Below are positions 1-64,000 of a stretch of 64,000 bases of DNA, piece after piece. A program made the position numbers and the translations under genes. This stretch comes from Tuwongella immobilis (GTDB lineage Bacteria > Planctomycetota > Planctomycetia > Gemmatales > Gemmataceae). The DNA lies in the NCBI RefSeq assembly GCF_901538355.1, contig NZ_LR593887.1:3200920-3264919 (forward strand), given 5' to 3'. The notes under the pieces are model-generated. The model made no database searches and had not been told where the DNA came from. It saw only the letters and a list, made by a program, of their open reading frames with translations. Position 1 is the stretch's first letter; each line of letters begins with the position of its first letter.

Positions 1-398
1 AGTCCGGCTCTCGCCTCGAGGCCCAATGACTTGTACCGGCAGCGCACCAAGGCGGTGGCAAGGTTCAGACAGCGTCGATCCCGAATCGATTTCGCCTCGC
101 TGCCTTGCAGCAAGTAGATGGGAAAACCGTTGAGAATTGCCACAAGCTCATTGAGTAAAAAGGCATACGGTTTAATCCGGCAGCAAGTCATCCCCGATTC
201 TGTGGGGATTCGACTCCGTCCGCACCCGCAAAGCCACACTTGATTGATGGCCGATTGCAGTGAATTCGATTCGTTGACGCTGAGTCGTTTGAAGGGGCCT
301 CGGCAGTAGCGCAGTTGTCCCCACCGGTCCAGTTTGCCGACTGGCTTCGGAAGCGGCGGATGGAACTGGGCCTTCGATCGATTCTTGGCTTGACTCAT
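1..398 (-). CDS. Unknown element protein, 3' end cut by window edge
   Basis: The minus-strand frame opens at ATG 398 and stays open for 132 codons to the window edge, so the protein is longer than seen. The start codon overlaps the stop of the upstream gene in an ATGA (395-398), which suggests translational coupling as the last visible gene of the leftward mobile-element operon. The visible part begins MSQAKNRSKAQF and is basic. It contains a cysteine cluster (CGCGRSR, then CC about 14 residues on) that could bind a metal. I recognise no family. The frame is supported by the overlap arrangement and the absence of stops, not by homology. Confidence 0.6.
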   Translation of the reverse strand, partial: MSQAKNRSKAQFHPPLPKPVGKLDRWGQLRYCRGPFKRLSVNESNSLQSAINQVWLCGCGRSRIPTESGMTCCRIKPYAFLLNELVAILNGFPIYLLQGSEAKSIRDRRCLNLATALVRCRYKSLGLEARAG

Positions 399-865
399 GA
401 TCGATCCTCCACTTCCCGAGCCAATCGGCGGGCGAGTGCAAGTGCGACCGGCAGCGAGGTGGTATGCTCGTATGCTTCGGTGGTGGCCCGCATCGGATTG
501 AATTCGACGAGCCGCGGCGATTTCGGGATGATGAATCGTTCCAATGCCCATCGGACGATGTAGCTGAATTGGGCCTGGACCGGAATGCCGAAGGGATGGA
601 TTTCCAGAAAAAACTCACGGTCGTCTTTGCGAAACTTTGGATCACACTCGGTGGAGCTGGTTGGGTTGAGCTCCTGGAGCGTTGAGGCAATCACGGATTG
701 AAGCACTTGCCATTGGGCCAGTCGGATCGCGTTTTCCTCTTCCAGTTGGCGGCGGGCGATCTGCTCTTGTTCTTCCTTGGCTTCCCGAATGATCTGCTCG
801 CCCTGTTCGGCAAGTCGCTCGAGGAGGCGGGCGAATTCGATCATGTTACTCGTGATCTGAAGCAT
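395..865 (-). CDS. Hypothetical protein with N-terminal coiled coil
   Basis: A 156-residue protein. The start at 865 was chosen because AAGGAG lies 6-7 bases upstream; a longer frame to 952 has no such site. Residues about 10-50 are rich in Glu, Gln, Arg and Ala (ERLAEQGEQIIREAKEEQEQ) and should form an amphipathic coiled coil. The C-terminal half is mixed alpha/beta with no motif I recognise. It lies 14 bases after the sigma factor reading frame and overlaps the next gene by 4 bases, so it belongs to the same operon. The function is unknown; being carried on an integrated element, an element-specific role is the only inference available. Confidence 0.7.
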   Translation of the reverse strand: MLQITSNMIEFARLLERLAEQGEQIIREAKEEQEQIARRQLEEENAIRLAQWQVLQSVIASTLQELNPTSSTECDPKFRKDDREFFLEIHPFGIPVQAQFSYIVRWALERFIIPKSPRLVEFNPMRATTEAYEHTTSLPVALALARRLAREVEDRS

Positions 866-879
866 GGTTGGCTCCTTTC

Positions 880-1464
880 TCAACTCGCAGCTGCCAGGCG
901 AGTGTTGGTATGGGAAAACAGAGACCGAAGTTCGCGGATGCAGTGCGCGCAAGTCGTGCCGATCGTCGATTCGCTCAGCCCGAGCATGATGGCGACTTCC
1001 TTCTCACTGAGCCCGATGCGGTATCGCAACGAGAGGATCTTGCGTTGGTGCGGGGTGAGCGGTTTGAGCAGCCGGGCCCATTCCGACTCTTCCATCGATG
1101 TTGGCTCTTTGGCCGCCTTCGCCGTCAGCCAGCTCGGATGTTTGCTGCGACCGCTCGCATGCTGGTCTTCGCAGAGATCGCCGAAGAGCAGCAGTTTCCG
1201 CTTCGGCGAGCGTCGGCGTGTTCCGAGGAACTCGCGGCGCTAATCCAAGAGCGCCCCGCGGATGCGATGATTCGCGTAGGTCCGGAAATGGATGTTTCGC
1301 TCTGGCTCGAATCGGATCGCGCATTCCATGAGTGCGTCCGAAGCGCAGGACTCGAGCTCATCGGCATGCGCTCGTAAGCGTGGGTTCCGACTCAGGAATA
1401 CCCGCAAGAGCACCTGTGCCAATTTCACATGCTCGACGACCAGTTGCTGTTGGTCCTGAGTCAT
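880..1464 (-). pseudogene. Sigma-70 family factor interrupted by an in-frame TAG
   Basis: One reading frame encodes both halves of a small sigma-70 family factor, with an amber codon at 1240-1242 (codon 75 of 194). The N-terminal half carries region 2, with a FRTYANHRIRGALLD motif typical of FliA/SigB-type sigmas. The C-terminal half carries region 4, a helix-turn-helix with LSEKEVAIMLGLSESTIG. The frame on both sides of the TAG is the same and the linker (RREFLGTRRRSPKR) is basic, as expected of a contiguous protein. The start at 1464 has GGGAGGA 6 bases upstream and overlaps the upstream gene by 4 bases. It is either a recent nonsense mutant, a stop-codon readthrough gene, or now yields two polypeptides: an internal ATG at 1095 opens a 71-residue region 4 product. 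Confidence 0.75.
1240..1242 (-). other. In-frame amber codon between sigma regions 2 and 4
   Basis: The minus-strand codon is TAG, directly after GAT (Asp) of the RIRGALLD motif. Single-base changes from Trp (TGG), Gln (CAG), Glu (GAG), Lys (AAG) or Tyr (TAT/TAC) would create it. Tyr, Trp or Glu are plausible ancestral residues in this family. Confidence 0.8.
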
Positions 1465-1928
1465 TTGCTGTCCTCCCGAAGGTGCTCGACGGGCTGATCT
1501 GTTGTGGGCTTCGGCCAATGGCGTTTCTGGTTTTTCTGGAGTTTCTTCCAGACTTCCATCAGGAGTTCCACCGGACCCAATCCCGCGCGTCGAGCAGCGT
1601 CCCAGATCAGCAGTTGGCAGTCGGCAAGTTCCTCGGCGAGCTCGGGTGTGCCGATCGCCTGAACCGCCTCTCGGACCTCCTTTTCCAAATGCAGCAGCGG
1701 ACCTTTGGGGCCGCGATATTCAACGGAGCCGAAGGTTTTCTGCGACCATTCCCACGATGCGTCCAAAAGACAAGCGTGCAAATGACCCCAGATTTCAGAC
1801 GTGATCGACCCTCGGAATTGAGCCACTGACAAGATGGCATTGATGAAGCCAGATGTCTCTTTGGGCATTTCAATCAATCCGTCATTGGACCGAATGAAAT
1901 CCCGTTTGATTCTGATCTGCTCACTCAT
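1461..1928 (-). CDS. DUF550 / MazG-like nucleotide pyrophosphohydrolase
   Basis: A 155-residue protein. The second half carries the all-alpha NTP pyrophosphatase pattern of DUF550 (dATP/dGTP diphosphohydrolase-like): an ExxxEA helix (LEKEVREA) followed by EELADCQLL and a third helix ending in KKLQKNQKRHWPK. In MazG-like enzymes these acidic residues bind Mg2+ and the (d)NTP, which is hydrolysed to (d)NMP and pyrophosphate. The start MSEQIRIK at 1928 overlaps the upstream gene by 8 bases and the stop overlaps the sigma start by 4. DUF550 proteins are common in phages and mobile elements, where they may adjust dNTP pools. A relative (MazZ) works with PurZ in diaminopurine synthesis, but no PurZ is seen here. 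Confidence 0.75.
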   Translation of the reverse strand: MSEQIRIKRDFIRSNDGLIEMPKETSGFINAILSVAQFRGSITSEIWGHLHACLLDASWEWSQKTFGSVEYRGPKGPLLHLEKEVREAVQAIGTPELAEELADCQLLIWDAARRAGLGPVELLMEVWKKLQKNQKRHWPKPTTDQPVEHLREDSK

Positions 1929-2133
1929 TGGTCTCACCGCCCTTGGTTTGAGCATTTTGGGAGAGCCATTCTTGGAGCTCCTTGATTGGGAACACGATGC
2001 ATCGCCCGACTTTGACGTGCGGGATCCGATCGGTTAAGTCCCAGAGCATTCGCTCGCTGATGCCGATTGCCTGGGCGGCCTCCGGTGCCCGGAGCGCGAG
2101 TACCGTTGGGGGTTGCTGCGACTTCGTAAGCAT
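1921..2133 (-). CDS. Excisionase/AlpA-like HTH protein
   Basis: A 70-residue protein with a MerR/excisionase-type winged helix fold: LRAPEAAQAIGISERMLWDL is the helix-turn-helix, followed by the wing VKVGRCIVFPIKELQEWL. Such proteins bind DNA as small accessory factors. In integrative elements they commonly act as recombination directionality factors with a tyrosine integrase, or as activators (AlpA). It is the first gene of the leftward operon and lies directly downstream of the TGGCTAAG repeats at 2191-2246, the likely control region of that operon. With an integrase present at 3950-5101, a directionality role is a reasonable inference, not shown. Confidence 0.72.
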   Translation of the reverse strand: MLTKSQQPPTVLALRAPEAAQAIGISERMLWDLTDRIPHVKVGRCIVFPIKELQEWLSQNAQTKGGETNE

Positions 2134-2252
2134 TCAAATTCTCCTGATTTGTTTGACCGAGAGCACACTACCACGGGGTGATCCATTGACCTTAGCCATG
2201 TCGAATTTTGGCTAAGCTGGCTAAGGTCTAAATCATTCTGGCTAAGCCGAGA
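2134..2252. promoter_or_regulatory. Intergenic repeats, four TGGCTAAG sites
   Basis: This gap contains four exact copies of TGGCTAAG: one inverted at 2191-2198 and three direct at 2209-2216, 2218-2225 and 2239-2246. The last two direct copies are exactly 21 bp apart. The same core with 21-bp period is repeated inside the neighbouring gene (2569-2660). Clustered sites upstream of the leftward operon look like an operator array or iterons. Confidence 0.65.
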
Positions 2253-2864
2253 CTAACCGGTGTTACACCATCGATTCAGATAGTTCTGGCCATCCGCGGT
2301 AATTCGAAGACCTTGGCGGAAGTTGGATTCGATCAATCCCAGTAGTCGAAGTTGTTTCGTGGCTCGAATCCAACTCCCCGACGTGGAGTCAGCGTCGTCC
2401 GAGATCGACATCGCGAGTTCGCCAGACACGATCCAATCACCCGCATCACCAAGCCCCTGGAGAATCTCAAGTGCCAGTTCCGACAAGACTTGGGTACTCG
2501 GCGAGAGTAACGACGTCGGCCTCGGATCGATTGCTGTTCCCGTTGGCCGATCTGGCTCGCGAATGGTTTGGCTGAGCTCGGTATCGTTCTGGCTGAGCTC
2601 GGAATTACTTTGGCTAAGCTCAGGGGCATTCTGGCTGATGTCTGAATTACTTTGGCTGAGCTCTGAGGACCGGTGGCGATGATTCGGTTCTTTTCCGCGC
2701 CGCAAACTCAACATCCAGGTTTGCACTTCAGCAAAGTCCCATCGTTCGAGGTCACCAGGGAGGATCGTTGGCGAAGGGAATGTGCCCGATTGCACCCATT
2801 CTCGGATCAGTCGAGTCGGCACACAGATTCGCTTGGAAATCTCTCGGATCGTAAGCAGTCGCAT
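2253..2864 (-). CDS. HTH protein with five ELSQ heptads and C-terminal winged helix
   Basis: A 203-residue protein, counted from ATG 2864; an in-frame ATG at 2906 preceded by GGGGG is an alternative start. Residues 1-60 form an excisionase/MerR-like HTH (LTIREISKRICVPTRLIREW, then WDFAEVQTWM). The centre has five heptads of the type E-L-S-Q-x-x-x, encoded by five 21-bp DNA repeats. The C-terminal 80 residues look like a winged helix (WIRATKQLRLLGLIES, then RITADG). Two DNA-binding modules joined by a repeat linker suggest a replication initiator or transcription regulator of the element. The presence of the repeated core both in the gene and beside it recalls initiators such as lambda O that carry their binding sites in their own gene. 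No family is confidently recognised. Confidence 0.65.
   Translation of the reverse strand: MRLLTIREISKRICVPTRLIREWVQSGTFPSPTILPGDLERWDFAEVQTWMLSLRRGKEPNHRHRSSELSQSNSDISQNAPELSQSNSELSQNDTELSQTIREPDRPTGTAIDPRPTSLLSPSTQVLSELALEILQGLGDAGDWIVSGELAMSISDDADSTSGSWIRATKQLRLLGLIESNFRQGLRITADGQNYLNRWCNTG
2569..2660. repeat. Five 21-bp repeats with TGGCTRA core inside a gene
   Basis: Core copies start at 2569, 2590, 2611, 2632 and 2653, exactly 21 bp (two helical turns, seven codons) apart. Four read TGGCTGAG or TGGCTAAG and the fourth reads TGGCTGAT. They encode the ELSQ heptads of the minus-strand gene, and the same core occurs four times in the adjacent intergenic region. Confidence 0.85.
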
Positions 2865-3193
2865 GGTGTTGGTCCCTGAGAGCAAAAGGACTTGTTCCTG
2901 TCTCATTCCGCACCCCCACCTCGAAGCGATTGTGATCGCCATCATCGAGGGATCTGCGTCGCAGAAGCAGCGCGCGTGAGCGTGACCCAAATCCACTGAC
3001 CCGAATTCACTTTTGGTAAAACTTTGGATTCCAAGAAGAATTTCTCCAAAGAAAGTGACCTGCTAGACGAAATGATATTACGCTGTGGCATCATCCGCGT
3101 CAATACGCTGCGGTAGGGTTGCGGCAATTTTATTTGAAAAAGATGACGCTACGGAATATGATCGTGGAGAATCATCTGAAGAAGGGGTTGCCG
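2865..3193. promoter_or_regulatory. Divergent control region with possible repressor operators
   Basis: This gap separates the leftward HTH gene from the rightward repressor and should carry both promoters. It holds the imperfect palindrome CTTTGGATTCCAAG (3022-3035). This is flanked by the outward-facing half sites TCACTTTTGG (from 3007) and CCAAAGAAAGTGA (to 3058), a layout that would suit a dimeric repressor. Promoter hexamers are not clear enough to assign. Confidence 0.35.
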
Positions 3194-3805
3194 ATGGATA
3201 CTGTCAGTTTTGGTGATGCGCTCCGTGAAGCACGATCGCGGAAAAACATGACCCAGAATCAACTTGCTGAAATCCTCGGTTTGACCCAAGGAGGACTTGC
3301 TCACATTGAGTCTGGAAGACGAGGTGTGGAGCGAGATCCCACCATTGTGATGCGAATGGAGGCCGCCCTCGGGTTGCCACCTGGAACGCTCCTTCGATTT
3401 CTGCCCGAGGAACATCCAATCCGTCAAGTTGCTGAAATCGAGATTCCAGTGATTGGCTCCGTCGGCGCCGGTCCCGCATGCGCTGATCCTTCTGACCCCG
3501 AGGATCGTCTCAGCGTCGGAGAAGCATTCGCGGGTTGTGTTGCCTATCAGGTACGTGGGGATTCAATGCTCAGTGAGCAGATCCGGAGCGGCGACTACAT
3601 TATCGTTCGCTCAGACCCGTCCCCGCGACCTGGGGAAATCGTTGTCGCTTGGCTCGCAGATCTTGATGGATGTGTTTGCAAGAAATTAACACGATCAAAT
3701 AGATTGGTGAGCGACAACGATTGGAGCCATAAGTTGACCGAGTCTGACCGGATTTACGGAGCGATGGTCGCAGTGGTTCGGTTGGCGAGACCACATCACC
3801 ATTAA
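3194..3805 (+). CDS. CI/LexA-type self-cleaving repressor (XRE HTH + S24 peptidase)
   Basis: A 203-residue protein. Residues about 5-60 form an XRE-type HTH (MTQNQLAEILGLTQGGLAHI). The C-terminal part is an S24 autopeptidase: the nucleophile Ser lies in VRGDSM, the general-base Lys in CVCKKL, and a probable Ala-Gly cleavage site in SVGAGPA. In this family RecA-stimulated self-cleavage after DNA damage inactivates the repressor and derepresses the prophage or element. The start at ATG 3194 follows AAGGGG by about 6 bases; the frame is open further upstream to a TTG at 3119. It sits between the integrase and the divergent HTH gene, the usual place for the master repressor. Confidence 0.88.
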   Translation: MDTVSFGDALREARSRKNMTQNQLAEILGLTQGGLAHIESGRRGVERDPTIVMRMEAALGLPPGTLLRFLPEEHPIRQVAEIEIPVIGSVGAGPACADPSDPEDRLSVGEAFAGCVAYQVRGDSMLSEQIRSGDYIIVRSDPSPRPGEIVVAWLADLDGCVCKKLTRSNRLVSDNDWSHKLTESDRIYGAMVAVVRLARPHHH

Positions 3806-3835
3806 TTGAACGGAGGCCCACCTGACGCCATTTGT

Positions 3836-3913
3836 GTACCCACTCCGTTTCCGTTTCGATCAGCCGGTTCAAACGGAAACGGAGTGGGTACCGTAAGCCG
3901 GTTACCCACTCCG
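3836..3913. repeat. Perfect 21-bp inverted repeat plus a third partial copy
   Basis: The arms 3836-3856 and 3871-3891 are exact reverse complements (GTACCCACTCCGTTTCCGTTT on the left would exceed the allowed length in full context; its key core is ACCCACTCCG) separated by 14 bases. A further direct copy of TACCCACTCCG lies at about 3903-3913. The repeat lies between the repressor stop and the integrase start. It lacks a T-tract, so it may be a binding site for integrase arm-type contacts or for the repressor rather than a terminator. Confidence 0.7.
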
Positions 3914-3949
3914 TGGTGTGTTGTTCATTCCTTGCTCGGAGAATTGCCT

Positions 3950-5101
3950 ATGGCAAGTATGATCTCAGATGCGAATGGAAGACGACGAATCGAATTCAAA
4001 GGACCGGATCTGAGACGAAGAACCGTTCGGCTCGGGAAGATGTCCAAGAAAGATGCTGATTCGATCTGTCGACAAATCGAACTCCTCCTCAACTCAGTCA
4101 CATCCTCAATTCCAATCCCTCGAGAAACGATCGCTTGGCTGGAAGATATCGGGCCAGAGCTGCGGCAGCGCCTCGCTGCGACGGGGCTCATTCCGACTCA
4201 GCGGTTGGAGACCTTGAAGGGACTGCTGGATGAGTTCGTTCTCAATCGAGAGGATGTGAAACCCGCGACCTTGGAGGTCTGGCAGCAACCCGCCCGCAAC
4301 TTGGTGGAATACTTTGGCGCAGATCGGAGCCTTCGATCCATCTCGCCAGGCGATGCGGAAAAGTTCGCCCGGTGGCTCGGGACTCAAAAGCTCGCACCAT
4401 CGACGGTGGCGAAACGGATAGCATTCGCTCGAACGTTTTTTCACACCGCGCGCAAAAATCGCCTCATCGAAGAAAATCCCTTCGCTGAGGTGAAAGGGCC
4501 GGTGGCCGATGTTCGAGGGCGACAATCCTTTGTCACTCGAGAGATGATGAACCAATTGCTCCGCCATGCAAATCCCGAATGGCGGATAATTCTTACACTC
4601 GCACGATACGGTGGGCTTCGCTGTCCAAGTGAGGTGCTGTCACTCCGATGGGAGGACATTGATTGGGATCGAGGACGAATGGTGGTCCAGGCTCCCAAAA
4701 CGGAACGCTATGCCGGCAAGGCAACTCGTGAGATTCCATTATTTCCAGAATTGAATGATTATCTTCAGGAGGCAAGGGGCCGAGCCGAGGCAGGGCAGAT
4801 CTATGTTGTTGGTGGGAACTTTCGAGAACGGGCCAATCGGCCAACTGGGTGGAAGAACTGTAACATTCGCACTAGCTTCGGGAAGCTGATCAAGCGAGCT
4901 GGATTGGAGCAGTGGCCGCGCATGTTCCACAATCTCCGATCAAGCCGTGAAACGGAACTGCTCGAGGATTTCCCGGTTCATGTGGTAGCAGCTTGGATGG
5001 GGCATGCGGTGCAGGTGAGTCTGAAGCATTATGCTCAGATTACCGATGACCACTTCTTGCGAGCAGTGGAAAAGCCTGACGTAAAAAGCGACGTAAAGTG
5101 A
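3950..5101 (+). CDS. Tyrosine-type site-specific integrase
   Basis: A 383-residue protein. The start at ATG 3950 was chosen because GGAG lies 8 bases upstream; the open frame to 3806 runs through the inverted repeat. The N-terminal half holds the SAM-like core-binding domain (LKGLLDEFVLNREDVKPATLE). The catalytic domain shows the Arg in GGLRCPSEVLSLRWEDI, a Lys near APKTERYAGK, the box II HNLRSSR, the second His in AAWMGHA and the nucleophile Tyr in LKHYAQ. All catalytic residues are present. It should catalyse integration and excision of the element. The gene ends 130 bases from the 3' end of tRNA-Ser, the classic integrase-att arrangement. Confidence 0.92.
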   Translation: MASMISDANGRRRIEFKGPDLRRRTVRLGKMSKKDADSICRQIELLLNSVTSSIPIPRETIAWLEDIGPELRQRLAATGLIPTQRLETLKGLLDEFVLNREDVKPATLEVWQQPARNLVEYFGADRSLRSISPGDAEKFARWLGTQKLAPSTVAKRIAFARTFFHTARKNRLIEENPFAEVKGPVADVRGRQSFVTREMMNQLLRHANPEWRIILTLARYGGLRCPSEVLSLRWEDIDWDRGRMVVQAPKTERYAGKATREIPLFPELNDYLQEARGRAEAGQIYVVGGNFRERANRPTGWKNCNIRTSFGKLIKRAGLEQWPRMFHNLRSSRETELLEDFPVHVVAAWMGHAVQVSLKHYAQITDDHFLRAVEKPDVKSDVK

Positions 5102-5118
5102 CGTAAAAAGCGACGTTG
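5078..5118. repeat. Tandem GACGTAAA repeats over the integrase stop codon
   Basis: Units begin GACGTAAAAAGC (5078), GACGTAAAGT (5090), GACGTAAAAAGC (5100) and a partial GACGTT (5112). They span the integrase stop and point towards the tRNA. Direct repeats at this position in integrative elements are often arm-type integrase or directionality-factor sites. Confidence 0.7.
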
Positions 5119-5231
5119 TACGGAACTGCAAGCAACTGAATCGATTTCGATAGACTTGTCGTAAACCCATCTCAAATCGGCATTTAGATGCCGTCATGCA
5201 CTCAAGTGCAATCTGATGCAAGTAAGGCAAA
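5119..5231. other. Putative attachment-site region
   Basis: No gene is seen. The stretch between the integrase and the tRNA contains two short palindromes, GGCAT-ttag-ATGCC and GCACT-ca-AGTGC, close to the tRNA 3' end. The crossover site is expected within or at the 3' end of the tRNA-Ser gene; the partner att copy would lie outside the window on the left. Confidence 0.4.
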
Positions 5232-5318
5232 CGGAGGGACAGGGATTCGAACCCTGGAATACCTTACGGTATCTCCGGTTTTCAAGACCGGTGCATTCAA
5301 CCGCTCTGCCATCCCTCC
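5232..5318 (-). tRNA. tRNA-Ser (UGA anticodon)
   Basis: Read on the minus strand, the gene folds into a class II tRNA. The 7-bp acceptor GGAGGGA pairs with TCCCTCC, with discriminator G at 5232. The anticodon stem CCGGT/ACCGG encloses the loop CTTGAAA with anticodon TGA (5282-5284). A long variable arm (GATACCGTAAGGTATT) and the T loop GGTTCGAATCC follow. CCA is not encoded. It decodes UCA/UCG-type serine codons. Confidence 0.95.
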
Positions 5319-5329
5319 GTATCGGTGGG

Positions 5330-5358
5330 ATTATACCGAGTTGATTGGAGTAAGGGAA
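5330..5358 (-). promoter_or_regulatory. Promoter of tRNA-Ser
   Basis: A perfect TATAAT (complement of 5330-5335) lies 11 bases upstream of the mature tRNA 5' end. The -35 about 17 bases further is weak (TTCCCT-like). Confidence 0.55.
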
Positions 5359-5505
5359 GTCGACTGTGACCGCTTTTTGAGATTGCTCGTGATGATCTGT
5401 TGGACAAGCGGACAGAACCTTGGACAGAAGATGGGAATCGTGTGCAGAAGAAGACGACTCGCGAGCGCGGTTCGGGGCATCCCGAAAAAAATCCGGGGGA
5501 GGGGG

Positions 5506-5533
5506 TTGTGCGATCGCGTTGGGCTGTTATTGT
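5506..5533 (+). promoter_or_regulatory. 16S rRNA promoter
   Basis: TTGTGC (5506-5511), a 16-base spacer, then TATTGT (5528-5533), immediately followed by AAGGGAGTCGC. The same layout with a better -35 precedes the 23S gene, which supports the call. The 5319-5505 stretch before it holds only the tRNA promoter and no gene. Confidence 0.55.
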
Positions 5534-5539
5534 AAGGGA

Positions 5540-5653
5540 GTCGCAAGCAAATGCGACGCGAACGAAACGAAATGATGAGTGATATCGAGAGAGCCGCAAG
5601 GTGATCGAACGAATCGCAAGTCAAATCGCACGATCGATCTTTGACAACTTGGT
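5540..5653 (+). promoter_or_regulatory. 16S leader antitermination elements (boxB, boxA)
   Basis: A boxB-like hairpin GTCGCA-AGCAAA-TGCGAC (5540-5557) is followed about 80 bases later by the boxA-like GATCTTTGACAACTTGG (from 5636). Both recur in the 23S leader. NusB/NusE (S10) binding to boxA is the known role of such sequences in rRNA antitermination. Confidence 0.65.
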
Positions 5654-5837
5654 GAAGATAGCCCTAATGGATAACTGGGTGAGCTAGCTGTGAAGCACTC
5701 ACCCAAGAATGCTTGGAAACGAGACTGGGCGGTCGCAAGACAACCCGGATTCGTTGGCTAACCGTTCTTTGAGTGATTCATAGCGACTCAAAGCTTTCAG
5801 ATTGAACGATCCGCTGCTTGCAGCGATCACGATACAA

Positions 5838-7339
<1,502 letters not shown>

Positions 7340-7454
7340 AAGGATGTTGAACCACGAGATCGGATCCTGATTCTCACGAATCAACTCATATCCGCTCTCG
7401 ATCATGTCCTCGCCCAGTATCCAGGCTGTCATCACCAAGTTGCATAGATATACC

Positions 7455-7494
7455 CACCCCACCGAGTTCACCCTCGGTGGGGTGTTTTTGTTTT
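7455..7494 (+). terminator. Intrinsic terminator after 16S rRNA
   Basis: A 12-bp perfect GC-rich stem, CACCCCACCGAG (7455-7466) with CTCGGTGGGGTG (7473-7484), has a 6-base loop and runs into TTTTTGTTTT. It is among the strongest terminators in the window and lies well before the 23S gene. Confidence 0.9.
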
Positions 7495-7499
7495 ACGGC

Positions 7500-8205
7500 C
7501 ACACCTACAGTCACATCTCTCGAATCTCACATTCGATTGCCTCAATGCCGCATTGTGGGCTGCTGTTCTCGCCCAATCGCAACCCAGACATGATTTCCAC
7601 CCGCCTGCCGGTCATTTTGATCACAGATGATCGACTCCAATCATGGTGATTCTCACAGAATTTTCGGTGCGACCATCCATGATAATCGTGTGATTTCTCC
7701 AAATGAAATCATGTGAGATCTCGGACTCCATTTGCTCGGAAATTCGTTAATGGTGATCGAAATTCGTTAGGTTATGCAGATTCTCTGAATTGCCGAGACC
7801 GTCGGCTCTCGCCGCAAGAGGTGAATCCGTTCGGGAGTGGAATCCGGCGACTGCCGCAAAAAAATCCGCGACACTTCCTCGATTGCTCACCATGTCTCCG
7901 CGAATTTTTCATCGCTTCGACACGATTTTCAGCACCGTTTTCACCCTCGCCCACCGCCGCTTCCAGCGACCAATTCTTCCTCTTGCCTGCCGCCTGGACC
8001 GAGGGAAGGGGAGTCGGTGAGTCCAGAAGAAGTTGTCGTAAGTTACTGGTAGATCAAGTGTTATCGCGATGCCGATGTCGAGCGATGTGCTGACCGAATC
8101 GCCACAAGCACGCGTGCTGCGAGCGCGGGGACAACGAACAACCCCAGTCCGCAATCACCGACTCCCAATGGCGTGGCGACGAGATTTCAAAAGCATTCGA
8201 TTGCG
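7500..8205. other. Spacer between 16S and 23S units, no gene seen
   Basis: About 700 bases without a tRNA or a credible protein gene; the open frames overlap each other on both strands and have no ribosome binding sites. A short direct repeat (GAAATTCGTTA, twice near 7740-7770) is the only feature noted. Confidence 0.6.
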
Positions 8206-8209
8206 GGGA

Positions 8210-8237
8210 TTGACAGATCGCTTGGAGGCGTTAAGTT
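8210..8237 (+). promoter_or_regulatory. 23S rRNA promoter
   Basis: A consensus -35 TTGACA (8210-8215), a 16-base spacer and TAAGTT (8232-8237) are followed directly by AAGGGAGTCGC, exactly as at the 16S promoter. This indicates that 23S-5S is transcribed independently of 16S. Confidence 0.7.
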
Positions 8238-8243
8238 AAGGGA

Positions 8244-8357
8244 GTCGCAAGCAAATGCGACGCGAATGAAACGAAGAAATGAGTGGTAACGCGAGAGCCA
8301 AACGGTTATCGAGCTTATCACGAGTTGATTCGACAAGACGATCTTTGACAACTTGGT
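8244..8357 (+). promoter_or_regulatory. 23S leader antitermination elements (boxB, boxA)
   Basis: The boxB-like hairpin GTCGCA-AGCAAA-TGCGAC (8244-8261) is identical to that in the 16S leader. The boxA-like GATCTTTGACAACTTGGT (8340-8357) is also identical. Between them the two leaders are clearly related but diverged. Confidence 0.65.
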
Positions 8358-8375
8358 TGAGAAAGAAAGTTGCAT
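8349..8375 (+). other. 5' arm of the pre-23S processing stem
   Basis: CAACTTGGTTGA (8349-8360) plus GAAAGAAAGTTGCAT (8361-8375) are exactly complementary to 11460-11471 and 11440-11454 after the 23S gene, apart from a 5-base bulge. This 27-bp stem should be an RNase III-type processing site. A shorter match, CAACTTGGTGA (5645-5655) with 7432-7442, brackets 16S. Confidence 0.75.
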
Positions 8376-8613
8376 CTCATGCGACTTCGGGATGAGTCGG
8401 AATGCTGCAAAGCAAACCTGCTCGAACTGATGTTGCAAACGAGCCTTAGAAAAAACAGCTTATGATGCGAGTTTGCAAGAACTTAATTCATGATCTGTGT
8501 CTTCCGAAGAGGATCGGCGGCAACTGTGCTTTTCTGCTGATACGGACCACAAGTCTGGTGTTGTGAGCAATCACGATCACCCGATGGCTGGGATGTGGAG
8601 GACAGGAAAAGTA

Positions 8614-11396
<2,783 letters not shown>

Positions 11397-11512
11397 ACTT
11401 TTCCTCTTCTCGCTTCCCAGCGATCGAAGACACAAAGGCATGCAACTTTCTTTCAACCATCAACCAAGTTGTTGAGAATATCGGGTCTGCTAACCCCAGA
11501 CCCGCCAATACT

Positions 11513-11622
11513 CGCCGGTGACGATATCTGGATGGACCCACCCGTTCCCATTCCGAACACGGCCGTTAAGCATCCAGAGCTGATGATAGTGCTTCCAGCG
11601 CGAAAGTAGGTTATTGCCGGCA
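11513..11622 (+). rRNA. rrf: 5S ribosomal RNA
   Basis: A roughly 110-nt gene. The terminal helix GCCGGTGACGAT pairs with GTTATTGCCGGC-type sequence at the end. The diagnostic CCCATTCCGAACACGG loop-B/C segment (11548-11563) is present. It lies about 115 bases after 23S, as part of the same unit. Confidence 0.93.
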
Positions 11623-11627
11623 TTACC

Positions 11628-11666
11628 AAGCCTCCTGGCCAAAAACCAGGAGGCTTGTTGCGTTTT
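11628..11666 (+). terminator. Intrinsic terminator after 5S rRNA
   Basis: AAGCCTCCTGG (11628-11638) and CCAGGAGGCTT (11646-11656) form an 11-bp perfect stem with a CCAAAAA loop, followed by GTTGCGTTTT. Confidence 0.85.
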
Positions 11667-12327
11667 CTGCGGATCACAAATCACACATCCTCGATCCCGA
11701 TCCCCGCCTAATTCGGCTGACTGAAATTCATCGCAATCGACTTTCTTTTTCGTCACGTGAATCTGATAGATTCCATCCGATCAAAACGGTCCACAACTTT
11801 GTCCTGACGCTCGCTCGAGGTCATCTCGCGATGGGAGTGTAGTTGACGTTTGGTGGGCTCATTTCCACGAAAAAATCATCGATCTTATCCAGTATGACCA
11901 TCTGTTGATTCACGACGCTAGTTGCGTATAAACCGACTCCGCTCCGTCTCTTTGCACTTTCGCTGTGGGTCGCACCGATTCAATCCGGACCAGCTGGTCG
12001 AAGAGGTCGCCGATGCGACAACCGATTGCTCGATCCCATTTCACAAGGGCGAATTTTCGCTTCCAAGCTCAGGTTACTCCATCCAAGTGATGTGGTTGGA
12101 AGGTTTCGAGGAATACCACATTGTATCTGCCCACAGTGGCCGAGATGTCTGAATCGGAAATGGCGAAATTGATCAATATCTTGCTTATCTGGATTGCAAC
12201 GAAGAAAGTAACGAAAATTTCGATACAAAATGAAAACATGAATTGATCAGATCTTGACTCCACATAAAAAAACTGGTAAGTGAATGTTGGTTTTTTGATT
12301 GCCAGAGAGTGTCATCTTGAGGTTCAA
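11667..12327. other. Non-coding stretch, no convincing gene
   Basis: About 660 bases. Short frames exist on both strands (for example 11922-12152 +) but none has a ribosome binding site, a recognisable domain or exclusive coding character. The last ~100 bases are AT-rich and likely carry the promoter of the next gene. Confidence 0.5.
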
Positions 12328-12741
12328 ATGAAACGAATTCGCATTGGATCTGCGATCATCCTTGGGTTGCTCATGTTTGGGGTAACCGCACAAGGGCAGG
12401 AGACGAAGGACAAAAATGGACCGTCCAAAACTTCTCCCACCAACGCGGGCAGTCAGACGGACTCCAAGGCTTCGGATGCCGAGAAGAAAAAACCGGAAGA
12501 ACCGATGACCAAGGTTAAAGGATATTTGCCCGCTAATTGGAAACAACTGGGCCTGACGGATGATCAAAAACAGGAAATTTACAAACGTCAAGCATACCAT
12601 CGGGCGAAAGTAAAGATGTTAGAAGCCGAAATCGAGAAAATCAAGTCCGAAGAACGAACGTCTCTCGAGGCAGTTTTGACCGATCTCCAAAAGAAACGGC
12701 TCCGAGAAATCCTTTTGGAAAAAGCTCCCAAGCCTGAATGA
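12328..12741 (+). CDS. Small secreted helical protein, Spy/CpxP-like
   Basis: A 137-residue protein beginning MKRIRIGSAIILGLLMF, a signal peptide with probable cleavage after AQG-QE. A low-complexity Lys/Ser/Thr linker follows to about residue 55. A helical part then has LGLTDDQKQEIYKRQAYHR and LTDLQKKRLREIL, resembling the LTxxQ repeats of Spy/CpxP periplasmic proteins and the planctomycete proteins related to them. It may sense or chaperone in the periplasm; this is inference from the helix pattern only. ATG 12328 was chosen as it starts the signal peptide and follows TTGAGG. It converges with pabB, 5 bases apart. Confidence 0.75.
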   Translation: MKRIRIGSAIILGLLMFGVTAQGQETKDKNGPSKTSPTNAGSQTDSKASDAEKKKPEEPMTKVKGYLPANWKQLGLTDDQKQEIYKRQAYHRAKVKMLEAEIEKIKSEERTSLEAVLTDLQKKRLREILLEKAPKPE

Positions 12742-12746
12742 TATTT

Positions 12747-14168
12747 CTACCGTACCGAGCGTAACATCCCGTGGGCTTTTGTGAGTGTCTCGTCGTATTC
12801 TCGATCTGGTTGAGAATCGGCAACGATCCCACCTCCCACGGGAAATTGAATCCAGCCATCTTGAACCGTCATGGTTCGAATGAGAATGTTTGTATCCATT
12901 CGACCATCCCATCCGATGTATCCCACCGATCCGCAGTAGGCTCCTCTTCGAGTCGGTTCAATTTCGGCGATAATTTCCATTGCTCGCACCTTTGGAGCAC
13001 CAGTAATTGACCCTCCTGGAAAACAAGCTTGAAGGAGGTCAATTGATCGAACACGGGGGCGTAATCTGCCACGAACTTCGGATACTAAATGATGGAGATG
13101 CCGATAGGATTCGATCTCACAGATTTTTGGGACGACCACACTGCCGAAATCACAACATTTCCCGATATCATTTCGAAGTAAATCAACAATCATTATATTT
13201 TCCGCACGGTCCTTTGGATTGGTGAGAAGGTCTTCGAGCAGGAGTCGGTCTTCGTCGGCTGATTGTCCCATTGGGCGTGTCCCCTTTATTGGACGAGTTT
13301 CGACGACTCCATTGGTGACCGACAAAAATCGTTCAGGAGAGGCTGAGATGATTTGAGCAGTTCCAAGATCCAAATACACGCCGAAGGGCGAAGGGTTACG
13401 GTCACGTGATCGTCGATAGAGTGCTAGTGGATGATCAATCTGATGGGTTAATAGTCGCTGAGCCAAGTTGATTTGGAAGCAATCCCCGGCATGGATGTAA
13501 TCAATTGTACGGCGGATCGCGTCTCGATAACTGATTGGGGAGAATGTACTGAGGACGTTTTCCCAATTCGGGAGTGGAAATTGCGGTGCAAGAGAGTCTA
13601 AGGAACGGCGCTTCCAGGAGTGAGGGAGTGGAGGTTTGGAACGTGCCAACCAAGATCGAACTTGGCGGATTCGAAAGGCTGCGTGAGAGTTGGAGATTGT
13701 GGCGCTTGATTGAACGCCAGTGGAGAGGAGCCAGCAACGTTGGAGGAGGTGGTCCCAAGCGATAACCCAGTCATAAACACCAAGTGCCAGAGTAGGAACA
13801 TCAAAATCGGAGTATTGAGGTGATTTGATGGATTCTAATGATTGATTCCAATCGTATCCGAATAATCCGGCAACTCCAGCTTGAAAAGGCGGCAGTTCAG
13901 GGATGCGGGCGATCGGAAATGACTGATAGAGGGCGTACCATTTCAATAAGTTCTCATTGGTTTCAACACTTTGCGTTGAGCGTTGAAACCAATCGACTGG
14001 ATCGGCAGTAATAAAACTATACCGCCCACGCTCTGGATGAAAATCACTACTTTCGAGAACCAGTAAATGAGGGAGATCACCAAGTTGTTCGGCAATCGAC
14101 CATACCGTCGGACATGGGTGAAGCTCTTCGAGAATCGGAGAATGGAAGTTGTGATTCATCTTGGTCAC
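12747..14168 (-). CDS. pabB: Aminodeoxychorismate synthase component I
   Basis: A 473-residue chorismate-binding enzyme of the TrpE/PabB family. The C-terminal chorismate domain shows INLAQRL, SASPERF, then RPIKGTRP, LRNDIGKCC and the signature FPGGSITGAPKVRAMEII, ending GGGIVADS. The Lys of PIKGT is the PabB-type residue (anthranilate synthase has PIAGT), so it makes 4-amino-4-deoxychorismate with ammonia from a PabA partner. The product leads to p-aminobenzoate for folate and, in this organism, H4MPT. The frame begins with GTG (14168) after AGGA; ATG 14159 is an alternative. No pabA or pabC is adjacent. Confidence 0.9.
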   Translation of the reverse strand: MTKMNHNFHSPILEELHPCPTVWSIAEQLGDLPHLLVLESSDFHPERGRYSFITADPVDWFQRSTQSVETNENLLKWYALYQSFPIARIPELPPFQAGVAGLFGYDWNQSLESIKSPQYSDFDVPTLALGVYDWVIAWDHLLQRCWLLSTGVQSSATISNSHAAFRIRQVRSWLARSKPPLPHSWKRRSLDSLAPQFPLPNWENVLSTFSPISYRDAIRRTIDYIHAGDCFQINLAQRLLTHQIDHPLALYRRSRDRNPSPFGVYLDLGTAQIISASPERFLSVTNGVVETRPIKGTRPMGQSADEDRLLLEDLLTNPKDRAENIMIVDLLRNDIGKCCDFGSVVVPKICEIESYRHLHHLVSEVRGRLRPRVRSIDLLQACFPGGSITGAPKVRAMEIIAEIEPTRRGAYCGSVGYIGWDGRMDTNILIRTMTVQDGWIQFPVGGGIVADSQPDREYDETLTKAHGMLRSVR

Positions 14169-14277
14169 TACGTGATTCCTATCAACTCGAATGCTATGCT
14201 AGAATAGTTACGAGATAAAAGCTGGCCACCTCAATTCCAGATGAGGTCACGGAATTAGCTTCCCGGAGGGATTTTCG

Positions 14278-15147
14278 ATGATGAAATGGGTTTATGGATT
14301 GGTGATCATGCTTTCCACAAGTTCGGTTGTGTGGGCGGAAGTACCGAGTAAGCTGAAAGTTGTGCAACACCAGAAATCAATTCCATATCGAAGTGATGAT
14401 GCGGCTGATCGGGAAAAACATTGTCTCGACGTGTTCTACCCGAAGGACCAGAAAAACGTACCCGTTCTCTTTTTTGTTCATGGCGGAGCATGGCGTTCCG
14501 GAAACAAAGAGATGTACGCAAAAATCGGCGAAGTTTTTGCAGCTCGAGGCCTTGTCACCGTTATTCCGAATTATCGACTCTCGCCAAAAGTTAAACATCC
14601 CGGACATATTGAAGATGTGTGCGATGCGTTGAAGTGGACCATCGAAAACATCGAAAAATATGGCGGGAATCGAAAACAGATATTTGTGAGTGGACACTCC
14701 GCAGGGGGCCACCTCGTCGCATTGTTAGCAACTAACCCAACGTATCTCCAAGCAAAAAAACTAACGGTGGAAGCGATTCGTGGTGTGATTCCCATTTCAG
14801 GAGTGTACAGTATTTTACCGATTGGATTGTTCACAACTGTTTTTGGGAGTGACTCACAACTCATGCGTGATGTTTCTCCATTGGAGCAAGTCCGGGCGGG
14901 ACTTCCGCCATTTCTTATTTTGTATGGGGATGCTGATTTCCCAACCTGCGATCTCGTGTCGCAAGCGTTCCAGAAGCGACTCCTTGAGAAAAAAGTTCAA
15001 GCGGAATGCTGTGAGATCGCCAAGCGTGATCATATTGAAATCATCCGCAATGCCATGCTGGGCGATGACCCGATTGTCACGAAAATACTCAGTTTCATTC
15101 GAGAGAAAGGGGAACCCCCCTTGAAAAAAAATCTCTCAAGTCAGTGA
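14278..15147 (+). CDS. Exported alpha/beta-hydrolase (carboxylesterase/lipase)
   Basis: A 289-residue protein with a signal peptide (MMKWVYGLVIMLSTSSVVWA). The esterase family signatures are in order: the oxyanion HGGAW (VLFFVHGGAWRSG), the nucleophile GHSAGG, an Asp in LYGDADFPT and the His in KRDHIEI. It resembles the BD-FAE/COG0657 group (feruloyl/acetyl esterases) and should hydrolyse an ester outside the cytoplasm; the substrate is unknown. GGAGGG precedes the start by 8 bases. It is divergent from pabB and its end overlaps the next minus-strand gene by 7 bases. Confidence 0.85.
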   Translation: MMKWVYGLVIMLSTSSVVWAEVPSKLKVVQHQKSIPYRSDDAADREKHCLDVFYPKDQKNVPVLFFVHGGAWRSGNKEMYAKIGEVFAARGLVTVIPNYRLSPKVKHPGHIEDVCDALKWTIENIEKYGGNRKQIFVSGHSAGGHLVALLATNPTYLQAKKLTVEAIRGVIPISGVYSILPIGLFTTVFGSDSQLMRDVSPLEQVRAGLPPFLILYGDADFPTCDLVSQAFQKRLLEKKVQAECCEIAKRDHIEIIRNAMLGDDPIVTKILSFIREKGEPPLKKNLSSQ

Positions 15148-15488
15148 GAGATATCTCCATGGCTCGAGTTGGGATTTGAATCGGCAATGCCAGAGCCGGT
15201 AGCTGCTAAAATACCAGCGATCTGTCTCCATAATTGTTGCAATCGATCGGAAGCATTTCCCCAAATGATCACTCGGTCGTGGTTTCCAATCCGACGAATC
15301 GTGAGCATCCCATCAGCGAGCGAGAGCCGGACTTCCCTCCATCCTTCGGGGGGAAGTTCATCTGGAAAAGCCGGAAGTTGATCGATCATTCGAATCTGAT
15401 ACTCGATTAGCGAAGCCTTCAATTCAACTTGAATCACTTCCCAATTTGGTGGATTCAAGGGATATCGAACTGTGATTTCCATGCCCAT
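15141..15488 (-). CDS. Hypothetical protein, 115 residues
   Basis: A small protein starting MGMEITVRYP at 15488, with AGGAT about 9 bases upstream; ATG 15482 also fits. It reads as an alpha/beta domain with WREVRLSLADGMLTIRR and WRQIAGILAATG. I recognise no family. It lies 10 bases downstream of the DUF1501 gene in the same direction, so it is probably the last gene of that operon, and it converges with the esterase with a 7-base overlap. Confidence 0.65.
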   Translation of the reverse strand: MGMEITVRYPLNPPNWEVIQVELKASLIEYQIRMIDQLPAFPDELPPEGWREVRLSLADGMLTIRRIGNHDRVIIWGNASDRLQQLWRQIAGILAATGSGIADSNPNSSHGDISH

Positions 15489-15498
15489 GGCGTCGATC

Positions 15499-16905
15499 CT
15501 AACTCCGAATAATGGGATGGACTACTTCGCCAAAAACATCGGTGAGTCGCATATCTCGGCCGCCGAATCGATAGGTTGTTTTTGTGTGATCGAGTCCGAG
15601 TAGATGTAACATCGTAGCATGGAGATCATGAATTTCTACTTTATTCGCAATCGCATGATATCCAAACTCGTCGGTTTCACCGTGAATGGTGCCACCTTGA
15701 ATACCACCTCCGGCCATCCAGATTGAGAAGCCAAATGGATTATGGTCTCGGCCATCACTACCTTGTGCCATCGGTGTTCTACCGAATTCCCCGGCCCAAA
15801 CGACAAGCGTTGAATCGAGTAATCCGCGAGATTTAAGGTCTTTTAAGAGACCAGCGATCGGTTTATCGACAGCTGCTGCATTGGCCTCATGACCAGCTTT
15901 GAGTTGATTATGTTGATCCCAACGATCGAAACCGAGGTTTGGACACAATAATTCGATGAATCGCACCCCACGTTCGACAAGTCGCCGAGCAATGAGACAT
16001 TGTCTTCCGAAGAGGGAGGTGCGGGACTCATCGAGACCATACAGCTCTTGAGTTTTTTGTGATTCGCTCTTGATATCCATGAGTTCCGGCACAGCCGTTT
16101 GCATCCGGAAGGCTAGCTCATAGTTTTGGACAGCAGATTCGAGTGGATCTGGATTTCCCAGCTGCGATAAAATGGATTGATCTAGCCGTCGTAATAGTTT
16201 GCGTTTTTGTTCGGATGCGGCAGCCGATTGATTTGCTGGTCGAAGGTCGGCAACCGGTAAAGGACCATTTTTAAACAGTGATCCTTGGTAGGAGGCAGGG
16301 AGGAAACCATTGTTAAAACAATCCATCCCGCCGGGAGGGATCATTCCGCTCCCGATCACGATAAACCCGGGGAAGTTCTTGCTCTCGCTTCCTAAACCAT
16401 AAGTCGTCCAGGCTCCCATACTTGGACGACCTTGTTGACCATGTCCAGTATGGATGAAATAATTTGCGTTTGTGTGTTCTGAGAAGTTGGAAACCATCGA
16501 CCGGATAACAGCGAGATCGTCCGCGCAGGTTGCGATATTTGGGAATAAATCGCTGATCGGAATCCCTGACTCGCCGTATTTCCGGAACTTCCATGGAGAA
16601 CCATAAATTTTCCCAATGTTGTTGAATTGGGTCGGTTCAATTTTCCCGGTAAATGCTTTCCCGTGATCCCGAGTTAAACGCGGTTTTGGATCAAAGGTAT
16701 CAACCTGACTTGGGCCACCATCCATAAATAGAAAGATGACCGATTTTGCTTTTGCAGGAAAATGCGTCGGTTTCACGCTCAATGGATCGCGATCTGCAGC
16801 GACTACAGATTGATCATCCGCAAGCAATGCGGTCAATGCAAGCAGCCCGAACCCATTTGCGGAACGGGTGAGAAACTGTCGACGATTGAATTGTGATGGA
16901 TTCAT
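15499..16905 (-). CDS. DUF1501 (sulfatase-fold) exported protein
   Basis: A 468-residue protein starting MNPSQFNRRQFLTRSANG, a twin-arginine (Tat) signal. FLFMDGGPSQVDTFDPKP and the later WAGEFGRTPMAQG and GRDHNP motifs are typical of DUF1501, a planctomycete-expanded family with an alkaline phosphatase/sulfatase fold. The export route through Tat suggests folding with a cofactor in the cytoplasm. Such genes sit beside PSCyt1/DUF1549/DUF1553 genes, as here (20 bases apart), and the pair is thought to act together on extracellular substrates, but no activity is established. The start at 16905 follows TTGGAG. Confidence 0.92.
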   Translation of the reverse strand: MNPSQFNRRQFLTRSANGFGLLALTALLADDQSVVAADRDPLSVKPTHFPAKAKSVIFLFMDGGPSQVDTFDPKPRLTRDHGKAFTGKIEPTQFNNIGKIYGSPWKFRKYGESGIPISDLFPNIATCADDLAVIRSMVSNFSEHTNANYFIHTGHGQQGRPSMGAWTTYGLGSESKNFPGFIVIGSGMIPPGGMDCFNNGFLPASYQGSLFKNGPLPVADLRPANQSAAASEQKRKLLRRLDQSILSQLGNPDPLESAVQNYELAFRMQTAVPELMDIKSESQKTQELYGLDESRTSLFGRQCLIARRLVERGVRFIELLCPNLGFDRWDQHNQLKAGHEANAAAVDKPIAGLLKDLKSRGLLDSTLVVWAGEFGRTPMAQGSDGRDHNPFGFSIWMAGGGIQGGTIHGETDEFGYHAIANKVEIHDLHATMLHLLGLDHTKTTYRFGGRDMRLTDVFGEVVHPIIRS

Positions 16906-16924
16906 GGTTCGCTCCAACTTGCAA

Positions 16925-19900
16925 TCATGGAATAAAGATGAAATTCTTTGAGTTCACCATGACATGCGCGAGATCTTCCCAAATGCGGGGATCGTCCGAT
17001 TTTCCGTAAAGTCCGCGTTGTTCATCGAGAAAGTGCTGAACACTTTGGAGTTCATCCGGCGTTGGAGCTTTTCCAAAAGCCATCCGCCACATGGTTTGGA
17101 TTCGGAGTGGTTGATCACTCGGGATCTCCCGGATCATCCGCTGAGCCCAGAGTTTCGATTGTTCATGGACAAACGGGTTGTTCAACATTGCTAAAGCTTG
17201 TGCGGGAACATTCGATACCGTCCGTCGCCCCATCGTGCTGAATGGTGATGGGTAATCAAATGCGAGAAACCACGGGTTGAGAAAATTTCGACGAACGCCA
17301 AGATAAATACTTCGTCTGCCATTTCCATCTAACGGACCCGATACACTCGGCCGGCCACGTCCAACCATGAAATCAGTTAGGTGCGGTTCGACACTCGGTC
17401 CGCCAGCACGAAGATCGAGTCTCCCGGAGATCGCAAGGAGGGAGTCTCGGATTGCTTCGGCTTCGAGCCGACGAATGGGCATCCGATGATAAACGCGATT
17501 TAGCGGGTCGACTTGAGTCGCCTTCGGGTCGTGATGCACACTCTGCATTTGAAACGTCTGAGATGTTAAAATGAGCGAGTGAAGTTTCTTAATGGACCAA
17601 CCATGTTCCATAAACCATGAGGCAAGCCAATCCAGGAGTTCTGGATGCGTCGGGGATTGTCCTTGAATACCAAAATCATCGGTGGTCGGGACCAAGCCGA
17701 CACCAAAATGGTAGTGCCAAACACGGTTCACGATAACTCGAGCAATTAAAGGATTTTTCCCGGAAGCGAGCCGATTCGCGAGTTCCAGGCGACCACTCCC
17801 AGTCGTTTGATATCCACTGGCACCATCAAAGATTTCGAACGATCGTCGTGGAACAACGGCCCCAAGATTTTTGTGATTTCCGCGAATGTGAACGCGATCA
17901 TCCTCAGGAGTTCCATCCAACATGGCAAGGCCACGATTCGGAGTTGGGAACTGGTCTTGTCGGGTGCGAACGGAATCAATTTGAGAATGGAGCGTTTGGA
18001 GATTCGCTTCTCGAATCTGAGTTTGCAACAGGATCGTTGAAAACTCGGGAATCGATCCGAGAAACTCAACATCGAGTGGCAGTTCATCGCGTCGTTGAAC
18101 GAGATTGAGGAGTTCAGAACTGGGCTCAGATTCTTGTGGCGGTGGACCATCCGCTTGAATCACTTGTTCAATCGCGATTGATCCCCCAGCGGAATCAAGA
18201 ATTTCGACGTATGCGCGATGTCCCTTCCACATTGCAACGTCCATCTCAATCCAACGCGGTTGATCTCCGTGATTGACATGAATCGTTAAGCCACCATAAA
18301 TTGGATTTTGAATGAGGCGAAGGCCATCTAAGATCAAATTAATTCTTGCCGCATGTCCACGAACGCGATACCAGATTCGATTCCGTTGAATTTCAAACGT
18401 TGGAGATCGAAGGTCGCCTTCCAACTTCTTTCCAAACTCACCAGAGTCAAACCAACCGGCTGGACGAACCTGAAGTTTTCCATCGTCTGCAACGGTCAGA
18501 CGTGGTGATGAATTCGGTTTCGAAGGGAACGAGTGCCCTGTGGCATGCCAATCCCAACTGTTGCCAGCTCGGAAATCACCGAGGACAATCCCACTTTCGC
18601 GCCATTGTTTCCATTTATCCTGTCGCGATCGAAGTTGGTCCGCAATTTCCGTTAATTTGGGCAGACGATCCTTCTGTCCGAGCGCAAAAACCGAGAGTAG
18701 TTGACTTTCAAACGGATCGCGAGCTAGGAGTTGCAACGCACGCTCGAGATTAACTTTCGGAAGTTCCATCGCAAGTCGATCGATCCGATTCCGAAGCTCT
18801 GATTGAATTGCTTGAACTGGTTTTGGGTCGTCCAGATAAGCCAACTGGTAGCGAGACGATTGAAGGATTCCAGTTAGTGCATAATAGTCTTTGGTCGGGA
18901 TCGGATCGAATTTATGATCGTGACATCGAGCGCAACTGAGCGTGAGCGCAAGAAAAGTTTTGGAAAAAACATCTAGCTGATTATCAATCCGTTCCGCCTC
19001 ATCTTGTCGAACGTCGACGGGAGAGTGTTTCGCCTCACCAAAGTGCCAGAACCCAGTTCCAAGAATCGACTCGTTTGCACGAGTATCAGGGTGCAGCCGC
19101 GGGTTTTCAAGGAGATCACCAGCCAAATGTTCCCGGATGAGTTGCGAGTAGGGAATGTCTTGTTGAAAGGCTCGAATCAAATAATCTCGATATTTCCAGG
19201 CTTCTGGAATTGTGAAATCAAATTCGTGCCCGTAAGTCTCGGCATAACGGACGAGATCCATCCAATGCCGTGCCCAACGTTCCCCATATGTGGGGCGGTT
19301 CATCAGTTCCACAATCTTTTGGGCAACCGCATCAGGGGATTGATCCTGCTCAAACTGGCGAATTTCTTCGGGGGAAGGCGGCAACCCCGTTAGGGTGAAG
19401 GTGAGCCGTCGGAGCAGGGTAGCTCGATCGGTTTGCTTGGCAGGAGTTAACTGATTTTTTTCGAGTTTTTCAAGAATGAATTGATCAATTGGATTGGGTG
19501 ACCAATTTCGATTCGTCACATTCGGGATTTTTGGATTCTGAATTGGTTGGAAGGACCAATGGTTCAGTCGCTTTGGATCTTGGAGTACAGAGATCGTTTT
19601 GACCATACCAGAGTTGTCACTGCCTTTTGGCCAAACGGCGCCGTCACGGATCCATGTGGTGAAGTCGGCGATCACCCCGGCCCCAAGTTTGCCACGCGGG
19701 GGCATCTTCGTATCACCCGAGTATTCCAGAACCTGAATAATCAGACTGGAGTCAGGTTTTCCAGGGACCAGCGCTGTCCCCGAATCGCCTCCTGCGATTA
19801 GCGCCGCGAGGGAATCGACTCGAAGCCCGCCTTTCTGTTTCTGCTCAGCATGACAAGAAAAGCAATTTTCGATCAGGACCGGTCGAATTTTTGCCTCAAA

Positions 19901-19990
19901 GAAATCAATCTTGGGGTCAGCAGACGCAAGCGAATGAATCGTCGCAACCACAAGAATTGTAAGGAGATAGCGAAGATGCGAGAGGCTCAT
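16925..19990 (-). CDS. PSCyt1 / DUF1549 / DUF1553 cytochrome-like protein
   Basis: A 1021-residue protein with a signal peptide (MSLSHLRYLLTILVV). Domain order: PSCyt1 with a heme-binding CFSCH at about residues 43-47 and KMPPRGKL; DUF1549 with GERWARHWMDLVRYAETYG and a second CxxCH in CARCHDHKFDP; a central jelly-roll-like region; and DUF1553 with NRVWHYHFG, RRLEAEAIRDSLL and ALAMLNNPFV. This is the planctomycete-specific multi-domain cytochrome family that pairs with DUF1501. Two CxxCH motifs suggest electron transfer during a periplasmic reaction; the substrate is unknown. ATG 19990 was chosen because AAGGTGG lies 6 bases upstream. Confidence 0.92.
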   Translation of the reverse strand: MSLSHLRYLLTILVVATIHSLASADPKIDFFEAKIRPVLIENCFSCHAEQKQKGGLRVDSLAALIAGGDSGTALVPGKPDSSLIIQVLEYSGDTKMPPRGKLGAGVIADFTTWIRDGAVWPKGSDNSGMVKTISVLQDPKRLNHWSFQPIQNPKIPNVTNRNWSPNPIDQFILEKLEKNQLTPAKQTDRATLLRRLTFTLTGLPPSPEEIRQFEQDQSPDAVAQKIVELMNRPTYGERWARHWMDLVRYAETYGHEFDFTIPEAWKYRDYLIRAFQQDIPYSQLIREHLAGDLLENPRLHPDTRANESILGTGFWHFGEAKHSPVDVRQDEAERIDNQLDVFSKTFLALTLSCARCHDHKFDPIPTKDYYALTGILQSSRYQLAYLDDPKPVQAIQSELRNRIDRLAMELPKVNLERALQLLARDPFESQLLSVFALGQKDRLPKLTEIADQLRSRQDKWKQWRESGIVLGDFRAGNSWDWHATGHSFPSKPNSSPRLTVADDGKLQVRPAGWFDSGEFGKKLEGDLRSPTFEIQRNRIWYRVRGHAARINLILDGLRLIQNPIYGGLTIHVNHGDQPRWIEMDVAMWKGHRAYVEILDSAGGSIAIEQVIQADGPPPQESEPSSELLNLVQRRDELPLDVEFLGSIPEFSTILLQTQIREANLQTLHSQIDSVRTRQDQFPTPNRGLAMLDGTPEDDRVHIRGNHKNLGAVVPRRSFEIFDGASGYQTTGSGRLELANRLASGKNPLIARVIVNRVWHYHFGVGLVPTTDDFGIQGQSPTHPELLDWLASWFMEHGWSIKKLHSLILTSQTFQMQSVHHDPKATQVDPLNRVYHRMPIRRLEAEAIRDSLLAISGRLDLRAGGPSVEPHLTDFMVGRGRPSVSGPLDGNGRRSIYLGVRRNFLNPWFLAFDYPSPFSTMGRRTVSNVPAQALAMLNNPFVHEQSKLWAQRMIREIPSDQPLRIQTMWRMAFGKAPTPDELQSVQHFLDEQRGLYGKSDDPRIWEDLAHVMVNSKNFIFIP

Positions 19991-20212
19991 AAGTACCACC
20001 TTCAATGACAATGAGCCAGGCGGGAGATTCAATTACCGGATTATCCCCATCATTCGAAACACATCAAGCGATTTCTCGAGCAACTGGGAATTTATTCTTT
20101 TCCTGGAACCGATCGCTTTTGACTTCCGTCAACGGATCTGGGAGAATTTGTCCCAAAACTGCGTTTTTTGGGAACTTCGCTTCTTTGGCAGCGTCTGAGT
20201 GACAGATACCAC

Positions 20213-20788
20213 GTGAACCTCGATGATCGACGTCTGATCGAGCATTGCCTTCAGGGGAATCTCCAAGCGTATGGAGAGTTGGTCCGTCGATACCAAGATC
20301 GCTTGTATAATGCAATCTATCGGGTGCTTGACCACGCAGATGATACGCAAGATGTTGTTCAAGAAGCGTTTATGAATGCGTTTCAATCGCTTTCTTCATT
20401 CAAAGGCGACTCGGAGTTCTTCACCTGGCTGTATCGGATCGCATTCAACACGGCGATTAGCCTCAAGCGGAAACGACGGGTTTTGCTGAGCTTGGAGCCA
20501 GAAAACGATGGATCTATGAGTCTGGATCCAATCGATCCCTCGGAGCGAACACAGCCGGGGGCCTCACTGGAACGCACCGAACAAGAGTTGAAGTTGAATC
20601 ATGCCTTGCAACGACTCTCACCTGAACATCGACTAGTGCTTGTTTTGAAAGATATCGAAGGCCAGAAATATGAGCGGATTGCAGAGATTCTGGATGTTCC
20701 GATTGGAACGATTCGGAGTCGCTTGCACCGGGCCAGACTCGAACTGCGTGAATTGTTAATCGCGGGGGAATCAGATCCTGATTCTTGA
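20213..20788 (+). CDS. ECF RNA polymerase sigma factor
   Basis: A 191-residue sigma factor counted from GTG 20213 (VNLDDRRLIEHCLQG); the frame is open upstream to a TTG at 20168. Region 2 has AYGELVRRYQDRLYNAIYR, DVVQEAFMNAF and FTWLYRIAFNTAI. Region 4 has LSPEHRLVLVLKDIEGQKYERIA and IGTIRSRLHRAR. It resembles the SigE-like ECF group that pairs with a membrane anti-sigma factor, which follows 15 bases downstream. The start is uncertain because no good ribosome binding site precedes either candidate; family alignment favours the GTG. It is divergent from the PSCyt gene. Confidence 0.88.
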   Translation: MNLDDRRLIEHCLQGNLQAYGELVRRYQDRLYNAIYRVLDHADDTQDVVQEAFMNAFQSLSSFKGDSEFFTWLYRIAFNTAISLKRKRRVLLSLEPENDGSMSLDPIDPSERTQPGASLERTEQELKLNHALQRLSPEHRLVLVLKDIEGQKYERIAEILDVPIGTIRSRLHRARLELRELLIAGESDPDS

Positions 20789-20803
20789 TTTTTGGGGATG
20801 CCA

Positions 20804-22120
20804 ATGTTATCGGAATCGGTGCTGAAATTAATTACCGCTGCTGTCGATGATGAACTCTCATCATCGGACCGTCGGGAATTGAACGCCCTGCTTCGCAAGG
20901 ATGCAGAAGTTCGAGCACTGTATGAATCGTTGATGGAGGATTCACAACGCCTCCGATCATTGCCATCATATGCCGCGCCCCCCTCGATGGAATCGTCGAT
21001 TCTCTCGCAGATCCGGAACGCAATGCCGGTTGGCTCGCGAGTTTCGCCGCGTCACCATTCCACAAAACGGTCTCGCATTCCGATTGGATTGAGCCTTTCA
21101 CTCGCAGCTTCAGTATTTCTGTTGATTGGTTTTGGCTCCTTCATTTTGTTCTCGAATGAACGGGCAATTACTGAGCCGACACTTGCTTACGTTCACTCTC
21201 AATCGCCTGAGATTGATTCGCGGGAGGGGGTTATTCAACCATCTCCAGTAAACACGAAGATGGAAGAACTCGCCAGTGATCGGCGATCGGAAGACCGTGT
21301 CCCGAGCGATCGTTCGACGGGACCCGCGCCGAAGCCGACGAATCCTCGGACACCCTCTAATTCTGGAATTCCATCCTCGCAAAATGACGATCGTCTTTTA
21401 GCATCGCCGGATCACTCGCGTGATTCACTTGGATTCGTCGTTCCGAAATTACCACCATTAATTGCGTTTGAATCGTTGGCGAGTCCGTCTGCGCAGAACC
21501 AACTCGAATCGTTGTTCCGATCCGAAACGAAAGTGCGACTGGAACTTACGGTTGAGGATCCGAATGCGTTCCTTGAATCGCTCGGCAAAGTGACTCGATC
21601 GCAGAAATATCAGTTCATTCAGGATGCGTTGTTAGTCCAACGGATTCAATCAAAACAGCCAACTCTACCGAATGGATTGTCCGACCAACTCACTCCATCA
21701 CAATGGATTCAATTGTTGTCCACGGTCAGTGCGACCACCAAAATGCGTGGGAAATTGATTGCTACTCCGATGTTAACTCGTGATATCCGTGACCTGTCAC
21801 GCTTGACCGGACTCCCAGAGTCGCAATTAATCCACGGTTCGGTTGCGAAACATGGAAGTGACCCAGCGGTTCCAGATCTGGCCCAGTTGACCGCTCAGTC
21901 GCTCGCGAAGTCGTTCGAGAACCGGTCCTCTTCTCTCGGATCGGAGAAGCCGACTGCTTCGAAAGAGAGTCAACTTCCAGGCATCTTTTTGTTTTCAGCA
22001 AATCCAGTGCGTGCGATCCCGGAAACGAGTGTAGAACTCCGACGCTTCTTGGTCATTCCGAGAACTAAGTCCTCCGATCAACGGCTTGTGTGGCTCGTGC
22101 TGCGAAAATTGGATTCATAA
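20804..22120 (+). CDS. Membrane anti-sigma factor (no zinc motif)
   Basis: A 438-residue protein. The N-terminal domain (LITAAVDDELSSSDRRELN) looks like the helical anti-sigma fold but has no HxxxCxxC zinc site. A single transmembrane helix at about residues 90-117 (IGLSLSLAASVFLLIGFG) separates it from a long Ser/Pro-rich extracytoplasmic part without a known domain. Its position directly after an ECF sigma gene makes it the probable cognate inhibitor, sensing an envelope signal through the periplasmic region. The start at 20804 has GGGGA 6 bases upstream. Specific pairing is inferred from synteny. Confidence 0.75.
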   Translation: MLSESVLKLITAAVDDELSSSDRRELNALLRKDAEVRALYESLMEDSQRLRSLPSYAAPPSMESSILSQIRNAMPVGSRVSPRHHSTKRSRIPIGLSLSLAASVFLLIGFGSFILFSNERAITEPTLAYVHSQSPEIDSREGVIQPSPVNTKMEELASDRRSEDRVPSDRSTGPAPKPTNPRTPSNSGIPSSQNDDRLLASPDHSRDSLGFVVPKLPPLIAFESLASPSAQNQLESLFRSETKVRLELTVEDPNAFLESLGKVTRSQKYQFIQDALLVQRIQSKQPTLPNGLSDQLTPSQWIQLLSTVSATTKMRGKLIATPMLTRDIRDLSRLTGLPESQLIHGSVAKHGSDPAVPDLAQLTAQSLAKSFENRSSSLGSEKPTASKESQLPGIFLFSANPVRAIPETSVELRRFLVIPRTKSSDQRLVWLVLRKLDS

Positions 22121-22170
22121 TCCAGCAGAGGACTTTGCGGCTTGGTGTGGATCGAATCCGATTTCCTTTC

Positions 22171-22208
22171 GCATTTCCGACTTCGAGTCTGGAAATGCGT
22201 TTTCGTTT
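22171..22208 (+). terminator. Putative terminator after the sigma/anti-sigma pair
   Basis: The hairpin GCATTTCC-GACT-TCG-AGTC-(T)-GGAAATGC (22171-22198, one bulged T) is followed by GTTTTCGTTT. Confidence 0.6.
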
Positions 22209-22326
22209 CCCCACAATGACGGTAAGGAAACACGCGAGCGATTCGTTTGGGCGCGTTCAAAACCATCGAATCGAATCCAGTATCGACGTATCGAAGTCAC
22301 CGTATCAGCGATTGAGGAGATTGAGA

Positions 22327-23268
22327 GTGTCTCTGACCCCGGAACAGATCACCGAGCTTCGACAACAACGCTATAATGGAACGGTTGTCTATCTTCAAAA
22401 AGCCCACTCGGATCTGATGATCTTACGGGTGAAACCCGATTTTCCCCGCCCAAAACACGTTGCCGGCCAGTATTGTTCTTTGGGACTTGGAAATTGGGAA
22501 ATTCGCGTTCCTGGAACTCAAGAAGAGGTGCTCTCAGAAGCCGAAGAATCGAAGGTCGTTCGGCGTGCATATTCGCTGAGTTGCTCGATGCTGCAAGACG
22601 ATCATTCGCTTTTTCCGATGGAGCAACAAGAATGGTTGGAGTTTTATATTGTACTGGTTCGAGATAATGGAGAAGGGAATAAAGCCCCGCAGTTGACGCC
22701 TCGACTGTTTATGTTGAAAGAAGGCGATCGGATTAACGTCGGGGAGAAAATTACCGGCCATTATACACTCGATCATGTGAAGCCCCAAGATAATGTGATT
22801 TTTCTTGGAACCGGGACTGGTGAAGCCCCCCATAATTACATGGTTTGGGAACTTCTGAAGAAGGGGCATCAAGGGAAGATTCTTTCAGCGAGTTGCGTTC
22901 GATTGAGCCGCGATTTGGGGTATCTTTCCACGCATCAGAAACTCATGTCTCGATTCGATAATTATCGATATTTGCCATTGACCACCCGGGAGTTACAACC
23001 GGGCACGCACAAAGTCTATATTCAAGACTTGATTACGTCAGGAGAGCTCGAGCGCCAACTCGGTACAACCTTGTCCCCCGAGACAACCCATGTCTATCTT
23101 TGCGGTAACCCGAAGATGATCGGAGTTCCGGTTAAAAATCCGACGACTGGGTTGCGAGAATATCCGGAACCAACCGGTGTGATTGAGCTCTTGGAACGAA
23201 TGGGGTTTAAAGCGGATGATGCCCGAACAAAGACAAAGGGCAACATCCATTTCGAAGAATACTGGTGA
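22327..23268 (+). CDS. Ferredoxin-NADP+ reductase-type flavoprotein
   Basis: A 313-residue protein starting at GTG 22327, with GAGGAG 9 bases upstream. FNR fold: the FAD-binding segment RRAYSLSCSM (RxYS type), then the NADP-binding part FLGTGTGEAPHNYMVWEL, and a C-terminal VYLCGNPKMIG with the usual CGxxxM. It should transfer electrons between NADPH and a ferredoxin or flavodoxin in the cytoplasm. It is the first gene of a probable four-gene operon with a Ser/Thr kinase, accA and a DUF4281 gene; gaps are 17, 33 and 9 bases. The open frame upstream to 22090 lacks a convincing start. Confidence 0.86.
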   Translation: MSLTPEQITELRQQRYNGTVVYLQKAHSDLMILRVKPDFPRPKHVAGQYCSLGLGNWEIRVPGTQEEVLSEAEESKVVRRAYSLSCSMLQDDHSLFPMEQQEWLEFYIVLVRDNGEGNKAPQLTPRLFMLKEGDRINVGEKITGHYTLDHVKPQDNVIFLGTGTGEAPHNYMVWELLKKGHQGKILSASCVRLSRDLGYLSTHQKLMSRFDNYRYLPLTTRELQPGTHKVYIQDLITSGELERQLGTTLSPETTHVYLCGNPKMIGVPVKNPTTGLREYPEPTGVIELLERMGFKADDARTKTKGNIHFEEYW

Positions 23269-23285
23269 TTGTCGGAGGAAGTCTC

Positions 23286-24146
23286 ATGGCAGATGCTGCC
23301 GAAATGATTGCTGGTTATAAACTGCGGACACTTCTTCAAACTGGTGCAGTATCCCAGGTTTACGAAGTGGTGGAGCCGTCCAGTGGTCGGCATTTCGCCA
23401 TGAAGATTCTCCTTCCCGAATTTTCAGAAAACCGTGATGTGCGGCAAAACTTGTTCCATGAAGCAAAGGTTGGGATTGAGCTGCGTCACGATAATATCAT
23501 CCGAATTGTGAAAGTGGATGAGAGTCGTGAGACACCACACTTTATCATGGAATTTTTCCCAGCAGGTAGTCTAAGAGGACGGCTCCAATCGAAAGATTTG
23601 GGATTTCTTCGAGAACACGCAGCGAAGATTCTAAAACAATCCGCAACAGCTCTCGCGTATATGAATTCTTCTGGCTGGGTTCATTGCGACGTGAAAGCAG
23701 ACAATATCTTGGTCAACTCACTCGGCGAGTTGCGGATGATCGACTTCGCGATTTCGAAGAAAATACCCACGGGATTTGCTCGGTGGTTCCATCGAAAGAA
23801 AAAGCCACAGGGAACACCGAGCTTTATGTCTCCTGAGCAGATTCGTGATGAGATCTTGGACGGGCGTGCCGACATTTACAGTTGGGGCGCCACGATGTAT
23901 GAAATCTTAACGGGTCGCCCTCCATTTCGTGCATCGTCACAGAATGAGCTACTGAAAAAACACTTGATCGATAAACCAGATTCTCCGATCGCGTATAACT
24001 CGGATCTTTCGGATGATATCTGTGCGTTGATTCTAAAATGTTTAGCGAAGAAACCAGAAGACCGATTTGCAAATTTCCATGATATTCTGATCAAGCTTCG
24101 CGATATGCGCATTTACAAAGTCAAGCCGATTCCAAAAAAATCGTGA
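23286..24146 (+). CDS. Ser/Thr protein kinase, non-RD, DFA variant
   Basis: A 286-residue Hanks-type kinase with no transmembrane segment or extra sensor domain. Visible motifs: the glycine loop LLQTGAVSQVYEV is poor in glycines, Lys in FAMKIL, Glu in HEAKVG, catalytic loop VHCDVKADNIL (HCD instead of HRD, non-RD), DFA instead of DFG in MIDFAISKK, and SPEQ plus DIYSWGATMYEILTGRPPF. The catalytic Asp, Lys and Asn remain, so it may be active, although the DFA change and the sparse glycine loop may alter nucleotide binding. The start has GGAGG 6-8 bases upstream. It lies between a flavoprotein and accA, so a role in redox or lipid control is possible. Confidence 0.85.
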   Translation: MADAAEMIAGYKLRTLLQTGAVSQVYEVVEPSSGRHFAMKILLPEFSENRDVRQNLFHEAKVGIELRHDNIIRIVKVDESRETPHFIMEFFPAGSLRGRLQSKDLGFLREHAAKILKQSATALAYMNSSGWVHCDVKADNILVNSLGELRMIDFAISKKIPTGFARWFHRKKKPQGTPSFMSPEQIRDEILDGRADIYSWGATMYEILTGRPPFRASSQNELLKKHLIDKPDSPIAYNSDLSDDICALILKCLAKKPEDRFANFHDILIKLRDMRIYKVKPIPKKS

Positions 24147-24179
24147 GTGGCGATCAGTTTAAGGATTACGGAGAGAATC

Positions 24180-25160
24180 ATGGCACCACCGACACCACTC
24201 GCATTCGAGTCGGAGATCCACCAACTGGAGGAATTACTCTCCAAGTTGGAGCAAGAATCGAAAGGAGTCAATCCAACCGAGGAGATTCGGCAGATTCGCA
24301 AAGAATTGACGAATCTTAAGAAAAATAAGTACGCGAATCTTGACCCTTGGGAAACAGTGCTGGTATCCCGTCATCCACAACGTCCGCAAACAATGGATTA
24401 TGTTGATCTAATGTTTGATGACTTCGTTGAGTTGCACGGCGATCGTGCATTCGGAGACGATCGAGCAATTCGCTGTGGCTTCGCTCGCCTGGGTGATCAT
24501 CGAGTGATGTTAATTGGCCATCAGAAAGGGCACACGCTTCAAGAGCGACAAGCCTGTTTTTACGGATGCGCACACCCAGAAGGGTATCGAAAAGCGCTCA
24601 ATAAAATGCGGCTTGCCGCAAAGTTCAAGATTCCAATCATCTGCTTCATCGATACTCCGGGAGCATTTCCTGGAATTGGTGCTGAAGAACGGGGGCAGGC
24701 ACAATTAATCGCTACCTCGCTTCTCGAGATGTCCAAACTAACAACACCGGTCGTTTGTGTGGTGATTGGTGAAGGGGGGTCTGGAGGCGCACTCGGTATT
24801 GGAATTGGTGATCGAGTCTCGATGCTCAAGCATGCGTATTATTCAGTGATTAGCCCAGAAGGATGTGCAGGGATTCTTTGGAAAAAAGCAACTGAAGAAA
24901 CGAAATCTCGAGCCGCTTCAGCGCTACGAATGACATCTAGCTATCTCGAAAAACTCAAGATCATCGACGATGTGATTCCAGAGCCGCTTGGCGGGGCACA
25001 TCGCGATCATAATGAAATGGCAAACACCTTAAAGACCTATCTTCTCCGCTATTTGCGGGAGTTAAAGGGACTTTCAACCGATGTGCTGATGGAACAACGG
25101 TATCTGAAGTTTCGGAAGATGGGTGTTTATTTGGATCCATTGGCAGCGAGTGGTTCATGA
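24180..25160 (+). CDS. accA: Acetyl-CoA carboxylase carboxyltransferase subunit alpha
   Basis: A 326-residue AccA, the usual length. It shows the family N-terminal coiled coil (LEELLSKLEQESKG), FDDFVELHGDRAFGDD, IDTPGAFPGIGAEERGQ, and the oxyanion-forming IGEGGSGGALGIG with ISPEGCAGILWK. With AccD it transfers the carboxyl group from biotin to acetyl-CoA to make malonyl-CoA, the first step of fatty acid synthesis. The start at 24180 follows GGAGAGA. It is 33 bases after the kinase and 9 before the DUF4281 gene, with no accD nearby. Confidence 0.94.
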   Translation: MAPPTPLAFESEIHQLEELLSKLEQESKGVNPTEEIRQIRKELTNLKKNKYANLDPWETVLVSRHPQRPQTMDYVDLMFDDFVELHGDRAFGDDRAIRCGFARLGDHRVMLIGHQKGHTLQERQACFYGCAHPEGYRKALNKMRLAAKFKIPIICFIDTPGAFPGIGAEERGQAQLIATSLLEMSKLTTPVVCVVIGEGGSGGALGIGIGDRVSMLKHAYYSVISPEGCAGILWKKATEETKSRAASALRMTSSYLEKLKIIDDVIPEPLGGAHRDHNEMANTLKTYLLRYLRELKGLSTDVLMEQRYLKFRKMGVYLDPLAASGS

Positions 25161-25169
25161 GGTAAACCG

Positions 25170-25598
25170 ATGAGTTGGGCAACGATCTTCACGATATCGA
25201 ATGTCATCGTCATCCCGTTCTGGTTGTTGATGATCGTTGCTCCGAATTGGCGAGTGACTCAAAGGGTTCTCGATTCTCTGAGACCTTTGCTGATTCTCCC
25301 ATGTCTTTATTTGGTTCTCCTGAGTACCACATTCGGTTCTGTGTTGCCATTACTGACACAGCCGCCCACTCTCGAATTGATCCAGCAATTGTTAAGCACT
25401 CCTCAGGGAGCAACGATTGGCTGGATTCATTTCCTTGCCTTTGACTTCTTTGTTGGAAGATGGATCTGGCTGGAAACTCGAGCAAAGCGATGGTCCATCT
25501 GGATCATCCGACTGATTTTAGTTTTCACGTTCATGCTCGGCCCGATTGGATTATTGCTCTATCTCGTCGGGCGCGAGCTTTCAGAAAAACGTCATTGA
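25170..25598 (+). CDS. DUF4281 / ABA4-like membrane protein
   Basis: A 142-residue protein with four predicted transmembrane helices (FTISNVIVIPFWLLMIVAP, LLILPCLYLVLLSTTFG, IGWIHFLAFDFFVGRW, IIRLILVFTFMLGPIGLLL). HFLAFDFFVGRW and LGPIGLLLYL are the conserved segments of the DUF4281/ABA4 family, best known from plant neoxanthin synthesis, though the bacterial role is unknown. GAGGT overlaps the accA stop region, which supports co-transcription. It converges with the next minus-strand gene after 11 bases. Confidence 0.8.
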   Translation: MSWATIFTISNVIVIPFWLLMIVAPNWRVTQRVLDSLRPLLILPCLYLVLLSTTFGSVLPLLTQPPTLELIQQLLSTPQGATIGWIHFLAFDFFVGRWIWLETRAKRWSIWIIRLILVFTFMLGPIGLLLYLVGRELSEKRH

Positions 25599-25609
25599 TT
25601 CAGAGAAAA

Positions 25610-27247
25610 TCAATTCTCAAAGATCAAGAAAAACTCCGTGCGGTCGACGGGGATCTTCTTCCGATAATCGTGAATGATTGAGAGCCAGATTGGATCACGA
25701 ACATAGCACCCATATAGAATTGTGGTAGAAATTGCTACGGTTCGATTATTTACACGATTGTAGAAGTCTTCACTGGAACGTATCTGCCAAGACTGCGGTT
25801 CGATCCAGCGAAATCCTGGTTGAAGAATCTGAGGATCTGTTCCAAAATACCAAACATCGATTGATTCTCGGTTATGGTGTTGCTTCCAGGTCTTCAGTTC
25901 TGGAAGTCCTTGTCCCCAATCGTAGTTTGAATCACTGACCGCTCGATAGCCTTCTTGAATTCCTCCGCCGATCGGGTTCACGTATCGGCTGCCGTGTGGC
26001 CATACTCGGAAAGTGTCCCAGGCCAAAGAAATGAACGCGCAGCCAATTAATATCTGAATCGTGAGGCGTTTCCATCGGGTTGTGATTGAGCAAATCTCAC
26101 TCAGCCAAATCCCAATACAGATTATCGTCATTACGAAAAATGGAAACTGGAGCCTCAGTCCAATTTGGACTCGACAATTCCAGGTGAATAGCCACAAAAC
26201 AATCGAGACAACGACTGGCCAGTTGAAGGTTCGGGTTCGAGCGGTTCGAAGGAGCATTCCAAACCATCCGATTAGAATCGGAATGGGGAACTTTAGAAAG
26301 AACAGAATCGGAAAATAGTAACTTACTGCTCGCGGCCAACTATGCTCGAAAAGATATGCTCCGTGCCCTTGGAGATTGTGCTTGATTTGATAAACGATTG
26401 CGACACCGGCGTTATTGAATATGGCAAGGTTCTCACTCAACCATACGAACCACGGTTTCCAAATCTGGTCGGTGAGTCCATGTGCCCAAGAAATAAACGT
26501 TGGCTCGGTGCGAAAATCACTACCGCAGATGATCAAGACAAGTGACAAGCCGATTGCGATGATCTGAAATTGCTCTTCGATTAACGAACGGACGCGAACC
26601 TGAATCTCTCGCCAATTCCATGATTCCCGATTTTGAAGCCACCCAGTGAATGTGATTGCCGCCATACAGAGCGGAGCGAATAACAGTGTGGATGCTTTCG
26701 CGAGCATTGCGATCGCGTACAGCAATGCAGGAATCAAAATACGTGATCGCCACTTCAAGTGACGGGTAGTCGCGTAGAAGTCAAGAAGCAACAGGATGCA
26801 TGAGGTGACCGCGAGATCGGTTGTTGCAAATGGGAGATGTCCTTGAAGATCAGGCGACAACACGAGAATCAACGTTGTCAATCGACCAGCCAAGGCCCCA
26901 CCAAAACGAGAAGCAATTCGGAATGAAGTGAGGAGGAGAATGAACCAAAATACGAGATTTGGTAGTCTCACCCAAAGCTTCAAGTCGTCTAAGTTTTCCC
27001 ATGTATTCCATTGATTGCCCGTGACCCATTCTGAGATTGCAGCAGGTAAAGTCGCGACCTGAACTGGGAGCGGCATCGTACCAATCCGCATCAATTCGTA
27101 CGTAGATCCCGTTCGCCAGAACTCGAGCCCGCATCGAACATAGATTGGTTCGTCAAATGTCCACCCGACATGCGCTGATGCGAACACGCTCAAGCAGGCG
27201 CTGACGAGAAAGCAAGCCGCGAGCCAACAACGGTCCCAGAATGCCAT
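25610..27247 (-). CDS. Multi-TM glycosyltransferase 39-like protein
   Basis: A 545-residue integral membrane protein with about 10-12 hydrophobic helices. The start at 27247 has GGAGAG upstream. The first loop has HVGWTFDEPIYVRCG, with the acidic pair typical of the Asp catalytic motif in GT-C glycosyltransferases (ArnT/PMT). A late periplasmic segment YDWGQGLPELKTWKQ resembles that of dolichol-phosphate-mannose-like transferases of planctomycetes. It probably transfers a sugar from a lipid carrier to an acceptor on the outer side of the membrane; donor and acceptor are unknown. It is divergent from the next membrane gene. Confidence 0.8.
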   Translation of the reverse strand: MAFWDRCWLAACFLVSACLSVFASAHVGWTFDEPIYVRCGLEFWRTGSTYELMRIGTMPLPVQVATLPAAISEWVTGNQWNTWENLDDLKLWVRLPNLVFWFILLLTSFRIASRFGGALAGRLTTLILVLSPDLQGHLPFATTDLAVTSCILLLLDFYATTRHLKWRSRILIPALLYAIAMLAKASTLLFAPLCMAAITFTGWLQNRESWNWREIQVRVRSLIEEQFQIIAIGLSLVLIICGSDFRTEPTFISWAHGLTDQIWKPWFVWLSENLAIFNNAGVAIVYQIKHNLQGHGAYLFEHSWPRAVSYYFPILFFLKFPIPILIGWFGMLLRTARTRTFNWPVVVSIVLWLFTWNCRVQIGLRLQFPFFVMTIICIGIWLSEICSITTRWKRLTIQILIGCAFISLAWDTFRVWPHGSRYVNPIGGGIQEGYRAVSDSNYDWGQGLPELKTWKQHHNRESIDVWYFGTDPQILQPGFRWIEPQSWQIRSSEDFYNRVNNRTVAISTTILYGCYVRDPIWLSIIHDYRKKIPVDRTEFFLIFEN

Positions 27248-27362
27248 GGAAAGCTCTCCGCGAAGCATTGCAATCGTGATCAGGGAGTTATCCGTAGCGT
27301 CGATCTTCGGAATGCACAAGTCCAACCAGCACCGAGGCGGCTCACCAAAGAAGGTTGATACC

Positions 27363-27470
27363 GAAGACTACATAATATACATTATCGGACGTAGTTTGGC
27401 CCGTTCGAGATCCCGACTCGAGAGATAGGGATTTCCTTCCGTGTCCGATAATCTATCTTATGTAGTCTTC
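27363..27470. repeat. 28-bp inverted repeat with 52-bp loop
   Basis: The arms 27363-27390 and 27443-27470 are complementary at 26 of 28 positions (for example GAAGACTACATAA to the right-arm TTATGTAGTCTTC). A smaller ATCCC/GGGAT pair lies inside. It sits between two divergent promoters, so it is not a simple terminator. It may be a structured RNA, a cruciform-forming regulator or a small MITE remnant. Confidence 0.75.
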
Positions 27471-27561
27471 TTGGCTCTGATTTGGGTTCGGCTTGTTTTT
27501 GGCGGCCCGTTGCTTTATGCCGAGTGCAAATTGATCTTCTTCTGCGAATCTCGAGTCTGAT

Positions 27562-28938
27562 ATGAACTCGCTACTCGACAATCCTCAGGACCGATTTGGA
27601 ATGATACGATGGACGGGCCGACTTCGCTGGATGCTGATGATCTTGTCCGGATGTTGGTTCCTGATTTTGGCGAGAGATTACGCCGGGTCCTGGAATGATG
27701 CAAGTCGACTTGCGATGGTGGAGTCACTGGTTGACTATCGAAGCTTAGCGATCGATCATTCGAGGTGGGTGTCAACAGGCGATAAGTTGTTCGTGGATGG
27801 GCACTTCTATTCGGATAAGCCGCCTGTCATCGCGCTTGGTCTCGCATCAATCTATCAACTGATTCAGACGCTGACTGGAATTAGCTTTCATGAGAACGAA
27901 TCTCTTGTCTGCTGGCTTTTGGTGGTTCTCGGCATGGGGCCCCCGTTTCTGTGGGCGATCTGGTCCATCGATACGATCGGAGAATCTCTTGGACTGCGAA
28001 TTGCCGATCGATTGCTAATTTGGTTTAGCCTCAACTTTGGAACCGTCCTGGTGGCATATTCGCAGTTTTTGAATCAACATTTTCTGTTCTTCTGCTTCCT
28101 AACCATTCTTCTTGAGCGAGTCTTTTCGGCGATGTGGGAGCCGAAGGAAAAATATTTCAAAGATTCCATTTTAATTGGGACTTGTGCTGGGATCCTCTAT
28201 GGCTGTGATCAGGCGGCTGGTCCCTCTTTAGTTGTTGCATTGGGGATTTATGGAGTTCTGACGCAATCCTGGAGAAGAAATCTAACGATTATTATCTCGG
28301 CTCTCCCCTGGCTTCTCCTCCACCACATCGTCAATTACCAAATCGGTGGCTCATTTGCTCCTGCAAATTCAAATCCAGACTACTTGAAATGGCCAGGTTC
28401 TGCATTTCACGTTGGAAATATGACAGGGGTGATCCCTGACCGTTCCGTTGGAGTGTTAATTGGATATGGGTTTGAAATGCTGATTGGGAAAAAAGGATTC
28501 ATTGGTCATAACCCGACCCTCTATCTTGCAGTCGTAGGATGGGTTCTTCTGAGAAAAGCATCTCAAAATCCTCCATTGAATCGGTTTCTTGAAATGATTG
28601 CAATCTGGACTGGAATGACATTTGTGGCATACCTTCTCTTCTCAAACAACGCATCTGGTGCATGTTTATCCGTCAGATGGTTCGTCCCGTTTCTTGCCCC
28701 TGGATATATCGTTTTGATGCTCTTGCTTGCGAATCTGCCAGCAGTTCGACCAGTGTTGATCATCCTGACCGTAACTGGTTTCCTACTCGGGCTTTCGATG
28801 GTACTTCGCGGACCATGGACTCAGCGAATGCTGCCCGGATATTGGATAATTCAGGGAATCGGACTCGCCGCCGCTTGCGTGACATGGTATAAGATCAGTG
28901 CCTCCCTCTCCACCCGGAATCTTCGTGTCGTTCATTGA
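27562..28938 (+). CDS. Multi-TM glycosyltransferase-like protein
   Basis: A 458-residue integral membrane protein with roughly 10 helices. Its first extracytoplasmic loop has FVDGHFYSDKPPVIALG, the HFYSDKPP element that planctomycete GT-C (GT39-like) proteins carry after the first helix. A long hydrophobic core follows with loops such as NSNPDYLKWPG. The family assignment is less firm than that of the neighbour at 25610-27247, from which it is transcribed divergently. Its catalytic Asp is not obvious. It probably acts in envelope glycan or lipid modification, by inference from fold only. The next gene, an oxidoreductase, follows after 16 bases. Confidence 0.7.
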   Translation: MNSLLDNPQDRFGMIRWTGRLRWMLMILSGCWFLILARDYAGSWNDASRLAMVESLVDYRSLAIDHSRWVSTGDKLFVDGHFYSDKPPVIALGLASIYQLIQTLTGISFHENESLVCWLLVVLGMGPPFLWAIWSIDTIGESLGLRIADRLLIWFSLNFGTVLVAYSQFLNQHFLFFCFLTILLERVFSAMWEPKEKYFKDSILIGTCAGILYGCDQAAGPSLVVALGIYGVLTQSWRRNLTIIISALPWLLLHHIVNYQIGGSFAPANSNPDYLKWPGSAFHVGNMTGVIPDRSVGVLIGYGFEMLIGKKGFIGHNPTLYLAVVGWVLLRKASQNPPLNRFLEMIAIWTGMTFVAYLLFSNNASGACLSVRWFVPFLAPGYIVLMLLLANLPAVRPVLIILTVTGFLLGLSMVLRGPWTQRMLPGYWIIQGIGLAAACVTWYKISASLSTRNLRVVH

Positions 28939-28954
28939 CTTGTTCGAGCAATGT

Positions 28955-30244
28955 ATGAAAAATATCGATTCCCCACAAAAACTCCGAGCTGGTATGGTGG
29001 GGCTTGGGATGATTTTCGATGAGACGTATCGACCATTCTTCGAGCGTGCGCAAGAAGAGGGAATTTATCGGAAATCATTCGGCCCTACTTCCATCGAGTT
29101 GGGTGGAATCGTGACGCGCACCGGACATCGTGCCGCACGCTATTTGGCGAATCGACCGAAGACCGATATTCCATGTGATTCGTTTGTCGGTGAACATGGC
29201 TTGAGCGAACTGCTACAACAGACCGACATTAACGTTGTTTGCGTCGCTACTCCCGACGATCGACATTTTGATGTCTCGATCCAAGCGATCCGATCTGGAA
29301 AGCACGTCCTCATCGAGAAGCCATCCGTCTTGACTCTCGTTCAGTTGGATCAGCTTCAGGCCGCAGCCGAGAAACACCAAGTTTTGGTAAAAGTGGTCTA
29401 CCACAAACTTCTCGATCCGGATCACAAAAAGCTCAGAACCCATGTCGCGAATGGAATTCTGCAGCATGTCAATAATGGATATTGTTCACTTCTAGAACCA
29501 AAATCGATTTCCGGTTCACAGTTTGCTGAATGGATCACAGGTCGAAATCCAAGTACCTACGTTGCGGTTCACTATATCAAACTGATCGATTTTACGTTTC
29601 ACACAGATTGGCAGTTGCATCGAATCACAGCAACTGGACAACGAGGACTTGTTGATTCCCCGACGGGTCCGACATGGGATTCCAACCAGATTCAGGTCAT
29701 TTACCGATATCCGGATGGGCGTGAAGCTGCATTCGATATTCATACATCCTGGGTGAATCCAGACAACTTTCCTGGGTATGTTGACCAGGAAGTCCAGTTT
29801 CGATTCGATAACGGAATTTGGAATGCCCATCAACGGAAACGAGGCGTTGAAATTGCGGTTGAGCACCAATCTCCCAATCCGATTAAGTACACACCGAATC
29901 ATCATTACAATGGGTCATTCATCGAACCCTGGGGAGATGCGAGTCAACGCGGTTATGGAATTGAGGTAATTGAGCGGTTTTTTGAAGAAGTTGCCTTCGT
30001 CGAATTTGGAGGAAAGACCGAAGAAAGACGATCACGACTCGAGAAGATGCAGAAACTCGACTACAACGATATTCGAACGGACCGGAATACCGTGGCAATT
30101 GTTCAGGCGGTCGAAGCAGTTTTGGAGGAAGCCGTGCAAAATCGCCCTGGTTCGACGGTGTTTGTCAATCACTCCAAAGGCGGTTTAGTTCTCTTTTCTC
30201 CTGGAATCAGCGAACCTCGAGTGTTATACGCCGGTCAAGTATAA
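28955..30244 (+). CDS. Gfo/Idh/MocA family oxidoreductase
   Basis: A 429-residue NAD(P)-dependent oxidoreductase starting MKNIDSPQKLRAGMVGLG; the frame extends upstream to 28898 over the previous gene. Rossmann motif GMVGLGMIFDETYRPFF (GxGxI-type), then VVCVATPDDRHFDVSIQAIRSGKHVLIEKP, the family EKP signature, and KVVYHKLLDPDH. The C-terminal domain is typical of sugar or inositol dehydrogenases. It probably oxidises a sugar or cyclitol; the substrate is not visible. It is 16 bases after the membrane protein and 120 bases before the aminotransferase, so the three may share a pathway in envelope sugar metabolism. Confidence 0.86.
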   Translation: MKNIDSPQKLRAGMVGLGMIFDETYRPFFERAQEEGIYRKSFGPTSIELGGIVTRTGHRAARYLANRPKTDIPCDSFVGEHGLSELLQQTDINVVCVATPDDRHFDVSIQAIRSGKHVLIEKPSVLTLVQLDQLQAAAEKHQVLVKVVYHKLLDPDHKKLRTHVANGILQHVNNGYCSLLEPKSISGSQFAEWITGRNPSTYVAVHYIKLIDFTFHTDWQLHRITATGQRGLVDSPTGPTWDSNQIQVIYRYPDGREAAFDIHTSWVNPDNFPGYVDQEVQFRFDNGIWNAHQRKRGVEIAVEHQSPNPIKYTPNHHYNGSFIEPWGDASQRGYGIEVIERFFEEVAFVEFGGKTEERRSRLEKMQKLDYNDIRTDRNTVAIVQAVEAVLEEAVQNRPGSTVFVNHSKGGLVLFSPGISEPRVLYAGQV

Positions 30245-30364
30245 ACTTCGGATTTCTGACGAAAGCATTGGATCGATGCTGGTAATCTCCGTTTCGATTC
30301 CAGTATACTTCCTTGAAAGTGATTCATTTTCCATACCCCTACCCCAGATAAGGATGTGGCCAAG

Positions 30365-31813
30365 ATGACCGCACCTATTCATCATCCTCACGAACACGAA
30401 TCTAACCTCCTTCGAGATCATATTTCCCATCTCGAACCGCGATCGCTTCGCACCTACACCCCTTCACTTGCAGTTTTGGCCAAGAGTGCTGGGGTCTTTC
30501 ATTGGACACCCGAAGGAAAGCGCCTGTATGATTTTTCGTCAGGTGTGTTAGTCGCCAATTTAGGGCATAATCCGATTCGTTGGATGCAGCGGTTTCAACA
30601 ATACATGGGATGGCCAACCGGTGCGATCCAACAAACAGATGATGCACCGGATGGATATTTCTCAGCGGTAACCATGACCGCCTACAACGGGATAACACCG
30701 GTTGAGACGCTTGCAAGCCGCCGATTACTGGAAACCGTACAGAGCGTTCCGGGAGGAGCTCGACTCCAACAAGTGATGTGGGCTGCTTCTGGATCGGAAG
30801 CAATCCAAAAAGCACTTTGGACTGCAATGGCGTTCGACCGAACTCGCCCGATGATCCTTGCGACTCGCTTTGGTTTTCATGGCAAGAAAGGTCTTGCCAA
30901 CGCGATCACAGGGAGCGAACACGACGCCGAACGAGATCCCCGCGTCCGATTTATTAGCTTCCCCATGCATGAATCTCGAGACTTAACGCTTCGGACGCAT
31001 TCGTTCGATCCGACTCCATATCGAAAAGAATTAGAGGCACTTTACCATCAATATGGTCAAAAAATTGGCTGTCTGGTGACTGAGCCATATTTAGGTGGCG
31101 GTGGGTCATATCACCCACCAATTGCATACCACCAAATGCTTCAGGATTTCTGTCGCGAGCACGACATTTTGTTGATTTTTGATGAGGTGCAGGCAAACTT
31201 CGGTCGAACCGGAAACCTATTTGCATACACCACTTATGGTGTTGAGCCAGATATGGTCGTGCTCGGGAAAGGTCTCGGGAACGGTGTTCCGGTTGCTGCG
31301 GTCGTTGGTCGCCGCGATCTCTTCCAATCCATGGCATATGGGGAAGGATCCGATACTTGGAGCGCAAATCCGTTATGTTGCGCCTCGGTATTGGCAACGC
31401 TCGATGAATTTGCTGATCCTGAAGTTATGCACAACTGCCATCGCTCTTCAGCAATTATTGAAGCTGGTCTCTGTGAATTAAAGTCTTTTCCATTTGTTGC
31501 TCACGTTCGAGGTGAGAACGGCGGGATGGTCTGGGGCGTCGAAATGCAAGATTATGCAGGTCGAACCGCTCAGGAATGGGCCAATGCAGTTGTGCTTGCC
31601 GCCTATCATGGTGATGGTGACGATGCAACTTGTGATGGAATCCATTTGTTAGGCCCACTCTCAAAGAAGATTGTCCGAATCTCCCCTCCCCTCACGATTT
31701 CTCAATCAGAAGCCACAGACTCGATGCGAATTCTGCATGGAGCGATTTCGAGATTGAACCAATCGGTCGGGAAATCCGTAGAAGTGAAATCCGCTTACGT
31801 TGGGGTGAATTGA
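30365..31813 (+). CDS. Class III PLP-dependent aminotransferase
   Basis: A 482-residue fold-type I aminotransferase. GSEAIQKALWTAM and FHGKKG are the phosphate-binding region, DEVQANFGRTG contains the Asp that contacts the PLP ring nitrogen, and the Lys of VVLGKGLGNGVP forms the internal aldimine. The family includes acetylornithine, GABA and diaminobutyrate aminotransferases; substrate choice cannot be read here. The start at ATG 30365 follows AAGGA by 10 bases; a GTG at 30356 is in frame but lacks spacing. The PLP aldimine site shows it should be active in amine or amino-acid metabolism. Confidence 0.86.
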   Translation: MTAPIHHPHEHESNLLRDHISHLEPRSLRTYTPSLAVLAKSAGVFHWTPEGKRLYDFSSGVLVANLGHNPIRWMQRFQQYMGWPTGAIQQTDDAPDGYFSAVTMTAYNGITPVETLASRRLLETVQSVPGGARLQQVMWAASGSEAIQKALWTAMAFDRTRPMILATRFGFHGKKGLANAITGSEHDAERDPRVRFISFPMHESRDLTLRTHSFDPTPYRKELEALYHQYGQKIGCLVTEPYLGGGGSYHPPIAYHQMLQDFCREHDILLIFDEVQANFGRTGNLFAYTTYGVEPDMVVLGKGLGNGVPVAAVVGRRDLFQSMAYGEGSDTWSANPLCCASVLATLDEFADPEVMHNCHRSSAIIEAGLCELKSFPFVAHVRGENGGMVWGVEMQDYAGRTAQEWANAVVLAAYHGDGDDATCDGIHLLGPLSKKIVRISPPLTISQSEATDSMRILHGAISRLNQSVGKSVEVKSAYVGVN

Positions 31814-31831
31814 TTTTGCTGAGGTAGCGAA

Positions 31832-32842
31832 ATGACCATGGCTTCCTTCATAACCCTCTGGATTGAAGGTATTTCAAGTTTACTTGGAATTCTTGAATTT
31901 GAAGTGCGAGCCTTTCTCACAGTCGGCCTTGTTTGTCTGATTTGTGGATTGGTTGGGGCCATGGTCATGGCAAACCGGATGGCATTCTTCAGCGATGCGA
32001 TGGCACATTGCTCATTTGCTGGCGTCGCATTAGGGATGTTAACAGTCCTAATGTTTGGATATTCGCTGAAAGCTGGTGATGCACAAGATTGGTTAGTTCC
32101 ATTAGTGATGGTTCTGTTCTCAGTACTTATTGGATTTGGGATTGCGTGGGTCCGGGAACGGACTAATCTTGCTACCGATGCAATTATTGGGGTGTTTTTT
32201 GCCGGCGCGATGGGATTTGGTGCACTTCTCCTGACGGCTCTGCGAAATCGATCGCGATTTGATCCCGAAGGATTTCTATTTGGGAATCCATGGGTCGCTA
32301 CTGATATCGATCTATTCTATTTGCTGATACTGCTTGGATTTACGACTATCCTCATGATCGGTCGACAAAATTCATTTCTACTAAGCAGTTTTAATCAGAC
32401 ACTTGCGAAGTCGAGAGGAACTTCAACACGGATCAATCAGTATCTGTTTATTGTTCTCCTCGCCTTGATTGTGAATTTCTCGCTTCGTGCAGTAGGTGTT
32501 CTGTTGATTAACGGGCTAATTATTGTGCCTGCTGCTTCTGCAGCGAACATTGCCCGGAATATTCGTGAACTTTACCTGTGGTCGATCGGCCTCAGCGTCA
32601 CTTCCGGTCTTGGGGGACTTCTCGTGAGTTCCCACCTGAAACTTCCCATGCCGGAAGGGCCGCCGCTTGAATTCGGCCCAAGCGGTCCCATTCTATTGAT
32701 TGCGGTATTCGGATTCTTTTTCACTCTGGCACTCGCTGCGAACCGAGCTTGGAATGAGCGGTTTGCGTCTGGGCGAAGCAACCCGAACACGAGTTGTCCC
32801 GAGCATCCTGACTCGCCGAATGAACCCTTCTGTCTGCACTGA
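31832..32842 (+). CDS. ABC-3 family metal permease (ZnuB/MntB-like)
   Basis: A 336-residue membrane protein with about 8-9 helices. The ABC-3 (zinc/manganese/iron chelate) signature is seen in GLVGAMVMANRMAFFSDAM, with AHCSFAGVALG, and INGLIIVPAASAANIARN. In this family two such subunits with an ATPase and a solute-binding lipoprotein import Zn2+ or Mn2+. Here no ATPase or binding protein is adjacent. GAGGT lies 8 bases upstream of ATG. The C-terminus carries a hydrophilic tail with two Cys (TSCPEHPDSPNEPFCLH). It heads a four-gene metal cluster; gap to the next gene is 57 bases. Confidence 0.86.
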   Translation: MTMASFITLWIEGISSLLGILEFEVRAFLTVGLVCLICGLVGAMVMANRMAFFSDAMAHCSFAGVALGMLTVLMFGYSLKAGDAQDWLVPLVMVLFSVLIGFGIAWVRERTNLATDAIIGVFFAGAMGFGALLLTALRNRSRFDPEGFLFGNPWVATDIDLFYLLILLGFTTILMIGRQNSFLLSSFNQTLAKSRGTSTRINQYLFIVLLALIVNFSLRAVGVLLINGLIIVPAASAANIARNIRELYLWSIGLSVTSGLGGLLVSSHLKLPMPEGPPLEFGPSGPILLIAVFGFFFTLALAANRAWNERFASGRSNPNTSCPEHPDSPNEPFCLH

Positions 32843-32899
32843 GCGTATTGCTAGTAATTGTGCATTCGAACCAAACCTTCAATCGGCGAGAGACGAGTC

Positions 32900-33934
32900 G
32901 TGGAAGAACAGGTAAAAGACTTCGTCATTACATTCTCTTCCATTTTATGGGAGGCATTTCCGTTCATTGTACTCGGGGCCCTCGTTGCAGGGATTCTCGA
33001 AGAAATGGTGCCACAACAAGCGATTGCGAAAATTGTCCCGAAGAGCCGCCTTCTGGCGGTAATGTTGGGCGGTGGGCTGGGCCTGATTTTCCCGATGTGT
33101 GAATGTGGGATTGTCCCGATTATGCGGCGTCTCTTGCGCAAAGGACTTCCGCTCGGGACTTGTATTGCGTATATGCTTGCTGGTCCAATTATCAATCTTG
33201 TTGTGATTGCCAGCACTGCTGTCGCGTTTTATCCACATGGAATCGGGCTTGAGATGGTGGTCCTTCGCGTGGGAATCGGATTTCTGATTGCCTGCACAAC
33301 TGCCGCGGTGGTCGAATTTGTTCTCGTGCCGAAGCATGGCGATTCACTCCTCACCGAAGTTGCACGACCGCCGAAGCCGAGCTCGAATCCGTTGTCATTG
33401 ACAGTCGTGGAAGACACAAATGAAGTGCATCCGGCAGAAAACCGAGCAGGCGAATCTCGACCATTCTTCCAGCGGCTTGGGAATATTTCGGAGACCGCAT
33501 TACATGATTTCGTCGATATCATGGTCTTTGTGATTCTCGGATCCATTTTAGCTGCAATGGCCAAGCTATTTCTCACGGCAGATCAAGTTTCGAACTTGTC
33601 GATGACCTACCCTGCTTTGGCAATTTTGGCCATGATGGGGTTGGCAATTCTGTTATGCCTCTGTAGTGAGGCTGATGCGTTTGTCGCCGCGAGTTTCACG
33701 ACACTGCATCCTTCTGCGAAACTTGCATTCCTGGTGCTCGGGCCAATGTTCGACTTGAAACTGCTTCTGATGTACACCCGGGTCTTTAAGCGCCGGCTCA
33801 TCCTCACCATCGTAAGCTGTGTGATTATCCAAGTTTTTGTTTACATGATGCTTGTTCATGTTGCTTGGAATGCATTGGGTTTGCCAACGTCTTCAATCGG
33901 TATCGAAGTCCCAGTAGCGACCGAAAATCAATGA
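32900..33934 (+). CDS. UPF0718/DUF318 permease (YcgR/YraQ-like)
   Basis: A 344-residue membrane protein with about 8 helices, starting at GTG 32900 (VEEQVKDFVITF) after GAGAG. Signature motifs are MCECGIVPIMRRLLRKGLP and the LCLCSEADAFVAAS near the end, typical of DUF318 proteins; conserved Cys residues in both are likely metal or metalloid ligands. Family members act in metal(loid) export or homeostasis (for example ArsP-like, YcgR), and many are paired with a DUF1980 protein, which is the next gene (22 bases on). A cytoplasmic loop of about 60 residues splits the two halves. Confidence 0.84.
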   Translation: MEEQVKDFVITFSSILWEAFPFIVLGALVAGILEEMVPQQAIAKIVPKSRLLAVMLGGGLGLIFPMCECGIVPIMRRLLRKGLPLGTCIAYMLAGPIINLVVIASTAVAFYPHGIGLEMVVLRVGIGFLIACTTAAVVEFVLVPKHGDSLLTEVARPPKPSSNPLSLTVVEDTNEVHPAENRAGESRPFFQRLGNISETALHDFVDIMVFVILGSILAAMAKLFLTADQVSNLSMTYPALAILAMMGLAILLCLCSEADAFVAASFTTLHPSAKLAFLVLGPMFDLKLLLMYTRVFKRRLILTIVSCVIIQVFVYMMLVHVAWNALGLPTSSIGIEVPVATENQ

Positions 33935-33956
33935 TTCATCCGACGGAGATGCTCCT

Positions 33957-34871
33957 ATGCCGCACGGTCATTCGCATGCCGATCAACCGAATTATTTCTT
34001 GGATCAGCTTTCATCGATCATCGTTTGTGGGGCAATTGGTGTCGTTGGGATCTTAATGTATCGCTCCGGAATGTTAGCGATTATTCTCGCCCCCGCATTT
34101 TGGCCCCCGGTTCTTGCGGGTGGAATCGTCCTCACGCTGATTGTCTGCGTGCGTGCGATCACGCTTTGGAATGAGGCGGGGAAACTTGGAAATGCACATG
34201 CTCATTCGCATCATGCCCATGCCCATGAACATGGCCCGGATTGCAATCATGAGCATCACGACCACCATCACCATGAGCATCATCACGCTCATGACCATAA
34301 ACATCACACTCATGACCACCAACATCATCACCATGATCATGCTCATGATCATGACCATGGTTGGTCGCCTGGTCGATATGTCCTTTTACTCTGTCCAGTG
34401 ATTCTTTTTTCGTTGAATCTCCCGAATAAGGGATTTAGCAATTCGATGCTCGGGCGGGCACTTGGAGACCAAAATCAGACATTGGAGTCCGGCGGCGCAG
34501 TCGTAAAAAAAGAAGGCCAAATTCTTCGCTTTAACGAATTGGCGTCGGCTGCTCTGCAGCGGAAAAGTCGTGAATATTTCCAGGGGCAGACGGCAAAACT
34601 TCGTGGAATGTTCTGGCCGTTGGATGGCGACAAAGAATTTACCTTATTCCGGTTGAAGATGACGTGTTGTGCCGCGGACTCGATCCCATTGAAGGTTCGG
34701 ATCATTTCACCGGAACCGTTGAGTTTCCGCACACGTGATTGGGTCGAGATTGAGGGAACGATCGAATTTCGCAAAGTTGCCGGCAAGGAGGAATGGATTC
34801 CTGTGATTCAACTCGAATCGGCAGACAAAGTGAAATCGACTTCCCCTGATAATAACGAATATGAGATCTAA
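33957..34871 (+). CDS. DUF1980 permease partner with a His-rich cytoplasmic loop
   Basis: A 304-residue protein of the DUF1980 (TIGR03943) type. Two N-terminal helices (IIVCGAIGVVGILMY, AIILAPAFWPPVLAGGIV) are followed by a long His-rich stretch at about residues 80-135, dominated by H, D and E, which should bind Zn2+, Ni2+ or Co2+. A further membrane segment comes next, then a soluble domain with KLRGMFWPLDG, LKMTCCAADSIPLKV and WVEIEGTIEFR, the diagnostic TCCAAD region. The pair with the DUF318 gene is a known arrangement. GGAG precedes the start. The His-rich loop is unusually long compared with what I recall for the family. Confidence 0.85.
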   Translation: MPHGHSHADQPNYFLDQLSSIIVCGAIGVVGILMYRSGMLAIILAPAFWPPVLAGGIVLTLIVCVRAITLWNEAGKLGNAHAHSHHAHAHEHGPDCNHEHHDHHHHEHHHAHDHKHHTHDHQHHHHDHAHDHDHGWSPGRYVLLLCPVILFSLNLPNKGFSNSMLGRALGDQNQTLESGGAVVKKEGQILRFNELASAALQRKSREYFQGQTAKLRGMFWPLDGDKEFTLFRLKMTCCAADSIPLKVRIISPEPLSFRTRDWVEIEGTIEFRKVAGKEEWIPVIQLESADKVKSTSPDNNEYEI

Positions 34872-34874
34872 TCT

Positions 34875-35477
34875 GTGAGTCTGTTCGCTGTCCACATCGC
34901 GGATGGTCCGCTCTCCCCGATCTGGTTGATTGGGGGGGGCATTACCGCCATCACATTGCTCATTTACTCACTTTGGCGGTTCGATTCGAAGTATCTTCCA
35001 AGAATTGGTTGCTTGGCAGCAGTCTTTTTTCTCTCATCCCAATTTCATTTTCAAATTGGAATCGCGAGTGTCCACCTGCTGTTAAATGGTTTAGTTGGTG
35101 TGATGCTCGGTCGCTTTGCGGTGATCGCCATTCTTCAGGGGCTGATCCTTCAATACCTGCTCTTTAGCCATGGTGGCTATCTGACATTGGGGATAAATCT
35201 CACGATTTTGGCCCTTCCCGCATTGGTCGTTTCCACGATCGCAAAGCGGTTCACAATCACGCCGTCTCGAGCCTTTTGGTTGGGAATCTGCAGTTCAGGT
35301 ATGTCGGTATTGCTTAATTTTTGTGTCTTACTGCTGGGTGGAATTGATGATTGGAAGTTACTTGCGAATTGGGTATTGATATCACACCTACCGATTATTG
35401 TCTTGGAAGGTGTGATTCTTGCGGTCATTATCCCCTACCTGCAACAGGTGAAACCATCGCTAATGATTCACCCTTAA
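34875..35477 (+). CDS. CbiM-like metal ECF-type transport protein
   Basis: A 200-residue membrane protein beginning (GTG) SLFAVHIADGPLSPIW, the N-terminal His/Asp metal site of CbiM/NikM. It has about 6 helices, with ASVHLLLNGLVGVMLGR matching the second conserved region with its His. CbiM/NikM proteins bind Co2+ or Ni2+ and normally need CbiQ/CbiO energising partners, none of which is here. It starts 3 bases after the DUF1980 stop. It is shorter than usual (about 220-350 residues), so it could be a stand-alone metal permease. Its stop TAA (35475-35477) overlaps the mutS2 stop within TTAA. Confidence 0.82.
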   Translation: MSLFAVHIADGPLSPIWLIGGGITAITLLIYSLWRFDSKYLPRIGCLAAVFFLSSQFHFQIGIASVHLLLNGLVGVMLGRFAVIAILQGLILQYLLFSHGGYLTLGINLTILALPALVVSTIAKRFTITPSRAFWLGICSSGMSVLLNFCVLLLGGIDDWKLLANWVLISHLPIIVLEGVILAVIIPYLQQVKPSLMIHP

Positions 35478-37411
35478 TTCACTTCTTGAAGCGGGAAAAT
35501 TTCTTCGATCGGAACTTCCCATTGACCGATCCCAACGCTAACAACAACGATATTTTTGCGATGGTCGATCCGAATCACACGTCCCGGTTTATCAAATCGA
35601 GAGACTCGAACTTGTTCGTTCACTTGGAGCCGAGTGCGCATTTCCTTCAATGCGGCTTCTCGCTTTGATTCGCGATTGAGTTCCGCCAGCTTGGCTTCAA
35701 ACTTCTCGCGTTCGCGTTCGGCCTCATGTTGGGCCGCAAGAGCGTCGCTTCGTGCTTTCTCGGCCTCTTGACGCAACTCTTGTAACCGAGTCAGCTCACC
35801 CGTTTTCCCTTTCTTCCGGCGAAGATAATGATGGGCGCGTTGGAGCAATGATTTTGGCAATCGTAACCGACGGGCGATTTTTAATGCGTTGGACATCCCA
35901 AATTGTCCAATATAGAGCCGGTACGTTGGCCGCAGTGTTTCCACATCAAATTCGACAGCGCCGTTCTCCGCATGTTGATTATTGAAGGCATACGTCTTCA
36001 AATCACCCAGGTGGGTTGTGACGATCGCTCGGCAGCTCCGACTATCCAGTTCATCGAGAATCGCGCGGCCTAGTGCTGCGCCTTCAACGGGATCGGTGCC
36101 AGCCCCCATTTCGTCGAGCAACACTAAGGATTTTTCGTTGGTGATCTCTAAGATCGATCGGATTCGAGAGATGTGAGAACTGAAGGTGCTGAGCGATTGC
36201 TCTAAACTCTGCTCATCTCCAATATCCGCAAGGATATGTTGAAACATGGGGATCGCCGAGCCTTCGGTCGCTGGGATGTGCATCCCGGAAAGCGCCATCA
36301 GTGCGAGCAGGCCAGTTGTTTTCAAGGTAACTGTTTTGCCACCCGTATTTGGCCCCGTAATCACCAAAAGGTTGAATCCAACACCGAGCCGGACATCGAT
36401 TGGGACAACCTGCCGACGACGCACTGGTTCATCAGGTTTCTTGGGATTGGGAGACGGAAGTGGCTCTGTTCGGAACAGATGTTCGAGCAGTGGATGGCGA
36501 GCGGAACGAAGCCAAAGCCGCCCTTCGGAATTAAGATCCGGTTGACTCATTCGGTAATCGAGACTGAATCGAGCTTTGGCGGTGATAAAATCGACTCGGC
36601 CCATAATGTCGATCATGTATCCGAATGCTTTGGATATTTTTCCAATTTCAGCGGATAATTTTCTCAGAATACGACGAATCTCTCGTTCTTCGTCTGCCTT
36701 CACAACATCGCGTTCGGCACTAATGCTCGAAACACTTGCGGGTTCGATGAATACGGTTTCACCCGTCGGGCTCGTGCGATGGACAACGCCAGGAATTTTT
36801 TGTCGATGATTGGCAGCGACCGGAAGAACATAATGTTCCCCACTCACAGTCGCGTTGGGATATCGAAGAATCTCACGGATTTTGGGGTCACGCAATAATC
36901 GCTTGAGTTCCCCTTGGATTCGCTCATCAAAGTCGGCTAATTTTTGTCGAATTTGAGCGAGTTCTCGGCTCGCAGAATCGACGATATTGCCCCGCGGGTC
37001 GATCGCGGATGTGATGACTTTCGCGACGATTCCAAGGTCTTCGATTGGCTCGAGCAGTTCAATCAAACGATGGAGTTTTTCATCAATCCGCATCCGAAAC
37101 CGATACATCGCCCCGGTACAACTGAGTGTATCCGCCACTTCCAATAATTGCTCGGCAGTGAGCATGGTGCCGATTGCAGCACGGCGAACCAAGAGGCGAA
37201 CATCATGCAACCCGCCAAACGGGGGAGAATTGCCTTTAGAAATCGATTCGACCATTTCGCTGACAAGATGCAATTCTTGTCGAATGCGATTCTCGTCCGC
37301 CATCGGCTCGATCTGCTTGGCTTGTTCCTTGCCCAAGGAACAAGCCGCGTAATCCGCCAAAAGATTACGGACTTTGTCGAATTCCAGAAGTTCAAGCGTA
37401 TGTGCGTCCAT
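35474..37411 (-). CDS. mutS2: MutS2-like ATPase without Smr domain
   Basis: A 645-residue MutS2-type protein. The N-terminus (MDAHTLELLEFDKVRNLLADYA) and the MutS core lead to the Walker A site GPNTGGKT at about residues 353-360. Then come DIGDEQSLEQSLSTFSSH, the Walker B region LLDEMGAGTDPVEGAAL and ATTHLGDLK. A coiled coil (EAEKARSDALAAQHEAER) follows. The protein ends shortly after a KOW-like VIRIDHRKNIVVV segment, so the C-terminal Smr nuclease domain of MutS2 (about 780 residues in other bacteria) is missing. MutS2 acts in suppression of recombination and ribosome quality control. The start at 37411 is chosen by family alignment; ATG 37438 is possible. Confidence 0.85.
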   Translation of the reverse strand: MDAHTLELLEFDKVRNLLADYAACSLGKEQAKQIEPMADENRIRQELHLVSEMVESISKGNSPPFGGLHDVRLLVRRAAIGTMLTAEQLLEVADTLSCTGAMYRFRMRIDEKLHRLIELLEPIEDLGIVAKVITSAIDPRGNIVDSASRELAQIRQKLADFDERIQGELKRLLRDPKIREILRYPNATVSGEHYVLPVAANHRQKIPGVVHRTSPTGETVFIEPASVSSISAERDVVKADEEREIRRILRKLSAEIGKISKAFGYMIDIMGRVDFITAKARFSLDYRMSQPDLNSEGRLWLRSARHPLLEHLFRTEPLPSPNPKKPDEPVRRRQVVPIDVRLGVGFNLLVITGPNTGGKTVTLKTTGLLALMALSGMHIPATEGSAIPMFQHILADIGDEQSLEQSLSTFSSHISRIRSILEITNEKSLVLLDEMGAGTDPVEGAALGRAILDELDSRSCRAIVTTHLGDLKTYAFNNQHAENGAVEFDVETLRPTYRLYIGQFGMSNALKIARRLRLPKSLLQRAHHYLRRKKGKTGELTRLQELRQEAEKARSDALAAQHEAEREREKFEAKLAELNRESKREAALKEMRTRLQVNEQVRVSRFDKPGRVIRIDHRKNIVVVSVGIGQWEVPIEEIFPLQEVN

Positions 37412-37538
37412 GGTCGTCTTCAAATCCAGGTGATTCATATTCAAACAGAGCCGGTGCTTTCAGCGGAGGTTCGCAACCGTGAAAGATTTGTAGGCAGTAC
37501 TATTGGGAAAGCTCGACCTGACTTCGTATAAATGCAAT

Positions 37539-38720
37539 ATGGCGACCAACACAGACATTTTGATCGTCGGCGGTGGTGTTATCGGGCTGACATCCGCCTA
37601 CTTCCTGGCACGATCCGGGTGCTCAGTCATTGTGCTGGAGCAGTCTGCCGATCCGGGCCGACAAGCGTCTTGGGCGGGGGCCGGGATTATCCCGCCGGGG
37701 AATCCCGAGCGGGTTACATCAGCAACCGAAAAACTCCGCGCCTTCTCGGTCTCCGAGATTCCTTCGTTCTCCGAAACCTTACGAGAATTGACAGGAATCG
37801 ACAATGGCTACCGGAGGTGCGGTGGAATCGAAATTTTCACACCTGAGGAAGCCGAGATCATCCCATCGATCTGGCGACGCGAAGGAATTGCCTTTGAAGA
37901 ACTAAACGCTTGCTCATTGGGCGACATTGAACCCGAGTTGATGGTTCCGAACGGGAGTTGCAATCGTCGATCGGAATCTCCCGTTTCGGAGCAGTCCTTT
38001 CGGACGTTTCGGCTTCCTGGGATGGGGCAAATTCGCAACCCATGGCATATCCGGGCAATGATTCGGGCCTGTGAACTTGTCGGAGTTCGGATTATTCGCA
38101 ATCATCCGGTAACCGATGTTGTCAGCGATGGCGACCAAATTGAACACGTTCGAGCTGCGGACCGATCCTGGACTGCGGAGAAATATCTGTTCACAGCTGG
38201 TGCATGGACCAACAGACTCCTGCAAGAAGTGGGCCATTCATTGCCCATTTTTCCAGTTCGCGGTCAAATGGTCTTGTTTAAGTCGGATACACGATTATTC
38301 TCGAGCGTCGTGATTATCGGGAAGCGATATCTCGTCCCTCGCGAAGATGGACATGTTTTGGTTGGATCGACTGAGGAACCAGAAGTCGGATTCGAACTCG
38401 GAAATACGGAATCTGAAGTTGAATCCCTGAAAACCTTTGCGTTTGAGTGGTTCCCAACTTTACAATCCACTCCGATTGTGAAATGTTGGTCTGGGCTTCG
38501 ACCCGGCAGCCAAGACGGGTTTCCGTATCTGGGTCAGCTACCAACGGTTCGCAATGGCTATGTTGCAGCTGGGCATTTTCGTGCGGGACTTCAATTGTCG
38601 GTGGGAACCGGAATTCTGATGAATGAACTATTGATGGGTCACATACCATCAATTGATCTCTCCCCGTTCCGACCGGATCGATCGCCGATCGCCGTCCAGA
38701 TGATGGCGTTCCGATCATAA
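37539..38720 (+). CDS. FAD-dependent oxidoreductase, glycine oxidase-like
   Basis: A 393-residue DAO-family flavoenzyme. The N-terminal dinucleotide-binding motif is ILIVGGGVIGLTSAYFLAR. ADPGRQASWAGAGIIPPG matches the ThiO-type loop, then VRGQMVLF, PREDGHVLVGSTEE, CWSGLRPGSQDGFPYLG and AAGHFRAGLQLS. ThiO oxidises glycine to dehydroglycine for thiazole synthesis in thiamine biosynthesis, but no thi genes are nearby, so the substrate may be another amine. No clear ribosome binding site precedes ATG 37539. It is divergent from mutS2. Confidence 0.82.
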   Translation: MATNTDILIVGGGVIGLTSAYFLARSGCSVIVLEQSADPGRQASWAGAGIIPPGNPERVTSATEKLRAFSVSEIPSFSETLRELTGIDNGYRRCGGIEIFTPEEAEIIPSIWRREGIAFEELNACSLGDIEPELMVPNGSCNRRSESPVSEQSFRTFRLPGMGQIRNPWHIRAMIRACELVGVRIIRNHPVTDVVSDGDQIEHVRAADRSWTAEKYLFTAGAWTNRLLQEVGHSLPIFPVRGQMVLFKSDTRLFSSVVIIGKRYLVPREDGHVLVGSTEEPEVGFELGNTESEVESLKTFAFEWFPTLQSTPIVKCWSGLRPGSQDGFPYLGQLPTVRNGYVAAGHFRAGLQLSVGTGILMNELLMGHIPSIDLSPFRPDRSPIAVQMMAFRS

Positions 38721-38780
38721 CCCTTCGCGGATACAATGTAGGTCTGGGATTGGCATCGAGTCCACAAGTGAGATCGACCG

Positions 38781-40637
38781 ATGGAAGCGACTGACTCAAG
38801 AACGCTTGTCACTCGATTGTCGGAAGACCTAGGCTGGTTGGAAGAACATACCCGAAAACAGACCAGCCTGACACCAGAAACGGCGCAACTTCGCGTTGCC
38901 GCTGGGGTTGTGCGCAACGTCATCGGGCCGTTCCTCGATGGACAACCACCCCGACCGCTGCATGTTGCGGTCGTGGGAGGCGCAGGGACTGGCAAATCGA
39001 CTGTCGCAAACCTCTTGATTGGGCAAATTATCGCCGAAGCGAATCCCCAGGCGGGATTTACGCGTCATCCCGTGGCATATGTCGAAGGCACGCCGGATGT
39101 GGATCGAGAAGTGACTGCGTGGTCATCGTATCCGGGATTTTTGGGCCCCTTGCGGTTGCTACAGCATTCAGGCCCATCCAGCCTGGATGAAGATGTGTAC
39201 CAAATTCGCAAAGTTCCGGTCCCAACGGTGAATCCAACGAAAGAGTCAGCGCTGGGAGAATATGCTCCGAGCCTTTTGGGCCCGTTCGTGGTCTGGGACT
39301 GTCCCGATATGACGACCTGGGCGGCGACTCATTACATTCCACGACTGTTAGAAGTCGCGGCATTGTCCGATTTGGTAGTCTTTGTCGCGAGCGATGAACG
39401 ATATAACGATGCGATTCCAACGCAGTTTCTGAGCCTCTTAGTTCAAGCGGGAAAATCCGTTATCGTTGTGCTTACCAAAATGCGTGAGGAAGATGGCCCC
39501 GCTCTGGCAGCGCATTTTACGCAGGAAGTCTTAGATAAATTGCCGCCGATCGATGGCGCTCGGCCGATCATTCCTGTGATTACGGTGCCATTCTTGGCCG
39601 CCAGCCAATTGATGGATTTGAAAGGTTCCGGCGCGAAATATCGCATCCCACTCTTGAATCAAACCGTCGCGCTGTGTGCTCCGCTTGTCTTAGCTCGGCG
39701 GCGTGCCGTGGTCCGCGGTCTGCAGTTTCTACAATATCGCTTAGCGGGATTATTGGAAGTCGCACGCCGAGATTTGCAGGCTTTGGAGACTTGGAAATCG
39801 ATTGTCCAACAAGGTCAAACGGAATTTAAATCGCGATACCGACAAGAATATCTCTCGAGCGAGAAATTCCAACGATTCGACGAGACGCGAGAGCAACTTG
39901 TGGAGTTACTGGAGCTCCCTTCTGCTGCTCGAATTTTGACAATTTCGTTATGGGTATTGCGATTTCCATATCGATTTCTTCGCGATCAATTCGCAGGAAT
40001 GCTCAAGCGACCCGAATCGATCAATCTGCCCGAACGTCGGGTTTTACAGGATTCGTTGACAGCCTGGCTTGATTTCCTGCGTTCGGAAGTGTTGCAGCGA
40101 ACCGAACAGCATCCGATGTGGCGACATATCGCACAGGGCTTCGAAACGGGGCTAACGGATCTAACACGCGATCGATTCGAACAAGACTATCGTCGGTATG
40201 AGCTCGGCCTGGCTGATGAAGTTGAGAGCGTCCGTCGCAACATTACCGAAGGAATTGCCCAATCGCCGGCATTGTTGATGGGGTTACGAGTTCTGAAACT
40301 CGTGGCTGATCTCGTTGCTGTTGGTTTTGCGTTCGCAGTAACTGGTTTAAATTGGTGGTTACTGCTCATGGTCCCGTTGGTTGTTTCGTTAGAGCACCAA
40401 GTCATTGAGCTATTTTGTCGATTTTATGTCGAACATCAGCGGGAACAAACGCGACTTCGACAAGAATTGCTGGTAAGCCAAACACTTTCTGCCCCGCTCG
40501 CCGAATGGTTGATTCAGTGGCCCGTGACGGGTGGTTCAACATTTGAACGATTGCAACGAGCGATGCGACGCATTCCCGAATCAATTGAACAGCTCTCTGC
40601 GGCCATTCAACAGCGAATTCGTGAGTCGAAGGATTAA
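38781..40637 (+). CDS. Membrane-anchored dynamin-like GTPase A
   Basis: A 618-residue protein. The P-loop VVGGAGTGKSTVANLL is at residues 64-79, a G3-like WDCPD at about 173, and VVLTKMREEDG replaces the NKxD G4 motif, so guanine specificity is weakened. After a long helical middle, a hydrophobic stretch near residues 510-545 (LVADLVAVGFAFAVTGLNWWLLLMVPLVV) forms one or two membrane helices, and a helical tail follows. The layout (GTPase head, helical stalk, membrane anchor) resembles bacterial dynamin-like proteins, which often occur as unequal tandem pairs. The next gene, 8 bases on, encodes the second. A role in membrane remodelling is inference. Confidence 0.75.
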   Translation: MEATDSRTLVTRLSEDLGWLEEHTRKQTSLTPETAQLRVAAGVVRNVIGPFLDGQPPRPLHVAVVGGAGTGKSTVANLLIGQIIAEANPQAGFTRHPVAYVEGTPDVDREVTAWSSYPGFLGPLRLLQHSGPSSLDEDVYQIRKVPVPTVNPTKESALGEYAPSLLGPFVVWDCPDMTTWAATHYIPRLLEVAALSDLVVFVASDERYNDAIPTQFLSLLVQAGKSVIVVLTKMREEDGPALAAHFTQEVLDKLPPIDGARPIIPVITVPFLAASQLMDLKGSGAKYRIPLLNQTVALCAPLVLARRRAVVRGLQFLQYRLAGLLEVARRDLQALETWKSIVQQGQTEFKSRYRQEYLSSEKFQRFDETREQLVELLELPSAARILTISLWVLRFPYRFLRDQFAGMLKRPESINLPERRVLQDSLTAWLDFLRSEVLQRTEQHPMWRHIAQGFETGLTDLTRDRFEQDYRRYELGLADEVESVRRNITEGIAQSPALLMGLRVLKLVADLVAVGFAFAVTGLNWWLLLMVPLVVSLEHQVIELFCRFYVEHQREQTRLRQELLVSQTLSAPLAEWLIQWPVTGGSTFERLQRAMRRIPESIEQLSAAIQQRIRESKD

Positions 40638-40645
40638 AGACTTCC

Positions 40646-42502
40646 ATGGTACCTAACTCACCCGTGAATGAGCCCAACTCAGCGGTGGAACCGGTGCTTC
40701 GCACGCTTTCGCCGCGATTAAGAACGCTCACGGAATGCATCAAAAATTGGTTGCGTGGGAAACACCGCGCAAGCGTTTCGCCCGATCAACGGATCCAGTT
40801 GGAAGGGATCTGTGATGAATTGTTGCGGCGAGCTGACTCATTCGATCAAGACCAACCGTTGCTGGTCGTGATGTTCATGGGTGGGACCGGAGTTGGGAAA
40901 TCCACGCTGCTGAATGCGTTAGCGGGAACTGCAATTGCACAGGCTTCGTTTCAGCGCCCCACGACTCGAGATCCCGTTGTTTATTATCATCGCTCCATCC
41001 CATCCGAAAAGTTAGACCCCCTGCTTCGCAATTGTCGGTTGATTCAACATGATCGAGAATCGTTGATTCATAAGGTGATTGTCGATACGCCGGATCTGGA
41101 TTCCAATGATCTCGCCAATCGGGAGACGTTGGAACGTGTGATTCCAATCGCAGATATTGTTCTCTATGTTGGCTCTCAAGAGAAATATCACGATCAGATT
41201 GGGTGGGAGGTTTTCAAGCAACAGCGGAAGCGACGTGCATTCGCATTTGTGTTAAATAAATGGGACCGTTGCCTTCACGTTGGTGCAGCCGGACATCGGC
41301 CGGACCAAGACTGGCTGAATGATTTGCAAGCGGAAGGCTTTGAGAATCCGCAACTTTTTCGGACGGTCGCCCAAGCCTGGTTGGATGCTCGGAACACGGG
41401 CAATGGAACGCCAACGAATCTCCCGGCGGGTGAGCAGTTTGTCGAACTGCGAAACTGGCTCGAACAAGGGTTAACCCGACTCGAGATTGAGGCCGTGAAA
41501 ACCCGCGGGGTCGCCGAATTACTGACGCAATTGAGCAATGCATTAGTCGATGCTCGGCCACCGGACCTCGCGATCCCAGCGGAGAAAACACAAGCGGTTT
41601 GGGAACGTCACCTTCAAGACGAAGCCCAGGTCACGACGGAAGTGTTACTCAGTACGTTAGAACCGTATCAGACTGAGATTGAGCATCATTTCCGGATCGA
41701 AGGCCAACACAAATTTCGCGGTCTGTATGCGGGGTATCTCAAACTGATCACTCGGATTCGGTTTGCCGGGAGCACGTTACGGGAGCGAATTCCGATTGGT
41801 TCGAAAGGAAAGTCTCAGTCGGAGCGGGTCAACAATTGGTCGCTGGCATCATTCACATTAGAATGTAGTCGAGCGGCAGGTGAACGTGTCTTGGACCAAC
41901 GAACCAAAGCATTAATCAACAAGCTACTTGTTGAGGCGGATGCAGTAGGATATCCGCTGAATTTGTTAACCCCGACGGTGCAAGAGGCATCTCGATTAAA
42001 TTGGCATGAGCGATATGACCGTGCGTTGCGTGATTCCCTGACTTATGTGGAAGAGAAATGTCTGCGTCCGACAGGTGGACGAAAGATGTTGCAGACATCG
42101 TTGATTCGGATCGCCAATAATCTTCCAGAAATTGTTCTTTTAGCATCGTTCCTTCTGTTGATGTGGCGATATATGGTAATCTCCGATGCGAAAATCGGAG
42201 TCGTTGATTTGTTGATTCCGTTTTTAATCACGCTCGGGTTAATGATTGTGATTCAACTGTTAATCGCGTTGCTGCTTCCCCTTCGTTGGGGGGCGATTCG
42301 TGATGCATTTGAAGGGGAATTACAATCTCGCTTATCAGAAGAATTAATCGCCGTCTATCGAGCGATTCCAACCGATGTTGCCTCGATGATTGCCGAAGAA
42401 CGGCAGCGAGTCGAAGAATTGGAGACCCAAACGCGATCGATTCAGGATTGGCTCCAACAACGCCAAGAATCATCTCACGTTTCTGGATTGTTTGGAGCGT
42501 GA
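40646..42502 (+). CDS. Membrane-anchored dynamin-like GTPase B
   Basis: A protein of the same length as its neighbour (618 residues) but clearly diverged. It has a complete GTP-binding set: P-loop GGTGVGKSTLLN at residues 79-90, a threonine-containing switch region FQRPTTRDPV, G3 DTPDLD at about 147 and G4 NKWD at about 205. The helical middle leads to two membrane helices (NNLPEIVLLASFLLLMWRYM, then LLIPFLITLGLMIVI) near residues 490-550. The tail is a coiled coil. With gene A it resembles the heterotypic pairs of bacterial dynamin-like proteins. AAGGA lies upstream. It may be the active GTPase and A the degenerate partner. Confidence 0.78.
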   Translation: MVPNSPVNEPNSAVEPVLRTLSPRLRTLTECIKNWLRGKHRASVSPDQRIQLEGICDELLRRADSFDQDQPLLVVMFMGGTGVGKSTLLNALAGTAIAQASFQRPTTRDPVVYYHRSIPSEKLDPLLRNCRLIQHDRESLIHKVIVDTPDLDSNDLANRETLERVIPIADIVLYVGSQEKYHDQIGWEVFKQQRKRRAFAFVLNKWDRCLHVGAAGHRPDQDWLNDLQAEGFENPQLFRTVAQAWLDARNTGNGTPTNLPAGEQFVELRNWLEQGLTRLEIEAVKTRGVAELLTQLSNALVDARPPDLAIPAEKTQAVWERHLQDEAQVTTEVLLSTLEPYQTEIEHHFRIEGQHKFRGLYAGYLKLITRIRFAGSTLRERIPIGSKGKSQSERVNNWSLASFTLECSRAAGERVLDQRTKALINKLLVEADAVGYPLNLLTPTVQEASRLNWHERYDRALRDSLTYVEEKCLRPTGGRKMLQTSLIRIANNLPEIVLLASFLLLMWRYMVISDAKIGVVDLLIPFLITLGLMIVIQLLIALLLPLRWGAIRDAFEGELQSRLSEELIAVYRAIPTDVASMIAEERQRVEELETQTRSIQDWLQQRQESSHVSGLFGA

Positions 42503-42505
42503 ACG

Positions 42506-43492
42506 ATGAGTGCATCGGGTAAGTTTTTGAGCGAACTGCAACCGAATACAACCATCCGCGATGCGATTCGGGCTGCGCTAGGCATTCGACTCCAATCCGT
42601 GGCGGAATTTCTTCCGAAAGTCCAAATCGTCGGCAGCGATCAGGCCGAGGCGATCCACCAACTCCGGGTTTCGACTCGTCGTGCCAATGCGGTCATTCGC
42701 ATCTTCGGTGACGTTCTGCCTTTCAAATGGGCGAAACAACTCCGGCGATGTTTGCGGTCGATCCGGCAAGCGGCGGGCGATGCACGCGATGCTGATGTAT
42801 TCATTGAATTTCTTGCGCAACATCCCACTCCGAAACGAGTGAATGCGACGATCGATGCGTTTCTGCGTGGCTATCTGCTGGCGTTGCGGAGTGAAGCCCA
42901 ACAGCGATTGAATGATGCCGTTCGGCTCCATCGACCCGATCTGGAACAATTCCAAGTGGATTTGAATGGTGGTCTGTTCGAGAAGATTCGACCCGAGCGG
43001 GCCGAGCGGAACCTGACTGACCTTGCCGCAATTTCGATTCCCGAATGTATCCGTGCGGTCGAGGAAGCGGCCGTGCGCATGCCAACAATCGTCGAGGAAT
43101 TGCATCAGATTCGAATTCTTGGGAAACGACTTCGGTATTCGATGGAAGTATTTTCGAACTGCTACGCCCCTCCGTTTCGAGATCGGTACTATCCTGCGAT
43201 CGAACGGCTGCAGAAGCTACTCGGTGAAATTAACGATTTGTCGGGAGCGAACCAACGATTGTTGAAAGTTGCCGAATCGATTCGCCAGTTTCAAGCGGAT
43301 CACTCGGAGAAGCGGATTGACGCATTTCAGGAATGGGCGAATGGGTTTATGCGACCGATTCCCGAGTTGCGCGAAGCGTTTCAATCGTGGTGGATCGATT
43401 GGAGAGGGCTCCGACAAACCTATCCCTTGGAGCCACTTCGGATTACGGCGGATGAAGTCAACATTCTAGATTCAGCCGATCGGTCCAGTTGA
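42506..43492 (+). CDS. CHAD domain protein
   Basis: A 328-residue all-helical protein with two CHAD-type halves. AIHQLRVSTRRANAVIRIF (residues about 50-69) carries the HxxRxxxRR pattern, and ELHQIRILGKRLRYSMEVF repeats it near residue 200. CHAD proteins bind polyphosphate through these basic faces and are found at polyphosphate granules or bound to transport systems. The start lies 3 bases after gene B, so the GTPase pair and CHAD protein are probably one operon. The unusual combination suggests a link between membrane remodelling and polyphosphate, but no experimental support exists. It converges on the lipoprotein gene with a 21-base overlap. Confidence 0.87.
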   Translation: MSASGKFLSELQPNTTIRDAIRAALGIRLQSVAEFLPKVQIVGSDQAEAIHQLRVSTRRANAVIRIFGDVLPFKWAKQLRRCLRSIRQAAGDARDADVFIEFLAQHPTPKRVNATIDAFLRGYLLALRSEAQQRLNDAVRLHRPDLEQFQVDLNGGLFEKIRPERAERNLTDLAAISIPECIRAVEEAAVRMPTIVEELHQIRILGKRLRYSMEVFSNCYAPPFRDRYYPAIERLQKLLGEINDLSGANQRLLKVAESIRQFQADHSEKRIDAFQEWANGFMRPIPELREAFQSWWIDWRGLRQTYPLEPLRITADEVNILDSADRSS

Positions 43493-43744
43493 TCCCCCGT
43501 TGGGGGGCGGAATCGGGGTTTGTTTGAGTGGATCATCGCTCACCGAAGCTGGGCTAATTGCTCGGGGTGGCGGCTGAATTTTGGGAGGAGGCTGCCCCTG
43601 GATGGCCGGTGGCGTTGGACCAATTCGACTCGGACTGACGCGATCCAAAAAATCCGCCAATGGCGCCGTGCTACATCCCATCAGCAACAGCGGAATGGGA
43701 AAAGGTGTCAGTCGCCAGATTGTTGGAGTGGATTTCGGCTTCAT
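43472..43744 (-). CDS. Small proline-rich lipoprotein
   Basis: A 90-residue protein: a signal sequence with lipobox (FPIPLLLMGC) followed by a Pro-rich, low-complexity tail (PPAIQGQPPPKIQPPPRA). The Cys at about residue 23 would be lipidated and tether it to a membrane. The start at ATG 43744 was chosen from the signal peptide; the frame extends to 43780. It is the last gene of the minus-strand lipA-tmk-holB operon, 44 bases after holB. The end overlaps the CHAD gene by 21 bases, which slightly weakens the call. Function unknown. Confidence 0.65.
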   Translation of the reverse strand: MKPKSTPTIWRLTPFPIPLLLMGCSTAPLADFLDRVSPSRIGPTPPAIQGQPPPKIQPPPRAISPASVSDDPLKQTPIPPPNGGSTGPIG

Positions 43745-43788
43745 ATCGGAGTCATTACCGTTTCCATCGCGTGGAAGCAAGATGAAAA

Positions 43789-44829
43789 TCAGCGTGTCAC
43801 CGCTCCGATTTTTTCGGATGGGCGTTGCTGGCTGAGTGCATCGATGAACCCTTCCACCGACAACACCAACTGCACCCGACGATCAATTTGCCGATCGAAA
43901 TCCAGACACCGATCTAACCATCGAAGCAATCCCGCAACCCCGATTCGTTTCGATAATTGTTGCACGGCTTGACGTTCGCTGCCTTCCAACTCACGGGTCG
44001 GGACACCGATGGCATGGTGCAGTGCCTGTTGGAATATTTCGACAACCAATCGAAGGACCTGGGCGGCTCGCGCCCGTTGAGCGGCGGCCTCTTTCCCGGC
44101 CTGCTCCACAAACTCCATCCATTTCGCCGAGATGACAACGGGATTAAAGTTCGGCTCTGCAAGACTTTGCACCAGTTGTAACCGAAAGTCCCAGAGTTCC
44201 GGATCATCCAATTCCAACGCGGTTCCTGGGGAACCATTGGCGATTGGGATTAGTCGATCGCGGCGAAGTGGATCTTCAATTCCCTGAGCGACCAAGACTT
44301 CTCGCACTTGTCGGGTGTGCAAGGGGCGAAAATGAACCGTTTGACACCTCGACCGAATCGTCGGAAGTTGGAGTTCGGCGGATGTCCCAATGAGTATGAG
44401 AATGGATCCTGGTGCGGGTTCTTCGAGCGTTTTCAGAAAACAGTTCGATGATTCTTCGTTGAGATCATCCGCATCGTCAATGATCGCAATTTTCCGCGAT
44501 CCTCGAGCGGGCTTCAACGAGAGCGATTGCATCAATTCCCGCATCACTTCGATCGGGAACTCCAAGCTCTCAGAAGGTTTCCGAACGATTTGGCAATCGG
44601 GATGAGTGCCCCCGGTCACGAGATGGCAACTTGGGCAATCATCGCACGCCACCAGCGATTTTCCGCGTTTTTCGCACAAGAGGGCTTTCGCGAATTCTTG
44701 AGCGAACCGAACCTTGCCGATTCCTTGTGGTCCAACGAACAGATAGGCATGAGCAAGTCGCCCACGTTGCCAATAGCGTTCGAGCAAGGCTTGGACTGAT
44801 TCGTGACCGATGATGTGCGTCCATGCCAT
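43789..44829 (-). CDS. holB: DNA polymerase III delta-prime subunit
   Basis: A 346-residue clamp-loader subunit. FVGPQGIGKVRFAQEFA is the P-loop with the GKV form that delta-prime uses (non-functional ATP site), CDDCPSCH is part of the zinc module, IAIIDDADDLNEESSNCFLKTLEEP is the Walker B/sensor region and IRSRCQTVHF the SRC motif that contacts the neighbouring ATPase. It is the stator of the clamp loader, which puts the beta clamp on DNA. The stop of tmk lies only 4 bases upstream of its start, so the two are translated from one message. Confidence 0.92.
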   Translation of the reverse strand: MAWTHIIGHESVQALLERYWQRGRLAHAYLFVGPQGIGKVRFAQEFAKALLCEKRGKSLVACDDCPSCHLVTGGTHPDCQIVRKPSESLEFPIEVMRELMQSLSLKPARGSRKIAIIDDADDLNEESSNCFLKTLEEPAPGSILILIGTSAELQLPTIRSRCQTVHFRPLHTRQVREVLVAQGIEDPLRRDRLIPIANGSPGTALELDDPELWDFRLQLVQSLAEPNFNPVVISAKWMEFVEQAGKEAAAQRARAAQVLRLVVEIFQQALHHAIGVPTRELEGSERQAVQQLSKRIGVAGLLRWLDRCLDFDRQIDRRVQLVLSVEGFIDALSQQRPSEKIGAVTR

Positions 44830-44833
44830 CGCT

Positions 44834-45439
44834 TCATCGCTCCAAAAAGGGTCGAATCAATTGTTGGAGATTCGCAAAGACAACATCAATTTCGGCCGAT
44901 GCATCCACAATCGTGATCTGATCCGGCCTCCGACTCGCTTCGCGGAGAAACCCCTGTCTCACCCGTTCTCGAAATGTCGAGCCTTTCGCTTCCATTCGAT
45001 CATGCGGACGAACAAGTCGTTGATGGGCTTGATCCGAAGGTAAATCGAGAAGAAAAATATGATCGGGATTCATTCCGTGAGTTGAAAAACTTCCAATGGA
45101 CCAGAGCGCATCTGGATCCAAATCACCGGCATGCCCTTGATAAACGACATTCGCCAGCAAATAGCGGTCGGAAATCACAATTCGCCCCGCTTCCAGAGCG
45201 GGACGAATCACCGTTTCCACCAGTTCCGCGCGGCTCGCCATGAACAGCAGCGCTTCCGTGCGGACATGCATCTGCTGACGATTATCCAAGAGCAGCGAGC
45301 GAATTTTTGCCCCGAGTTCGGTCCCGCCTGGATCGATGCAACCTGTTGCGGGATAACCAGTTGCGTTAAGCCAGTCCACAAGCAATCGGCACTGGGTGGA
45401 TTTTCCGGTCCCATCCAGACCGTCCAGCGAGAAGAACAT
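44834..45439 (-). CDS. tmk: Thymidylate kinase
   Basis: A 201-residue nucleotide kinase with P-loop LDGLDGTGKSTQ, the DRY motif in VISDRYLLANVVYQGHAG and a lid RMEAKGSTFRERVRQGF. It phosphorylates dTMP to dTDP for dTTP synthesis. It lies 20 bases downstream of lipA and directly upstream of holB; the tmk-holB pair is common in bacteria. Length and motifs fit the family; the lid has basic residues suited to contact the ATP phosphates. Confidence 0.93.
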   Translation of the reverse strand: MFFSLDGLDGTGKSTQCRLLVDWLNATGYPATGCIDPGGTELGAKIRSLLLDNRQQMHVRTEALLFMASRAELVETVIRPALEAGRIVISDRYLLANVVYQGHAGDLDPDALWSIGSFSTHGMNPDHIFLLDLPSDQAHQRLVRPHDRMEAKGSTFRERVRQGFLREASRRPDQITIVDASAEIDVVFANLQQLIRPFLER

Positions 45440-45459
45440 GGCTCGATTCCTTCGAACGG

Positions 45460-46401
45460 TTATTCTTGTGGCTCTGCGATCGTCATGGCACCATGCGTTG
45501 GCACCATTTCATCCGCATGGTAGCTTGACCGCACAAATGGCCCGGCGACGACCTGCTTAAAGCCCATGGTGCGAGCGCGGGCCGCCAGCGCATCAAATTC
45601 TTCGGGCGGCAAAAAGCGTGCGACTGGGATATGTTTTAAGGTCGGAGCGAGATATTGCCCCAACGTCAACACATCGCAATCGATTTCCCGAAGATCGGCG
45701 ATCACATCGAATAATTCGTCGATGGTTTCACCAATTCCCAGCATCAGACCCGATTTCGTCACCATCTGCGGGGCTTTTTCTTTCACCCGCTTAAGTAAAT
45801 CGAGCGAGCGCCGATAGTCGGCCCGACCACGCACTTTCCGATACAAGCGTGGGACGGTTTCCATGTTGTGATTGTAAACTTCCGGCGCGGATTCGATGAC
45901 GCGATCGATCGCTGCCGGATCGCCGAGGAAATCGGGTGTTAGAACCTCGACCGCCGCTCCGGTCCGCTCGCGCACGGCGACAACGCAGCGATAAAAGTGA
46001 TCCGCGCCACCATCTGGCAAATCATCGCGAGTCACACTTGTAATCACCACATGCTTCAACCCCAAACGGAACGCAGCTTCCGCAACCCGTTGTGGTTCAT
46101 CATCTTCGAGCATGTCGGGTGTCCCACGCGGCACCGAGCAGAAGCCGCAAGGACGGGTGCAAACATTCCCCAAAATCATGAACGTCGCCGTGCGACGAGC
46201 ATAGCACTCCGGCCGATTCGGACAACGTGCATTTTCGCAGACCGTTTCCAGTTTCAGCTCACGGAGCAGTTCGTGCGTGAAAAAGTTTTCATTTCCGCGG
46301 GGGAGCGTCCGTTTCATCCACGCCGGTAAACGACCGGTTCGCGGCTCAGGCGTGTTGTCGGAAGGCTCAGAGGGAGAGGAAATTAACGGCAACGATTGCA
46401 T
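45460..46401 (-). CDS. lipA: Lipoyl synthase
   Basis: A 313-residue radical SAM enzyme. The auxiliary cluster motif CENARCPNRPEC and the radical-SAM CTRPCGFC are both present, followed by VVITSVTRDDLPDGGA, NHNMETVPRLY and GLMLGIGET. The C-terminal SSYHADE motif holds the Ser ligand of the auxiliary cluster. It inserts two sulfurs into octanoyl groups on the E2 subunits of dehydrogenases. The start at 46401 (MQSLPLI) fits the signal-free length; the frame extends to 46425. It heads the lipA-tmk-holB-lipoprotein operon. Confidence 0.95.
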   Translation of the reverse strand: MQSLPLISSPSEPSDNTPEPRTGRLPAWMKRTLPRGNENFFTHELLRELKLETVCENARCPNRPECYARRTATFMILGNVCTRPCGFCSVPRGTPDMLEDDEPQRVAEAAFRLGLKHVVITSVTRDDLPDGGADHFYRCVVAVRERTGAAVEVLTPDFLGDPAAIDRVIESAPEVYNHNMETVPRLYRKVRGRADYRRSLDLLKRVKEKAPQMVTKSGLMLGIGETIDELFDVIADLREIDCDVLTLGQYLAPTLKHIPVARFLPPEEFDALAARARTMGFKQVVAGPFVRSSYHADEMVPTHGAMTIAEPQE

Positions 46402-46709
46402 CGCAGGATGCCCTTCCCGAATCATCGGGCGGATAGAGGAATTCGACCCAAATGCAGACCCACTCAGGAGATAACCGTTCGGATCATTCGGGATTCACCC
46501 CCGACGAACTGCTTCTTGTCGCTGGGTTGGTCTCCTCCAGCAAGAACCACCACTATTCTAGCGATCCACGCTCACAATGGCGATGCCAGAGATTGCATCG
46601 GTTCCAGGATGCTCGACCGTGGGCCAACGCTGGCCGTGATTGCAATTCAAGAGGTGACGAATACCCTGAAAGAATCGTCGCTGCAATCGCTTGTCGGGAA
46701 ATCGCAATC
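46402..46709. other. Divergent intergenic region, lipA / glycosyltransferase
   Basis: About 310 bases between two divergent genes. The open frame on the plus strand (from 46452) reads as random-looking sequence without a start signal until 46710. No gene is seen; promoters for both sides are expected here. Confidence 0.45.
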
Positions 46710-48410
46710 ATGCTCAAACAATTTTGGCGAACGGAATGCTTCCCGATTTTCCTGGCGATCCTATTGACCGCATGGAATGTGCCCAAGCCACTTGTCATCG
46801 ATGATTCCGCATATTGGGAATATGCCCGACAATCCGCCAAAAATCCGTGGGATCCATACGGCTTTTCGTTGAACTGGTATCAGTATCGAGAGCCGGCGAT
46901 GGAGATTCTCGCTCCACCGCTGGTTCCATTCTGGTGGGGACGCGGCATTGCGTTGGGATTAACGGAACCCTGGCAATGGAAATGTTGGTTCTTCCCCTTC
47001 AACTGGTGTTTCGCACGAGCCGTCTGGAGCTTGGCTCGACGATTTGCTCCTGCTCACATCCGCTCAACAACCCTCCTCATTGTCCTTTCTCCCACGATAT
47101 CTCCATCTGTTAATTTGATGTTAGATGTCCCGGCGTTAGGTCTCGGACTCATGGCGTTGGCAATTCTCACCAAGCCGATTACCATCTCACGGATGATTCT
47201 CTCGGGGATTTTTCTCGCGTTGGCAATGGAAACCAAATATATCGCGTTAGTCTGGTTTCCGATGTCCGTATTATTCGCCTGGGCGAACCGCCAAATCCTG
47301 TTCGGATTCGGCGTGGTCGGCATCGCTAGCGCGTTGGTGATTGCCCTGGAGTGGGCGCTTGCTGTTCAATACGGCGTCTCGCATTTCTGGTTCCATCTCC
47401 AACAATCCGGGGGAATTCACGCGAGCGGTACATCGTGGTGGCAGCCGATTCTGCTCAAACTGCAACTCGCCTCGCCGCTGTTGGGTTACCTGGGTGGCCT
47501 CTCACCGATGTTGATCTTGGCCGCGGGCACGTTCTACCCGATGTCGAAACGGGTGATGATCGGAATTCTGATTGGGATTCTCGGACTTCTGGCGTCGATT
47601 GCGCTGGTGCCCGACCGCTATGCGATTTGGACAACCCATCCCGAAACTGGCGCAGCCCGGTTGAATCTCACCAGCAGCGTGCTCGGAATTCTTAGTATGG
47701 GTCTATTGGTCGTCTGGGCCATTGCCGGATTGCGACTAGCGGGACGGGTGCGGCGGTGGGTTCGGACTCGCCAGCGCTGGGATCGTTGGACAATTGTTCT
47801 GGTTTTGTGGTGGTGGATCGAATTGGCGGGGTATTTCGCGTTGACTCCGTTTCCCGCTGCACGGCGCGTCTTTGGAATCACGGTCGTGACCACCCTACTC
47901 CTGATGCGTGCGATGCCCGTTTGGAGCGACCCGATTCGTAAGCGCATTCTCGTCACTGGCTCCCTGTTGCTGGCAATGATCGTTGCGGGATTGGATCTTG
48001 CGGAGGCGTTTGTCGAACGAAACGCCGCTCGAATGGCCAAAACGTGGATTCAGGAACATTCGACCGAACCGGAACCGACCATATGGTTTACGGGACATTG
48101 GGGGTTCCAATTTGCCGCTCAGCAGGTGGGGATGCTGCCGATTCATCCCGATGAGACGATTGCACAAGCAGGCGATTGGCTCGTGCTGCCCGATGAGCGA
48201 CTTCGGCCGCACGCGCAAGAAATTGCCATCGACCGGCTTCCCATCACACCCATCACAGCTTTCGAGCAGGATCTCCCCTGGGCCGTGCAAACGCTTCCGA
48301 CACTTTATGGTGGACGCTCCCCGTTTGAGCGGGTGGAATGGCCGAGAATGGTGGTGCGGATTTATCGGGTCGAAACGACAACCCGACTGATCGCACCCCG
48401 ACCTTCCTAA
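46710..48410 (+). CDS. Glycosyltransferase family 39-like membrane protein
   Basis: A 566-residue GT-C-type integral membrane protein with about 10 helices. Near the N-terminus, PLVIDDSAYWEYARQSAKNPW carries the catalytic Asp pair (IDD) of the ArnT/PMT family, then FSLNWYQYREP. A long membrane core is followed by a periplasmic C-terminal domain with WFTGHWGFQFAAQQVGM. It should transfer a sugar from a polyprenyl-phosphate donor to a lipid or protein outside the cytoplasm. The start at 46710 (MLKQFWRTECF) was chosen as it begins the first helix with GGGAAA upstream. Confidence 0.82.
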   Translation: MLKQFWRTECFPIFLAILLTAWNVPKPLVIDDSAYWEYARQSAKNPWDPYGFSLNWYQYREPAMEILAPPLVPFWWGRGIALGLTEPWQWKCWFFPFNWCFARAVWSLARRFAPAHIRSTTLLIVLSPTISPSVNLMLDVPALGLGLMALAILTKPITISRMILSGIFLALAMETKYIALVWFPMSVLFAWANRQILFGFGVVGIASALVIALEWALAVQYGVSHFWFHLQQSGGIHASGTSWWQPILLKLQLASPLLGYLGGLSPMLILAAGTFYPMSKRVMIGILIGILGLLASIALVPDRYAIWTTHPETGAARLNLTSSVLGILSMGLLVVWAIAGLRLAGRVRRWVRTRQRWDRWTIVLVLWWWIELAGYFALTPFPAARRVFGITVVTTLLLMRAMPVWSDPIRKRILVTGSLLLAMIVAGLDLAEAFVERNAARMAKTWIQEHSTEPEPTIWFTGHWGFQFAAQQVGMLPIHPDETIAQAGDWLVLPDERLRPHAQEIAIDRLPITPITAFEQDLPWAVQTLPTLYGGRSPFERVEWPRMVVRIYRVETTTRLIAPRPS

Positions 48411-48438
48411 CCCCCGCTCCGAGCAGGAGTTCACACCC

Positions 48439-50394
48439 ATGCGTCCATTCATCTGCGCGATGCTTGGCGTTGCCGGACTGTTGTTCCCAAATTTGGGAAT
48501 TGCCGCCGACGCCATCACGACCCCCGGCGATCCGTTGATCCGAAATTGGCTGACCGCTCGCATGCAGGCAATGCAATCGCGTTATCTGGATGATGCGACA
48601 ACCTTGGCGGAATGGCAGGCCAAGCGCCCCAAACTGCGACTGCAATTTTTCGAAATGCTGGGCTTATCGCCGATGCCGGAGAAAACTCCGCTGAAAACAA
48701 CGATTACCGGACAGCAGGTATATCAGGGAGTCCGCATCGAAAATCTGCACTTCCAGAGTTTTCCGGGACTCTATGTCACCGGAAATCTGTATCGACCCGA
48801 TACCGCTGACAAGAAGCTGCCAACGATTCTCTATGTCTGTGGCCATAGCAATCGAGGCCGCGATGGGAACAAAACCGCCTTCGCGGATCACGGTCTCTGG
48901 TTCGCAAAACATGGCTACGTTTGCCTGATTGTGGACACGCTGCAATTGGGCGAGGTCGCAGGCAAGCATCACGGGACATACAACCTGAACCGATTTTGGT
49001 GGCATGCCGCAGAATACACCCCGGCAGGAATCGAGGCATGGAATGGGATTCGGGCAATCGACTATCTGGTGACTCGGTCCGAAGTCGATCCGGAGCGAAT
49101 TGGCGTGACCGGGATTTCTGGCGGCGGGGCCACCACGGTCTGGATCGCAGCAGCCGACGATCGGGTGAAAGTCGCTGTCCCGGTCAGTGGGATGAGCGAT
49201 CTGCAAAGTTACGTTGGCAACTCGATCATCAACGGTCATTGCGATTGCATGTTCGTGAATAATCCGCATCGCTGGGAATGGACGACGATTTTGGCGCTGG
49301 TGGCACCGCGGCCGGTATTGTTTGCCAATTCGGATCAAGATCCGATTTTCCCGATGGACGGCAATCGCCGAATCACGGCTCGGTTGCGACAGTTGTACGA
49401 ATGGTATGGCAAGCCAGATCAATTTGCCGAGCATGTCAGTCCCGGTGGGCACGACTACCGACCCGATTTGCGATTGGCAATTTTTCGGTTTTTCGAAAAA
49501 CACCTGGCGAATCGCTCCGAACGAATTGCGGATGATCGCTGGGAATTGCCGGATGCGAAATCGCTTCGCGTCTTTCCCGACGATTCGGACCTACCGAAAG
49601 ATGCGATCAATCACCTTGCGGATGAGCGGTTCATTCCGCGTGGCGTGCTGCCAAATCGCGCCGCGAATGTCCCCTTCACGACTTGGCGGGATGACCAGGT
49701 TCAGCGCATTTTCCGGGAATCGCTGCGAATGCTCTCGGACGAGCTGCCGATGGCCAAGCGCGAAGGCGATCCCGTTGGTTCGCTGCTGCCGATGACGCTT
49801 GGCGAAGGGATGCCGTTTCACATCATGCAACTGCACGCGGGACGGCCAGGAACCCGAGAAGGAACCCTGCTCATCCTCAATGAGCCGGATCAAATTCTCG
49901 AGATGACTCGCAGCTGGGCCAAGCCGTATGTTGATGATGCGAAGGTGGTTGCGATTTTACCGCGTGGTTGCGATCCCACTCGCTGGACGCGAAAAAATCC
50001 GCCGAATACCGTCGAGCGCGCTCACGCATTGCTCGGCACGACCGTGGACGCGGAACGACTGCGTGAAATCGTCGGCACGCTGCGGTGGCTTCAGTTTCAG
50101 CATGGAGATGCCATCCGCTGGCGAGTGGTCGGCCAAGGCCATGCGGGGGTGTTAGGCGGCTATGCTGCTTTGCGGTTACCGAACATCCGAGAGGTCGTCA
50201 TTCACGATTTGCCGAACAGCCACCGCTACGGGCCGTATCTACCGGGAATCCTGAAAATTGCCGACATTTCCGAGACGATGGGGTTGTTGGCCCCACGACC
50301 GCTGGTGTTACGCGGGACCATTCCGCCTTCGGTGAAACGAACGACTGCAATCTTCCAAGACGCTGGCGCAGAGCAATCGTTGCGGCAGGAATGA
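48439..50394 (+). CDS. Exported acetylxylan-esterase-like alpha/beta hydrolase
   Basis: A 651-residue exported protein with a signal peptide (MRPFICAMLGVAGLLFPNLG). The catalytic domain has the nucleophile GISGGG (about residues 228-233), Asp in NSDQDPIFPMDG and His in SPGGHDYRP. The oxyanion-type YVCGHSNRGRDG precedes it. A second, C-terminal alpha/beta-like part (residues 400-651) lacks obvious catalytic residues. The family is the planctomycete acetylxylan esterase/dienelactone hydrolase group, expected to deacetylate complex polysaccharides in the periplasm. A shorter relative is cut by the right window edge (62816 onward). Confidence 0.82.
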   Translation: MRPFICAMLGVAGLLFPNLGIAADAITTPGDPLIRNWLTARMQAMQSRYLDDATTLAEWQAKRPKLRLQFFEMLGLSPMPEKTPLKTTITGQQVYQGVRIENLHFQSFPGLYVTGNLYRPDTADKKLPTILYVCGHSNRGRDGNKTAFADHGLWFAKHGYVCLIVDTLQLGEVAGKHHGTYNLNRFWWHAAEYTPAGIEAWNGIRAIDYLVTRSEVDPERIGVTGISGGGATTVWIAAADDRVKVAVPVSGMSDLQSYVGNSIINGHCDCMFVNNPHRWEWTTILALVAPRPVLFANSDQDPIFPMDGNRRITARLRQLYEWYGKPDQFAEHVSPGGHDYRPDLRLAIFRFFEKHLANRSERIADDRWELPDAKSLRVFPDDSDLPKDAINHLADERFIPRGVLPNRAANVPFTTWRDDQVQRIFRESLRMLSDELPMAKREGDPVGSLLPMTLGEGMPFHIMQLHAGRPGTREGTLLILNEPDQILEMTRSWAKPYVDDAKVVAILPRGCDPTRWTRKNPPNTVERAHALLGTTVDAERLREIVGTLRWLQFQHGDAIRWRVVGQGHAGVLGGYAALRLPNIREVVIHDLPNSHRYGPYLPGILKIADISETMGLLAPRPLVLRGTIPPSVKRTTAIFQDAGAEQSLRQE

Positions 50395-50492
50395 GCAAAA
50401 GTCGAGTGGATGATCTGTTCACTACCCGAACCAGCGGATATGATGACCACCTGTCGCTTGAGTTGCTTCGAGGATGGAGCCGCTGGTTCACG

Positions 50493-53400
50493 ATGGATAC
50501 TCATTCGATCATTGTTCGTGGGGCGCGTGAACACAACCTGCGCAACGTCAATCTGGAACTCCCCCGCAATCAACTCATCTGCTTCACCGGCGTGAGTGGT
50601 TCGGGGAAAAGCTCGCTGGCGTTTGATACGCTGTACGCCGAAGGTCAGCGGCGGTATGTCGAATCGCTCTCCAGTTACGCCCGACAATTCTTGGGGCAAC
50701 TCCCCAAACCGGATGTCGATTACATCGGTGGGCTTTCGCCTGCGATCAGCATTCAGCAAAAAACTGCCTCGCGCAATCCGCGTTCAACTGTCGGCACGGT
50801 GACGGAAATCTCCGACTTTTTGCGGGTTCTTTACGCCCGCATCGGCAAAGGACATTGTCCACAATGTCAACGCCCGATCACCGCTCAAACGCGGGATCAA
50901 ATCATCGGTCGCATTCTCGCGCTGCCACCAGGGACCGCATTTCTGATTCTTGCCCCGATGGTGCGCGGGCAAAAGGGGGAGTTCCGCGATTTCTTTGCCG
51001 ATATGCTCAAGCGCGGCTTCGTTCGCGCTCGGGTGGATGGCCAGATCGTGCGACTCACCGACGATTTGCAACTCAATCGCCGAATCAAGCACGACATTGA
51101 CTTGGTAATCGACCGCCTGAAGAATGATCCGAAAAATCGCACCCGACTCGCGGAAGCGGTCGAGCAGGCGCTCGGGCTAGCCGAAGGGAATTTGATTGTT
51201 TCCATCGAAGCCGATCGCGCCAAAGCGGCGGAAGTGCAAGCCGAGGTGGGCGAAGATGATGCCGAGGTTCGAACATCCCGCGGCCCCGATGAACTGCTGC
51301 TCTCCGCGCACTATGCCTGCGTGCATTGCAATATCAGCTACGATCCACCCACGCCGCAGTTATTCAGCTTCAATTCGCCTCGCGGAATGTGTCTGACGTG
51401 CGATGGTCTTGGAACGCAATTCACGTTCGATCCCGATCTGCTCATTCCCGATCAAAATCTCAGCATCGCCAAAGGTGCGGTGCCGATCATCGGCTCGCTG
51501 ACCGGGATGGGCCGTTGGCGCAAGCACATCTACGAGGGAGTGGCCAAGGCGCTGGAAATCGACCTGAAAAAGCCTTGGAAACAACTCAGCGACCGCGAAA
51601 AACAACTGTACTTGTACGGTGCCGGCGATCAAAAAATCACCTTCGAATGGAAGCAACGCGGCGGCGGGGTCTGGAGACACGCCGCACCTTGGGAAGGGGT
51701 GATTCCCCAATTATTGGCATCGTTCAAGAAGACGGCAGCCGGCCCGCGTCGGATGCAGCTCGAAAAATACATGCGCATCGTCCGCTGTCCCAGTTGCAAA
51801 GGACACCGGCTGAATTCCCAAGCGCGTGCCGTTCAGGTCGGCGAGAAAACCTTGGTCGAATTGGGATCGATGCCGATTGGCGATCTCGCACCGTGGCTCG
51901 ACCGTCTCGAACCGTCATTGAGCCGCACGGAATCGGTCATTGCGGGCGAATTGCTGAAAGAAATCCGCGCTCGACTCGGATTCTTGCTCAATGTCGGGCT
52001 GCACTATTTGTCGTTGGATCGCTCCGCGCCCACGCTCTCCGGCGGCGAAGCGCAGCGCATTCGTCTCGCTGGCCAAATCGGGTCCGGGCTCGTCGGGGTG
52101 CTCTATATTCTTGATGAACCCAGTATCGGGTTGCATCCACGCGATAATTTGCGACTCTTGCGCAGTCTCGAAAAATTGCGGGATATGGGGAACACGGTTC
52201 TTGTCGTGGAACACGATGAGGACACGATGCGCGCGGCCGATTTCCTGGTGGATTTCGGGCCGGGGCCGGGGGTGAAAGGTGGCCAAATCGTTTCGGTTGG
52301 GACGCCATACGAAGTTGTCCGCGATCCGAATAGTCTTACTGGCGCGTATTTAAGCGGGCGGAAAGAAATCGCGATTCCGACCAATCGCCGACCGATGACC
52401 GAGCGAAAGTTGGTCATTGAGGGCGCACGCCATCATAATTTGCGCAATCTGCGTGTGGAGATTCCGCTCGGCTGCTTTGTCGCCGTCACGGGGGTGAGCG
52501 GGTCTGGGAAATCGTCGCTCGTCAATGATATTCTGATGCGAGGCTTGGTGAAATTGCTTCGCCCGACGGGTCGCAAAGCCGCCGCCGAAGAAACCGACGA
52601 TGATGACGATACCGAATCGGCAATCGCGGAAATTGCGGGCGATTGCGATGCGATTCTTGGGTATGAGCAAATCGATAAAGTCATCGATATTGATCAGAAA
52701 CCGATTGGTCGCACGCCGCGATCCAATCCATCGACTTACATCAAAGTTTGGGACGAGATTCGCATTCTGTTCGCCGAAATGAACGAGGCGAAAGTGCGTG
52801 GTTATCAGCCCGGACGCTTCAGTTTCAATCGCCCCGGTGGCCGATGCGAATCGTGCGAAGGCAACGGCTCGAACAAACTGGAGATGGATTTTCTCGCGGA
52901 TGTTTGGGTGCAATGCCCCGTCTGCGAAGGCAAACGCTTCAACCGCGAGACATTGCAGGTGCGCTATCGTGGCAAAAACATCCACGATGTGCTCGAAATG
53001 GATGTGCAGGAAGCGCTCGAACTCTTCGAGAATCACCCCAAAATCCGCAACATGCTGCAAACGCTGCATGATGTGGGGTTGGATTATCTCAAACTGGGAC
53101 AACCCTCGCCGACGTTGTCCGGTGGCGAGGCCCAACGGATCAAATTAGCCAAAGAATTGTGCCGACGTTCAAGCGGCAAGACACTCTACGTCTTAGACGA
53201 ACCGACGACCGGACTCCACTTCGAAGACATTCGCAAATTGCTCGAAGTGCTGCACGGTTTTGTCAATGCGGGCAATTCGGTCATTGTCATCGAACACAAT
53301 TTGGATGTCATCAAGACTGCCGATTGGCTCATCGACATGGGGCCGGATGGCGGCTCCGGTGGCGGTCAGGTGGTGGTGGCAGGGACGCCCGAAACGGTTG

Positions 53401-56400
53401 CCGAATGCACGCAGTCGTTCACCGGCGAGGCGTTGCGGCCGATTTTGCAACGAATCATCCCCGAAATTCCGAAAAAACCGAAATCGAAGCGCGGAAAAGC
53501 GGCGATTCCGAATGAACGAATCACGCATTTGCGGGTGGATGGTGCGTCGCAGCACAATCTGAAGCATATTTCCGTGGCGATTCCGCGGGAAGAAATGACC
53601 GTCTGTTCGGGGCCGAGTGGTTCCGGGAAAAGTACGCTCGCGCTCGACACGATCTATGCGGAAGGCCAGCGCCGCTATGTCGAATCGCTCTCCAGCTACG
53701 CGCGGCAATTTCTTGGCCAGGTGCAGAAGCCGAAAGTCGAATCCATCACCGGCTTGTCACCAGCCATCAGCATCGAACAGAAAACAACCAGCAAATCACC
53801 GCGCTCGACCGTCGGGACGATCACGGAAATCTACGATTATCTGCGGGTGTTGTACGCGCGATTAGGCCAATTGTACTGCCCCGCCTGCGCGATTCCGGTG
53901 GGCACCCAGACGGCCGATGAGATTATTGAACAGATTTTGGGGCTTCCCGAAGGCACCAAACTGTACATCATGGCCCCACTCGAACGCAAAGGCCAAGAAA
54001 AGTACGAATCACTCTTCGATGAAGCGCGGAGGTCCGGCTTTTTGCGCATCCGCGTGGATGGCAAATCGTTCTCGCTGGATGAGCCACCCACGATCGACCA
54101 TCGTCGGCAGCATCGCGTCGAGATTATCGTCGATCGAAACGTCGTGCGTGAAGGCACTCGCACCCGAATTGCCGATAGCGTCGAAACCGCGCTCTCTGTC
54201 GGGCGTGGGGTGATGCATTTAGCCTATGTCGAAGCGGATCGCGATGAAGCAACGTGGAAAGTCGATGTCTTTTCGCAGCATTTGGCCTGTCATTCCTGCG
54301 GTCGCAGTTTCGAGCAACTGAATCCGCATCATTTCTCGTTCAATAGTCCGTTGGGATGGTGTCCGACTTGCGAAGGCTTAGGCGTGCAACGGGGCGCCAA
54401 CTCCGCATTGTTGATGCGCGATTCGCAGCAGTCCCTGCGCGACGGGGCGATTGCCGCGTGGCCACCGCTGACGCCGGAAAATCCGTTCCTGGCGTATGCG
54501 GAAGCGATTGCCAAGCATCTGGGCATCAACCTGGATACGCCGTTCGACAAACTTGACGCAACGGTTCAGCGGGCATTGCTTTACGGCACCGGCGAGACGG
54601 AACTCACGCTGCATCCGGCCAAACCGAGCAGCAAGAAATTCCAATACAAAGGCGTCTTCCCGGCCCTGGATGAAGCGGCGCGGGTCAGCTACGTCTATCG
54701 AAGTCGGCTCGATCATTTGATGGACGAAGTCCCCTGCTCCGCCTGTCATGGTTCCCGACTGCGCGACGACGCCTCATCGGTTCAGTTCGATCGGGTCACG
54801 CTCCGGGAATTGTGTGAGCTGCCAATCGGCGAAGTGCTCGCCCGGGTCAAGCGGCTCGAACTACCGCCGACCGATCGCCAAGTGGCCGAGGAGTTGTTGC
54901 GCGAAATCACCAATCGCTTGCAATTTCTCATCGATGTCGGCTTGGATTATCTCTCGCTGGGGCGACCGGGGCCGACCTTATCCGGCGGCGAGGCGCAGCG
55001 AATCCGGCTGGCCAGTCAAATCGGCTCGGGATTGACTGGGGTGTTGTACGTGCTGGATGAGCCGACGATTGGCTTGCATCCCCGCGATAACACCCGACTG
55101 CTCAAGGCGTTGCAGAAACTCCGTGATCTGGGCAATACACTGCTCCTAGTCGAGCATGACCGGGAAGTGATTCAATCCGCGGATTATCTGCTCGATTTCG
55201 GGCCTGGCGCGGGGGATCGCGGCGGCGAGATTACCGCGGCGGGGACTCCATCGCAGATTCAAAAGGTCAAGCAATCGCTGACAGGGCAATATCTCTCCGG
55301 GAAAATGGCCATTGCGGTGCCGACGAATCGCCGGGTGCCGACTTTGCAGCCAAAAGAAACGCCCGAACAGCGCATGGCGAATCTGCGGACGCTCCGCGTG
55401 GTCGGCGCGAGGCATCACAATCTGAAGAATGTCACCGTCGATTTCCCGTTGGGCTGCTTGATTTCGGTGACGGGAGTGAGCGGATCGGGCAAAAGTTCGC
55501 TAATTAACGAAGTGTTGTACAATACACTCGCCCGAAAGCTGCATCGTGCCCGAACATCCGGGGCGGCCCATGATGAAATCGTCGGGCTGGATCAAATCGA
55601 CAAGATCATCAATGTCGATCAAGATCCGATCGGCAATTCTCCGAGTTCCAATCCGGCGACGTATACCGGTGTCTTCGAGCTGATCCGCCAACTGTATTCG
55701 CAGATGCCGGAATCGAAGGTGCGCGGTTATCAGCCCCGTCGCTTTAGCTTCAATCACCCCGGCGGACGATGCGAAGCCTGCGAAGGCAATGGCCAGAAAA
55801 AGATCGAGATGCACTTTCTGCCGGATGTCTGGGTGGAATGCGATGTCTGCCATGGCAAACGCTACAACCCGGAGACGCTCGCGGTCCAGTACAAGGGCAA
55901 ATCGATCTCCGATGTGCTGACGATGCGCGTGAGCGAAGCGTTGGAGTTGTTCCGAAACATCCCGAAAATCCGCCATATTTTGCAAACCTTAGTCGATGTC
56001 GGACTCGACTATTTGTCGTTGGGACAATCCGCGCCGACGATGTCGGGTGGCGAAGCACAACGGGTCAAACTCGCCGCCGAACTGTCTCGCCCCAGCACCG
56101 GGCGAACGCTGTATCTGCTGGATGAACCGACGACCGGGTTGCATTTTGATGATGTTCGCAAGTTGCTGGAAGTGCTGCATCGGTTGGTCGATCTTGGCAA
56201 CACAGTTATTGTGGTCGAACACAATCTGGACGTGATGAAATCGTCGGATTGGATCATCGATATCGGGCCAGAAGCGGGACTGAACGGCGGGCAAGTGGTC
56301 GCGTGTGGGACGCCGGAAGAGGTGGTTGCCCAGGCGAAGCGGGCCAAGCCAGTCTCGCACACCGGGAAAGTGCTTGCGGAAGTCCTTGCGGCAGGGCCAT

Positions 56401-57452
56401 TTGCGGAACGGACTCGTTTCGACCCCTTGCAGATGCTGCAAGCGCAAGAAGGCGATGTCTCGCTGGAATCGGTGGGCGCGGATGCGAAATTGCCGTGGGA
56501 AGCGGATGGAGTCCGTTGGCACACGCAAGACCGCATCACCACCACCGGGAAACGATGCCTGTGGGATGGCTCGATTCTGACGTGGCTGACCGACAAAATC
56601 GCCAAAACGGGGAATTTTTCCGAACCGAATTGGAATAGCCGGACGATTGTCGAAGTTGCAGCCAAGAAGAAATCGCTGGGCTGGTTCTTGCACGCGATGA
56701 CGGGGATGGAATCGTATTTGCGACTGGTGTTCCATGTGCATAAACAGCAGTTCAAATCCGAGAAATTGGCCCGCGATTTGGCGCTGCCGGAATTCGCTTC
56801 GATTCCCGAATTGGCGACGTTGAATCGCGAAGATCGAGTCAGCGTCAAGAAACGCAACGGTATCTGGCACGAGGTGGTGATCCTCGCGTATCGCCGGGAA
56901 GAGTTGGATACACCGGCATTCGAGCAATTCTTGACTGATGCCATGCGCGCGTTCCAGGTGCAGTTGACAGAAGCTCAGACGAATGTCGAAAATGTCATGC
57001 CATGGAAACTCAACGGCGAAAAATGGCACTTGGGTGAGAAAGGCTTCCCACCGGGCAAGGGTGCGAAGTGGGATCGAGCCGCGTTGCCCCGATTGATCGA
57101 GTTGATTCGCAAGATTGAACCGACGATCGAAATTCGCTGGGACACCCGCGACGCGATTGCGTTCTATCTGCCCGGATTTTCCCGATTCTGGGGGCGATTC
57201 AAGACAAAAGAATCCGACTGTCTCGAATGTCGCTTCAACGGGAAGCCCGGAGCGTTTAACCTAACCCATCTGGAAGCGGCGGGCATGGACGGCGAATTTT
57301 TACAGGATCGCAAAGACGGCGTGGATGTGATGCTGTTGCGGTTTACGAATGCGAATCCGATGGTCGGGAATAAACTGCGGGATCTGCTTCAGCGGCATTT
57401 GCAGGGATTCCGAGAGCGATTCGCGGGTGATTCCGACGCAGAGGCGGATTGA
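50493..57452 (+). CDS. uvrA: Tandem double UvrA with C-terminal extension
   Basis: A 2319-residue protein of two fused UvrA units plus an extension. Copy 1 (about 1-1000) starts IIVRGAREHNLRNVNLELP with Walker A FTGVSGSGKSS, and copy 2 (about 1010-1985) has SGPSGSGKSTLALDT. Each has a second NBD Walker A (VTGVSGSGKSS), signature LSGGEAQRI and a zinc finger of the form GGRCExCEGNG...CxxCxGKR. UvrA normally is a dimer of about 940 residues that finds DNA damage with UvrB. Here both halves of a UvrA dimer may be on one chain. The last ~340 residues contain two related segments starting PWEADGVRWH (2001) and PWKLNGEKWH (2170), not part of UvrA. The start 50493 follows GGAGCC; the frame is open to 50085. 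Confidence 0.93.
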   Translation: MDTHSIIVRGAREHNLRNVNLELPRNQLICFTGVSGSGKSSLAFDTLYAEGQRRYVESLSSYARQFLGQLPKPDVDYIGGLSPAISIQQKTASRNPRSTVGTVTEISDFLRVLYARIGKGHCPQCQRPITAQTRDQIIGRILALPPGTAFLILAPMVRGQKGEFRDFFADMLKRGFVRARVDGQIVRLTDDLQLNRRIKHDIDLVIDRLKNDPKNRTRLAEAVEQALGLAEGNLIVSIEADRAKAAEVQAEVGEDDAEVRTSRGPDELLLSAHYACVHCNISYDPPTPQLFSFNSPRGMCLTCDGLGTQFTFDPDLLIPDQNLSIAKGAVPIIGSLTGMGRWRKHIYEGVAKALEIDLKKPWKQLSDREKQLYLYGAGDQKITFEWKQRGGGVWRHAAPWEGVIPQLLASFKKTAAGPRRMQLEKYMRIVRCPSCKGHRLNSQARAVQVGEKTLVELGSMPIGDLAPWLDRLEPSLSRTESVIAGELLKEIRARLGFLLNVGLHYLSLDRSAPTLSGGEAQRIRLAGQIGSGLVGVLYILDEPSIGLHPRDNLRLLRSLEKLRDMGNTVLVVEHDEDTMRAADFLVDFGPGPGVKGGQIVSVGTPYEVVRDPNSLTGAYLSGRKEIAIPTNRRPMTERKLVIEGARHHNLRNLRVEIPLGCFVAVTGVSGSGKSSLVNDILMRGLVKLLRPTGRKAAAEETDDDDDTESAIAEIAGDCDAILGYEQIDKVIDIDQKPIGRTPRSNPSTYIKVWDEIRILFAEMNEAKVRGYQPGRFSFNRPGGRCESCEGNGSNKLEMDFLADVWVQCPVCEGKRFNRETLQVRYRGKNIHDVLEMDVQEALELFENHPKIRNMLQTLHDVGLDYLKLGQPSPTLSGGEAQRIKLAKELCRRSSGKTLYVLDEPTTGLHFEDIRKLLEVLHGFVNAGNSVIVIEHNLDVIKTADWLIDMGPDGGSGGGQVVVAGTPETVAECTQSFTGEALRPILQRIIPEIPKKPKSKRGKAAIPNERITHLRVDGASQHNLKHISVAIPREEMTVCSGPSGSGKSTLALDTIYAEGQRRYVESLSSYARQFLGQVQKPKVESITGLSPAISIEQKTTSKSPRSTVGTITEIYDYLRVLYARLGQLYCPACAIPVGTQTADEIIEQILGLPEGTKLYIMAPLERKGQEKYESLFDEARRSGFLRIRVDGKSFSLDEPPTIDHRRQHRVEIIVDRNVVREGTRTRIADSVETALSVGRGVMHLAYVEADRDEATWKVDVFSQHLACHSCGRSFEQLNPHHFSFNSPLGWCPTCEGLGVQRGANSALLMRDSQQSLRDGAIAAWPPLTPENPFLAYAEAIAKHLGINLDTPFDKLDATVQRALLYGTGETELTLHPAKPSSKKFQYKGVFPALDEAARVSYVYRSRLDHLMDEVPCSACHGSRLRDDASSVQFDRVTLRELCELPIGEVLARVKRLELPPTDRQVAEELLREITNRLQFLIDVGLDYLSLGRPGPTLSGGEAQRIRLASQIGSGLTGVLYVLDEPTIGLHPRDNTRLLKALQKLRDLGNTLLLVEHDREVIQSADYLLDFGPGAGDRGGEITAAGTPSQIQKVKQSLTGQYLSGKMAIAVPTNRRVPTLQPKETPEQRMANLRTLRVVGARHHNLKNVTVDFPLGCLISVTGVSGSGKSSLINEVLYNTLARKLHRARTSGAAHDEIVGLDQIDKIINVDQDPIGNSPSSNPATYTGVFELIRQLYSQMPESKVRGYQPRRFSFNHPGGRCEACEGNGQKKIEMHFLPDVWVECDVCHGKRYNPETLAVQYKGKSISDVLTMRVSEALELFRNIPKIRHILQTLVDVGLDYLSLGQSAPTMSGGEAQRVKLAAELSRPSTGRTLYLLDEPTTGLHFDDVRKLLEVLHRLVDLGNTVIVVEHNLDVMKSSDWIIDIGPEAGLNGGQVVACGTPEEVVAQAKRAKPVSHTGKVLAEVLAAGPFAERTRFDPLQMLQAQEGDVSLESVGADAKLPWEADGVRWHTQDRITTTGKRCLWDGSILTWLTDKIAKTGNFSEPNWNSRTIVEVAAKKKSLGWFLHAMTGMESYLRLVFHVHKQQFKSEKLARDLALPEFASIPELATLNREDRVSVKKRNGIWHEVVILAYRREELDTPAFEQFLTDAMRAFQVQLTEAQTNVENVMPWKLNGEKWHLGEKGFPPGKGAKWDRAALPRLIELIRKIEPTIEIRWDTRDAIAFYLPGFSRFWGRFKTKESDCLECRFNGKPGAFNLTHLEAAGMDGEFLQDRKDGVDVMLLRFTNANPMVGNKLRDLLQRHLQGFRERFAGDSDAEAD

Positions 57453-57492
57453 TTCCGCCACGACGACAATCGTGCCAACAAGGAAACCGAAC

Positions 57493-58104
57493 GTGATTCT
57501 CGAAGGTCTCTTATGTACACGCACCGCGGGCGGCCAACCTCACTTGGCACCGATGGGACCAGCGATCGATTTGGAATCTGGTTCGTTGACCTTCAAGCCG
57601 TTTCAATCGTCAACCTCGTATGCTAATCTCGTCCGCGATCGTGTGGGCGTGTTTCACGTCACGGATGATGTGTTGCTGTTGGCACAAGCCGCAATTGGCA
57701 AAGTTCCATTGCTCCCCGCGAATCGTCCCGCGCGGCAGGTTCCCGGATTCGTACTCCGCGAGGCATGCCGCGTGATGGAATTTGAAGTCGTATCGATCGA
57801 CGATCGGCAGGATCGCGCGATTGTGCAAACGCGAACCGTTCACAGCGAATCGTTGCGGGATTTCTTCGGATTCAATCGGGCGAAACACCTCGTGTTGGAA
57901 GCGGCAATCTTGGCGACCCGATTTCATCTGTTAAATTTATCGGAAGTCGCTCAGGAATTTCGACGCATGGCGGTCATTGTCAACAAAACGGGTGGCCCGC
58001 AGGAATTGGCCGCCATGGAGTTCTTGCAAATGGAACTCGAAGATCGCATGAGCATTCAGCCGACCGATCAACTGCCGCCATTGTCGGCAAAGGAACGATC
58101 GTGA
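57493..58104 (+). CDS. DUF447 protein, H4MPT-linked
   Basis: A 203-residue protein starting at GTG 57493 (ILEGLLCTRTAGGQPHLAPMG) after AAGGA. It matches the DUF447 family, a flavin-reductase-like split-barrel fold: the fold is suggested by LEGLLCTRTAGG, HLAPMGP and NLVRDRVGVFHVTDD. These genes occur with those for tetrahydromethanopterin synthesis in methylotrophs and planctomycetes, and here the next gene (4-base GTGA overlap) is beta-RFAP synthase. The reaction is not known to me. The pair is coupled and close downstream of uvrA. Confidence 0.8.
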   Translation: MILEGLLCTRTAGGQPHLAPMGPAIDLESGSLTFKPFQSSTSYANLVRDRVGVFHVTDDVLLLAQAAIGKVPLLPANRPARQVPGFVLREACRVMEFEVVSIDDRQDRAIVQTRTVHSESLRDFFGFNRAKHLVLEAAILATRFHLLNLSEVAQEFRRMAVIVNKTGGPQELAAMEFLQMELEDRMSIQPTDQLPPLSAKERS

Positions 58105-59069
58105 TTCGTGTGATGGCCCCTTCCCGACTCCATTTCGGACTCCTGCAACCGACAATGGGAGGCGAAACCGCTGCGTCGGTGCGTCGATTCGGTGGCGTTG
58201 GGCTGATGTTGGCCAGTCCCGGGGTGACGGTGACCGTTACGGAAGCCGCGGAATGGTCGGCCAGCGGGGCGAACGCCGCGCGAGCGGTTGGGTTTGCCCG
58301 CAAAATGGCCGATTATCTGGCCATGGGCAGCAGTCGGGCATTCCATTTGGCGATCGAATCCGAAGTGCCGGAACATGTTGGTCTAGGCAGTGGCACCCAA
58401 TTGGCGCTGGCCGTGGGGCGAGCCGTGGCCGGGGCATTTGGCAAACCCGATCTTCCGACATCAATCATTGGGCGAGTTTGCGAGCGTGGGCGTCGCTCCG
58501 CGATTGGCATTCATGGATTCGATCGGGGTGGCTTGATTGTTGAGGTGGGCAAACGTCAACTGGATTCGATTTCCCCGCTATTGGGCAGTTATCCGCTGCT
58601 CGATCCGTGGCGAATTGTGTTGTTTTTGCCCCGTGACAGCACCCCCTGGCATGGCCAGCACGAGCGACAAGCGATGGATCGTGTCAGCCAGACGCCGCAA
58701 TCCGAACAGACGACCGATCGCCTCTGTCGAATGGTGCTGTTGGAGTTGATCCCCGCCGCGTTGGAAGGCGATCTGCCGGCGTTTGGAGAATCCGTGTACG
58801 CGTACAATCGCAAGGTTGGCGAAGCGTTCGCTGTCGTCCAGGGCGGATTGTACTCGCATCCCAGCATTGAACAACTCGTGCATTGGGTTCGCGGACAAGG
58901 CGTGGCGGGGGTGGGACAATCCTCGTGGGGGCCGACCGTGTTTGCCATTGTCGGTTCCGCCGAAGAAGCGGAATGGCTGTGCGATCGCTACCAACAAGCT
59001 GGAGCACCGGGCGATCGTCGGCTCTGGGTGAGTGCCGTGTATCGCCCCGGTTCCGCGGATTGGCCTTAA
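58101..59069 (+). CDS. Beta-ribofuranosylaminobenzene 5'-phosphate synthase
   Basis: A 322-residue GHMP-kinase-fold enzyme. APSRLHFGLL is the N-terminal signature and EVPEHVGLGSGTQLALAVG the glycine/serine-rich substrate loop; later GHDRGGL-like GIHGFDRGGLIVEVG and GVGQSSWGPTVFAI complete the family pattern. It condenses p-hydroxybenzoate or p-aminobenzoate with PRPP, releasing CO2 and PPi, as the first committed step of methanopterin-type cofactors (H4MPT). The start GTG 58101 overlaps the previous stop. Its stop TAA shares TTAA with the convergent gene. Together with DUF447 this is direct evidence of H4MPT biosynthesis in this genome. Confidence 0.9.
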   Translation: MIRVMAPSRLHFGLLQPTMGGETAASVRRFGGVGLMLASPGVTVTVTEAAEWSASGANAARAVGFARKMADYLAMGSSRAFHLAIESEVPEHVGLGSGTQLALAVGRAVAGAFGKPDLPTSIIGRVCERGRRSAIGIHGFDRGGLIVEVGKRQLDSISPLLGSYPLLDPWRIVLFLPRDSTPWHGQHERQAMDRVSQTPQSEQTTDRLCRMVLLELIPAALEGDLPAFGESVYAYNRKVGEAFAVVQGGLYSHPSIEQLVHWVRGQGVAGVGQSSWGPTVFAIVGSAEEAEWLCDRYQQAGAPGDRRLWVSAVYRPGSADWP

Positions 59070-60349
59070 TCCGCAGCTCGCCAACGATACGCCCGCAAGT
59101 GAGTGGCATCTTTGATGAGCAGCCAATCCCCGCACGGCACCGGATGTGCCCACGTTTGGCTCGTTCCCACCGCATATTCCCGAATCGGCTGGAACCGAGT
59201 TGCCTCGGCATCCAAGACAATCAATTTCCCGTCGCTGGTGAGCGTCAACAATTGCGACCCAAGCAGCAGAAGCGCGGCATTCTCACCCAATCGCGGATCG
59301 CTTTCCCAAAGCACTTGTCCGGTTTGCGGTTGCGCTGCAAACAGCTTGCCGGAATTCCGTTGCGTGAAGCCGAATAGTCGATCGCGCGTCAAAATCGGCG
59401 AACTCATGTACAGCGGAAGTTGTGAGTTGGACCACACTTGCCGAGGTGTCAACCGGGTGCCCGTCGCTTCCAGCCGATAGGAGACAAGCGGATTCTGATA
59501 TCCCGAAAAAATCAATTGCTCATTTGCGACAACCGGTGTCACCGAGTTCTGCGTATACCCGGTCGTGTACGGCAGTTTCCAGAGCGATTTGCCCGTCAGC
59601 AGGTCGATTCCGAGAAGCGACTGCTGCGTAAACGCGACCAATTGGCGCTGCTTGGCGAGCGTGGCGACAATCGGCGACGCGTAGGCCGGTCCTTCGGTGG
59701 ATGCGGTCCAGATCGGCTTGCCGGACGTGGGGTCGATCGCCTCCAAACTCCCGCGATCATTCCCGCCCAGATGCACAATCAGCCGCCCATCGACAATCAG
59801 CGGCGACATTGCCGTTCCGTAGAGCGGACTGCTGAGCGGAAAGCGGTCCTGAGTGCGTTGCTGCCAGAGTTGTTTTCCCGTCTTTGCGTCCCAAGCGGAG
59901 AGCGTGCCCGAAATCCCAAGCGTGATGAGCATTCCATCATGGACTACGGGAGTGGATTTCGGCCCCTTCCCGTGCTCGATCGCCGCCTGATCCATTTGGT
60001 ATGCCTGGGGATAGCGCTGATTCCAGCGAATGGCACCCGAACGAGGATCAATCGCCAAGACAACTTCATCATCACCTTGACGTGCGAATTGGTAAATCAG
60101 ACCATCCGCAATCACCGGACTGGAATGCCCAGTGCCAACTTCGACGCTCCAGGCTTCGGCAAGGGTTTTTGGCCAGGTTCGTGGCGGGATGATCGTGCTT
60201 GATATTCCGGTGCGATCCGGCCCGCGCCACTGCGGCCAATCGGCGATTTTCTCGGCGGCCAGCCCGGATCGCGGGCTACTCGCAAGTGCAACCACGATGA
60301 GCCAGCCAACGAACCAGCCCTTGCGACGAAACGGCGGTGCAATCATCAT
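59066..60349 (-). CDS. Exported PQQ-like beta-propeller protein
   Basis: A 427-residue protein with a signal peptide (KGWFVGWLIVVALASSPRSGLA) and a characteristic planctomycete start WPQWRGPDRTG. Repeats of the PQQ/BamB type follow: DPRSGAIRWNQ, DAKTGKQLWQQ, DPTSGKPIWTA, DLLTGKSLWKL and QPQTGQVLWES, each a blade ending in a Trp. Such propellers are scaffolds or quinoprotein-like enzymes in the periplasm; no PQQ-binding catalytic set is evident, so scaffolding is likelier. The start 60349 (MMIAPP) follows GAGTGG. It is 16 bases after the dehydrogenase gene and may be in its operon. Confidence 0.87.
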   Translation of the reverse strand: MMIAPPFRRKGWFVGWLIVVALASSPRSGLAAEKIADWPQWRGPDRTGISSTIIPPRTWPKTLAEAWSVEVGTGHSSPVIADGLIYQFARQGDDEVVLAIDPRSGAIRWNQRYPQAYQMDQAAIEHGKGPKSTPVVHDGMLITLGISGTLSAWDAKTGKQLWQQRTQDRFPLSSPLYGTAMSPLIVDGRLIVHLGGNDRGSLEAIDPTSGKPIWTASTEGPAYASPIVATLAKQRQLVAFTQQSLLGIDLLTGKSLWKLPYTTGYTQNSVTPVVANEQLIFSGYQNPLVSYRLEATGTRLTPRQVWSNSQLPLYMSSPILTRDRLFGFTQRNSGKLFAAQPQTGQVLWESDPRLGENAALLLLGSQLLTLTSDGKLIVLDAEATRFQPIREYAVGTSQTWAHPVPCGDWLLIKDATHLRAYRWRAAD

Positions 60350-60365
60350 GGGGCCACTCTCCCAA

Positions 60366-61370
60366 CTATGCGAGGTTCGAACCATCTAGCCGGCGTCGGG
60401 ACCGGACTTCCGGGTTGACAATCCATTCTTCGGGCCATTCGCCGCGATGGATGCGGACAATCGCATCTGCGGCCCGTTGCACCATCTCATCGCGCGATTG
60501 CAAATCGACCCCCGCCGTGTGCGCGGTGAACAGCACATTGGTGAGCTGCCGAAATGGATGATCGGCGGCGAGCGGTTCCTCATCGAACACATCTAACCCT
60601 GCACCAGCAATCTGTTTCTGAGACAATGCCTCGAACAGCTCCGGTTCATGGACCACGGTTCCACGCGAACAGTTGATGAGATACGCAGTCGGCTTCATCG
60701 CCGAAAGAGTCTCACGATTCATCAGATGTCTGGTTAATGGTGTGAGCGGCACATGCAGCGACAGAAAATCCGCCTGACGAAGGACTTGCTCTTGGGAGAC
60801 CAGTTCCACGGGATATCGTGCCAGGAACTCCGAATCCGGGGCGATTTCCGAGGCGATCACTCGCATTCCGAACGCCAATGCCCGAGTCGCGGTTGCTTTG
60901 CCGGTTCGCCCTAAGCCGATGATGCCAAGGGTTTTCCCGCGAATCGGTTGATAGGCTTTGCGCGGCCACTCCCCGGCGAGAATCCGATTGTGCTGATGCA
61001 GGAAACTTTTGGCGAGCGCCAAAATCAACAGCAAGGTATGTTCGCCAACCGCCTCGTGATTCGTCCCTGGGGCATAGGTGACGATGACCCCGGCATCGGT
61101 GGCGGCATCCACATCCACGGCATCCCAGCCAACACCCGCTCGGGCGATGACCCGCAGATCCGGCGAGGATTCGATCGTCGCTCGGGAATACGGCTCGGAC
61201 CCGGCCAACGAATAGCGAACGCCACGCAACGCCGGGGCAACCTCCGCTTCGATCATCTGGACCGCACGCGGCGGATAGACCCGCTCCAGCCCCGCATCGT
61301 CCAACGTCGTGACAAACCCGTCTTGAATGTGTGCCACATGGGACGGACCAACCAAAACTTTCGGTTTCAT
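60366..61370 (-). CDS. D-2-hydroxyacid dehydrogenase (phosphoglycerate dehydrogenase-like)
   Basis: A 334-residue NAD-dependent dehydrogenase. The NAD site GKTLGIIGLGRTGKATATRA, the Arg in INCSRGTVVHEPEL, the Glu in AGLDVFDEEPL and the His in LFTAHTAG form the catalytic set of the family. RAGVGWDAVDVDAA matches phosphoglycerate dehydrogenases. It lacks the C-terminal ACT domain of SerA, so it may use 3-phosphoglycerate or another 2-hydroxyacid. The start 61370 (MKPKVLVGPSH) is set by the fold, since the frame upstream to 61643 looks non-coding. It is divergent from rsfS. Confidence 0.87.
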   Translation of the reverse strand: MKPKVLVGPSHVAHIQDGFVTTLDDAGLERVYPPRAVQMIEAEVAPALRGVRYSLAGSEPYSRATIESSPDLRVIARAGVGWDAVDVDAATDAGVIVTYAPGTNHEAVGEHTLLLILALAKSFLHQHNRILAGEWPRKAYQPIRGKTLGIIGLGRTGKATATRALAFGMRVIASEIAPDSEFLARYPVELVSQEQVLRQADFLSLHVPLTPLTRHLMNRETLSAMKPTAYLINCSRGTVVHEPELFEALSQKQIAGAGLDVFDEEPLAADHPFRQLTNVLFTAHTAGVDLQSRDEMVQRAADAIVRIHRGEWPEEWIVNPEVRSRRRLDGSNLA

Positions 61371-61783
61371 TCGAGAAAATCTCACACGATGCAGATTCGG
61401 AACGAAATCTCGTCGGCATCTGCCAATTGACGAGAACCATTCCGTTGGAATTCGGGTCTTTGTTGCGAGAACTCCTGCGACTCTTCGCGGATTGTTCCGT
61501 ATACAATGATCGTAGGAGGTCGCATGCAAGAGAGCGACCCGAAAAGCGGTGTCCCGGTCAGGTTGCATACTTGACCAACCGGGGCAATGCCGATGATGAT
61601 AGTGTGAGTCTCGGCGATCAATGGGATTGCGAGCCTGAATCACCCGGAATCGGCTGGAAATTCATCGTATGGAGCGTCCCTGGCGAGCTCGAACCATCTC
61701 TTGGCGTTGGCGCAGGCCGTGATTGCATCACGGCTGGTTGCGAACGACTGGTTCGGGTCGTCTCGTGCTCCGAAGGAGGTCCC
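61371..61783. other. Divergent intergenic region with a possible tiny leader ORF
   Basis: About 410 bases between the dehydrogenase and rsfS. One frame, 61523-61573, reads MQESDPKSGVPVRLHT, with a strong AGGAGG 5 bases upstream and a promoter-like TATACAAT nearby. The plus-strand rsfS frame is open through most of the region but without a start signal. No larger gene is evident. Confidence 0.4.
61523..61573 (+). CDS. Possible 16-residue leader peptide
   Basis: ATG 61523 follows AGGAGG (61513-61518) with ideal spacing and the frame closes after 16 codons at TGA. It is about 210 bases upstream of rsfS. A short gene with a strong ribosome binding site could be a leader peptide, but codon evidence is negligible and it may be fortuitous. 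Confidence 0.25.
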
Positions 61784-62179
61784 TTGAGCATCGCAACTTC
61801 GCCGGTTATGCCGACCACGACTCCCAAACTCCCATCGTCTCTGGAACGAGCCATCGCTTGTGCCCGGACGGCAAGCCAGAATAAGGCCACCGATATTCTT
61901 GTCTTGGATTTGACGAAAATCACGGTCATCTTCGATTACTTTGTGATTTCGACCGGCACGAGCCGCCGTCAGATTCATGCGATCGCAGAAGATACCGACG
62001 CCACGATGCGCTCGCTGGGCGACCATCGGGATTCGATCGAAGGCTACGAAGCCAGCAAATGGATTCTCCAGGATTACGGTGACGTTCTGGTGCATGTCTT
62101 CGATCCGGAAACCCGCGATTACTACAAACTGGAAGAACTGTGGGCGGATGCTCCACGGATCGATTGGCAAAACGCGTAA
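61784..62179 (+). CDS. rsfS: Ribosomal silencing factor RsfS
   Basis: A 131-residue RsfS/Iojap protein. The core ACARTASQNKATDILVLDL, IFDYFVISTGTSRRQIHAIAE and VLVHVFDPETRDYYKLEELW are all typical. It binds L14 of the large subunit and blocks subunit joining in starvation. TTG 61784 is the probable start because AAGGAGG is 4-5 bases upstream; ATG 61808 has none. It precedes coaD by 74 bases with a strong hairpin between them. Some bacteria pair rsfS with nadD, a nucleotidyltransferase; here coaD, from the same superfamily, follows. Confidence 0.9.
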   Translation: MSIATSPVMPTTTPKLPSSLERAIACARTASQNKATDILVLDLTKITVIFDYFVISTGTSRRQIHAIAEDTDATMRSLGDHRDSIEGYEASKWILQDYGDVLVHVFDPETRDYYKLEELWADAPRIDWQNA

Positions 62180-62194
62180 CCTTTTTCTCCTTCC

Positions 62195-62226
62195 CTCGCC
62201 GATTTCCTGAGATGGAAATCGGCGAG
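62195..62226 (+). terminator. Perfect 13-bp hairpin between rsfS and coaD
   Basis: CTCGCCGATTTCC (62195-62207) pairs exactly with GGAAATCGGCGAG (62214-62226) around a TGAGAT loop. It is followed by AGTTTCGG, not a T-tract, so it may be a weak terminator or an RNA-processing/stability element. Confidence 0.45.
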
Positions 62227-62253
62227 AGTTTCGGATGCTCTGCGAGGCTCCCC

Positions 62254-62784
62254 ATGTCCCAGAAGCTGACACCGCGGATTGCGGTCTACACCGGAGTGTT
62301 CGACCCGGTCCACTTGGGACATCAAGATTTGATTCATCGCAGTAGCGAACTCTTCGATAAACTGATCGTCGCCGTGGGCATCAACCCCGACAAAAAGACC
62401 TTCTTCGACATTCATGAACGGGTTGCCCTGCTGAAGAAAGTCACAGCAGACTATCCCAATGTGGAAGTCCACCCGTTCACCGGGTTGGCCGTCCGATTTG
62501 TGCGCGAGATGGGCGCGAAAATCATGGTCCGCGGGCTGCGGACACTCAGCGACATGGAGTATGAATTTGCCATGTCTTTGATGAATTTGAATTTGGATCC
62601 GGACATCGAGACGGTATTCTTGATGGCGCGTGAGGAATTTTCCCACGTCAGCAGTTCGCTGTTGCGTCAGATTGCGATGCTCGAAGGTGAATTGAGCCGC
62701 TTTCTGGACCCGCAAGTGCAAACCGCGCTGCTGGAACGCGCCGGAGTGCGTCGCCTCGCACAAAACAGTCCCACCAATCCATGA
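62254..62784 (+). CDS. coaD: Phosphopantetheine adenylyltransferase
   Basis: A 176-residue nucleotidyltransferase. AVYTGVFDPVHLGHQDLI carries the HxGH-type motif (HLGH), GINPDKKTFFDIHERV and VRGLRTLSDMEYEFAMSLMN are the CoaD-type signatures (RGLR, EYEF), and FSHVSSSLLRQI follows. It transfers AMP from ATP to 4'-phosphopantetheine, the penultimate step to coenzyme A. The start at 62254 follows GAGG. The RGLR...EYEF pattern separates it from NadD. Confidence 0.93.
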   Translation: MSQKLTPRIAVYTGVFDPVHLGHQDLIHRSSELFDKLIVAVGINPDKKTFFDIHERVALLKKVTADYPNVEVHPFTGLAVRFVREMGAKIMVRGLRTLSDMEYEFAMSLMNLNLDPDIETVFLMAREEFSHVSSSLLRQIAMLEGELSRFLDPQVQTALLERAGVRRLAQNSPTNP

Positions 62785-62815
62785 TGAGCCGTGCGGTTGC
62801 TCGCACGGGCAACCC

Positions 62816-64000
62816 ATGCCGCCAGTCCTTCCCAATCCCGCGCCCGATGCCCTCACCCAATTCATGGTCGCCGCTGCCGCTCAACGCCGTGCGAACGATC
62901 GGCCCCCCCGCACGCAAGCGGAACTCGCCGAACAGCGCACCCAACTGCGACAACAAATCTTTGCCTCCATCGGCGAATATCCGGAAACACACGTCCCACT
63001 CCAAGCCAAAATCGTCGAGGAACTGCCCCGCACCGACTACCGCATCGAGAAACTGCTCTTCCAAACTCGTCCCGATGTTTGGGTGACAGCGACTGCCTAC
63101 GTTCCAAACAATCTTGGATCGCGGAAAGTTCCTGCGGTGTTGGCTGTCCACGGACACTGGCCCTGGGCACGCCGCGATCCGGTGGTCCAGGCGCGCTGTC
63201 TCGGGTTGGTCAAACTCGGATTTTTCGTCTTGGCGATCGATGCAACCGGCGCTGGCGAGCGTCACACCGCACCAGGCCGCGGCACCTATCACGGCGCACT
63301 GTACGGCGCAACCTTGTGGCCGAGCGGACAATCGCTGTTGGGCGTGCAAGTGTACGACAATTTCCGCGCGGTGGAATATCTCAAATCCCGACCGGAAGTG
63401 GATGGCACCAAACTGGGGATCACGGGCGCATCCGGCGGCGGCAATCAGTCGATGAATGCCGGCGCGCTGATCGAGGATTTTCGCTGTGTGGTGCCAGTCT
63501 GCTCGGTCGGAAACTATCAGGCATATCTGCGAGCGGCCTGCTGCGTTTGCGAAGTCATGCCCAATGCGCTCCGCTTCACGGAAGAAGGGGCGATTCTGGG
63601 CCTGCTCACCGCGCCGCGCCATCTGATGGTCATCAATGCCACCCGCGATGCCAATCAGTTCAGCCCGGTGGAAGCGAAGAAGAGTGTCGCCTTCGCGCAA
63701 TCGGTTTACGACTTGCTCGGTGCCGGAAATCATCTCGCGCATCGAATCTTCGAATCTGGCCACGATTACAGTCAACCGATGCGGGAAGCCATGTACGGTT
63801 GGATGACCTTGGCGTTGAAAAACGAAGGCAAAGGCGACCCGATTCCCGAACCAAAGTTCGAAGTCGAAACCCCGGAAACACTGGCGATTTTCAACGGCCC
63901 CAAGCGACCAGTGGTGACCCGCATGTTGCCGGAAGTCGCCAGCCAACTCGGGCAGGCGGAAGTCGCCAAACGGAACACGCTTGCGCCGACGCATGCCCAA
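62816..64000 (+). CDS. Alpha/beta hydrolase (acetylxylan-esterase-like), 3' end cut
   Basis: The frame from ATG 62816 stays open for 395 codons to the window edge. It carries AVLAVHGHWPWARRDPV (oxyanion region), the nucleophile in GITGASGGGNQSMN, a possible acid in INATRDANQFSP and the His in FESGHDYSQPM. This is the same fold and family type as the exported esterase at 48439-50394, including the HDY following the catalytic Gly. No signal peptide is seen at this start, so a cytoplasmic role or a different start is possible. It begins 31 bases after coaD, without a good ribosome binding site. Confidence 0.8.
   Translation, partial: MPPVLPNPAPDALTQFMVAAAAQRRANDRPPRTQAELAEQRTQLRQQIFASIGEYPETHVPLQAKIVEELPRTDYRIEKLLFQTRPDVWVTATAYVPNNLGSRKVPAVLAVHGHWPWARRDPVVQARCLGLVKLGFFVLAIDATGAGERHTAPGRGTYHGALYGATLWPSGQSLLGVQVYDNFRAVEYLKSRPEVDGTKLGITGASGGGNQSMNAGALIEDFRCVVPVCSVGNYQAYLRAACCVCEVMPNALRFTEEGAILGLLTAPRHLMVINATRDANQFSPVEAKKSVAFAQSVYDLLGAGNHLAHRIFESGHDYSQPMREAMYGWMTLALKNEGKGDPIPEPKFEVETPETLAIFNGPKRPVVTRMLPEVASQLGQAEVAKRNTLAPTHAQ

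What the first reader, a model, noticed from the sequence alone, without database searches (positions are those of the whole stretch)
2191..2660. A 21-bp periodic TGGCTRAG array lies both inside a gene and in its neighbouring intergenic region
Seen in sequence: five cores exactly 21 bp apart inside the 2253-2864 gene (2569, 2590, 2611, 2632, 2653), plus four in the 2134-2252 gap, two of those also 21 bp apart. Two helical turns per repeat places all sites on one DNA face. The repeats encode ELSQ heptads, so one sequence is doing protein and DNA work. Inference: this is an iteron origin or operator array recognised by the encoded double-HTH protein, analogous to lambda O whose gene contains its own origin.
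Basis: partly seen in the sequence, partly recalled or inferred. Interest (0 to 1): 0.75.

Follow-up and report, generated by a model that had tools for sequence, protein, structure and literature searches.

The report
Prophage regulator gene carrying binding-site arrays
A prophage gene for a two-part DNA-binding protein carries evenly spaced short repeats in the stretch coding its floppy linker and again just after the gene, and two of its four relatives in the same bacterium do the same with their own different repeats, so these look like DNA docking sites rather than a protein pattern.

Summary
The repeats are real. Four exact TGGCTRAG cores and one degenerate core (2632, TGGCTGAT) lie 21 bp apart in the linker-coding part of gene 2253-2864(-). 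Four exact TGGCTAAG sites, one inverted, lie in the 119-bp gap before the next gene. In this window alone, heptad duplication would explain the coding part. The decisive evidence comes from the same genome. It holds five integrative elements with this integrase, and all five carry a homologous gene (N-terminal excisionase-like wHTH, disordered linker, C-terminal wHTH). None of the relatives has ELSQ heptads or TGGCTRAG. Instead each has its own repeats: GGGACA half-sites (7 in the linker against 0.6 expected under synonymous recoding, in all three reading frames, plus two palindromes in the gap); GGACAGG in linker and gap; or 11-bp GGGCAA arrays downstream. Sites group as the C-terminal domains do. 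This supports a DNA-level, element-specific binding-site array, probably read by the encoded protein. A replication origin is disfavoured: the relatives carry a separate array inside another, initiator-type gene (a family match in two of four), and the window array has no AT-rich element or GC-skew switch. I favour an operator/control array for the early operon and its Xis-like gene.

The parts
2253..2864 (-). Gene for a two-domain DNA-binding protein (203 aa): N-terminal excisionase/MerR-type wHTH (residues 1-55, nt 2864-2700), disordered linker (58-123, nt 2693-2496), C-terminal MarR-like wHTH (about 124-201)
   Evidence: ORF; PHROG 66 'excisionase and transcriptional regulator' 1.3e-8; AlphaFold model pLDDT ~90 for both domains, <50 for 58-113; Foldseek/VIA-align
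2653..2660 (+). Linker site 1, TGGCTGAG (codes LSQ on the minus strand)
2632..2639 (+). Linker site 2, degenerate TGGCTGAT (codes ISQ)
   Evidence: sequence
2611..2618 (+). Linker site 3, TGGCTAAG
2590..2597 (+). Linker site 4, TGGCTGAG
2569..2576 (+). Linker site 5, TGGCTGAG
   Evidence: 21-bp array 2567-2663
2239..2246 (+). Gap site, TGGCTAAG, 21 bp from the one at 2218
2218..2225 (+). Gap site, TGGCTAAG; right arm (2218-2228) of the 11-bp inverted repeat
2209..2216 (+). Gap site, TGGCTAAG, 9 bp from the one at 2218
2191..2198 (-). Gap site, inverted TGGCTAAG; left arm (2188-2198) of the perfect 11-bp inverted repeat
2134..2252 (.). Intercistronic gap between the two-domain gene and the Xis-like gene
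   Evidence: ORFs; corresponding gaps in L011 (129 bp) and L012 (120 bp)
1921..2133 (-). Downstream Xis-like HTH_17 gene (70 aa); counterpart present after the gap in L011 and L012
   Evidence: Pfam HTH_17 1e-7
3075..3103 (-). Promoter-like site for the operon (no TGGCTRAG sites here)
   Evidence: consensus match only; no AGCCA between 2865 and 3190
3194..3805 (+). Divergent CI-like repressor (HTH + peptidase S24)
   Evidence: Pfam/PHROGs
3953..5101 (+). Tyrosine integrase next to tRNA-Ser (5231-5319)
   Evidence: five copies in the genome, at the five element loci

Best explanation
The repeats are an element-specific array of DNA recognition sites belonging to a temperate-phage early regulator. 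The sites lie in DNA that codes the disordered linker of that regulator, where the protein tolerates almost any sequence, and again in the gap before the Xis-like gene. Most likely the encoded protein binds them through its C-terminal wHTH (inferred), with the N-terminal excisionase/BldC-like wHTH helping it to assemble along phased repeats (inferred). Binding across about 470 bp would form a nucleoprotein complex that controls transcription of its own gene and passage into the Xis-like gene (inferred). Supported by computation here: DNA-level rather than protein-level repetition in two relatives (L011, L012); L011's palindrome found nowhere else in the genome; conserved placement; site type that follows the C-terminal domain. 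Not shown: binding, the identity of the binder, and the regulatory outcome.
For: All five elements with this integrase carry the two-domain gene. None of the four relatives has ELSQ or TGGCTRAG arrays, yet each carries its own repeats in or just after the gene. L011: GGGACA x7 in the linker against 0.61 expected under synonymous recoding (p<2e-4), in all three reading frames, so the peptide is not what is repeated; the palindrome TGTCCCGGGACA occurs three times in 6.69 Mb, once in this linker and twice in this gap. L012: GGACAGG x3 in the linker against 0.20, with the palindrome GCCTGTCCCGGACAGGC in the gap. Linker, but not N- or C-domain DNA, shares excess 8-mers with the gap in window, L011 and L012. 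Spacing in register: 21 bp (window), 21-23 bp for most neighbouring half-sites (L011), 11 bp (L009/L010). Between L011 and L012 the N-domain is 55/58 identical and the C-domain 45/79, while the gap palindromes change on both arms. Site types group as the C-domains do: L009/L010 55% identical with GGGCAA, L011/L012 58% with GGGACA, window about 40% to all with CTTAGCCA. The linker is predicted disordered between two folded wHTH domains.
Against: No binding data. Only five elements, in one genome. In L009 and L010 the linker has no excess of sites; their arrays are 160-280 bp downstream of the gene. The window's coding array by itself fits protein-level ELSQ conservation or duplication, since the Leu and Gln wobbles vary. 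No sites lie in the promoter region where an ordinary autoregulator would bind. Another element protein, such as the Xis-like protein in three of the elements, could be the binder.
Confidence: 0.5

Rival explanations
1. Lambda-O-type replication origin: the array is an iteron origin inside the initiator gene and the two-domain protein is the initiator.
For: Site array in the linker-coding DNA of a DNA-binding protein, phased by whole helical turns; [quoted passage not shown] the window prophage has no other array in its 33 kb.
Against: The sisters carry a second array inside a separate initiator-type gene about 6 kb away, in L071 and L072 a PHROG 2509 replication initiation protein (2e-35 and 2e-36). 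No AT-rich element, DnaA box or skew switch at the window array. The window prophage has its own Prim-Pol/DUF3987 and helicase module. The gene's family is excisionase/AlpA-like.
Confidence: 0.2
2. Ordinary coding tandem duplication of a heptad (ELSQxxx) in an unconstrained linker, with a stray duplicate carried past the stop codon.
For: Coding units look like old tandem copies with a 42-bp higher order; gap copies read on in frame after the TAG stop as SRLSQNDLDLSQLSQNS; the longer 31-nt match of gap to coding units is 68-77%; wobble positions vary between units.
Against: Does not explain the inverted gap copy or the 11-bp inverted repeat; the gap 8-mer is exact in four copies while flanks diverge; L011 and L012 show the same linker+gap arrangement with unrelated sequences, and in L011 the repeated DNA falls in all three frames.
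Confidence: 0.15
3. RNA-level element: the gap forms an intercistronic mRNA hairpin (attenuation, processing or stability) and the linker copies compete with it.
For: Strong hairpin in L011 (z -7.25), an 18-pair bulged stem in the window gap, a 7-bp stem in L012, all soon after the stop codon.
Against: Window and L012 folds are not better than shuffles (z -1.34 and -0.60); linker half-sites are direct and phased by DNA turns, which has no meaning in RNA; palindromes with a 0-1 bp centre are typical of DNA dyads; no terminator-like site found there.
Confidence: 0.1
4. The sites belong to another element protein (the downstream Xis-like protein or the CI-like repressor) rather than to the two-domain protein.
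For: The Xis-like gene follows the gap in window, L011 and L012; HTH_17/BldC-type proteins bind 9-bp direct repeats (PMC5859096) and two gap sites are 9 bp apart.
Against: No Xis-like gene was seen directly after the gap in L009/L010, which still have arrays; the window and L011 sites are absent from the repressor promoter regions.
Confidence: 0.15

Closest known systems
Lambda O protein gene with its internal origin (lambdoid phages)
   Same: Repeated protein-binding sites in the middle of a DNA-binding protein's own gene; repeat number changes protein length (PMC7466680)
   Different: The window gene is next to the CI-like repressor and Xis-like gene and of excisionase family; sites continue past the stop codon into the gap; no AT-rich element; sister elements have a separate initiator-type gene with its own array
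Iteron-plasmid Rep systems
   Same: Two wHTH domains (own knowledge of Rep structures); [quoted passage not shown] an inverted copy nearby, as in Rep operators (own knowledge)
   Different: No origin features found; no Rep-family match; integrated prophage with a recognised replication module elsewhere
HTH_17 excisionases, AlpA and BldC (e.g. RdfS, PMC11963761; BldC, PMC5859096)
   Same: N-terminal domain: PHROG 66, Pfam AlpA for L010, best fold match a transposon excisionase (8c3t), with BldC also near the top; BldC assembles on direct repeats
   Different: These are small single-domain proteins; here a disordered linker and a second, MarR-like wHTH are added, and the sites lie inside the gene
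MarR-type winged-helix domains
   Same: Fold of the C-terminal domain (VIA-align Z 12.3, 78 residues, rmsd 2.8)
   Different: Only the winged-helix part is matched; no sequence-family match above cut-off; a common fold, so function does not follow

Membership tests
Lambda-O-type in-gene replication origin | Repeated sites in linker-coding DNA of a DNA-binding protein | tested here: met
Lambda-O-type in-gene replication origin | Adjacent AT-rich unwinding element | tested here: not met
   The AT-richest 60-bp stretches of the window element lie outside the array (starting -319 and -190 from the ATG)
Lambda-O-type in-gene replication origin | Encoded protein is the element's replication initiator | tested here: inconclusive
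   The gene matches excisionase families, not initiators; sisters have another initiator-type gene with in-gene array; the window prophage shows no other array, so it is not excluded there
Lambda-O-type in-gene replication origin | Protein binds the repeats and the fragment replicates | not testable with these tools
   needs EMSA and replication assay
HTH_17/AlpA excisionase-type regulators | Excisionase-type wHTH domain | tested here: met
   PHROG 66 at 1.3e-8 for the window protein; Pfam AlpA above cut-off for L010 and HTH_17 below cut-off for L011/L012; fold match 8c3t, TMt 0.87. The window protein itself has no Pfam match above cut-off
HTH_17/AlpA excisionase-type regulators | Small single-domain protein acting at attachment sites | tested here: not met
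   Two wHTH domains with a linker; the sites are about 2.5 kb from the tRNA-Ser end, not at it
Coding minisatellite (heptad) without DNA role | Repetition follows the peptide and the reading frame | tested here: inconclusive
   In the window the units are in frame and wobbles vary; in L011 the repeated DNA falls in all three frames
Iteron-plasmid Rep/origin | Rep-family initiator protein | tested here: inconclusive
   No Rep family among Pfam/PHROGs matches; Foldseek list is filled by generic wHTH

The most novel reading that the evidence does not exclude
A family of phage regulators whose own linker-coding DNA is their operator array: the disordered linker is free to take any sequence, so the gene can store and re-tune its binding sites together with the C-terminal reading domain, giving co-resident prophages in one cell private protein-site pairs that do not cross-react.
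Probability: 0.35. Interest if true: 0.65.

Novelty: new variant of a known kind. Interest (0 to 1): 0.52.

Why it matters
Sites inside their own protein's gene are known for lambdoid replication origins; here the same economy appears in an excisionase-like regulator with two wHTH domains. Five related elements in one genome offer natural protein-site pairs of at least three site types for testing how prophages that share a cell keep their controls separate, and how a DNA site can move through reading frames inside a disordered linker. It also shows that a repeat which looks like a protein heptad can be a DNA feature, which only the comparison with relatives reveals.

Tried and rejected
Searched for relatives outside the genome: full protein in viral and genome contigs, the L012 protein, profile in 398 genomes of the class (in the loci examined only the generic N-domain was recovered), C-domain profile in 95 genomes of the family and in viral contigs (only this genome), phage records (one weak N-domain match, the same phage under two accessions). 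So the comparison set is five elements in one genome. The 21-bp pattern in 61 genomes of the family gave only isolated hits elsewhere. Replication-origin signs tested and not found at the array: AT-rich element and DnaA boxes, GC-skew switch. Crude control over 164 ORFs: the L011 gene (2nd) and an antisense ORF at L012 (1st) top the list for 8-mers shared with the downstream 120 bp, but the window gene ranks only about tenth by that measure, so the window's own case rests on the exact octamer and the synonymous test (CTYAGCCA 4 against 0.42, p=5e-5), not on shared 8-mers. That test does not allow for tandem duplication. Fold searches gave no match with E<=0.001; absence of a named family there means little. 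The literature searches turned up no description of this arrangement in an excisionase-like gene, but they were few and the held library misses most subscription journals.

Full report
OBSERVATION. The window lies at 3,200,920-3,264,919 of a 6.69-Mb genome. The gene at 2253-2864 is on the minus strand. Its linker-coding part holds cores at 2569, 2590, 2611, 2632 and 2653, exactly 21 bp apart; the one at 2632 is degenerate (TGGCTGAT). The 119-bp gap downstream holds three direct TGGCTAAG and one inverted copy, part of a perfect 11-bp inverted repeat. Eight of ten TGGCTRAG in the window fall here, with 2.25 expected for the whole window.

SETTING. The region is the integrase end of a prophage: integrase beside tRNA-Ser, a CI-like repressor with peptidase S24, then a divergent operon beginning with this gene, followed by an Xis-like HTH_17 gene and a dATP/dGTP pyrophosphohydrolase. 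The public viral collection holds the same prophage as a 33-kb contig. Further along come a Sak4-like protein, RusA, helicase, a Prim-Pol/DUF3987 primase, terminase and portal. The encoded protein is predicted as an N-terminal wHTH (residues 1-55), a disordered linker (58-123) and a C-terminal wHTH. The N-domain is of the excisionase/AlpA/BldC kind; the C-domain has a MarR-like winged-helix fold without a sequence family.

IN THE WINDOW ALONE the case is ambiguous. The coding units read ELSQSNS, DISQNAP, ELSQSNS, ELSQNDT, ELSQTIR. Six of seven wobble positions vary between units; only the serine codon AGC is constant (sequence). CTYAGCCA is commoner than synonymous recoding predicts (4 against 0.42, p=5e-5), but tandem duplication would also give that. 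The gap copies even read on in frame after the TAG stop as SRLSQNDLDLSQLSQNS. Against mere duplication: the octamer is exact in four gap copies while the flanks differ, and one copy is inverted.

THE RELATIVES. The genome holds five integrases of this kind and five copies of the two-domain gene, at the same five loci. No other genome searched has the C-terminal domain. The linkers share no peptide repeat: proline- and alanine-rich in the four relatives, ELSQ only in the window. Yet each element has its own repeats at this gene. L011 has seven GGGACA half-sites in the linker, many 21-22 bp apart, against 0.61 expected, in all three reading frames (GTTV, RDNQ, GGQA, GTSA), and two palindromes 23 bp apart right after the stop codon. 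The palindrome TGTCCCGGGACA exists only three times in the genome, all here. L012 has GGACAGG three times in the linker (0.20 expected) and the palindrome GCCTGTCCCGGACAGGC in the gap. In window, L011 and L012 the linker, but not the N- or C-domain DNA, shares excess 8-mers with the gap; p<5e-4 for L011 and L012 under both nulls, 0.001 (codon permutation) and 0.0175 (synonymous recoding) for the window. L009 and L010 differ: no linker excess, but 11-bp GGGCAA arrays 160-280 bp downstream.

WHO READS THE SITES. Between L011 and L012 the N-domain is 55/58 identical but the C-domain only 45/79, and their gap palindromes differ by changes made on both arms (TTGTCC..GGACAA against CCTGTCC..GGACAGG). 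Across all five, site type groups as the C-domains do. It is an inference: other parts of the elements also differ.

WHAT IT DOES. The lambda-O analogy is good for anatomy: lambdoid iterons lie mid-gene, and adding two lengthens O by 13 residues (PMC7466680). But all four sisters have another array in another gene about 6 kb away: TGCGGACA repeats in L071/L072 inside a replication initiation protein (PHROG 2509, 2e-35 and 2e-36), and 12-bp ACCTGTTAAGGT repeats in L073/L074 inside an ORF with no family match above cut-off. If those are the origins, the two-domain gene's array has another role in those elements, and by homology in the window. The window array also lacks an AT-rich element, DnaA boxes and a skew switch. 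The window prophage itself has no second array, so an origin there is not excluded. An RNA hairpin is possible for L011 (z -7.25) but not better than chance for the window or L012. I therefore favour an operator/control array that the protein uses on its own gene and on passage into the Xis-like gene, at about 0.5 overall; that the array is a DNA-level feature, about 0.8; that the encoded protein is the binder, about 0.6.

LIMITS. Five elements, one genome, no binding data. The linker placement holds in three of five. The motifs tested for L011 and L012 were chosen after seeing the sequences, so their p-values are optimistic; the shared-8-mer test does not depend on a chosen motif. The crude ORF control does not single out the window gene. 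The sisters' second genes were identified by family search and position only.

Noticed in passing
L071 15383-15555, L072 15610-15785 (inside ORFs 14990-16078 and 15220-16317): TGCGGACA repeats (11/33-bp period) inside the gene of a PHROG 2509 replication initiation protein: probable in-gene origins of the two sister elements.
   Followed up: partly
L073 15473-15569, L074 15004-15100: Eight 12-bp ACCTGTTAAGGT units (coding VPVK/VPVE-like repeats in L073) inside an ORF with no family match above cut-off; probable initiator gene with in-gene origin.
   Followed up: partly
window 2198-2252: After the TAG stop of the two-domain gene the frame stays open and codes three more LSQ motifs (SRLSQNDLDLSQLSQNS).
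   Followed up: partly
L009 3651-3653: An in-frame TAG splits the sister gene between its N-domain and linker/C-domain; could be a broken copy or two separate genes.
   Followed up: no
window 3836-3912: Between the CI-like gene and the integrase: a long inverted repeat ACCCACTCCGTTTCCGTTT/AAACGGAAACGGAGTGGGT plus a third partial copy TTACCCACTCCGTGG; possible terminator or protein-binding sites.
   Followed up: no
L011 3488-3661 and L012 3333-3506: The N-domain DNA is 94% identical between the two elements while the C-domain DNA is 58% identical without gaps, which suggests modular exchange at the linker.
   Followed up: partly
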